This document shows positions 1 to 35,164 of a DNA stretch of 35,164 nucleotides, piece after piece (the first letter of the stretch is position 1; every line of letters starts with the position of its first letter). The position numbers and the translations under genes were made by a program. Under the pieces are notes generated by a model. That model was not told the DNA's origin. It was given only the letters and a program-made list of their open reading frames with translations, and ran no database searches. The stretch comes from Bacteroidota bacterium (GTDB lineage Bacteria > Bacteroidota > Bacteroidia > Chitinophagales > Saprospiraceae): contig JAHEAR010000034.1 in NCBI GenBank assembly GCA_024642665.1, positions 1-35,164 on the forward strand. Direction: 5' to 3'.

Positions 1-17
1 ACTAAAACTAAGATCTC

Positions 18-3000
18 ATGAAGAAAACGGACTTTTCTGTTTCTCTCAGGGATGGTGCGTGTAAACGTCTCAAACAGTATTCAAGACTTTTATCCCAATC
101 CCTGTCAGTAAGCTTTTTACTACTGACGTTCGCGTGGTTCACACCCATCAGCGGACAAAATTGCTCACTTGGATGCCACGGTGCCCAGGTGTCTCTTGGT
201 CTGGACTGTACTGCTGAAGTAACAGTAGCCATGATCGGAGAAATCGGACAATGCCCAAATGGGCAATTTACTGTGTATGTATATACCTTAAATGGTGATA
301 CAATTCCTACCTCACCGGTCGTCACACATGATCAGATCGGTATGACCCTCATCGCCAGTGTGCGCGACAACATTTCAGGCAACAGTTGCTGGTCCTATAT
401 TACGGTAGAGGACAAGATGAAGCCTATGATGGATTGCGAATGCACTCCTGTTGGGCATATTAATGGTGCATTATCGGCCCAGGATCCTACATTCTTTAAC
501 AATAATGCTTGTTGGAATTTTAATACCTTGATACCATCAGGGCTTCAAAAGTATTACGATACATGGAATTTTCAAATAGCGGAAGCAGGTATGTATTCAT
601 TTACATTTCAAGGCACTCTATTTGATGCCATGGGGGCAATTTATGCGAATAATTTTAATCCGGCAGATATTTGTACCAACCTTGTTGGTGGAGATGATGA
701 CAGTGGAGGCGACCCATTTGATCCATATGTGGAAATTGTTCTAAATATGGTTCCGGGCAACTACATTTTTGTTACCACTACATGGGGATTACAGGAAACG
801 GGTTCGTATTCATGGTGGATCACCGGACCTGGTGACGTATTTAATGCCGGTGAAGACTGCTTTAGGAATTGTGCTGAAATAGGTCCGCAATATCCTGCGC
901 CTGCTGCAGTAGATAACTGTGATCCAAATCCAACCATCATCAAACTTTATGAGGACACAGAAGTATTGTGTGACCCTAATTTTACAAAAAGATTGACTAG
1001 AAAATGGACTGCTGTGGATGCCAATGGGAACCATGCAGATACTTGTACTCAGGTATTTTACCTGGAGCGTATCGATTTTAATGATATCGTGTGGCCAATT
1101 TCTTATTCTACGGCTACCATGAATCCTTTTATTTGTGATCAACCATTTACGGATGTGAATCCTGCTGATGGTATTCCGGATGCTGTTCCGGTAGCACAAG
1201 GCGGTGCAGGTGTACCTACAATAGATGGTGTACCTATTTACCCAGACTTTATCAATTTTTGCAACGCAAGTGTTTCCGTACAAGATGTACCAAACGGTTC
1301 ATCTGCATGCGTAAAGAAAATCATGCGTATCTGGACCGTCAATGAATGGCATTGCACAGGAGAGGTTGACACCTTAGTGGCTCAATTGATTGAAGTAGTT
1401 GATAATGCGGGTCCAACCGTTGTTTGTCCGCCAAACTTCTCTCACTCAACTTCAGGTAACAACTGTACAGCGAATATCTGGATTCCTGCAGCATTCCCAT
1501 CAGATAACTGCAGTGGCGTAGATTATGTAACCACCACTTACCCTGGCGGTTTTAAAACACAAAATGGTTTATTCTATGCGCCACTTCCGGTAGGAAATAA
1601 TATTATCACCTATACAGCTTATGATAAGTGTGGATACTCCAGCTCCTGCTCGATGACCATTACCATTTTAGATGAAACACCACCTGTGCCTATTTGTGAT
1701 GAGCATACGATTGTTTCCCTGACTGTGGGTGGTCCTCAAGGACTGACATTAGTGTCTGCTTCAGTTTTTGATGATGGTAGTTATGACGATTGTGGTCCTG
1801 TAACTTTCAGAGCTCGTCGTATGGATTACTGTATCGATTTTGACTGGACCGATGAAGGTGCTGGTATTGATACGAATCCCGATGGCGTAGTAGATAGTAG
1901 AGACCATGGTACAGTACACCGTCCAATGGTACCGTTTGCATGTTGCGATGCTAACAATGGGATTATTATGGTGGAACTTGAAGTCATGGATGCTTCAGGT
2001 AATGTAAACTACTGCATGGTTGAAGTACAGGTGCAGGATAAGATCAAGCCGGTTATTGATTGTCCATCGGATATTACTATCTCTTGTGATTATCCATTAG
2101 ATGTTAATAATTTAGATGCGTTTGGCACCGTTGTCAGAGACCAGCATGATGTACAGGAATGGTGTATTTACGATCCAACAAATCCTCACGCAGATTTAGA
2201 TGGTTTTGTTTGCGGAACAGATGGTTTAGCCATCGATAATTGCGATGTTGAAATCACCGTGAGTGATGTGGTGGATATTAACAATTGTGGTGTTGGTTAC
2301 ATTTACAGACATTGGAGAGCAGAAGATTCAAATGGTTCTGATGTATGTACACAGCGCATCAGAGTCATCAACTTCTCACCATTAGACAATTTCAGAATTG
2401 ACTGGCCGGATGATTATCATGGTGCAGAGTGTAGCGAAGGAACTGATCCGGACGACCTGCCTTATGAAAATGCAAGACCATATTATCAGGAGGATCATTG
2501 TGACCTGGTAGGCGTAACCTATGAAGATCAGGTTTTCCCATTTGTGGATGGTGTATGCTTCAAGATTTTACGTACCTGGAAGATAATCGAGTGGTGCCTG
2601 TATGAAGAGTATGGAGGTATCGTTCCTGGTGAAAACTATTGGGAGCATGTTCAGGTGATTAAAGTGCTCAATGCCTTTGGTCCTGAATTTACAACTACAC
2701 AACCGGAGATTGTCGAATGTAATGATGTTGACTGTAATGGTATTCCATTAGTCCTTTTGCAGGCAGCAGATGATGACTGTACTCCGAATGGTCAGTTACG
2801 ATACTCATGGGCTGTGGATTTGAATAATGACAACTCGATTGACATAGGACCATACAATGGACTTGGCAATCAGATTAATGCTTCATATACATATCCATTA
2901 GGTCATCACAGAGTCATCTATTCTTTTGAAGATGGATGTGGAAACCGTACAGTCAGAGAGCAGTATTTGACACTTAGTTCATGTAAAGCACCGAGTCCGG

Positions 3001-4529
3001 TATGCCACTTCCTCTCCGCTAACCTCGGTCTTGCAGACCTTGATGGTGATGGGGAAGAAGAAGGTGCCATCACGGTTTGGGCTACTGACTTCAATGCAAG
3101 TAGTTTCCACCCTTGTGGATCATACTTTACCTTGTCATTGGATCCTGACACAACGATCAAGAGCCTGACATTTACTTGTGCTCACGTAGGAATGGGTGAA
3201 ATACCTGTCAATCTGTACGTAACAGATTTATTAGGAAATCAGGCACATTGTGAGACTAGTATCCTTATCACGGATAACAACGACTACTGCGATGATCAAG
3301 GATTCGCAGGTACCATTACCGGGAATATAAGTACAGAGACCTCTGACAATGTACTTGATGTTGAGGTAGGAATACAGGGCTCATCATTGTTGCCGATCAA
3401 TACCAGTCATACCGGAATGTTTACATTCCCTGCAATGCCAACGGGAGGAAATTATGTGATTAATCCAGCGAAGAATAATGACTTCAAGAACGGTGTATCA
3501 ACACTTGACCTGGTGGTTATTCAGAAGCACTTGCTTGGCATCAGTGACCTCAACAGTCCATATAAGATGATTGCTGCTGACGTTAATAATTCTAAGACGA
3601 TCACCGCTGTTGACCTTATTGAATTGAGAAAGTTGATACTAGGTCTCTACACAGAACTTCCGAATAATACAAGTTGGAGATTTGTGGATAAGACTTATGC
3701 GTTCCCTGATGAGTACAATCCATGGATGGAGGAGTGGCCTGAAAACCATATACTCAATCCATTGTCACAGGGTATCAATTATGCGAATTTCTTCGGTGTT
3801 AAGATCGGTGACGTGAATAATACTGTGAAGGCTAATGCAACAAGCTATGTACCGAGAGGATCCGGACGAGTGCTTGATCTTGTGATCGATGATCGCACGG
3901 TAAATGCCGGTGAAATTATTGAAATACCAGTTTATGCCGATGGTGCCAATTCACTGGAAGGTATGCAGTTCAGTTTAGATCTCAATCAGGGGTTGAAACT
4001 GGTCAGCGTCAATGCCGGACAAATGGATGTGGATGATAATAACTTTGGTTGGTTGCAAAACCATATCCTGACTTCAAGCTGGAATAAAGCTGAAGGAATC
4101 AATGTAAATGGTGATAGTCCATTGTTTACAATCGTTCTGCAGGCAAACAACCATGCAACGTTAAGTCAGGCTATTTCAATCATTGCAAATCCAACACCGG
4201 CTGAGGCATACACTGCAGGTAGTGATATCATGGATCTGTCATTGACTTTCCGTGGATCCGCTGATCATTTTGATTTCGAATTACTTCAGAATGAGCCTAA
4301 CCCATTCATCGACTTTACGCAGATCGGATTCGTTCTGCCGGAAGCTGGTGAAGCTATCCTGACCTTGTATGATGTAACTGGAAAGCAGTTATTCAATCAA
4401 ACAGTCGATGGTGTGAGAGGGCTTAATAAAGTAGAAGTCAACAAATCACAAATTAATGCGAATGGAATCATCTATTATCAGGTGCAATTCCAGGGTTACA
4501 CTGCAACTAAGAAGATGCTAGTCCTGTAA
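18..4529 (+). CDS. Large secreted multidomain protein with T9SS C-terminal sorting domain
   Basis: A 1503-residue exported protein of unknown specific function, probably anchored on the cell surface or released through the type IX secretion system. The N-terminus has a long basic region and a hydrophobic stretch at about residues 30-45 (SVSFLLLTFAW), read as a signal peptide. Residues about 165-275 look like a pre-peptidase (PPC)-type beta-sandwich. From about 290 to 1085 there are repeated cysteine-rich HYR-like modules with recurring DNC and DETPPVP-type motifs. After these come a carboxypeptidase-regulatory-like stretch (about 1092-1150), a dockerin-like segment with two Asp/Asn-rich calcium-loop motifs (about 1159-1220, DLVVIQKHLLG and DLIELRKLILG), a cohesin-like beta domain (about 1282-1412) and a type A sorting domain (about 1418-1503, NEPNPF to KMLVL). 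The gene stands alone and is followed by a strong terminator. Domain names rest on motif recognition; substrate and partner are unknown. The first in-frame ATG is used, with only 17 bases visible upstream. Confidence 0.9.
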   Translation: MKKTDFSVSLRDGACKRLKQYSRLLSQSLSVSFLLLTFAWFTPISGQNCSLGCHGAQVSLGLDCTAEVTVAMIGEIGQCPNGQFTVYVYTLNGDTIPTSPVVTHDQIGMTLIASVRDNISGNSCWSYITVEDKMKPMMDCECTPVGHINGALSAQDPTFFNNNACWNFNTLIPSGLQKYYDTWNFQIAEAGMYSFTFQGTLFDAMGAIYANNFNPADICTNLVGGDDDSGGDPFDPYVEIVLNMVPGNYIFVTTTWGLQETGSYSWWITGPGDVFNAGEDCFRNCAEIGPQYPAPAAVDNCDPNPTIIKLYEDTEVLCDPNFTKRLTRKWTAVDANGNHADTCTQVFYLERIDFNDIVWPISYSTATMNPFICDQPFTDVNPADGIPDAVPVAQGGAGVPTIDGVPIYPDFINFCNASVSVQDVPNGSSACVKKIMRIWTVNEWHCTGEVDTLVAQLIEVVDNAGPTVVCPPNFSHSTSGNNCTANIWIPAAFPSDNCSGVDYVTTTYPGGFKTQNGLFYAPLPVGNNIITYTAYDKCGYSSSCSMTITILDETPPVPICDEHTIVSLTVGGPQGLTLVSASVFDDGSYDDCGPVTFRARRMDYCIDFDWTDEGAGIDTNPDGVVDSRDHGTVHRPMVPFACCDANNGIIMVELEVMDASGNVNYCMVEVQVQDKIKPVIDCPSDITISCDYPLDVNNLDAFGTVVRDQHDVQEWCIYDPTNPHADLDGFVCGTDGLAIDNCDVEITVSDVVDINNCGVGYIYRHWRAEDSNGSDVCTQRIRVINFSPLDNFRIDWPDDYHGAECSEGTDPDDLPYENARPYYQEDHCDLVGVTYEDQVFPFVDGVCFKILRTWKIIEWCLYEEYGGIVPGENYWEHVQVIKVLNAFGPEFTTTQPEIVECNDVDCNGIPLVLLQAADDDCTPNGQLRYSWAVDLNNDNSIDIGPYNGLGNQINASYTYPLGHHRVIYSFEDGCGNRTVREQYLTLSSCKAPSPVCHFLSANLGLADLDGDGEEEGAITVWATDFNASSFHPCGSYFTLSLDPDTTIKSLTFTCAHVGMGEIPVNLYVTDLLGNQAHCETSILITDNNDYCDDQGFAGTITGNISTETSDNVLDVEVGIQGSSLLPINTSHTGMFTFPAMPTGGNYVINPAKNNDFKNGVSTLDLVVIQKHLLGISDLNSPYKMIAADVNNSKTITAVDLIELRKLILGLYTELPNNTSWRFVDKTYAFPDEYNPWMEEWPENHILNPLSQGINYANFFGVKIGDVNNTVKANATSYVPRGSGRVLDLVIDDRTVNAGEIIEIPVYADGANSLEGMQFSLDLNQGLKLVSVNAGQMDVDDNNFGWLQNHILTSSWNKAEGINVNGDSPLFTIVLQANNHATLSQAISIIANPTPAEAYTAGSDIMDLSLTFRGSADHFDFELLQNEPNPFIDFTQIGFVLPEAGEAILTLYDVTGKQLFNQTVDGVRGLNKVEVNKSQINANGIIYYQVQFQGYTATKKMLVL

Positions 4530-4572
4530 AAGGGATGAGTATCTACCAATAAGAATTACTGTTTTTGGGATG

Positions 4573-4611
4573 GGACCCCTCTCCATGAAAGTGGAGGGGG
4601 TTCTTTTTTTT
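4573..4611 (+). terminator. Rho-independent terminator after the T9SS protein gene
   Basis: The hairpin pairs 4575-4585 (ACCCCTCTCCA) with 4592-4601 (TGGAGGGGGT), with one bulged T and a 6-base loop, and is followed by a run of eight T. It lies 45 bases after the stop codon of the long secreted-protein gene. Confidence 0.93.
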
Positions 4612-4664
4612 ATGCGATATCCGGCATTATCAGCAGAGATGCCTAATTACTTAAGGAAGCCTTT

Positions 4665-4672
4665 TATATTTG
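4665..4672 (+). promoter_or_regulatory. Bacteroidota -7 box for ruvX-def
   Basis: TATATTTG matches the Bacteroidota sigma consensus TAnnTTTG. It ends 7 bases before the ruvX ATG, so the transcript would have almost no leader. I see no TTG -33 element at the usual spacing. Confidence 0.6.
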
Positions 4673-4679
4673 CAACCGA

Positions 4680-5093
4680 ATGGGAAGGATACTTGGAATC
4701 GATTTCGGATTAAAAAGAACAGGCCTGTCAGTGACGGATCCTGAGCAGATTATTGTACAGGGGATGGATACGCAGGACTCAGCCTTAGTTTTCGAATTCA
4801 TCATCAATTATGCCAAGCGCGAGAAACTGGATGAGATTGTAGTTGGCTATCCGTTTATTGAATCAGCCTGGGGAGACAGACGGTTCAAGGAAAAACTTGA
4901 TCAATTTATTCAGGATCTGAAAAACTCTTTTCCGGAAATCCCTGTTACTCTTCATGATGAACGTAATACTTCAATGGATGCACGGCAACTAATGAGCCAG
5001 ATTGGCCTTAAAAAGCATCAACGACGTGATAAAGCACTATTGGATCGCACTAGTGCCATTTTAATTTTACAAGAATATTTAGGACATATATGA
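4680..5093 (+). CDS. ruvX: Putative pre-16S rRNA nuclease / RuvX (YqgF) family
   Basis: A 137-residue RNase H-fold protein of the YqgF/RuvX family, the usual family length. Members are implicated in 16S rRNA 5'-end maturation and were earlier proposed as Holliday-junction resolvases. The N-terminal strand GIDFGLKRTG carries the first catalytic aspartate (residue 8). VVGYPF and HDERNTSMDA hold the middle conserved region, and LDRTSAILILQEYL near the C-terminus supplies the last acidic residue with the family's ILQ ending. The gene overlaps def by four bases (ATGA), so the two are almost certainly co-transcribed and translationally coupled. The start is the ATG just after a -7 box; no upstream alternative is plausible. 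Confidence 0.93.
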   Translation: MGRILGIDFGLKRTGLSVTDPEQIIVQGMDTQDSALVFEFIINYAKREKLDEIVVGYPFIESAWGDRRFKEKLDQFIQDLKNSFPEIPVTLHDERNTSMDARQLMSQIGLKKHQRRDKALLDRTSAILILQEYLGHI

Positions 5094-5647
5094 TTCTGCC
5101 GATTTATGCTTTCGGTCAGCCGGTTTTGAGAAAAGTGGCTGAAGATATAGATGATCGTTTTGAAGATTTGAATGATCTTATTCAGAACATGTTTGAGACG
5201 ATGCGCAATGCCCGTGGGGTTGGTCTGGCAGCCCCTCAAATAGGTAAGAGTATACGCTTGTTTATTGTTGATACCCAGCAGATGGATAAGCCGGATGAAG
5301 CACCAAAAGGGATCAGAAAAGTGTTTATCAATGCGCAAATTATTGAGGAATCAGGCGATCTCTGGGTTTATGAGGAAGGATGTTTGAGTATTCCTGATAT
5401 CCATGCAGAAGTGGAAAGAAAACCTGTTATCACTATTCGCTATCTAGATGAAGAGTGGAAGGAGCATACCGAAACATATGAGGGCGTTAATGCCAGAGTG
5501 ATTCAGCATGAGTATGATCACATTGAAGGAATATTGTTTATTGATCACATGCGACCGCTTAAGAAAAGAATGATTAAAGGTAAACTTGACCGGATTAAAA
5601 AGGGAGATATTGAAGTAAGCAACCCGATGCGCTTTGTTAAATCCTAA
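5090..5647 (+). CDS. def: Peptide deformylase
   Basis: A 185-residue cytosolic metalloenzyme that removes the formyl group from the initiator methionine of new proteins. All three family motifs are present: GVGLAAPQIG (motif 1, about residues 44-53), EGCLS (motif 2, whose Cys is a metal ligand) and QHEYDHIEG (motif 3, the HExxH-type site with two His ligands and the catalytic Glu). Length fits a type I deformylase. It starts on the ATG of an ATGA overlap with ruvX and ends 18 bases before the convergent RNase H gene, with no hairpin between them. Confidence 0.97.
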   Translation: MILPIYAFGQPVLRKVAEDIDDRFEDLNDLIQNMFETMRNARGVGLAAPQIGKSIRLFIVDTQQMDKPDEAPKGIRKVFINAQIIEESGDLWVYEEGCLSIPDIHAEVERKPVITIRYLDEEWKEHTETYEGVNARVIQHEYDHIEGILFIDHMRPLKKRMIKGKLDRIKKGDIEVSNPMRFVKS

Positions 5648-5665
5648 GGAAGCAATTGCCAATAT

Positions 5666-6295
5666 CTATTTCCGACCAAAATCTGCAGGAATTTCGCCCC
5701 AGTTTTTAGTATCCCATTTGAGAATCGGATTTTCCCATTTATTTTCTTTCAACCATTTTTCACCGCGTCGGATCATATCGAAGAGTTCTTTGTTGCGATT
5801 GGTCGGTTGGAGCTTTGTATTAGCTTTCTTTTTAACAACCCAGGAAATCGCTGTTTTTGAATCCGTGTATATTGGTGTTTTAAAATATTCCTGTTTTTGA
5901 AGCAATGCGAGTCCGTGAATAATGGCAAGGAATTCTCCAATATTATTAGTTCCATCCTGGACGGGACCAAAATGAAAGATTTCTGCTTTATCGGCAGTCC
6001 AGACGCCGCGATATTCCATAAGACCCGGATTGCCACTACAAGCCGCATCTACGCATAAACTTTCTTTAATGATGCCGGTTTTGCTACTGTATGCTGTTTT
6101 TTTGACTTTGTAGGTCGGTTTTTTAGTTTCAGGTCCTGATGTAAAGGCATGTTCAGCTTCTGCTTTTGATTCAAAAGATTTATAGGATGCGCCGGTATAA
6201 TTATGGACCTCAACCTTGCAATCTTCCCAGGAAGTATATATGCCCGGATGATGACCTTGCCAAACGACGTAGTATTTTTGTTTTTTTGAACTCAT
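5666..6295 (-). CDS. Ribonuclease HI with N-terminal viroplasmin (RNA:DNA hybrid-binding) domain
   Basis: A 209-residue enzyme that degrades the RNA strand of RNA:DNA hybrids, as in primer removal or R-loop resolution. The first 50 or so residues form the caulimovirus VI/viroplasmin hybrid-binding domain (YYVVWQGHHPGIY then the YKSFESKAEAEHAF helix), as in eukaryotic RNase H1. The catalytic domain follows a Lys-rich linker: CVDAACSGNPG gives the first Asp, NNIGEFLAI the Glu, IYTDSKTAISWV the second Asp, and the C-terminal IPADFGRK the last Asp. The usual GHxG loop is replaced by KNWGEIP, which I recall from Bacteroidota relatives. It is divergent from tatD with 15 bases between start codons, so any promoter must lie inside tatD. 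Confidence 0.93.
   Translation of the reverse strand: MSSKKQKYYVVWQGHHPGIYTSWEDCKVEVHNYTGASYKSFESKAEAEHAFTSGPETKKPTYKVKKTAYSSKTGIIKESLCVDAACSGNPGLMEYRGVWTADKAEIFHFGPVQDGTNNIGEFLAIIHGLALLQKQEYFKTPIYTDSKTAISWVVKKKANTKLQPTNRNKELFDMIRRGEKWLKENKWENPILKWDTKNWGEIPADFGRK
6273..6280 (+). promoter_or_regulatory. -7 box for tatD inside the RNase H coding region
   Basis: TATTTTTG matches TAnnTTTG and ends 30 bases before the tatD ATG. It sits within the first codons of the divergent RNase H gene. No clear -33 TTG is seen at 19-21 bases. Confidence 0.5.
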
Positions 6296-6310
6296 GAAGA
6301 TGTAATAATA

Positions 6311-7099
6311 ATGGAAACATCAGAATTAGTATGGATAGATACACATTGTCATGCGTATGCTTCCGAATTTGATCAGGATCAGGAGGAGATTATCAGCCGG
6401 GCTATAGCCAGAGGGATCACAAAAATTATGCTTCCGAACATCGATATGGATTCAATTTCCGGGATGATGAGGTTATCCGAGAAGTATCCCAAACAGTGTT
6501 ATCCTATGATGGGCCTGCATCCCTGTTCAGTCAAAAGCGGATTTGAAGAGGTTCTGAACCTTATGGAGAAAGAAATTGATAAAGGCGGATACATAGGGAT
6601 TGGGGAGACCGGAATTGATCTCTATTGGGATAAAACCTTTGTAGACGAGCAAATCAGCGCTTTTGAACGCCAAATCGATTGGGCAAAGCAATACCAGCTT
6701 CCCATTATTATTCATTCCAGGGATTCTTTGGATTTGACGATTGATCTTATTGAGAAACATAAGGATAATCGCCTCAAGGGAATTTTTCATTGTTTTAGCG
6801 GAACCACAGATCAGGTTGAGAAGATCCGTGCCCTGGATTTTAAGGTTGGCATTGGTGGGGTGGTAACCTTTAAAAAAGCCGGTTTGGCCGAACTTTTGCC
6901 ACAGATTCCGTTGGAAATGATAGTGTTAGAAACGGACTCCCCCTATCTGGCACCTGCCCCAAACCGAGGGAAAAGGAATGAGCCAGGCTATCTGGAGCTT
7001 GTCGCGGAGAAGGTCGCCGAGGTCCTTGATATGCCACTGAAGGAACTTTCTGAGCTGACAACTCGTAATGCAGAAGAAGTATATGGAAAGAAGGTTTAA
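6311..7099 (+). CDS. TatD family metal-dependent hydrolase (putative DNase)
   Basis: A 262-residue TIM-barrel hydrolase of the TatD family; characterised members are Mg-dependent 3'-5' exonucleases on DNA and RNA or D-aminoacyl-type hydrolases. The metal-binding motifs appear in order: DTHCHAY (HxH near the N-terminus), GLHPCSV, GIGETGIDLYWD (Glu ligand), IIIHSRDS (His), FHCFSGT (His) and LETDSPYLAP (Asp), followed by GKRNEP. Length is typical. Its -7 box lies in the neighbouring RNase H gene. Assignment to the family is firm, but the paralogue (tatD, ycfH or yjjV type) cannot be decided from sequence alone. Confidence 0.95.
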   Translation: METSELVWIDTHCHAYASEFDQDQEEIISRAIARGITKIMLPNIDMDSISGMMRLSEKYPKQCYPMMGLHPCSVKSGFEEVLNLMEKEIDKGGYIGIGETGIDLYWDKTFVDEQISAFERQIDWAKQYQLPIIIHSRDSLDLTIDLIEKHKDNRLKGIFHCFSGTTDQVEKIRALDFKVGIGGVVTFKKAGLAELLPQIPLEMIVLETDSPYLAPAPNRGKRNEPGYLELVAEKVAEVLDMPLKELSELTTRNAEEVYGKKV

Positions 7100-7152
7100 A
7101 TTTGCACTCCCAAAGTGACAGGATATTGCTATTTGCCTGTTATTCAGGGCTT

Positions 7153-7176
7153 TTATCTAAAAAAGGTTTTAGATAA
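7153..7176. repeat. Perfect 10-bp inverted repeat upstream of tRNA-Ser
   Basis: TTATCTAAAA and TTTTAGATAA flank an AAGG loop, seven bases before the tRNA gene. The stem is AT-rich and is not followed by a T run, so it is a poor terminator. It could be a weak terminator or processing signal for tatD, or a site near the tRNA promoter. Confidence 0.6.
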
Positions 7177-7183
7177 GATTTTC

Positions 7184-7271
7184 GGAGAGTTGGCCGAGTG
7201 GTCGAAGGCGCACGCCTGGAAAGTGTGTAGACTCCAAAAGGGTCTCAAGGGTTCGAATCCCTTACTCTCCG
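7184..7271 (+). tRNA. tRNA-Ser(GGA)
   Basis: The acceptor stem pairs GGAGAGT (7184-7190) with ACTCTCC (7264-7270), with discriminator G at 7271. The anticodon loop CTGGAAA carries GGA and is closed by CACGC/GTGTG. A long class II variable arm (AGACTCC with GGGTCT around AAAA) and the T arm AAGGG-TTCGAAT-CCCTT identify a serine tRNA reading UCC and UCU. The 3' CCA is not encoded, so it must be added after transcription. Confidence 0.97.
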
Positions 7272-7368
7272 CAATCACCAATGGAAGTCCTGATCAAAGC
7301 GGAAGGTCCAGGTGGATGTGAATCCTATTTCAGTGATCGGTTACTGAAGTGAATAATTTGTACAATCT

Positions 7369-7806
7369 ATGATCCAAAGAATTCAATCCCTGTTTTTGTT
7401 ATTGGCCGCAGCCTCATTTGGTGCTTTGTTTTTTATACCACTGGCGCTTAGTGATACCGTGACTACGCAGTTTCTCTCTGATCGGATGTATGATGTAACT
7501 GATCATCCTGTATTGCTGGGATTAACTGCTTTAGGATCAGCGTTAGCGTTAGTGTCCATTTTTCTGTTTAGAAACCGTCCATTGCAGCTCAAGCTTGGGT
7601 ATATCATTATAGTCCTGGCGATATTACTTCCGGTCGCAGCCTTTTTATTATTTATGAACGAGTCAGCTTCCCTGGATGCATCAGCTCAGGTAATGGATCA
7701 GGCAGGAATGTTTTTACCTGCTTTAGCAATCATATTCGGTGTTTTAGCCAACTTTTTTATTAAAAAAGATGAGCGTCTGGTCAAATCAATGGATCGGCTT
7801 CGGTAA
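7369..7806 (+). CDS. DUF4293 family four-helix membrane protein
   Basis: A 145-residue inner-membrane protein of unknown function that I recognise as the Bacteroidota-restricted DUF4293 family. It begins MIQRIQSLFLLLAA and has four predicted membrane helices (about residues 7-27, 47-67, 76-96 and 110-130). The C-terminus FIKKDERLVKSMDRLR is the conserved basic tail of the family. A near-consensus -7 box (ATAATTTG, one base short of TAnnTTTG) lies just upstream. The OstA-like gene follows after 73 bases and may be co-transcribed. No enzymatic residues are apparent. Confidence 0.85.
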   Translation: MIQRIQSLFLLLAAASFGALFFIPLALSDTVTTQFLSDRMYDVTDHPVLLGLTALGSALALVSIFLFRNRPLQLKLGYIIIVLAILLPVAAFLLFMNESASLDASAQVMDQAGMFLPALAIIFGVLANFFIKKDERLVKSMDRLR

Positions 7807-7879
7807 AATCCTTCAAGCTCACTGGTTAACCTTAATTGTAGCAACAGGGTGGATGATTAAACCGTTTATATACACGCAT

Positions 7880-9715
7880 ATGAAATCGAGTTGTATCATC
7901 CGTTATATAATTTTCCCGTTAGTTTTTCTTATTCCATTGATTGCTCAAAGTCAAACAACGCCATCTGTTGCAACGGGTGACACCACCACGCAAAAGTTTA
8001 TCATTATCGATTATTTCGGAAAGTTGATTGAAGACACGGAAGGTTTTGAATCCGTCAAGTGGATTTCAAAAGGACTGCAATTGCGTGTTGACAGCACAAA
8101 TATCTATGCCGACTCAGCGGTCATTTTTAATGATGAGCGACTATTTGCCTATGGAAATGTAGTGATTCAGCAAGGTGATTCCCTTAATGTCTTTACAGAT
8201 ACGTTATACTATTCTTCAGAAACAGACATTGCGGAGTTGAGGGGCGAGGTAACTCTCGACCAGGTGACCAGACAATTGTGGACGACCAATCTGGATTACC
8301 ATCTGGGAGAAGGTTATGCAGTCTATTCTAATGGAGGGGTTTTGGTGGATGACTCTCTGCAGGTTTCATCAAAATTTGGGACCTATTATACGGATACAGA
8401 ATTAGTTTCTTTTAGAGATAGTGTTATCGTACTGCATCCTCGATTTAACCTGGCGGCCGATTCAATGAAATATTCGGGTGTTGATTCAAAGGTACTTTTC
8501 ACCGGCCCAACGAATATTTATACTTCGGAAGCTGAAATTTATTGCGAATCCGGATATTATGATTTAGTCAATGAAAAGGCAGAGTTTAATCATGATGCTC
8601 AGTATGCAGGTGAGGAGAAGCAAGCCACAGCAGATACCATTCGATATGATGCAAAAGCCGGAGAAGTCAGAATGCTCGGAAATGTGCAGGTGATAGAGCA
8701 GGAAAAGCGAATAACCGGGACGGAATTAAGGTATCTTGAAAAAACAGGGGAGACGTGGATTTATGGACAGCCGGCACATTACGCTGATAGTACCAGAGTG
8801 GTGGATAGCCCGGAGATTTTTTATAATGAAAAAACAAATCTGGTTTCCACCAAAGGAGGCGGACAAATTCGCGATGGTGATATGATCCTGGAAGCAGAAC
8901 ATACAGACTTTGATAAAGCCACGGGAATTGGCCGTGCTTATGGAAATGCTTTTTGGAGTGATACAAAGCAAGGGGTAGGCATTCGCGCCGATACGATAGA
9001 TTCTTCTAAGGAAACTGAATACGTGTTGGCATATTGTGAGTCAGGAAGGCGTCCACTTTTTTTTATTCTGGTAGATGGCGATACCTTATTTATTTCCGCA
9101 GATACCTTGACCATGTTCAATCAGGTTGACTCTTTTGACCTATTGTCTGACACGATTCGAATCATAAAAGGTTTTCATGATGTTCGTTTGTTTAAATCAG
9201 ATATGCAGGGTATAGCGGACTCACTGGTATTTAATGATCGGGACAGTGTATTTAATTTTTTTGGGCAACCTGTTTTGTGGACGGATACCACGCAATTTAG
9301 TGCAGATACCATCGCGATGTCCATCAAGGATCGAACAATCAATGACATTCAATTGACTGAAAAGGCAATCATTATCACTGAATTGTATAGCACTTTTTAT
9401 GATCAGATTAAAGGAAAGCGGATCATTGCTCAATTTGACAGCAGCGAAATAAGGCAAATGTGGGTCACCGGAAATGCCGAATCCATTTATTATACCAGGG
9501 ATGATCAAGATGCTTTCATAGGTGTCAACCAGACCATATGCAGTAAGATGTATTTTACCTTTGTCAATAATCAGATTGAAATCATTAAGTATTTTGGTGA
9601 AAATTCTTCTGCCATGACACCGATGTCTCAGGCACCTCACAACACGATGCGACTGGATGGATTTAAATTAAGATATGATGATCGCCCAAAAAATGTAGCT
9701 GACCTTCTGGAATGA
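7880..9715 (+). CDS. OstA/LptA-like envelope protein
   Basis: A 611-residue exported protein built from repeated OstA/LptA-type beta-jellyroll segments. LptA-like proteins bridge lipopolysaccharide from the inner to the outer membrane; the long Bacteroidota version is usually annotated OstA-like and its exact role is inferred. The frame is open from 7769, but the ATG at 7880 is preferred because it starts a clean signal peptide (IIFPLVFLIPLIAQSQ) and avoids overlap with DUF4293. The repeats show recurring patterns such as YADSAVIFND, LFAYGNVVI, VFTDTLYY and AELRGEVTL: the Asp-Thr-Leu-Tyr and Gly-Asn-Val strands of OstA domains. The stop overlaps the next start by four bases (ATGA), coupling it to the BatE-like protein. 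Confidence 0.85.
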   Translation: MKSSCIIRYIIFPLVFLIPLIAQSQTTPSVATGDTTTQKFIIIDYFGKLIEDTEGFESVKWISKGLQLRVDSTNIYADSAVIFNDERLFAYGNVVIQQGDSLNVFTDTLYYSSETDIAELRGEVTLDQVTRQLWTTNLDYHLGEGYAVYSNGGVLVDDSLQVSSKFGTYYTDTELVSFRDSVIVLHPRFNLAADSMKYSGVDSKVLFTGPTNIYTSEAEIYCESGYYDLVNEKAEFNHDAQYAGEEKQATADTIRYDAKAGEVRMLGNVQVIEQEKRITGTELRYLEKTGETWIYGQPAHYADSTRVVDSPEIFYNEKTNLVSTKGGGQIRDGDMILEAEHTDFDKATGIGRAYGNAFWSDTKQGVGIRADTIDSSKETEYVLAYCESGRRPLFFILVDGDTLFISADTLTMFNQVDSFDLLSDTIRIIKGFHDVRLFKSDMQGIADSLVFNDRDSVFNFFGQPVLWTDTTQFSADTIAMSIKDRTINDIQLTEKAIIITELYSTFYDQIKGKRIIAQFDSSEIRQMWVTGNAESIYYTRDDQDAFIGVNQTICSKMYFTFVNNQIEIIKYFGENSSAMTPMSQAPHNTMRLDGFKLRYDDRPKNVADLLE

Positions 9716-10491
9716 AAAGTAATAAAACATACAATTCCTTTTTCCTTTTATCCATGTTCCTTTTTTTTATTCAGGGACAGTTATTGGCACAAGGCGCTGC
9801 TGAGAAAGCTAAAAATAATTTTGAAAAAGGGGCCTTTGAGGAGGCTTTGAACGATTGGTATCATTTAGTGCAATCGGGAAATTCCTCCGCCGGGTTATAT
9901 TATAACATTGGCCTTGCAGAATCAGCGCTCCACCATACCGGCAAATCTATACTTGCATATGAGCAAGCCCTAAGAATTAAACCCGGTAGTCGGGTTATCA
10001 GAAAGGCTATTGAAGCAGAAAGAGAGAATATAGAAAATGCTGCCATTCCGGTAGCACCTTTTTTCCTAAAGGCGTGGTATCAGCAGATCGTAATGCTTTT
10101 TCGGCCGGGCCTGTGGGCTATGCTTTGGATAGGAAGCATGCTTGCATTGATGTTTCGTTTTTTAATTGGTTTGAAGCAAAAGTCAATTCATTGGTTATCC
10201 CATTTAAAAAGTATTCGATTTTGGATTTTGGGTGCCGGTCTTTTACTTCTGTTTTCCTTTCTTTCGTATGCAGAGTTGCATAGAGCTAATGAAGCCATCA
10301 TCGGAGTGCCCTGTACATTCCATCAGGCACCTTCTGAAGACAGTCCAAGTATCAGTGAAATCGGTGAAGGAGAAAAAGTGATCATCGCTGATCAGATCGG
10401 GGAGTGGTTTAATGTTTATTTGCTAAACCAGGATGCAGGGTGGGTGCGTAAAGAATGCCTGATACCTATTAAGATTGGAATCCAACCATAA
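9712..10491 (+). CDS. BatE-like protein: TPR repeats, two membrane helices, bacterial SH3 domain
   Basis: A 259-residue membrane protein. An N-terminal signal or anchor (FFLLSMFLFFIQGQLLAQ) is followed by two TPR-like repeats (about residues 28-105, with YYNIGLAESALHH and AYEQALRIKPGS). Next come two membrane helices (about 135-155 and 170-188) and a C-terminal bacterial SH3-like domain (about 200-255, GVPCTFHQAPS to GWVRKECL). This architecture matches BatE of the Bacteroides aerotolerance (bat) operon, but no batA-D genes are nearby. Here it is coupled to an OstA-like gene, suggesting an envelope function. It converges on cmk, 9 bases away, without a visible hairpin. Confidence 0.8.
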   Translation: MKSNKTYNSFFLLSMFLFFIQGQLLAQGAAEKAKNNFEKGAFEEALNDWYHLVQSGNSSAGLYYNIGLAESALHHTGKSILAYEQALRIKPGSRVIRKAIEAERENIENAAIPVAPFFLKAWYQQIVMLFRPGLWAMLWIGSMLALMFRFLIGLKQKSIHWLSHLKSIRFWILGAGLLLLFSFLSYAELHRANEAIIGVPCTFHQAPSEDSPSISEIGEGEKVIIADQIGEWFNVYLLNQDAGWVRKECLIPIKIGIQP

Positions 10492-10500
10492 CTTGATTCG

Positions 10501-11202
10501 CTAATCCATCAATTCCTTTTGACTGATCGTAGATCGTGCCAGATCATAGGCAATTTGTAATTGTTCTTCAGGCGTAAGATAACTGGTGTCGATCTCTGTG
10601 GCATCCTCAGCTTTTCGCAATGGGGAATCATCTCTGGAAGAATCTATTTCATCGCGTAGAAGCAGGTTTTTTCTGATTTCGTCCTTTGTTGATATAATAC
10701 CTTTTTTTTGTAATTCAAGCCACCGTCTTTCAACGCGTATAGCTAATTCCGAAACTAAAAAAAGTTTCAGATCTGCTTGAGGAAAGACAACTGTCCCAAT
10801 ATCTCGTCCATCCATCACAATACCCTTGTCAGTGCCCATGCGTCTTTGTTGGGCGACCATCTCTTTTCTGACAGCGGACAGGGTAGATACATCACTGACG
10901 ACTTGGTTGATTCTTGGTTCACGAATAGCTTCCTCTACATTTTCGTGATTTAACCAGGTGACCTGTGCATCATTTTCAAAGCTTAAGTGAATAGAAATCC
11001 CAGACAGTGCCTCTGCCATGGCGTCAGTATCATGAATATCGATCTGATGTTGTATCACATAGAGGGATACGGCACGGTACATAGCCCCTGAATCAACATG
11101 GAGGTAGTGAAGTCTTTTGGCCAATGCTCTGGCCAGCGTACTTTTTCCGCAGGCAGAATAGCCGTCGATGGCAATGATTATTTTACGATGTCCTGTAGGC
11201 AT
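10501..11202 (-). CDS. cmk: Cytidylate kinase
   Basis: A 233-residue cytosolic NMP kinase that phosphorylates CMP and dCMP with ATP. The P-loop GYSACGKST is near the N-terminus, VDSGAMYRA is the nucleotide-binding region, and MDGRDIGTVVFP plus the LIR-type segment RRWLELQKKG match bacterial CMP kinases; the length is typical. The frame stays open to a TTG at 11214, but that codon overlaps a -7 box (11212-11219), so the ATG at 11202 is the better start. That start is only 9 bases past the -7 box, implying a nearly leaderless mRNA. Confidence 0.96.
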   Translation of the reverse strand: MPTGHRKIIIAIDGYSACGKSTLARALAKRLHYLHVDSGAMYRAVSLYVIQHQIDIHDTDAMAEALSGISIHLSFENDAQVTWLNHENVEEAIREPRINQVVSDVSTLSAVRKEMVAQQRRMGTDKGIVMDGRDIGTVVFPQADLKLFLVSELAIRVERRWLELQKKGIISTKDEIRKNLLLRDEIDSSRDDSPLRKAEDATEIDTSYLTPEEQLQIAYDLARSTISQKELMD

Positions 11203-11211
11203 AGTTTCATA

Positions 11212-11219
11212 CAAACGTA
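11212..11219 (-). promoter_or_regulatory. -7 box for cmk
   Basis: On the minus strand the sequence reads TACGTTTG, a full match to TAnnTTTG, 9 bases upstream of the cmk ATG. It overlaps the alternative TTG start and argues against it. Confidence 0.5.
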
Positions 11220-11232
11220 AATGAATTTATGC

Positions 11233-11275
11233 AAAAAGGAAAAGCCTTACAGGAACAAATCCCGGTAAGGCTTTT
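11233..11275 (-). terminator. Rho-independent terminator after the DUF2795 gene
   Basis: Minus-strand AAAAGCCTTAC (11275-11265) pairs perfectly with GTAAGGCTTTT (11250-11240) around a partly paired loop, followed by CC and five T. It separates the DUF2795 gene from cmk, which therefore has its own promoter. Confidence 0.88.
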
Positions 11276-11309
11276 ACATTTTTTGGGTTTACTATTTTAG
11301 TCAGGCAGA

Positions 11310-11531
11310 TTAATATTCATCCTCATTGAAGAGAAAGTCATCTTTTCGGGGATAATCCGGCCAGATGTCTTCGATGCTTTCAAACTGTTCTCCTTCATCC
11401 TCCATTTCCTGAAGGTTTTCGATCACCTCCAGTGGAGCGCCGGAACGGATGGCAAAATCGATCAATTCATCACGCGTTGCCGGCCAAGGGGCCTCTTCTA
11501 GATGGTGAGCTAATTCAAGTGTCCAGTACAT
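11310..11531 (-). CDS. DUF2795 family small acidic protein
   Basis: A 73-residue protein that I recognise as a short DUF2795-domain protein highly conserved in Bacteroidota. Characteristic stretches are MYWTLELAHHLEEAPWPATR, APLEVIENLQE and the acidic tail WPDYPRKDDFLFNEDEY. It has no signal peptide or membrane helix, so it is cytosolic; its function is not established. It is transcribed alone: a full -33/-7 promoter lies about 90 bases upstream and a strong terminator follows. The ATG start is unambiguous. Confidence 0.88.
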   Translation of the reverse strand: MYWTLELAHHLEEAPWPATRDELIDFAIRSGAPLEVIENLQEMEDEGEQFESIEDIWPDYPRKDDFLFNEDEY

Positions 11532-11622
11532 GGAATTATAGACTATTTAATGAAAAAAAATACTTCAAATCTCTAGGCTAACGCATGACAGGTTCGTCAA
11601 GTTCCCATAGAGCAATTTGCTG

Positions 11623-11652
11623 CAAAAGTAAAAAATCTAATAAGGTGTGCAA
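11623..11652 (-). promoter_or_regulatory. Complete Bacteroidota promoter (-33 TTG, 19 bp, -7 TACTTTTG) for DUF2795 gene
   Basis: On the minus strand TTG (11652-11650) is followed by exactly 19 bases and TACTTTTG (11630-11623). This fits the Bacteroidota consensus TTG-N19-21-TAnnTTTG in both elements and spacing. The predicted leader is about 85 bases. Confidence 0.8.
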
Positions 11653-11795
11653 CGAATTGGCAAAATTATTTTAAGCTTAATTTTTAGTTATATCTCTTTA
11701 AAAATCAGTGTATTAACTAAAAGTCAATCAATTAGCGTATTTCGTAGGCATGCCAAGCTTGAAGATATTCTTGTTTTTCACAACAGGAATGATGA

Positions 11796-11821
11796 AAAAT
11801 CCTGACCACATGGAGGTCAGG
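11796..11821 (-). terminator. Probable terminator downstream of queA
   Basis: CCTGACC (11801-11807) and GGTCAGG (11815-11821) form a 7-bp stem. On the minus strand it is followed by ATTTTTC. It lies about 50 bases past the queA stop. Confidence 0.7.
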
Positions 11822-11870
11822 AGGAGTGCAAATAAACACAAAGTTGGTTGTATAAGCCTTTTTTGGATGA

Positions 11871-12935
11871 TCAAATGATCAGCATCGCATCGCCATAGGT
11901 ATAAAACCTGTATTTGTCTTTGATTGCTTTTTTGTAAGCATCCATGATTAGTTCAAATCCTCCAAAAGCACATGCCATGATCAGAAGACTTGATTTTGGC
12001 ATATGGAAGTTGGTGATCATCGCATCCGGCAAACTAAAGTCATAAGGAGGGAATATAAATTTATTGGTCCATCCTTCAGCTGGTTTTAATAAACCGGTGG
12101 CTGAGACTGCTGACTCAATGGCGCGCATGGAGGTAGTTCCAACAGCACATACTTTATGCCCCGTGGTTTTTGATTTATTGACAATGGCAGTAGCTTCTTC
12201 CGTAATTCGGAAATACTCAGCATCCATTTTATGCTTGGACAGATCCTCTACATCAATGCTTCGAAACGTTCCTAATCCAACGTGTAAGGTAAGTTCGGCA
12301 AAATGGATGCCCTTGATTTCCAATCGCTTCATCAATTCTCGCGTAAAGTGCAATCCGGCAGTTGGGGCAGCAACGGCACCTTCTTCTTTCGCATAGATTG
12401 TTTGATAGCGCTCCTTGTCAGCTTCCTCAGCTTTTCTGTTGATGTACTTTGGCAGCGGGGTCTGTCCTTGTGATCTTAAGAGGTTACTGAATTCTTCATC
12501 GGTCCCATCAAAAAGGAATCTAATGGTACGACCTCTGGACGTCGTATTGTCGACAACTTCAGCGACCAGAATTTCATTTCCTTTTTTATCAAGGAAATAT
12601 AATTTGTTTCCAACGCGAATCTTTCTGGCAGGATCAACCAATACATCCCAAAGTCTTGCTTTAGAGTTCAATTCACGAAGTAGAAAAACTTCTATTTCTG
12701 CATCCGTTTTTTCTTTCTTACCATACAGGCGCGCGGGAAATACTTTTGTATTGTTGAAAATCATGCTATCTCCATCATCGAAGTATTCGAGGAGATCCTT
12801 AAAGGTCTTATTCTCCATCAGGCCGGTCTTACGATTGACGACCATCATTCTGGATTCATCCCTTTCTTTCGCAGGATATTTTGCAATCAGTTTTTCCGGG
12901 AGATCGAAAGCGAATTGTGAGAGTTTAGTACGCAT
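11871..12935 (-). CDS. queA: S-adenosylmethionine:tRNA ribosyltransferase-isomerase
   Basis: A 354-residue cytosolic enzyme that transfers and isomerises the ribosyl group of S-adenosylmethionine onto 7-aminomethyl-7-deazaguanine in tRNA, giving epoxyqueuosine. Family motifs are clear: [20 protein letters not shown] at the N-terminus, [56 protein letters not shown] and YGDAMLI at the C-terminus. The frame is open from a TTG at 12965, but that codon lies beside a -7 box (12963-12970), so the ATG at 12935 is chosen. No other queuosine genes are nearby. Confidence 0.97.
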
Positions 12936-12962
12936 AATTTGGTTGGATAAAATTTTGGACGG

Positions 12963-12970
12963 CAAAGATA
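12963..12970 (-). promoter_or_regulatory. -7 box for queA
   Basis: The minus strand reads TATCTTTG, matching TAnnTTTG, 27 bases upstream of the queA ATG. It decides the start codon, since the alternative TTG at 12965 overlaps the box. Confidence 0.55.
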
Positions 12971-13117
12971 ATATTTAGAGACGCAAAATACTGATTAGGA
13001 ATACTTTATTTTCACCGAAGTACAGCATATTTCGGAGCTCAGGGCTATCTGCATCAGAACCTGTCGTTCATAGTAAAGGCTTAATCTAAGAATTAGTTCA
13101 TTTTTTTAGGAAATGAC

Positions 13118-13125
13118 TAGATTTG
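13118..13125 (+). promoter_or_regulatory. -7 box for the MacB-type permease gene
   Basis: TAGATTTG matches TAnnTTTG and ends 7 bases before the ATG, the same spacing as at ruvX. No -33 TTG is evident. Confidence 0.5.
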
Positions 13126-13132
13126 GTTTCAG

Positions 13133-14380
13133 ATGATTCTTAAAACCATAAAAGAAAGTATTGTTCAGGCCTTTCAGCAACTGGCATCTAATAAGCTGAG
13201 GAGTTTTCTTTCCCTTAGTGGGATTGTTATTGGAATTATTTGTATTATTTCTGTCTTGTCGGCTGTAGATTCCTTAAAGAAGGACATCAGTGCCAGTTTT
13301 GAAAAGCTGGGAAATGATGTTCTCTATGTCAGCAAGCAACCCTGGAATGAAGATCCCAATGCCAATTGGTGGAAATACCTTCGCCGACCTGAGCCTAGTT
13401 ATCAGGATTTTGAGGCTATAAAACGAAAGAGTAGACTTGCTGAAATGGCCAGCTTTTCAGTTATCATGCCTAGTTGGGTAATTAAGTTTGGTTCCAGCAA
13501 TGTAAATGGGGCATTTATGGCCGGAGTGACGGATGATTATGTGTCAATCTTTAATCTGGCATTTGAGAAGGGTAGATTCTTTACTCCTTTTGAATCCTCA
13601 AATGGAACAAACCGGGCGATTTTAGGTTCGGTGCTGGCAGATGAACTTTTTGGATCAATTGATCCTGTAGGAAAAGAAATCAATATTAAAGGCCAGGATT
13701 TTCTGGTCATTGGGGTGCTCGAAAAGGAAGGCAACACGTTGTTGAATCTTTTTCAGTATGACAATGCCATCCTCATCAGCTTTAATACGGCCAAAAAACT
13801 GATCAATGTAAAGTCAAAATATGCCTGGGGGAGCTCGGTCAGTATTAAGGCTCGTGAAGGCATTGCGTTGGAGGATCTAAGAGATGAGATTACCGGAATT
13901 CTGAGAAGTGAAAGAATGATAAAACCGAAAGAGGAAGAAAATTTCGCGCTCAATCAATTGACCACCATTACTAATCTGATAGAACCTGTATTTGGTACGC
14001 TCAATATTGTAGGCATCTTTATTGGTGGTTTTTCAATTCTCGTCGGGATGTTCAGTGTAGCCAATATCATGTTTGTATCAGTCAAAGAGCGGACTAATAT
14101 CATCGGAATTAAAAAGGCATTAGGCGCGAGGAAATCCACCATCATGCTTGAATTCCTTATAGAATCTGTGATTTTGTGTGTGATTGGAGGATTGATCGGT
14201 TTATTTAATGTCTGGGGTATTCTGGCGATCGCCTCAGCAGTCTCGGATTTCGAAATGTTCCTTTCGGAGCAAAATGTCTTTATCGCCATTATTCTGTCGC
14301 TGGTCATTGGGGTCTTGTCAGGATTAATTCCGGCGTGGCAGGCGGCCAAGCTTGATCCGGTCGAAGCGATGAGGAAATAA
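13133..14380 (+). CDS. MacB/FtsX-type ABC transporter permease
   Basis: A 415-residue inner-membrane permease of the MacB/FtsX superfamily, which couples cytoplasmic ATP hydrolysis to periplasmic movements for export or lipoprotein release. The first membrane helix is at about residues 24-46 (SGIVIGIICIISVLSAV). A periplasmic MacB-type core domain follows (about 50-270), then three C-terminal helices (about 290-315, 335-362 and 378-400). The conserved cytoplasmic segment KERTNIIGIKKALGARKS and the ending AKLDPVEAMRK are typical. No ATPase or membrane-fusion partner gene is adjacent, so the partner must be elsewhere. Substrate is unknown. Confidence 0.92.
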   Translation: MILKTIKESIVQAFQQLASNKLRSFLSLSGIVIGIICIISVLSAVDSLKKDISASFEKLGNDVLYVSKQPWNEDPNANWWKYLRRPEPSYQDFEAIKRKSRLAEMASFSVIMPSWVIKFGSSNVNGAFMAGVTDDYVSIFNLAFEKGRFFTPFESSNGTNRAILGSVLADELFGSIDPVGKEINIKGQDFLVIGVLEKEGNTLLNLFQYDNAILISFNTAKKLINVKSKYAWGSSVSIKAREGIALEDLRDEITGILRSERMIKPKEEENFALNQLTTITNLIEPVFGTLNIVGIFIGGFSILVGMFSVANIMFVSVKERTNIIGIKKALGARKSTIMLEFLIESVILCVIGGLIGLFNVWGILAIASAVSDFEMFLSEQNVFIAIILSLVIGVLSGLIPAWQAAKLDPVEAMRK

Positions 14381-14401
14381 TATATATAAGAAGGGTAAAA
14401 G

Positions 14402-14437
14402 AAAAAACCCAATCAAGGGATAAATCCTTTGATTGGG
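14402..14437 (-). terminator. Rho-independent terminator of the infC-rpmI-rplT operon
   Basis: CCCAATCAAGGG (14408-14419) pairs with CCTTTGATTGGG (14426-14437), twelve pairs with one G-T, around a 6-base loop. On the minus strand it is followed by six T. There is no T run on the plus side, so it serves the minus-strand operon. Confidence 0.93.
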
Positions 14438-14491
14438 CTTCAAATTATATAAGTTCCGGAAAGGGTGAGACTTGCCGGATGTATAATTTTA

Positions 14492-14836
14492 TTATCCTGC
14501 AGCCTGAACTACTGCTTTAAATGCTTCCGGGTGGTTTAAAGCCAGATCGGCAAGCGTTTTACGGTTCAGCTCTATGTTTGCCTTATCCAGATTGTTGATC
14601 AGGCGGGAATAGGTGGTTCCGTTTATTCTGGCTGCTGCATTGATACGAGCGATCCATAATCTGCGGAAGGAGCGTTTTTTAAGCTTACGGTGTTCGTAGG
14701 CATAACTCATCGCTTTATCCAAAGCATTCTTGGCTACGGTATAGACATTTCTACGGGCACCAAAAAATCCTCTTGTTGCTTTTAATATCTTCTTTCTTCT
14801 CTTTCTGGACGCTACGGCGTTTACTGACCTTGGCAT
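14492..14836 (-). CDS. rplT: 50S ribosomal protein L20
   Basis: A 114-residue primary 23S rRNA-binding protein needed for early 50S assembly. It begins [18 protein letters not shown] and contains [24 protein letters not shown] and RINAAAR, all hallmark L20 sequence, at the usual length. It is the last gene of infC-rpmI-rplT, 76 bases after rpmI, followed by a strong terminator. L20 autoregulates this operon in some bacteria, but I see no recognisable L20 leader here. Confidence 0.98.
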
Positions 14837-14912
14837 ATTTGTTCATTTTGATCTGATAGGGGGTGTATCACCACTTTAGGACCTGGCAGACGGTTAAAAC
14901 TTTGATTTCTAG

Positions 14913-15107
14913 TTATTTACACAGCATTCTCTTCACGCGGGCGGTATCGGCTTCGCTCACTACAGTAGCCCCTCTGAGGCGTAACTTAGTGTTCTTGTCT
15001 CTGTTGCGCAACCGGTGAGAAGTATTGGCCTGAAAACGCTTAACCTTACCGGAACCGGTAATTTTAAAACGCTTTTTAGCGCTACTGTGGGTCTTCATCT
15101 TTGGCAT
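14913..15107 (-). CDS. rpmI: 50S ribosomal protein L35
   Basis: A 64-residue, very basic ribosomal protein. MPKMKTHSSAKKRFKITGSG is the diagnostic L35 N-terminus, with SHRLRNRDKNTKLRLRG in the middle. It lies between infC (75-base gap) and rplT in the universally conserved order. The ATG start matches the family. Confidence 0.98.
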   Translation of the reverse strand: MPKMKTHSSAKKRFKITGSGKVKRFQANTSHRLRNRDKNTKLRLRGATVVSEADTARVKRMLCK

Positions 15108-15182
15108 TACCTATAGATTTTTATTCAAAAGGAAGGCGAAGATAATGATTAATCCAGAATTGAGTAGATAAAGTGAAGAAGA

Positions 15183-15770
15183 TTACTTTTTCTTTTTTGG
15201 GGCGATCATAACAATCATACGGCGTCCCTCCATCTTTGGCAGGCTCTCAGCTGCTCCGAATTCTTCCAATTCCTTGAGCATCTTCAGAAGCAGGAGTTCA
15301 CCCCGCTCTTTAAAAACAATCGTCCGGCCTCTGAAGTGTACATAGGCCTTTACTTTAGAACCTTCTTCGAGGAATTTCTGGGCGTGTTTGGTCTTAAATT
15401 CGAAGTCATGTTCATCAGTATTTGGGCCAAAACGGATTTCTTTGATGACCGTTTTTGAGGTATTGGCTTTGATTTCCTTCTCCTTTTTCTTCTTGTTGTA
15501 TAGAAATTTGTTGAATTCAATGATCCGGCATACCGGTGGGTCTGCATTGGGTGAAATCATCACGAGGTCTTCCCCCATATCTTCGGCCCAATTTCGGGCT
15601 ACCCGGGTTGGATAGACCCCTGGTTCAATGGTTCTGCCGGCAGCTTTGCTGACATCATCAAGATTGTCCCCGACCAGTCGGATATCGGGTACACGGATAT
15701 CTCCGTTGACTTTAAATTGGAATCTATCGTCTTGTTTTCTGGGGTAATTACTGGAAAATCGTTTCGCCAA
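15183..15770 (-). CDS. infC: Translation initiation factor IF-3 (TTG start)
   Basis: A 195-residue factor that binds the 30S subunit, blocks premature 50S joining and rejects incorrect initiation codons. The N-domain begins around NGDIRVPDIRLVGDN; the linker carries the Lys-rich NKKKKEKEIK segment; and the C-domain contains KEIRFGPNTDEHDFEFK, VHFRGR and a Lys-rich end. The start is TTG at 15770: an in-frame TAA stands two codons upstream, and the next Met would remove most of the N-domain, so no ATG start is possible. Non-AUG starts are a known basis of IF-3 autoregulation in other bacteria (AUU in E. coli). It heads the infC-rpmI-rplT operon. Confidence 0.96.
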   Translation of the reverse strand: MAKRFSSNYPRKQDDRFQFKVNGDIRVPDIRLVGDNLDDVSKAAGRTIEPGVYPTRVARNWAEDMGEDLVMISPNADPPVCRIIEFNKFLYNKKKKEKEIKANTSKTVIKEIRFGPNTDEHDFEFKTKHAQKFLEEGSKVKAYVHFRGRTIVFKERGELLLLKMLKELEEFGAAESLPKMEGRRMIVMIAPKKKK

Positions 15771-15927
15771 GGATTATAAAAATTTAGTTAAAAATATAAG
15801 GTTTGCGGGCACACATTCATCTTTTTATTCGTGAAGCATGCTGATAAAACCTCCTGGTTATGAATATTAATGTCTGAAACTAAATTTTAGTTCCAGAGAC
15901 AAAACTAAGCTATGATTGCGGATAAAA

Positions 15928-18465
15928 TCAAGAATTTTCATTTTCCATGATCAATTGCCTGATCACCAGCTCCTTTTTCTCTGCATCCAGATTGGCTTCC
16001 AGATGGCTGCCTTCTGCCGGATTTTCATTCAGAATAAACTCGGCCAGGGGATCTTCGATGTATTTTTGAATCGCCCTGTGGAGGGGTCTTGCCCCAAACT
16101 GAGGGTCAAAACCTTTTTCAGCAACAAAGTCCTTGGCTTCCTCACTTAATGATAAAGCAAAGCCCATATTGCTCATTCTGTTATAAAGATCCTGCAAAGT
16201 GATGTCAATGATCTGATGGATATGCTCTCTGGAAAGACTATTGAAGATCACCACATCATCAATCCTGTTGAGAAATTCCGGACTAAATGTGCGCTTTAAA
16301 GCACTTTGAATGACGGACTTTGTCATATCCTCAGAAGAATCCTGCCGTGCCTTGGTAGCAAATCCAACGCCCTGACCAAAATCTTTCAACTGGCGTACTC
16401 CTATATTGGAGGTCATAATAATCAAGGTATTTTTAAAATCTACCTTTCGTCCAAGACCATCAGTCAGCAAGCCATCGTCCAATACCTGAAGCAGGATATT
16501 ATAAACATCCGGATGCGCTTTTTCAATCTCATCCAAGAGTACGACACTGTAAGGTTTTCTTCGCACTTTTTCTGTCAGCTGACCTCCTTCTTCATATCCG
16601 ACATATCCCGGAGGAGCACCAATCAAACGGCTCACTGAGAATTTTTCCATGTATTCACTCATATCAATTCGAATGAGCGCGTCTTCCGTATCGAATAAGT
16701 AGCGAGCTAATGCCTTAGCCAGTTCTGTTTTTCCAACTCCGGTAGGTCCCAGGAATATAAAGGAGCCAATTGGTTTAGAAGGATCCTTCAATCCAACTCT
16801 GTTTCGCTGGATAGCTTTAGAAACTTTGATAATGGCCTCATCCTGACCGATAATAACCTTTTTCAGGTCATTAGTCATACCTACCAGTTTTTTACTTTCA
16901 CTCTGGGCTACCCGTTTCACAGGGATACCCGTCATCATGGCAATCACTTCTGCTATGTCTTCTTCAGAAACCGGATATTTTTTAGTCTTTGCTTCTTCTT
17001 CCCAATCTTCTTTTGCCTTTTCCAGCTTCCGAACGAGTTTGGATTCATGATCCCTCAAGTCGGCCGCTTTCTCATATTGCTGGCTCTTAACAGCTTTATT
17101 TTTCTCCTCTTTTATTTCTTCTATCTGGGCTTCAAACTCCTCTATATGCTTAGGCACATGGATATTCTTAAGGTGAACCCTTGCCCCAACTTCGTCCAGT
17201 ACATCAATGGCTTTGTCCGGTAAAAACCGATCACTGATATAGCGGTCACTAAGCTTTACACAAGCCTTAACGGCCTCGTTGGAATAGGACACACTGTGAA
17301 AGTCTTCGTATTTCCCTTTAATGTTATGTAGAATGTGCTCTGCTTCTTCAGGAGAAGGCGGTTCTACCAACACTTTTTGGAATCGTCTGTCGAGTGCTCC
17401 ATCTTTTTCAATATGCTGGCGATATTCATCGAGCGTTGACGCACCTATACATTGGAGTTCCCCTCGAGATAGCGCAGGCTTGAATATATTGGAGGCATCC
17501 AGGGAACCAGTGGCACCACCCGCTCCAACAATGGTATGAATTTCATCTATAAAAAGAATGACATCTCTTGATTTCTCAAGTTCGCCCATAATGGCTTTCA
17601 TTCTTTCTTCAAACTGCCCTCTGTATTTTGTACCGGCTACAAGTGCTGCCAGATCCAGCATGACAATTCGCTTGTCAAACAGGTTTCTGCTCACTTTCCG
17701 CTGCATAATTCGCAAGGCAAGACCTTCGACAATGGCAGTTTTTCCAACCCCCGGCTCACCTATAAGAATCGGGTTGTTCTTCTTACGTCGGCTAAGAATC
17801 TGCGAAACACGTTCAATTTCAGTCTCTCGGCCAATGATCGGATCCAGTTTGTCCTCTTCGGCCATCCGGGTAATGTCCCGACCGAAATTATCCAAAACAG
17901 GGGTGCGGGATTTGGAGGTTCCTCGTTTGGAGCCAAATTGACTCTTCTCTGATTCTTCTTCATAAGAGCCTTCCGGATCAGAAGGGCCTTGATTCATAAA
18001 ATCCTGGTAATTGCCTGATTCTTCCTGAATAACGTATTCTAATTCTGTTTTATATGATTCGTAGTTGACATCAAACTCAGATAATACTTTGCTGGCAATA
18101 TTATCGCCATGTTTTAATATGGACAACATCAGGTGTTCCGGACTAATCTCATCACTATTGAGGTTTTTAGCTTCCAGAAAGGTCACCTTCAGTACTCTCT
18201 CTGCCTGGCGGTTCAATGGAACATTTCCGGCAGAAACAGGGGTATTCTCTGTCCTGTTTTCAGTGATAGTATCTTCAATTTTGAACTTTAACTCTGTAAA
18301 GTCAACGTCCATGGCATCCAATACTCTGACCGCCAGGTTGTCATTATCCTGGAGCATACCAAGTAAAAGGTGCTCAGTCCCGATATAATCATGACCAAGT
18401 CGTAAAGCTTCATTTCGGCTTAAGGAAATTATCTTTTTGACTTTTGGTGAGAACTTTCTGTTCAT
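15928..18465 (-). CDS. clpC: ATP-dependent Clp protease ATPase subunit ClpC
   Basis: An 845-residue cytosolic AAA+ unfoldase that feeds substrates to ClpP. A double Clp N-domain (about residues 1-145, with [12 protein letters not shown] and [10 protein letters not shown]) precedes a Ser/Gly-rich linker. AAA module 1 has Walker A GEPGVGKT (about 236) and Walker [13 protein letters not shown]-type coiled middle segment (about 435-480, [17 protein letters not shown]) marks ClpC rather than ClpA or ClpB. AAA module 2 has GPTGVGKT (about 572), [11 protein letters not shown] and a GVGFAT loop that fits the ClpP-docking VGF tripeptide. No clpP or adaptor gene is adjacent. The divergent upstream region has no clear consensus promoter. 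Confidence 0.96.
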
Positions 18466-18842
18466 GTGTGCCAGATAGAATATATTAAATTATTGTCCAA
18501 TATAAGAACATTTCATAAATGTCCTTTCGTGCTTATTTATACCTACATCCAAAATGATTCCAACATGGCAAACAGACCCAAAAACCTGACAATTCAGTTG
18601 AAAATCAAAGGCCGGGATGACGTATTGTCATTAAAACGTGACTGATGACTTAAAGGTTAACAATTAAATGATTTATTCATGTTTTATTTATGTTAAAAGT
18701 ATGGAGTTCCTGCCTATAGAGCAAATCGAATCCTGGAGTAAAGCAGGTTCCCGAAAAATGAATGCTCCATTTCTTGAAAATAGGGTATTTTTGTCTTCGT
18801 GCTGTCCAAAAGGCAGCCATCATCATTGCCAACCAAATTACT
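18466..18842. other. Gene-poor divergent region between clpC and the STAS gene
   Basis: This 377-base region must hold the clpC promoter on the minus strand; I find no full TAnnTTTG match there, only TATATTGG near 18505-18498. On the plus strand the STAS -7 box is at 18786-18793. A 26-codon frame with ATG at 18565 and TGA at 18643 encodes a plausible basic peptide (MANRPKNLTIQLKIKGRD and on), but its reality is uncertain. No terminator or known RNA is recognised. Confidence 0.6.
18786..18793 (+). promoter_or_regulatory. -7 box for the STAS gene
   Basis: TATTTTTG matches TAnnTTTG, 49 bases before the ATG at 18843. It lies downstream of the earlier in-frame ATG at 18762, which supports the shorter protein. 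Confidence 0.5.
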
Positions 18843-19232
18843 ATGAAGTTTACTTTAGATAAGCAGGATCAATACGCTATTCTTTCGCTTGACGAAGACA
18901 ATTTGAACTCGATTATAGCACCGGATCTCAAGTCTGAATTCGTATTTCTTCGAAATGAAGGCGTTCGGAATTTGATTTTTGATTTGACGAATGTCAAATA
19001 TGTTGATTCCTCAGGATTAAGTGCCATCCTGACTGCCAATCGTTTGTGGAAGGATTATGGAAGCTATGTCATCACCGGAATTAATCATCCTAGTGTTGAA
19101 AAGTTAATTAAGATATCAAGGCTTGATACGATCCTGGCGTTGGTTCCCACTGTACAGGAAGCTATTGATTATGTGCTTATGGAAGAGGCAGAACGTCAGC
19201 TCACGGAAGAAGCTCCTTCGGACGAAGAATAA
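18843..19232 (+). CDS. STAS-domain protein (anti-sigma factor antagonist type)
   Basis: A 129-residue SpoIIAA-like STAS-domain protein. The conserved VDSSGLSAIL segment contains the serine (residue 57) that anti-sigma kinases phosphorylate in SpoIIAA and RsbV; phosphorylation here is inference. The tail (QLTEEAPSDEE) is acidic. An open frame extends to an ATG at 18762, but the -7 box falls inside that extension and the family begins near the second Met, so 18843 is used. The ribonuclease Z gene follows after 30 bases, a pairing I recall from other Bacteroidota. No anti-sigma kinase or cognate sigma factor lies nearby, so the partner is unknown. Confidence 0.88.
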   Translation: MKFTLDKQDQYAILSLDEDNLNSIIAPDLKSEFVFLRNEGVRNLIFDLTNVKYVDSSGLSAILTANRLWKDYGSYVITGINHPSVEKLIKISRLDTILALVPTVQEAIDYVLMEEAERQLTEEAPSDEE

Positions 19233-19262
19233 GTTTCCCTTCTATCCGTCCGGATAAAAATC

Positions 19263-20201
19263 ATGGATGAATTTAATGTATATGTACTTGGGTGTGGGTC
19301 TGCCTTATCCATGCATGGTCGTCATCCTTCAGGGCAAATCATTCAATATGGCGATATATTTTGTCTCATTGATTGTGGGGAAGGGACACAGAGCCGGTTG
19401 AACCAATACGGAATTAAGCCATTTAAAATTGAAATGATTTTCATCAGTCATTTACATGGTGATCATGTTTTTGGTCTTCCCGGTTTGCTGAGTTCATTAG
19501 CGCATCTCAAAAGAACTACCCCATTAACGGTATACGGCCCTATTGGTATTAAAGGGTTTCTTGAAAGTATATTCACTTATACAAGCCAGAAGATTACATA
19601 TCCATTAAGTATCGTTGAAAACGATATTGATGATATAAAGACCATCTGGTCAAATGACCGCCTGGAAATATTGACATTTCCATTAAATCATAGAGTACCT
19701 TGCAATGGCTATTTGTTCAGAGAAATCGGACATTCAATAAAGCTGCGCAAAGAACAGATAGAAGCTCATGCGTTAACGGTTGATCAAATCAAAGCGATCA
19801 CCCGACAGCAGGATGTTCTGGTCAATGGCAAAAGTATTCCGGCATCTGTTTTCATTCATCCACCTCAGCCCCGGTTGAGCTATGCATATTGTTCTGATAC
19901 ACGATATGATGAGAAAATAATTCGATGGATTGGAAATGTTTCTGTTTTATTTCATGAGACCACTTTTATGAATGACAAAGAAGTCTTGGCTAATCAAACC
20001 GGACACAGTACGGCTCAACAAGCTGCTCGGATCGCAAAAATGGCCAATGCAAATTGTTTGATGACAGGTCATTTCTCTTCACGCTACAAGGATTTATTGC
20101 CACTCCTGGATGAGGTGAAAGAGAAATTCAGTCATGCCATCCTCGCGGAGGAAGGAAAAAAATATAAGCTCAGAAGCCTTGTAAATCATGGATTACAGTG
20201 A
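19263..20201 (+). CDS. rnz: Ribonuclease Z
   Basis: A 312-residue metallo-beta-lactamase-fold endonuclease that removes 3' trailers from tRNA precursors, matching genes here whose CCA is not encoded. The zinc motif SHLHGDHVFGLPGLL (HxHxDH) is at about residues 63-77. LIDCGEGTQSRL precedes it, PLNHRVPCNGYLF holds a further His ligand, and YCSDTRYDE, FHETTF, GHSTAQQAA and TGHFSSRY are the remaining RNase Z motifs. Length suits the short bacterial form. It is probably co-transcribed with the STAS gene and is followed by tRNA-Lys about 110 bases later. Confidence 0.96.
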   Translation: MDEFNVYVLGCGSALSMHGRHPSGQIIQYGDIFCLIDCGEGTQSRLNQYGIKPFKIEMIFISHLHGDHVFGLPGLLSSLAHLKRTTPLTVYGPIGIKGFLESIFTYTSQKITYPLSIVENDIDDIKTIWSNDRLEILTFPLNHRVPCNGYLFREIGHSIKLRKEQIEAHALTVDQIKAITRQQDVLVNGKSIPASVFIHPPQPRLSYAYCSDTRYDEKIIRWIGNVSVLFHETTFMNDKEVLANQTGHSTAQQAARIAKMANANCLMTGHFSSRYKDLLPLLDEVKEKFSHAILAEEGKKYKLRSLVNHGLQ

Positions 20202-20273
20202 TTTTTTAATGAATTAAATTCAAGAATTCCGTAAATTGAATGGCTTCTAATTAGCTTGGATATGAAAAAGTAA

Positions 20274-20281
20274 TATATTTG
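20274..20281 (+). promoter_or_regulatory. -7 box for tRNA-Lys
   Basis: TATATTTG matches TAnnTTTG, 31 bases upstream of the mature tRNA 5' end. A TTG lies 15 bases upstream of it, closer than the usual 19-21. Confidence 0.5.
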
Positions 20282-20312
20282 CGGGCTCATTACGCCAACA
20301 GGCGATCCAAAT

Positions 20313-20385
20313 GACAGCGTAGCTCAGTCGGTAGAGCAACAGTCTTTTAAGCCGTGGGTCCTGGGTTCGAATCCCAGCGCTGTCA
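20313..20385 (+). tRNA. tRNA-Lys(TTT)
   Basis: The acceptor stem pairs GACAGCG (20313-20319) with CGCTGTC (20378-20384), discriminator A. The D arm is GCTC-AGTCGGTA-GAGC, the anticodon loop is CTTTTAA with TTT, and the T arm is CTGGG-TTCGAAT-CCCAG. CCA is not encoded. The anticodon stem ACAGT/GCCGT contains an A-C opposition at the third pair (29-41) and a T-G at the loop-closing pair, which is unusual. Confidence 0.95.
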
Positions 20386-20388
20386 CTG

Positions 20389-20419
20389 AAAGCACTCCCG
20401 AAATGGAGTGCTTTTTTTT
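20389..20419 (+). terminator. Rho-independent terminator after tRNA-Lys
   Basis: AGCACTCC (20391-20398) pairs with GGAGTGCT (20405-20412) around CGAAAT, followed by eight T. It begins a few bases after the tRNA. Confidence 0.95.
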
Positions 20420-20495
20420 GTTTTTACTTCCTCAACCTTTTATATAAGTTGTTGTTCTGAATACATATTAACTAACTATAAAGCCTAAAATAATT

Positions 20496-21341
20496 ATGAA
20501 AAAAATTACATTCCTATCCATGTTGCTGGCCTTTTCAGTGACGGCTCTGACCGCTCAGATCAAAACACCATCAGCCAGTCCCGGTGCTACTATCGAACAA
20601 ACTATTGGTTTGATTGACGTGACTGTTGAGTATTCTCGCCCTGGTGTGAAGGGAAGAACTATTTTTGGAGATCTTGTACCTTTTGACAAAGTATGGCGTA
20701 CTGGCGCAAATGCAGCGACTAAAATCACATTCAGTGGTGATGCAAAATTTGGTGGTGCGGAAGTAAAAGCAGGATCATATGCCTTGCTGACTAAGCCCGG
20801 AATGAAAGAATGGGCGTTTATGCTTTATCCGTATGAGTCAGGAAACTGGAGTAGCTACCTGGAGTCAGATGTAGAGCCTGTTATGGCCACTGCGCCATCA
20901 TGGCAAATGGCCGGAGAGACAAGCATTGAATCCTTCATGATCGCATTTGATAATATTACGGATAGTGAAGGTGATCTAATGTTCATTTGGGATAAAACCG
21001 GTGTAACCGTACCTATCACTGTGAATACGGCTGAAGCAGTTGAGGCAAGTATTAAAAGTGTCATGGATGGACCTAGTGCAAATGATTACTACGCTGCAGG
21101 GGTTTACTATTTTAATGCTAAAAAAGACAACAAGCAAGCTTTGGACTGGGTCAACATGGCAATTGACAAAGGATATGATCGTTTCTGGGTACAACGTCAG
21201 AAATCATTGATCCAGGCAGCTATGGGCGATAAAAAAGGAGCCATTGCCTCTGCCAAGAAATCGCTTGAGATGGCCAAAGAAGCCGGTAGTGACGATTACG
21301 TAAAAATGAATAATGAATCCATTATGGAATGGAGTAAGTAA
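20496..21341 (+). CDS. DUF2911 domain-containing exported protein with TPR-like C-terminus
   Basis: A 281-residue protein I recognise as the DUF2911 family, common in Bacteroidota; its function is not established. A signal peptide (FLSMLLAFSVTALTAQ) is followed by the DUF2911 domain (about residues 22-170), with conserved VEYSRPGVKGRTIFG, WRTGANAATKI and AGSYALLTKPG stretches and a FDNI segment. Residues about 190-275 (YYAAGVYYFNAKKDNKQAL, WVQRQKSLIQAAMGDKKGAI) resemble one and a half TPR repeats. It is likely periplasmic or outer-membrane associated. It is transcribed alone and shares a bidirectional terminator with the convergent symporter gene. Confidence 0.9.
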   Translation: MKKITFLSMLLAFSVTALTAQIKTPSASPGATIEQTIGLIDVTVEYSRPGVKGRTIFGDLVPFDKVWRTGANAATKITFSGDAKFGGAEVKAGSYALLTKPGMKEWAFMLYPYESGNWSSYLESDVEPVMATAPSWQMAGETSIESFMIAFDNITDSEGDLMFIWDKTGVTVPITVNTAEAVEASIKSVMDGPSANDYYAAGVYYFNAKKDNKQALDWVNMAIDKGYDRFWVQRQKSLIQAAMGDKKGAIASAKKSLEMAKEAGSDDYVKMNNESIMEWSK

Positions 21342-21361
21342 TTGTAGTACTACTTGAGAAT

Positions 21362-21394
21362 AAAAAAGCCGCAGTGTACGCTGCGGCTTTTTTT
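21362..21394. terminator. Bidirectional Rho-independent terminator
   Basis: GCCGCAG (21368-21374) pairs with CTGCGGC (21381-21387) around a 6-base loop. Six A precede and seven T follow, so the hairpin can stop transcription from both the DUF2911 gene and the convergent symporter gene. Confidence 0.95.
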
Positions 21395-21399
21395 ATGTT

Positions 21400-23091
21400 T
21401 TATGATCCGCTATCTACCGGTATCGATTTATTTGGGAGCACTTCATTGATGATCAGACCAAGGAAAATTACGGCACTACAACCAATGACATTGTACCATA
21501 GAAATCCAATATCGGTTGTTAGGAAAAAAGTCAGCACGATGGCTTGTGCCATAAGGGCACCAAAAAAGACAGCCGTAGCCGACATGCGCTTGATAAAAAA
21601 TGCAGAAAGAAAAATACCGAGAATGGTTCCATAAAATATAGAGCCGACTATATTGACAAATTGAATGAGGTTTTCAAACAAACTGCCAAACGTGGCAAAA
21701 CTTATAGCGATTGCTCCCCACATCAAAGTGAAAAGTTTCGAGGCATTGACAAAGTGATTTTCTGAGGCATCGCTTCGGATAAGGCGTTTATAAAAATCAA
21801 TAGTGGTGGTAGAAGCAAGCGCATTTAATTCAGACGCCGTAGAGGACATTCCACCAGCCATGATAGCGGCTATCAGCAAACCAATAATTCCTTTCGGAAG
21901 GAAGTCCAGGATAAAGCGAATGAAAATATAATCGCGATCATTTGACTCTACTTCAGGAAGTGCTGTTTCTATCAACGATTTAGCTTCTGCACGAATGGAT
22001 TTTTCTTTGGCAATACTCTCCTCCAGTTTGAGCTGATTGATAGGAGCACTTTGTCCTGCTAATATAGGTGCGTATAATGTTTGACGATAATCATGCTCTT
22101 TAGTCCATTCCTCTTGCAGGTTAGCATATGCATTTGCCGAACTGGTTTCCTTGATTTCCATTTCTGCATGCGAATTAAAGAACAGCGGGGATTGCTGAAA
22201 TTGATAAAACACAAAAACCATCACACCGGTTAAAAGAATAGCAAACTGCATGGGTATTTTAAATAATGCATTAAATAAAAGTCCAAGTCTGCTTTCCCGG
22301 ATGGATTGACCGGAAATGTATCGTTGCGCCTGCGATTGATCGGTCCCAAAATAAGCTAGTGCCAGAAATGTGCCACCGGTAATCCCTGACCAAAACGTAT
22401 ATCGGCTGTTCCAGTCAAAACTAAAGTCTACCACTTTTAATCTGTTATGTGATCCTGCAATGTGCAGGGCATCCACAAAGCTTATACCGGGAGGCATAGA
22501 ATAGATGACGATGAGAAAAGCAATTAAAATGCCACTCATCATTACCAGCATCTGAAATTTATGGGATGCACTCACGGCTTCAGTACCGCCAAATAAGGTA
22601 TATAAAGTCACCGTAGCACCAATGGCCAGGATTGTCAGGTTCAGATTCCAGCCAAGAATACTGGATAAAATAATAGATGGGGCAAAGATGGTAATACCTG
22701 CTCCGAGACCACGTTGAATGAGAAAAAGAAAGGCAGCTAACAAACGCGTTTTGATGTCAAACCTTCGTTCCAAAAATTCATAGACGGTATAGACGTGCAT
22801 GCGAAAGAATCGCGGAATAAAAAACACGCAAATGATGACCATAGCGATGGGCAGACCAAAATAGAACTGCACGAAACCCATGCCATCTCCATAGGCTTGT
22901 CCGGGCGTAGAAAGAAATGTAATGGCACTGGCTTGTGTTGCCATGACAGAAAGCCCAATCGTCCACCACTTCGTTGCATGACCTCCTTTGATGTAGGATT
23001 CCATGTCTCTGTCTTTTCTGGTTTTCCATATCCCATAAAAAACGATGAAAGCTGTGGTGCTGATCAGCACTATCCAATCCAGTCCACTCAT
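21400..23091 (-). CDS. Sodium:solute symporter (SSS family)
   Basis: A 563-residue secondary transporter with about 13 predicted membrane helices, using the sodium gradient to import a solute that cannot be named from sequence. The N-terminus (DWIVLISTTAFIVFYGIW) and segments such as GLSVMATQASAITFLSTPGQ and YTVYEFLERRFD are characteristic of the SSS/PutP superfamily. GGMSSTASELNALASTT (about 410-430) resembles the helix 8 sodium site. A charged loop of about 85 residues (about 300-385) interrupts two membrane helices and is long for the family. Its ATG overlaps the stop of a 41-residue membrane peptide (TGATG), and a PIG-L deacetylase gene lies upstream in the same direction. Confidence 0.95.
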   Translation of the reverse strand: MSGLDWIVLISTTAFIVFYGIWKTRKDRDMESYIKGGHATKWWTIGLSVMATQASAITFLSTPGQAYGDGMGFVQFYFGLPIAMVIICVFFIPRFFRMHVYTVYEFLERRFDIKTRLLAAFLFLIQRGLGAGITIFAPSIILSSILGWNLNLTILAIGATVTLYTLFGGTEAVSASHKFQMLVMMSGILIAFLIVIYSMPPGISFVDALHIAGSHNRLKVVDFSFDWNSRYTFWSGITGGTFLALAYFGTDQSQAQRYISGQSIRESRLGLLFNALFKIPMQFAILLTGVMVFVFYQFQQSPLFFNSHAEMEIKETSSANAYANLQEEWTKEHDYRQTLYAPILAGQSAPINQLKLEESIAKEKSIRAEAKSLIETALPEVESNDRDYIFIRFILDFLPKGIIGLLIAAIMAGGMSSTASELNALASTTTIDFYKRLIRSDASENHFVNASKLFTLMWGAIAISFATFGSLFENLIQFVNIVGSIFYGTILGIFLSAFFIKRMSATAVFFGALMAQAIVLTFFLTTDIGFLWYNVIGCSAVIFLGLIINEVLPNKSIPVDSGS

Positions 23092-23216
23092 CAGGAGATA
23101 TTAAAATATGACCTCATCAAATAGAATAAGATGATCAGGAGGATATTGAAAGTCAAAATAAACAGATAGGCTTTTGACCAGGGTGTCTTTTCAGATTGCG
23201 TTTCTTCCTGTTTCAT
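23091..23216 (-). CDS. Single-helix 41-residue membrane peptide coupled to the symporter
   Basis: A 41-residue frame starting MKQEETQSEKTPWSKAYLF and ending MRSYFNIS. It has a polar N-terminus and one hydrophobic helix (about residues 17-34, with TFNILLIILFYL). The stop codon shares its A with the symporter start (TGATG), a classic arrangement for translational coupling. It is 106 bases after the PIG-L gene on the same strand. I do not recognise a named family; the context suggests a small subunit or regulator of the sodium:solute symporter. Support comes from the overlap, the hydrophobic profile and the absence of another gene in the gap. Confidence 0.75.
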   Translation of the reverse strand: MKQEETQSEKTPWSKAYLFILTFNILLIILFYLMRSYFNIS

Positions 23217-23322
23217 AAAAGGTTTTCCTGTAATAAGCATTTGCCCGTAATGGGAATCAATTTATGGCCATTTATTTTAAAAACGAAAATAATGGCTTAC
23301 TTAAATAATCAAATCAAAGACA

Positions 23323-25830
23323 TCAGGATTTATCGTTTTTGTGTCCTAATGAGATTAAATTGCTTAAAATTCGATATGGACCGGTATCTCCGGCCGGAAG
23401 ATGTCGAAACCAGGAAAGTCCACTGTAAACAAAATATCCCTCACCGTATGGTGCCACCAATAAGGCACCTTTTGTGCCCTGCTCACCGGTGTCATGCATT
23501 TCAAGAAGCGGAGTAAAATGTTCGTCCCATTCACCGGGATAATAAAGTCCTCTTTCCTGAACCCAACCATTGAAATCCTCCTGCGTGATTTTATTAGGGA
23601 ATTGCATGGCGGGATGTGTAGGTTCTAATATCGTCACCGGCGAATTTTCTTCGGTTGTTCTATCTCTGGACAAGGTAATAGGATAAGGAGAAAAATCATC
23701 GGTGACCAATCGTCGGTTGACATTGTACTGCACAATCATTGTTCCACCGGCGGCGGTCCAATCAAAGAGTATTTTGTTTTTATGAGCCAAAGCATCAATG
23801 GTATTAAAAGCTCTGATACCTATGATGACTACTTCATAGTTTGATAAAGTTGAAGGAGTGATACCGGCAGGGTCAATAACATCCACCTTGTAACCTATCT
23901 GACGGAGGGAAGCAGGAACGTCATCTCCGGCACCCTGGATATAGGCAATTGGTCTTTGGGAAATACCGATATCCATACTTTGTAATTTTACGGTGGCATC
24001 ACGTACAATAGACATGTACGGTAAATGGGGATAGTCCAGCGTGTGTATTTTATGGTGGTAGGATGATTCCCCAACTATAATTTCAGGAATCAGGACTGTC
24101 GATGAAGTGTTGTCCGGTGGGGTAATGGTGCATGTCGTATTTAATGTTTCACCGGCAAGTCCAAAAGTCCAGTTGATGGACTCCGGAGCAACCTTCCATC
24201 CAGCCACAGGTGTCTTTAATTTAAGGGTTCCTGAAACGCTATCCTGAACTGCCGTTAACGTCAGGGTAACTTCTCGTGACTCTCCTTTTTTGAATACCAG
24301 TACTTCATCATTGGCTTCGACAGTGACCGGTGGCAGTATTGAAAGTGGTCTTGAAACTTCTCCTTCAGCAGGATCTACTGTTTTGTAAATGACCGGTGTT
24401 TGAAATTGATATGGCTTTCCATCAATGGTAAGATTGATATCAACTGTTATAGACGTTGGATTTGCCGGAACGCCACGCATCGTTTGTTCCTTGACCGTAT
24501 ACATCCCTTCAGTATGTGGATCCTTTAACCAATAGGGGATACTGAGTTCTTCCGGAACTTTAAATGGAAGGTCTGTGGTAAAACCAATATTATAAAGCAG
24601 TGGTTCTGTCAGATAGAAAGTGGTATCTGCAGAAGATGGGCTAATGGATAATAGCGAAACTGATTTTGCAGAACGATTTATGATTTCTAAGGTAACCGGA
24701 AGCGTTGATCCGGGACTGGCTTTAAATCTTTCCGTACGCGCCTCAAAAAACAGGCCGAGGCAATTTTTAATCAGTTCTTCACATTCGGCCAATTTTATTT
24801 TTTTCCAAAATGGATCTGAAAGGCCTTCTATATCACTATGGATTTGAAGCAATAGCGGGATGCTGGTTACAGGGTTTTTAAAATCAAAGGTGCTTTCAAG
24901 TAAATGGACTTTGTTTCCAATAGCCTGGCCACCCTTCACACGATTCCACGTGATGTCTATGCCTTCAAAAAGAGATTGAGGGGTAATATTTTTGGCATCT
25001 TTTACCAATACCAGGTAATCAAGGCTCTCTCCTCTGGTTTCCGCTGAGCCAAATCCCTGACTCTTATGCATGCTTCGGCTTCGTCCGGCGATCTCGCTGC
25101 ATGATTCTCCTGTCACCGGATCAAATGCACCAATGTTGATTCCGATCATGCCTGTTTTGTCAGCCTTTTCGAAAGCTTCTCTAGAGCCGTAGAAAAACCA
25201 TGAAGTATTCCAATAGACTCTTTCCGGTTGCCAAGGGGATACCCATTTAAGTTGTTCGGGATAAACGTCTTTTTTTCCGGCCAGGTCAAAAGCTTCTTCG
25301 GAGAGTATAGCAGAAGCCGTGTGATGGCCGTGATTGGGTCTTGAGGTATCTGAATTGAACCTGTTGATGATGACATCCGGTTGTACTTTGCGGATAGCCC
25401 ATACGACATCACTCAATACAGCATCGCGATCCCAAATGGTAAAGGTTTCCGCCGGCGTTTTTGAATAACCGAAATCATTGGCTCTGGTAAATAATTGGGA
25501 TCCACCATCAATGGCCCTGGCCCCCAGTAGTTCATAGGTCCTGATGACCCCTAGCATATCACGCATTTCGGGACCAATGAGATTCTGACCACCATCTCCG
25601 CGTGTCAGGGAAAGATAGGTGGTATTCACAGACAAGTCATTCGACAGATAGCTGATCATCCTTGTATTTTCATCATCAGGATGGGCCGCGAGGTAGAGCA
25701 CATTTGCCAGAACACCCAGTTTTCGGATGTCTTTGTATATCTCGGCTGATCCTTTTTGGGCCAACAATGTCGTTGTCGAAAAAAATGAAAGGCAGCAGGA
25801 AAGAAAAAAAATGGTGGTCAATGACTTCAT
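23323..25830 (-). CDS. Large exported PIG-L family deacetylase with C-terminal ThuA/GATase-like domain
   Basis: An 835-residue exported protein. A signal peptide (FFLSCCLSFFSTTTLLAQ) is followed by a PIG-L/LmbE zinc deacetylase domain (about residues 38-260). YLAAHPDDENTR (His50, Asp52, Asp53) and the later HGHHTASA supply the expected zinc and catalytic residues; family members remove acetyl groups from N-acetylglucosaminyl substrates. The middle (about 370-620) is beta-rich, and about 640-830 looks like a ThuA/glutamine amidotransferase-type Rossmann fold (YIQGAGDD, VVIIGIRAFNT, GGTMIVQYNVN). It precedes a membrane peptide and a sodium symporter on the same strand, suggesting periplasmic deacetylation linked to uptake. 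The substrate is unknown; the family also includes thiol-biosynthesis enzymes, but the export signal argues against that here. Confidence 0.9.
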   Translation of the reverse strand: MKSLTTIFFLSCCLSFFSTTTLLAQKGSAEIYKDIRKLGVLANVLYLAAHPDDENTRMISYLSNDLSVNTTYLSLTRGDGGQNLIGPEMRDMLGVIRTYELLGARAIDGGSQLFTRANDFGYSKTPAETFTIWDRDAVLSDVVWAIRKVQPDVIINRFNSDTSRPNHGHHTASAILSEEAFDLAGKKDVYPEQLKWVSPWQPERVYWNTSWFFYGSREAFEKADKTGMIGINIGAFDPVTGESCSEIAGRSRSMHKSQGFGSAETRGESLDYLVLVKDAKNITPQSLFEGIDITWNRVKGGQAIGNKVHLLESTFDFKNPVTSIPLLLQIHSDIEGLSDPFWKKIKLAECEELIKNCLGLFFEARTERFKASPGSTLPVTLEIINRSAKSVSLLSISPSSADTTFYLTEPLLYNIGFTTDLPFKVPEELSIPYWLKDPHTEGMYTVKEQTMRGVPANPTSITVDINLTIDGKPYQFQTPVIYKTVDPAEGEVSRPLSILPPVTVEANDEVLVFKKGESREVTLTLTAVQDSVSGTLKLKTPVAGWKVAPESINWTFGLAGETLNTTCTITPPDNTSSTVLIPEIIVGESSYHHKIHTLDYPHLPYMSIVRDATVKLQSMDIGISQRPIAYIQGAGDDVPASLRQIGYKVDVIDPAGITPSTLSNYEVVIIGIRAFNTIDALAHKNKILFDWTAAGGTMIVQYNVNRRLVTDDFSPYPITLSRDRTTEENSPVTILEPTHPAMQFPNKITQEDFNGWVQERGLYYPGEWDEHFTPLLEMHDTGEQGTKGALLVAPYGEGYFVYSGLSWFRHLPAGDTGPYRILSNLISLGHKNDKS

Positions 25831-25869
25831 TGGTGGGATATCTATTTTTTTTAAAAATACTTCATATTA

Positions 25870-25877
25870 CAAACCTA
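25870..25877 (-). promoter_or_regulatory. -7 box for the PIG-L operon
   Basis: The minus strand reads TAGGTTTG, matching TAnnTTTG, about 40 bases before the ATG at 25830. No TTG -33 element is visible. Confidence 0.5.
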
Positions 25878-26213
25878 GTAAATGCTTTACGCATTGTCTG
25901 CCAGAAGGAAGAAGAAAGAAAATAAAATTCTGTCAAAAGGCTTTTATAAGCTATTTTAATTTCTCACCTTAGTGGCGTTAACGACCTGATGATCAAAAAG
26001 CAACTATGTTAATATTATTAGTCACCCTAACAGTTTTTATCACGAGTGGTTTGATCTTTCTCGTAAAATTGGGTACCAGTCGAAAGTGAACCTTGCACTT
26101 GAAAGGTTATACTTCCGGTTCTTGGACGCAATAAATATCTGATAAAATCAGCTGATTATACCGATTGAACGATCGGCCTTGGTGTTCGACCCCCATTTCT
26201 CTCTTTCTTACTG

Positions 26214-26221
26214 TACCTTTG
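26214..26221 (+). promoter_or_regulatory. -7 box for ribA-mazG
   Basis: TACCTTTG matches TAnnTTTG and lies 23 bases before the ATG at 26245. It is downstream of the alternative TTG start at 26179 and so favours the shorter protein. Confidence 0.55.
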
Positions 26222-26244
26222 TCTTTCTTTTCGAATTTACATTC

Positions 26245-26826
26245 ATGCAAAAGCAGGTTCATTCTAGTATCCCTACCGCTTATGGTCAATGGTTTATTGA
26301 TGCGTATGCAGACTCGCCTGCAGATCAGATGCCCCATTTAGCGATTTATCCCCCGGGCCTGAATCCTGAGGAGGTGGTTGTCGTGAGAGTTCATTCAGAG
26401 TGCTTTACTGGTGATTTGCTTCATTCCCAGCGTTGTGATTGTGGTCCGCAACTCGACAAAAGCCTGGAAGTCATTTCAAAAGAAAAGGGCGTATTGATTT
26501 ATTTACGGCAGGAAGGAAGAGGTATTGGGCTGATCAATAAACTCAAAGCCTATAATCTTCAGGATGAAGGGTTGAATACAGTAGATGCCAACCATCAACT
26601 TGGCTTCGAAACTGATGAAAGGACATATGAAATAGCAACACTGATTCTAAAAGATCTGGGTATCAGGCGCATCAAGCTCTTGACGAACAACCCCGAAAAA
26701 GTCAATTCATTAGTTGAACAAGGTATAGAGATTGTAGATCGTATTCCGATTATGATTGAGCCTAATATTGAAAACGAGGCCTACCTTCAGGTTAAGCGCG
26801 ATGTCATGGGCCATTTACTGGATTAG
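26245..26826 (+). CDS. ribA: GTP cyclohydrolase II
   Basis: A 193-residue stand-alone enzyme that opens GTP to 2,5-diamino-6-ribosylamino-4-pyrimidinone phosphate, the first committed step of riboflavin synthesis. The zinc-binding segment CFTGDLLHSQRCDCGPQL has the three Cys ligands (C-x10-C-x-C). VLIYLRQEGRGIGL holds the catalytic loop, followed by NHQLGFETDERTY and LLTNNPEKV. The DHBP synthase domain often fused in other bacteria is absent. The frame is open from a TTG at 26179, but the -7 box lies inside that stretch. The mazG gene follows after 45 bases, probably in one transcript. Confidence 0.95.
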   Translation: MQKQVHSSIPTAYGQWFIDAYADSPADQMPHLAIYPPGLNPEEVVVVRVHSECFTGDLLHSQRCDCGPQLDKSLEVISKEKGVLIYLRQEGRGIGLINKLKAYNLQDEGLNTVDANHQLGFETDERTYEIATLILKDLGIRRIKLLTNNPEKVNSLVEQGIEIVDRIPIMIEPNIENEAYLQVKRDVMGHLLD

Positions 26827-26871
26827 CATACCCTATATCCACAATACAAACAGGATAGATTTAACGGATTC

Positions 26872-27657
26872 ATGAAGGAAAAAGAGACTCAAATCACGGA
26901 TCAGCGCCTGTTAGCCTTTGAGCGACTCCTCACCATCATGGATGAATTGAGGGAGCAATGTCCGTGGGACAGGAAGCAGGACATTCATTCCCTTCGGAAT
27001 CTGACGATTGAAGAAACTTATGAACTGGCAGATGCCATTTTGAAGGAAGACTGGAGCGGTATCGGGGAGGAACTTGGTGATCTCATGTTACACATTGTGT
27101 TTTATGCAAAAATCGGTAGTGAGCAAAACCAGTTTGATATTACGTCAGTCTTAAATCAGGTGTGTGAAAAACTGATCAGAAGGCATCCGCACATTTATGG
27201 AGATACAAAGGTGTCCGGGGAGGAGGAAGTCAAGCGAAACTGGGAATCCATTAAGAAAAGCGAAGGAAAAAAGTCGGTTTTGTCTGGAGTTCCGGATTCC
27301 ATGCCTGCGCTTATCAAAGCCTATCGGATGCAGGATAAAACCAAACAGGTTGGATTTGAATGGGAAAATGAGGGTCAGGTGTGGGAAAAAGTAGAAGAGG
27401 AGATCGCGGAGTTTAAGGAAGCTGCATTGCAGAAGGACAACCAGTTCAAAATGGAGGATGAATTTGGTGATATCCTCTTTTCACTGGTCAATTTTGCAAG
27501 GTATAAAGGCATTGATCCGGAGACGGCCCTGGAAAGAGTCAATCAGAAGTTTAAAAGACGTTTTGAATATATCGAGTCAATGGCTTCTAAAGACCTGAAA
27601 GAGATGACTTTAGCTGAGATGGATGCCTTGTGGAATGAAGCCAAGGGGAAGGAATAA
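26872..27657 (+). CDS. mazG: Nucleoside triphosphate pyrophosphohydrolase MazG
   Basis: A 261-residue tandem-domain MazG protein that hydrolyses NTPs and dNTPs to monophosphates and pyrophosphate, usually seen as house-cleaning and stress control. The first domain has CPWDRKQDIHSLRNLTIEE and the EELGDLMLHIVFYAK motif with the metal-binding acidic residues; RRHPHIYGD follows. The second domain repeats the pattern with EEEIAEFKEA and DEFGDILFSLVNFARY. Length equals the E. coli enzyme. It lies 45 bases after ribA, and no toxin-antitoxin genes accompany it. Confidence 0.96.
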   Translation: MKEKETQITDQRLLAFERLLTIMDELREQCPWDRKQDIHSLRNLTIEETYELADAILKEDWSGIGEELGDLMLHIVFYAKIGSEQNQFDITSVLNQVCEKLIRRHPHIYGDTKVSGEEEVKRNWESIKKSEGKKSVLSGVPDSMPALIKAYRMQDKTKQVGFEWENEGQVWEKVEEEIAEFKEAALQKDNQFKMEDEFGDILFSLVNFARYKGIDPETALERVNQKFKRRFEYIESMASKDLKEMTLAEMDALWNEAKGKE

Positions 27658-27698
27658 GAGAAAATACAGGATGGGGCCTAAAATGTACTTAAATTCCA

Positions 27699-27706
27699 TA
27701 TCTTTG
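27699..27706 (+). promoter_or_regulatory. -7 box for rpsO
   Basis: TATCTTTG matches TAnnTTTG, 55 bases upstream of the rpsO ATG, leaving a leader of roughly 50 bases. Confidence 0.5.
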
Positions 27707-27761
27707 CGCCTCGAAAAATAATAGCACTAAATATTTAGTCATTTTTAAAGCGTCGAATGAC

Positions 27762-28037
27762 ATGCCAATTTATCTAACAACTGAAAAGAAGAATAATCTC
27801 TTCACTGAGTACGGTGGCTCACCGGCAAACACCGGTTCCACTGAATCACAGATTGCTTTGATGACCTTGAGAATCAATGAGTTGTCTAAGCACCTGCACT
27901 TGAACAAAAAGGACAACTCCTGTAAGCGTGCATTGCTTACCATGGTTGGACAGCGCAAGCGTTTGCTTCATTACCTTATGAATAAGGATATCCAGGGATA
28001 TCGCGAAATCATCGAAAAGTTGGGTATCAGAAAGTAA
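27762..28037 (+). CDS. rpsO: 30S ribosomal protein S15
   Basis: A 91-residue primary 16S rRNA-binding protein. GSPANTGSTESQIALMTLRI, LSKHLHLNKKDNSCKRAL and VGQRKRLLHYL are diagnostic for S15, and the length is normal. It has its own -7 box and is followed 200 bases later by pnp, the conserved rpsO-pnp order found in many bacteria. No obvious terminator separates the two, so read-through into pnp is possible. Confidence 0.98.
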   Translation: MPIYLTTEKKNNLFTEYGGSPANTGSTESQIALMTLRINELSKHLHLNKKDNSCKRALLTMVGQRKRLLHYLMNKDIQGYREIIEKLGIRK

Positions 28038-28237
28038 TACCTGCTCCACTGCTGTTGCGGAGGGTGTCTGAGTAATTGTCTGGAAATCAAGAAATTCTCA
28101 ATTTAAGGTTTGTTTTTTGCCATAGATCCTGGTGTACGCCGGCTGATCCCTTATTTTCCTATAACAACTGCTAAGATTCACCTTGAGCTTTATAACCATA
28201 TTGAAAATCAGACAATAACAAATTAAATAAAAATATC

Positions 28238-30553
28238 ATGGGTTTACAAACACCGATTACCCACTCGTTCCAGCTACCGGATGGTCGAGAAGTGACAATG
28301 GAAACAGGGAAACTTGCTGCGCAGGCACATGGATCGGCAATGATTCGTATGGGTAATACCATGCTCCTGGCAACGGTTGTTTCGAACAAAGAAGCCAGAG
28401 AAGGTGCTCCTTTTTTCCCCTTATCGGTAGACTATCAGGAGAAATTTGCTTCTGTTGGTCGTATTCCCGGTAATTTTTTCCGAAGAGAAGCAAGGCTTTC
28501 AGAAAATGAAATTTTAATCTGCCGCCTGGTGGATAGAGCCGTTCGACCTTTATTTCCGGACGGATATATGAATGATACGCAGATCATCATCAACCTGATG
28601 TCTGCTGATGCAGATGTCATGCCTGATGCTTTGGCAGCCCTTGCTGCTTCTGCAGCATTATGTGTTTCTGATATTCCATGGGCCGGGCCGATCTCTGAGG
28701 TTCGTGTGGCTCGTATTGGAGGTGAGTTTGTGGTAAATCCGGGTCGTGAAGCCCTTCTGGAAGCCGATTTGGATATTATCGTCGCTGCTACGATTGATAA
28801 TATCATGATGGTGGAAGGGGAAGCGGATCAATGTTCCGAGCAGGATTTAATTGCTGCCATTCGAATTGGACATGATGCGATTAAGGTCATGTGTGAAGCA
28901 CAGTTGGCGCTTGCCGCAAAAGTTGGTGAGAAAGCTACTGTCAAACGAGTGCTTCCTGAGCAACCATCCGATGAAGATTTAAAAAAGAAGATTGGTGATT
29001 TGTGTCGTGCACAAATCCTTGAAGTAGCCAGCGGAGCGCTTGATAAGTCAGTTCGAAAAGAGAAGTTTGATGTTATCAAAAGCGAACTCGTTGAAAAACT
29101 GACAGAAGCGAATGATGAAGAGTACATGGCTGAAAAAGCTTCGCTGATCAGCAGCTATTATGATAAGTTGAAAAAAGAAGTGATCCGAAAATTTGTACTT
29201 GATTCAGGTAAGCGAATTGACGGACGTAAGACAGATGAAGTAAGACCTATTTGGGTGGAGATAGATTATCTTCCTTCCACACACGGTTCTGCTATTTTCA
29301 CCAGAGGAGAGACACAGTCCCTGACTACATTAACGCTTGGCACTAAGAATGACGAGATGCTGCTCGACAATGCACTCGACTACCGGTATGAGAAGTTTAT
29401 CCTGCATTACAATTTCACTCCATTTTCAACAGGTGAAGTGAAAATGATGCGTGGCCCCGGTCGACGTGAAGTCGGCCATGCGAATCTGGCAGCCCGATCA
29501 CTTCGAAAAGTATTCCCAGAAGTGCAGCCCTACACGGTAAGAATTGTCTCTGATATTCTTGAGTCTAATGGTTCTTCCTCAATGGCTACTGTTTGTGCCG
29601 GATCATTGGCTTTGATGGATGCCGGGATTCAAATTACAGCGCCTGTTTCTGGTATTGCGATGGGTCTGATAAGTGAAGGAGGTAAAAATGCAATCCTATC
29701 GGATATCCTTGGGGATGAAGATGCTTTAGGGGATATGGATTTCAAACTGACCGGTACATCAAAAGGTATCGTTGGTTGTCAGATGGACATCAAAGTAGAT
29801 GGATTAAGTTATGAACTGCTTGAGCAGGCTTTGCTTCAGGCAAAAGCAGGCAGATTACACATTTTATCAAAGATGGCTGAAGTGATTTCAGAGCCCAGAG
29901 AAGATCTTAAAGATCACGCTCCTCGAATTCTTGAAATCATTATTGAGAAGAGTCAGATTGGTGCGATCATTGGACCTGGTGGAAAAGTTATTCAGGAAAT
30001 TCAGGCGACTACCGGTACCGTCATCAATATCGAAGAAGATGGGGATAAGGGTATTGTCAATATAGCGAGTGCCAATAAGGATTCGCTGGAAGCAGCAAGA
30101 CAGCGTGTCAATGCGATCGTGTATGTACCGCAGGTTGGTGAAGAGTTTGAAGCAGTAGTCAGAACGATTATGCCTTATGGTGTATTTGTTGATTTTATGG
30201 GAAAAAGTGGATTGCTTCACGTTTCTGAAATCTCTCATACCCGTATTGATAATGTAGAAGATGTCTTTAAAGAAGGTGATATCGTCAAAGTAAAACTCGT
30301 TGAAATCGATGAGCGATCCGGAAAGATGAGAATGTCCAGGAAGGTGTTACTTCCAAAACCAGAACGTAAGAAAAATGAGGATGGCACCTATGCTGACGGA
30401 TATGGAGAAGAAGGTCCTCCGGAACCAAAGCCCCGGTCTTTTGAGAAGCGTGATGGTGGTGACCGCAGAGGTGGTGGTGATCGAAGAGGTGGCGGCGATC
30501 GTCGCGGCGGTGGTGACCGCAAAGGCGGCGGTGATCGCGGAAACAGAAGATAA
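28238..30553 (+). CDS. pnp: Polynucleotide phosphorylase with RG-rich tail
   Basis: A 771-residue phosphorolytic 3'-5' exoribonuclease, a central RNA-decay enzyme. Two RNase PH-like domains (about residues 10-145 and 325-550) flank an all-alpha domain (about 240-320). The second contains FTPFSTGEVKMMRGPGRREV and the catalytic DILGDEDALGDMDFK region. A KH domain (about 558-625, IGAIIGPGGKVIQEI) and an S1 domain (about 634-704, VVRTIMPYGVFVDFMGKSGL) follow. The last 65 or so residues are an extension ending in five GGGDR-type repeats, as in RNA-binding RGG tails. The start ATG follows an A-rich leader without a Shine-Dalgarno sequence, and a terminator follows the stop. Confidence 0.97.
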   Translation: MGLQTPITHSFQLPDGREVTMETGKLAAQAHGSAMIRMGNTMLLATVVSNKEAREGAPFFPLSVDYQEKFASVGRIPGNFFRREARLSENEILICRLVDRAVRPLFPDGYMNDTQIIINLMSADADVMPDALAALAASAALCVSDIPWAGPISEVRVARIGGEFVVNPGREALLEADLDIIVAATIDNIMMVEGEADQCSEQDLIAAIRIGHDAIKVMCEAQLALAAKVGEKATVKRVLPEQPSDEDLKKKIGDLCRAQILEVASGALDKSVRKEKFDVIKSELVEKLTEANDEEYMAEKASLISSYYDKLKKEVIRKFVLDSGKRIDGRKTDEVRPIWVEIDYLPSTHGSAIFTRGETQSLTTLTLGTKNDEMLLDNALDYRYEKFILHYNFTPFSTGEVKMMRGPGRREVGHANLAARSLRKVFPEVQPYTVRIVSDILESNGSSSMATVCAGSLALMDAGIQITAPVSGIAMGLISEGGKNAILSDILGDEDALGDMDFKLTGTSKGIVGCQMDIKVDGLSYELLEQALLQAKAGRLHILSKMAEVISEPREDLKDHAPRILEIIIEKSQIGAIIGPGGKVIQEIQATTGTVINIEEDGDKGIVNIASANKDSLEAARQRVNAIVYVPQVGEEFEAVVRTIMPYGVFVDFMGKSGLLHVSEISHTRIDNVEDVFKEGDIVKVKLVEIDERSGKMRMSRKVLLPKPERKKNEDGTYADGYGEEGPPEPKPRSFEKRDGGDRRGGGDRRGGGDRRGGGDRKGGGDRGNRR
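30455..30543 (+). repeat. 18-bp coding repeats for the GGGDRR tail of PNPase
   Basis: About five in-frame units encoding GG(G)DR[RK] lie at the 3' end of pnp. They differ mostly at third codon positions (GGT/GGC, GAC/GAT, CGC/CGA/CGT). The array is likely to vary in copy number between strains. Confidence 0.85.
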
Positions 30554-30562
30554 TTTAAAAAT

Positions 30563-30591
30563 AAAAGGCCTCCGGATTGGGGGCTTTTTTT
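30563..30591 (+). terminator. Rho-independent terminator after pnp
   Basis: AAAAGGCCTCC pairs with GGGGGCTTTT through a stem with one bulge and a G-T pair, ending in a run of seven T. It begins 10 bases after the pnp stop. Confidence 0.82.
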
Positions 30592-30772
30592 ATGGGTTTT
30601 TTTGGATGGTTAAAAAATTAGTGGGTTAAGTGAAAGAGATAAGGAGTGAACGATCTCACTGGCCTTACGGCTCATCCAATATTAATGATACATCTTCCAT
30701 GGTCAAAGGACATAGCCGTTGTTGGAGTTTGGTCCAATGACTTATGCTCCATTGAAATCTCTAAAGAAACAT

Positions 30773-30797
30773 GTTGCAGGAGCAAACTCCGTGCAAC
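30773..30797. other. Strong unexplained hairpin
   Basis: GTTGCAGGAG (30773-30782) pairs with CTCC and TGCAAC (30787-30797) around CAAA, ten pairs with a single bulged G. There is no T run on either side, so it is not a standard terminator. Confidence 0.65.
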
Positions 30798-30871
30798 GGC
30801 AAGTCGAAGACCCTTGACTGAATTCTGCAAATATTCAATGAGCTGTGCTGTACGTCTCAGGTCTGACTTTC

Positions 30872-31303
30872 CTACTGAACCACCACCATTTCAAAGCTAT
30901 ATTCACTAGGATCGAGGGGATCAAAACTTGTTCGTGTCAGTGGATAGACTTTGTTTAACATAATGGTATAGGGCCCATTGAACAAGGTGTCTCTCCAATC
31001 ATTGATCGCGTAGAAAGTATCTATTGCTTCTGCGGCGCCTTCAAAAGTAAGCCCCATAATGAACTGTCCTTCCCATATGCAATCAACTTCCGGGACATTG
31101 CATCGGCTATCTTCAATCACAGGCCCAAGGATCATTACCCAGTTTGATTGCGGAGCGCAATACGCCTGACCTATAGTGGCTGTAAAGGGTTGGCCCAGAA
31201 TGATTTCATCACAAACAACGGAACCTTCGTTTTTTGATTTTGAACAGGAGCCTAAGAGGAAGCAACTAATCATCAGAAATGTTAAGCCAATGTGATTTTT
31301 CAT
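30872..31303 (-). CDS. Putative lipoprotein
   Basis: A 143-residue exported protein with a lipoprotein signal: MKNHIGLTFLMISCFLLGSC, where LLGSC is a lipobox and Cys20 would be lipidated. The mature part contains DSRCNVPEVDCIWEGQF, close to the DSRCPxxxxCIWxG pattern of small Bacteroidota lipoproteins that I recall without an assigned function. The body is otherwise beta-strand rich. The four Cys residues after the lipid Cys could form disulphides. It is monocistronic and divergent from the sigma factor gene. No operon partner suggests a role. Confidence 0.8.
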   Translation of the reverse strand: MKNHIGLTFLMISCFLLGSCSKSKNEGSVVCDEIILGQPFTATIGQAYCAPQSNWVMILGPVIEDSRCNVPEVDCIWEGQFIMGLTFEGAAEAIDTFYAINDWRDTLFNGPYTIMLNKVYPLTRTSFDPLDPSEYSFEMVVVQ

Positions 31304-31443
31304 GATAATATGATTTTATATAAGCTAAGACGGAGTATTTCTGCGTTTGGTTGGGTACAAGATGGCATCGTTAAGACACTATAAATATTAAAATTGCTGT
31401 CCATTTATAACATTCCAAGACTTCTATCGTCGAATATAATGAA

Positions 31444-31465
31444 GTTCATTGTGAAAAGAATGAAC
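31444..31465. repeat. Inverted repeat upstream of the sigma factor gene
   Basis: GTTCATT (31444-31450) and AATGAAC (31459-31465) flank an 8-base spacer, about 60 bases before the ATG of rpoD. It could be an operator or a weak hairpin; no protein can be assigned. Confidence 0.45.
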
Positions 31466-31526
31466 CTTTTAATACTCTGTGTTGTACCCATTATGGATCA
31501 TTTCATAAAATAACCCTTGTCGTCTC

Positions 31527-32393
31527 ATGCGTCAATTAAAAATAGCCAATCGAATCACTGCTCGCGAGAGTCTTGCCCTGGATAAGTATTTGCAGGACAT
31601 CAGTAAGATTGAGATGCTGACGCCGGAGGAAGAATCCAAATTTGCCCGGTTAGCCAGAGAAGGAGATCAAGCCGCTCTGGAACGCCTGACGGAAGCCAAC
31701 CTGAGATTTGTTGTTTCCGTCGCAAAGCAATATCAGAATCAAGGTCTGTCTCTTGGGGATTTGATTAATGAGGGTAATGTGGGGCTGATGAAAGCAGCTA
31801 AGCGATTTGATGAAACCAAAGGGTTTAAGTTTATTTCATACGCAGTTTGGTGGATCAGGCAAAGTATCCTTCAGGCGATTATTGAATTTTCCAGAATCGT
31901 CCGTCATCCGCACAATAAATCAACCTCCTATAATCGGTTAAATGATGCATATGTTTCCTTTGTCCAGGAGTTTGAAAGGGATCCAACCAATGAAGAATTA
32001 GCTGAACTACTGAATGTTTCCGTAACGGATATCATCAGAAATCTTCCCGGTAATAATCGGCACGTATCTTTTGATGCACCGGTGACCAATGAAGAAGGGA
32101 GCATAACCTTATTGGATATGATCGAGACGGATGAAGACATGCAACCTGATCTCAAGTTGATGGAAGAGTCGCTGAGACTGGATATTATGTATAGTCTCAA
32201 TCAGCTGGCCCCAAGGGAAGCAGATGTTTTAGCCTATTATTTTGGATTAAAAGGGGAAAAGCCACTCACGCTGGATGAGATAGGGGAGCATTTGGACTTG
32301 ACAAGGGAGCGTGTTCGTCAAATCAAGGAAAGAGCCATTCGCAGACTCCGAAAGTCCATGAGAGCCGGAAGTGCCATTCGGTCCTATAGGTGA
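31527..32393 (+). CDS. rpoD: Primary RNA polymerase sigma factor, short Bacteroidota RpoD/SigA type
   Basis: A 288-residue sigma-70 factor that directs RNA polymerase to housekeeping promoters. It lacks the long region 1.1 and the non-conserved insert of E. coli sigma-70, as is normal in Bacteroidota. Region 1.2 begins at [11 protein letters not shown]; region 2 contains [28 protein letters not shown] and [15 protein letters not shown] (-7 recognition); region 3 has [10 protein letters not shown]; and region 4 has [20 protein letters not shown] (helix-turn-helix for the -33 element). This factor should recognise the TAnnTTTG boxes seen across the window. It has no obvious promoter of that type itself. 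Confidence 0.95.
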
Positions 32394-32752
32394 TTGGGTA
32401 GTTGGGATTCTAGGTATAGATACTGAGTTGAGAGTGGTTTAGCACGCAGTGCCGATGGCACGTGTTATCTAGTGAGTTTAGGATCTACACAGGAACTTGG
32501 ATGACAAAATTACTTCCCATTTTCTGACTCTCTCGATCTCGAGTCTCAGGGCAACAAGACGTGTGTCGTGTGTCGAAAGGTTTGAGTTCTACAGGTCTCT
32601 CTCCCTTACAACCTTCTGCGTCGGCGTATAGGGTCTGCGCTGCGCCTCGAGTCTCGCGTCCCAATTGAATTAGGCTTATTTAACGATTCCCAACCTATAA
32701 AGGGGTTAATTTCCTAATGCTTTTTCTATTTTGCGCTGTCTTTTTGATATAA
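32394..32752. other. Gene-free region after rpoD with hairpin and repeated CTCGAGTCTC
   Basis: This 359-base region has no credible open frame. It contains a hairpin at 32444-32465 (GTGCC-GAT-GGCAC core, extended by four more pairs past a bulged A) and two copies of the 10-mer CTCGAGTCTC at 32538 and 32646. Its base composition is more GC-rich in patches than the genes on either side. It may be a decayed repeat spacer. Confidence 0.6.
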
Positions 32753-33388
32753 ATGATGATTGAAGATTTACTTAGATCGGTTCTTGGTTTGCCACCTGGC
32801 GTAAATAAGATCAACAGAGATCTTGTGGTTATGCGCCAACTGACGATGCCAATTGTTTCCGGTATCATCCCATGGGAAGAGGAAAAGGAGCTTGAGTTGA
32901 TGTCGCTTAATCTGGATTCTAGGATGCAGAAAAAAGGACTTGACAAAATTCTTGTGGGGACTATCAAATCGATTTATTTCGAACCGATGGTTGCTTTTGC
33001 TTACAAAGATTATGTCAAAGGATCCAGAGAAGCACTTCTGTATTGTCGCACCAGCCAGAAAGAACTGGTCTTTCGTATTAAAAAAAGTGTTGTGGATGTT
33101 TATTTAAACAGTGGGCAAGTTGCCGTGATCAATATGCAAAGTGAAATGTTTGGTTTGAAATCCAAATCATCCCTTGGAAAGGTCAGGAGATATTCAGGGG
33201 ATCTCCTTTCTATCATAGTAAAAGATAAGGAAGCAGGACATTTGTTCAATCCATTAAGCCCACATTCATCTGTACAGCGGGCATTTTATTTAATGAAGAA
33301 ATTAGATGCTGAAGAGCAAGGGATTTTTCTTGCGTTGGGGCTTTATGAACTCCTGACCAGAATAATTGTTCGGAAAAAGACAAAATAA
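32753..33388 (+). CDS. Conserved-looking protein of unknown function
   Basis: A 211-residue protein that I do not recognise. There is no signal peptide; hydrophobic stretches are short, so it is probably cytosolic. The sequence alternates mixed alpha and beta regions: an N-terminal helix (IEDLLRSVLGL), a charged middle (WEEEKELELMSL), and a strand-rich centre (ILVGTIKSIYFEPMVAFAY, ELVFRIKKSVVDVYL, GQVAVINM). A helical C-terminus follows (AFYLMKKLDAEEQGIFLALG) and a basic end (RKKTK). Two ATG codons stand in tandem at the start (32753 and 32756). The Nudix-like gene follows after 47 bases on the same strand and could be co-transcribed. Base composition matches its neighbours. Confidence 0.7.
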   Translation: MMIEDLLRSVLGLPPGVNKINRDLVVMRQLTMPIVSGIIPWEEEKELELMSLNLDSRMQKKGLDKILVGTIKSIYFEPMVAFAYKDYVKGSREALLYCRTSQKELVFRIKKSVVDVYLNSGQVAVINMQSEMFGLKSKSSLGKVRRYSGDLLSIIVKDKEAGHLFNPLSPHSSVQRAFYLMKKLDAEEQGIFLALGLYELLTRIIVRKKTK

Positions 33389-33435
33389 CAGATATAGTAG
33401 CGTACTTTTATCTTAGCCTTACTTAATTAGCGCGT

Positions 33436-33870
33436 ATGAATGTATTTGATTCGGTCAGAGTGGTTGTCTACAGATTCCATGAAAAGGGATTGGAAATTTT
33501 TTTAGTCAACACAGGATTGGAGGAAGAAAACTGGCGAATTCCGTTTTCAGATATCGCAAAATATCCTGTTGAGGGGATTGAAGTTGGGGAACGATTTATT
33601 GCTTTGGAGCATGATCAAAATCCAGATGGAACAACCAATATTACCTGTGCCATTGAAGGTGACTGGCATGATATCCCTTCTATCCGCAAACTCATTAAAG
33701 AAGACATTAAATTGATGACCTCCAAAATTGACAAGGTCGTACCGGAGCTTGAAAGGGGAGCCTTCTTTGCGGTGAAGGAAGCGTTTAAGAAAGTGATGCC
33801 AAATGAGTACAAAGTACTTCATGAGCTAAAAGACATCCTGCTTCATCGCAATATGACAAAAAATATATAA
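33436..33870 (+). CDS. Nudix-fold-like protein lacking a Nudix box
   Basis: A 144-residue cytosolic protein. The N-terminus (SVRVVVYRFHEKGLEIFLVN followed by ENWRIPFSDI) strongly resembles the first two strands and the WxxP turn of Nudix hydrolases. However, the catalytic Nudix box GX5EX7REUXEEXGU is absent: the region after WRIP reads SDIAKYPVEGIEVGERFIAL, without the REUXEE helix. Residues about 85-135 are helical and charged. It is therefore probably a non-catalytic or diverged relative; this is inference. It follows the unknown 32753 gene and ends in a clear terminator, so the two may form a small operon. Confidence 0.7.
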   Translation: MNVFDSVRVVVYRFHEKGLEIFLVNTGLEEENWRIPFSDIAKYPVEGIEVGERFIALEHDQNPDGTTNITCAIEGDWHDIPSIRKLIKEDIKLMTSKIDKVVPELERGAFFAVKEAFKKVMPNEYKVLHELKDILLHRNMTKNI

Positions 33871-33872
33871 TC

Positions 33873-33905
33873 AGAGGGTGACCAATTGGTCACCTTCTCT
33901 TTTTT
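33873..33905 (+). terminator. Rho-independent terminator before purC
   Basis: GGTGACC (33877-33883) pairs with GGTCACC (33888-33894) around AATT, with further AGAG/CTCT pairing outside, followed by six T. Confidence 0.92.
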
Positions 33906-34021
33906 AGAAGGCTTATTATTAATTTTTAATCAAATAAGTACTTAATTCCTTTTATATATCGAAAGCTTGGATCAATTTTGTCTCCTGATATTAATTTTAT
34001 CATTAAAATCAAAGACTAGTT

Positions 34022-34951
34022 ATGCCAATTGCTGATACTAATTTTTCCTTTAAAGGACAGACGGGATACTATAGTGGAAAAGTCAGAGACGTCTATTACT
34101 TTGGGGATATGCTGGTGGCTGTGGCGACCGATCGCATTTCTGCGTTCGATTACATTCTTCCTCGTCCAATTCCTTACAAAGGGCAAGTTTTAAATCAATT
34201 GGCTGCTTACTTTCTTGATGCTACAAATGATATAGCACCGAACTGGAAAAAAGCGATGCCTCATCCGAATGTAACCGTGGGCGTATTGTGTGAGCCCATT
34301 CGGATTGAAATGGTCATACGTGGTTATCTGGCTGGTCATGCCTTACGTGAATACAAAGCAGGAAAGCGTCTGCTCTGCGGCGAGGTGATGCCTGAAGGGA
34401 TGATTGACAATCAGGCTTTTCCTGAGCCTATCATTACGCCAGCGACCAAAGCAGATAGTGGACATGATGAAGATATTTCTGCAGCGGATATTGTCAGTCG
34501 CAATATACTTTCGAAAGAGGTATATGGTGAACTTGCACGGGTCACGCGTGCATTATTCAAAAGAGGAACGGAGATGGCAGCTGAACGTGGGCTAATACTG
34601 GTTGATACAAAATATGAGTTTGGTTGGTACAAGGATCAGCTTTATATTATTGATGAAGTACATACCCCGGATAGCAGTCGCTATTGGTATGCGGATCGGT
34701 ATGAAGAAAATCAAAAAGCCAGGCAACCGCAGGAGCATTTATCCAAAGAGTTTGTCAGAGAGTGGTTGATGGAACACGAATTTCAGGGATTGGACGGGCA
34801 GCAAATGCCTCAGCTTGATGATGCATTTGTACAGCAGGTTAGTGAACGGTACATCACACTTTACGAGCAGATGACCGGTAGGAAGTTTGAAAAAGGCTCA
34901 GATGATTCCGAAACTATTCAAGATGCAATAAAAGGGTTCTTTTTGAGGTAG
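34022..34951 (+). CDS. purC: Phosphoribosylaminoimidazole-succinocarboxamide (SAICAR) synthase
   Basis: A 309-residue cytosolic enzyme joining aspartate to CAIR with ATP in purine biosynthesis. The motifs are clear: YYSGKVRDVYYFG near the N-terminus (ATP-binding loop), ATDRISAFDYILP, VIRGYLAGHALREYKAG, ITPATKADSGHDEDIS, LILVDTKYEFGW and IIDEVHTPDSSRYW (aspartate and metal binding). Its length is that of the longer, eukaryote-like SAICAR synthases common in Bacteroidota. No other pur genes are adjacent. A near-consensus box (CAATTTTG) lies upstream at about 33973. Downstream, a repeat-containing open frame begins four bases after the stop. Confidence 0.97.
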   Translation: MPIADTNFSFKGQTGYYSGKVRDVYYFGDMLVAVATDRISAFDYILPRPIPYKGQVLNQLAAYFLDATNDIAPNWKKAMPHPNVTVGVLCEPIRIEMVIRGYLAGHALREYKAGKRLLCGEVMPEGMIDNQAFPEPIITPATKADSGHDEDISAADIVSRNILSKEVYGELARVTRALFKRGTEMAAERGLILVDTKYEFGWYKDQLYIIDEVHTPDSSRYWYADRYEENQKARQPQEHLSKEFVREWLMEHEFQGLDGQQMPQLDDAFVQQVSERYITLYEQMTGRKFEKGSDDSETIQDAIKGFFLR

Positions 34952-34987
34952 TGGAATGTTTCGTGATCTGGCTTTTGGTGATTTAAG

Positions 34988-35164
34988 ACTTAAAAGTTTG
35001 GTTAGTCCTAGACTAAACAGTTTGGGGATTTTCAGACTTAAAAGTTATTTTGGCCTACCCTTAAAATTTAGTTTGGCGCCACACTTGAAGGTTAGTTCAG
35101 TCCTACCCTTAAAAGTTATTTTGGCCCTACACATAAAGGTTAGTACAGCCCCACACTTAAAAGT
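34988..35164. repeat. 24-bp tandem repeat array running off the window edge
   Basis: Seven full units and one partial unit recur at exactly 24 bases (unit starts at 34989, 35013, 35037, 35061, 35085, 35109, 35133 and 35157), with no insertion or deletion. Later units follow a consensus like TTAAAAGTTAGTTTGGCCCC with AC. Because 24 is a multiple of three, one plus frame stays open throughout, from an ATG at 34956 to the edge. It encodes an octapeptide beginning Leu-Lys, such as LKVSSVLP or IKVSTAPH. The Leu and Lys codons vary synonymously (CTT, TTA, TTG; AAA, AAG). One minus frame is also open for about 38 codons. Whether this is coding or a minisatellite cannot be settled here. Confidence 0.85.

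Follow-up and report, generated by a model that had tools for sequence, protein, structure and literature searches.

Several transporters are encoded beside a short membrane protein, among them the sodium:solute symporter (SSS) carriers with DUF4212 or DUF485/YjcH proteins, the NSS carriers with MetS, and the transporter of KdpF. The DUF4212 and DUF485 proteins have two helices and are longer than the peptide described here. Small one-helix proteins that act as transporter regulators, inhibitors or assembly factors also exist. To our knowledge, the SSS carrier SiaT (5nva, 5nv9), a Na+-coupled sialic acid symporter, works without a small subunit. KdpF is named as a small transporter subunit (PMC10903887). 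In the cryo-EM structure of the human SLC5/SSS transporter SGLT2, a single helix of the small protein MAP17 (PDZK1IP1) contacts TM13, and TM6 is assigned to the immobile module together with TM13 (PMC10803289). A 2020 review gives MAP17 two spans, states that it makes SGLT2 more active by two orders of magnitude at an unchanged amount of SGLT2, and calls the way in which MAP17 helps SGLT2 not fully clarified (PMC7462921).

Here, we analyzed a window of 35,164 nucleotides from a Bacteroidota bacterium (contig JAHEAR010000034.1), the minus strand of which encodes, in the 5' to 3' direction, a PIG-L family deacetylase, a frame of 41 codons and an SSS symporter. We found that the short frame encodes a real protein that is conserved at the amino-acid level. 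From sequence comparisons and structural models, we suggest that this peptide is probably a single-pass accessory subunit of the adjoining symporter of 13 predicted helices, which it would bind and whose transport it would affect. The features of the locus are as follows.

21400..23091, minus strand: SSS-family sodium:solute symporter, 563 aa (TIGR00813, 6.3e-69; PF00474, 2.2e-41; match to SiaT, 5nva)
22393..22395, minus strand: symporter codon 233 (F), at the outer end of TM6 in the predicted topology; the residue that coevolves most strongly with peptide residue 25
23089..23093, minus strand: TGATG, with base 23091 common to the peptide stop and the symporter start (sequence)
23091..23216, minus strand: single-helix membrane peptide, 41 aa, proposed small subunit of the symporter (profile match 4.0e-12; upstream conservation 306/325)
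23100..23183, minus strand: predicted transmembrane helix, codons 12-39 (AlphaFold helix, column frequencies, 100-degree periodicity)
within 23100..23183, minus strand: conserved face of the helix, W13, Y17, V/I20, N/L24, I28, F31, T/M35 and F/Y38 (column frequencies, periodicity)
23142-23144, minus strand: peptide codon 25, which coevolves with symporter residue 233
23323..25830, minus strand: PIG-L family deacetylase, 835 aa (PF02585, 2.3e-11, 44.7 bits vs a cut-off of 28.2)

The short frame and known families

The peptide reads MKQEETQSEKTPWSKAYLFILTFNILLIILFYLMRSYFNIS, and its stop TGA lies at 23093..23091. An earlier note on this DNA had described a 41-residue frame with a single membrane helix, a stop that shares one base with the symporter start in TGATG, and no recognized named family, and each of these points was borne out: the frame runs from 23216 to 23091 on the minus strand, AlphaFold gives one helix over residues 12-39 (mean pLDDT 80), and nothing in Pfam or NCBIfam lies above its cut-off. 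A longer start, ATG at 23240, would give 49 aa; in the closest relative (symporter 84% identical), the start is equivalent to 23216 and the peptide also has 41 aa. In the whole genome of the window, the peptide profile has a single confident match, which is at the locus (4.0e-12; next best 0.383). The same genome has three more regions with weaker similarity to the symporter, yet only this one confident peptide match. By eye, the N-terminus of the PIG-L deacetylase resembles a signal peptide.

For the peptide of the window, the best match in the two libraries is DUF2976 (E 0.13; 12.6 bits vs 28.2). Among 67 peptides compared with NCBIfam, 10 families were matched at E<=1, a range in which the HMMER filters drop most matches above E ~0.1, and none lies above its cut-off (best MPN214, E 0.0032, one member). 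None of the Pfam matches listed for the 67 peptides (25 of 28 families) is above cut-off either; the best is RcnB (0.0079, one member) and the widest is DUF2976 (6 of 67 peptides, best 0.028). MetS, DUF4212, DUF485 and KdpF are absent from these 10 NCBIfam families and 25 of 28 Pfam families. NF045580.1, symport_access (33 positions), is by its name a very short symporter-linked protein and in this respect alike; it is matched by none of the 67 peptides at E<=1 and does not find the locus at E<=10, the only match in the genome at this threshold being elsewhere (14.1 bits vs a cut-off of 35). A profile of the 67 peptides, searched against PDB chains, where MAP17 is expected, found one chain at E<=10, the unrelated 4k81 (0.3), and plasmid records held no match to the gene set. 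By title and start of abstract, the literature matches listed include no report on the peptide, and anonymous entries in small-ORF catalogs (e.g., PMC11364881) are possible; the excerpts of PMC8140960 and PMC5554334 contain nothing on it. No characterized close relative of the symporter was found among the matches listed. Altogether, the peptide is unnamed in the libraries searched; its kind is known, while the family appears to be new.

Conservation of the peptide among symporter relatives

The earlier note had held that absence of a similar frame before orthologous symporters, or random codon substitution within it, would refute the proposed partner; neither result refutes it. In the first 110 symporter loci, the peptide profile recognized a short frame upstream in 107; loci of Pontibacter, Aquimarina and Flavobacterium are among those with the frame. 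In the larger set, the symporter matched at 250 bits or more in 388 loci; after removal of duplicates, these gave 325 distinct symporters, and the peptide lies directly upstream of 306 of them (profile E < 1e-3, searched from 400 nt 5' of the symporter start); because the loci were picked by symporter similarity, 306/325 is a figure for that sample. The 19 misses comprise four split loci, described below; one locus (L030) with a weaker peptide match (2e-4) ~0.8 kb upstream; five with an unrecognized frame; and nine without any. In the five (L183 and L186-L189), which belong to deeper-branching relatives, a short, divergent hydrophobic frame with one helix stands in the same place and is not recognized by the profile, and the peptide family may be wider than the present profile. 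In the nine (L173, L182, L184, L185, L232, L252, L271, L344 and L345), no such frame is present in the upstream DNA examined, which for L344 amounts to 133 nt; therefore, not every member depends on the peptide. In L182 (genome G210), L184 (G233) and L185 (G241), the PIG-L frame ends within the symporter start, the two overlapping as ATGA. Because G126, a genome with the same genus label, has the peptide, loss of the peptide in these three loci is suggested.

Nucleotide substitution in the frame is far from random and strongly purifying. For 79 non-overlapping pairs with symporters >75% identical, pS was 0.694 and pN 0.213 (Jukes-Cantor [JC] dN/dS 0.13), and for the 23 pairs at >=90% symporter identity, pS was 0.547 and pN 0.096 (JC dN/dS 0.105); these counts were made without the 45% identity filter of an initial version. 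The +1 frame of the same DNA gave ratios of 0.96 (79 pairs) and 1.11 (23 pairs), i.e., no bias. In the band of 75-85% identity, pS is beyond saturation and, therefore, no ratio is given for that band. As a chance control, we considered ORFs of at least 200 aa in the same loci and asked for an ATG frame of 27-60 codons with a membrane-like stretch that ends within -60..+7 of the ORF start; such a frame precedes 18 of 613 non-symporter ORFs vs 247 of 314 symporters. A chance ORF is ruled out by this background together with the single confident match in the genome, the conservation upstream of the symporters and the purifying selection.

Co-occurrence was analyzed in 218 genomes of the phylum, drawn evenly and at least 90% complete, with thresholds of E <= 1e-3 for the peptide and E <= 1e-80 for the symporter. 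The peptide was found in 72 genomes and the symporter in 88; 71 genomes have both, one has only the peptide, 17 have only the symporter, and 129 have neither. In four of the 71 genomes with both, peptide and symporter are not adjacent, as read from the two match tables. In the sole peptide-only genome, G126, PIG-L and the peptide are followed by a truncated symporter; in this locus (L192, 2900-3400), the PIG-L and peptide frames are open and the symporter is without its middle, which could be a true deletion or an assembly fault. Genetic linkage to a carrier and co-occurrence with it, by which an accessory subunit can be recognized, are thus both found for the peptide.

The peptide has a median length of 38 residues (5-95%: 30-49; n=306), with start codons picked by a simple rule. 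Four of its positions stand out in the column frequencies of the 306 peptides, i.e., Y17 (99%), W13 (94%), F31 (88%) and I28 (79%). Conservation over residues 13-38 has its strongest period at 100 degrees (p 0.0004 by permutation), and this period argues that one face of the helix is constrained. K and R residues are more frequent before the helix (mean 3.1) than after it (0.47), with more before in 296 of 306 peptides, equal numbers in nine and fewer in one. Based on the positive-inside rule, this excess suggests that the N-terminus of the peptide is inside and its C-terminus outside.

Symporter fold and coevolution with the peptide

The symporter scores above the curated SSS cut-offs (PF00474, 142.5 bits vs 22.8; TIGR00813, 233 bits vs 184), and its AlphaFold model (pLDDT 92.8) has the SSS (LeuT-like) fold, with 13 transmembrane helices according to our reading of the model helices. 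The closest solved fold is that of SiaT (5nva; Z 47.6, 2.2 A, 469 of 563 residues aligned, 26% identity). In contrast to SiaT, the present symporter has ~70-90 residues more, chiefly helices between TM7 and TM8; together with a hydrophilic hairpin, these extra helices occupy residues ~307-397 (21901-22173, minus strand), on the outer side in the predicted topology. The hairpin is supported by strong couplings within the symporter (322-370 and 329-366), and three weaker peptide-symporter couplings (36-372, 29-353 and 39-356) point to the same region. The model aligns with residues 21-569 of the 672-residue SGLT2 chain; because the alignment ends at 569, the last helix of SGLT2, TM13, likely has no counterpart here.

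Coevolution was analyzed in the 306 peptide-symporter pairs (effective number 221) with reduced alphabets of 8 and 11 classes. The top inter-protein coupling joins peptide residue 25 to symporter residue 233 and is the fourth strongest of all column pairs separated by at least five positions. Its strength of 1.14 compares with best null values of 0.70 (shuffles within 15 clades) and 0.86 (within 68 clades), each from 25 shuffles; i.e., it beats the best coupling of 50 of 50 within-clade shuffled pairings, and the association survives a finer division into 120 clades (z 4.29). The commonest combinations at 25/233 are A-F (82 of 306) and aliphatic-aliphatic, and both are contrasted in several clades; the pair of the window, I25-F233, occurs in 19 of 306 and is not one of these two. 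The 11-class alphabet also places 25-233 first, and its ten best couplings add up to 6.86, slightly more than in four of four nulls (5.63-6.57). Among the other couplings, 24-533 is gone with at least 32 clades, 34-461 is gone at 120 clades, and 34-290 is weakened to p 0.029. Residue-volume correlation gave no support to 25-233, the value of which is reached by null maxima in 70, 215 and 299 of 300 shuffles at the three clade cuts. A membrane-depth test was mixed: under the 8-class alphabet, the top 10 and the top 20 couplings fit the N-in/C-out orientation better than eight of eight nulls and the top 40 are not above all nulls; the 11-class alphabet gave no advantage over nulls. Because the other couplings fail some control, the proposed contact between peptide and symporter near residue 233 is supported by one strong pair and not by a map.

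Alternative roles of the peptide and the split loci

The earlier note had proposed to look upstream of SSS genes for frames ending in TGATG or ATGA. The one-base overlap is a minor form: 109 of 306 peptide frames overlap the symporter start, 89 of them by ATGA and 18 by one shared base (TGATG/TAATG). This spacing, with 236 of 306 frames ending no more than 7 nt from the start, would suit a frame that merely guides ribosomes, in cis, onto the start of the symporter and whose product is inert. We consider such a leader or translational coupler improbable. Selection acts on the amino acids and on the helix face, the gap exceeds 10 nt in 60 of 306 loci, and a search of 22900-23500 for an RNA element gave no Rfam match at E<=1. 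Moreover, in four genomes of one genus (L190, L191, L193 and L194), a stretch of ~15 kb on the opposite strand lies between peptide and symporter, which are adjacent in four other genomes of this genus; the split probably arose once. In these loci, the peptide frames have remained open, with mostly silent changes (pS 0.22, pN 0.033, as sums over six pairs that are not independent). Selection on the peptide even at 15 kb from the symporter argues that it is the product and not the position of the frame that matters, and that the frame is not merely a leader. As a point against a subunit, no gene fusion of peptide and symporter was found in the 325 loci (best E 0.02).

The note had also pointed to PIG-L genes as the place to search. 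PIG-L is a common neighbor, but the peptide follows the symporter. With four of the 325 loci having too little DNA for this tally, a PIG-L relative lies directly upstream of 247 symporters, 240 of which have the peptide; among the 74 symporters without PIG-L directly upstream, 62 still have it, arguing that the peptide goes with the symporter. It is therefore very improbable that the peptide serves the deacetylase, e.g., as a membrane anchor, with the symporter as a bystander, even though the two genes are so often neighbors and G126 keeps both open beside a truncated symporter; in three loci PIG-L and symporter stand together and the peptide is absent, and the peptide coevolves with residue 233 of the symporter. 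A closer competitor, which we nevertheless regard as rather unlikely, is that the peptide binds the symporter to regulate or inhibit it, or to assist its assembly or insertion and then depart, and is not a standing subunit. One-helix proteins of such kinds are known, and our data speak to partnership and not to stoichiometry or the sign of an effect; on the other hand, the adjacent and often overlapping frames suggest steady co-synthesis, and a conserved face over the whole helix suggests stable packing, although neither is decisive.

Rather, we favor an accessory subunit; the suggestion in the earlier note that the peptide is a symporter partner gains support from linkage, co-occurrence and coevolution, i.e., on a genetic and computational and not a biochemical basis. 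In such a subunit, the peptide would insert N-in/C-out, and its conserved face would pack against the lipid-exposed surface of the symporter, close to where TM6 ends on the outer side and possibly also close to TM7 and TM12. Without the peptide, the carrier may fall short of full activity, assembly or stability, by analogy with the MAP17 helix, which raises SGLT2 activity. The short overlaps and gaps between the frames would favor joint synthesis.

MAP17 would be the closest functional precedent, as a small one-helix protein beside an SLC5/SSS transporter, and the strongest coupling found here involves TM6, which is in the same immobile module as TM13 of SGLT2. However, the peptide is not a MAP17: it has no sequence match to it and by eye no apparent PDZ-binding tail, it is encoded beside its carrier, and the SGLT2 helix that MAP17 contacts likely has no counterpart in the present symporter. 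Any resemblance would be at most by analogy. Tentatively, we speculate that phylum-wide one-helix subunits and a 13-helix SSS carrier that lacks TM13 could form a two-part transporter in which the subunit docks, like MAP17, against the immobile module close to TM6, in which case helix-assisted SSS carriers would be an old and convergent design. A close relative of the symporter is present in 88 of 218 genomes; if a partner of 30-50 residues is needed, expression of the large gene by itself could fail or give misleading results. For single-helix help to an SSS carrier, the family offers a compact bacterial model, and annotators could use its 36-column profile to name the frame. As for the imported solute, the upstream PIG-L deacetylase weakly hints at a deacetylated sugar or amine.

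In the split loci, the 15-kb stretch resembles a polysaccharide-utilization island. Its families were tested in L190, where it encodes a glucosamine-6-phosphate isomerase (NagB-like), a small PIG-L protein, FecR, a TonB receptor, SusD, MFS, ROK, PcRGLX-like and Na_sulph_symp proteins. In the family to which the split-locus genus belongs, a WbqC-like gene, assigned by Pfam in L190 and by resemblance elsewhere, is often found upstream of the peptide.
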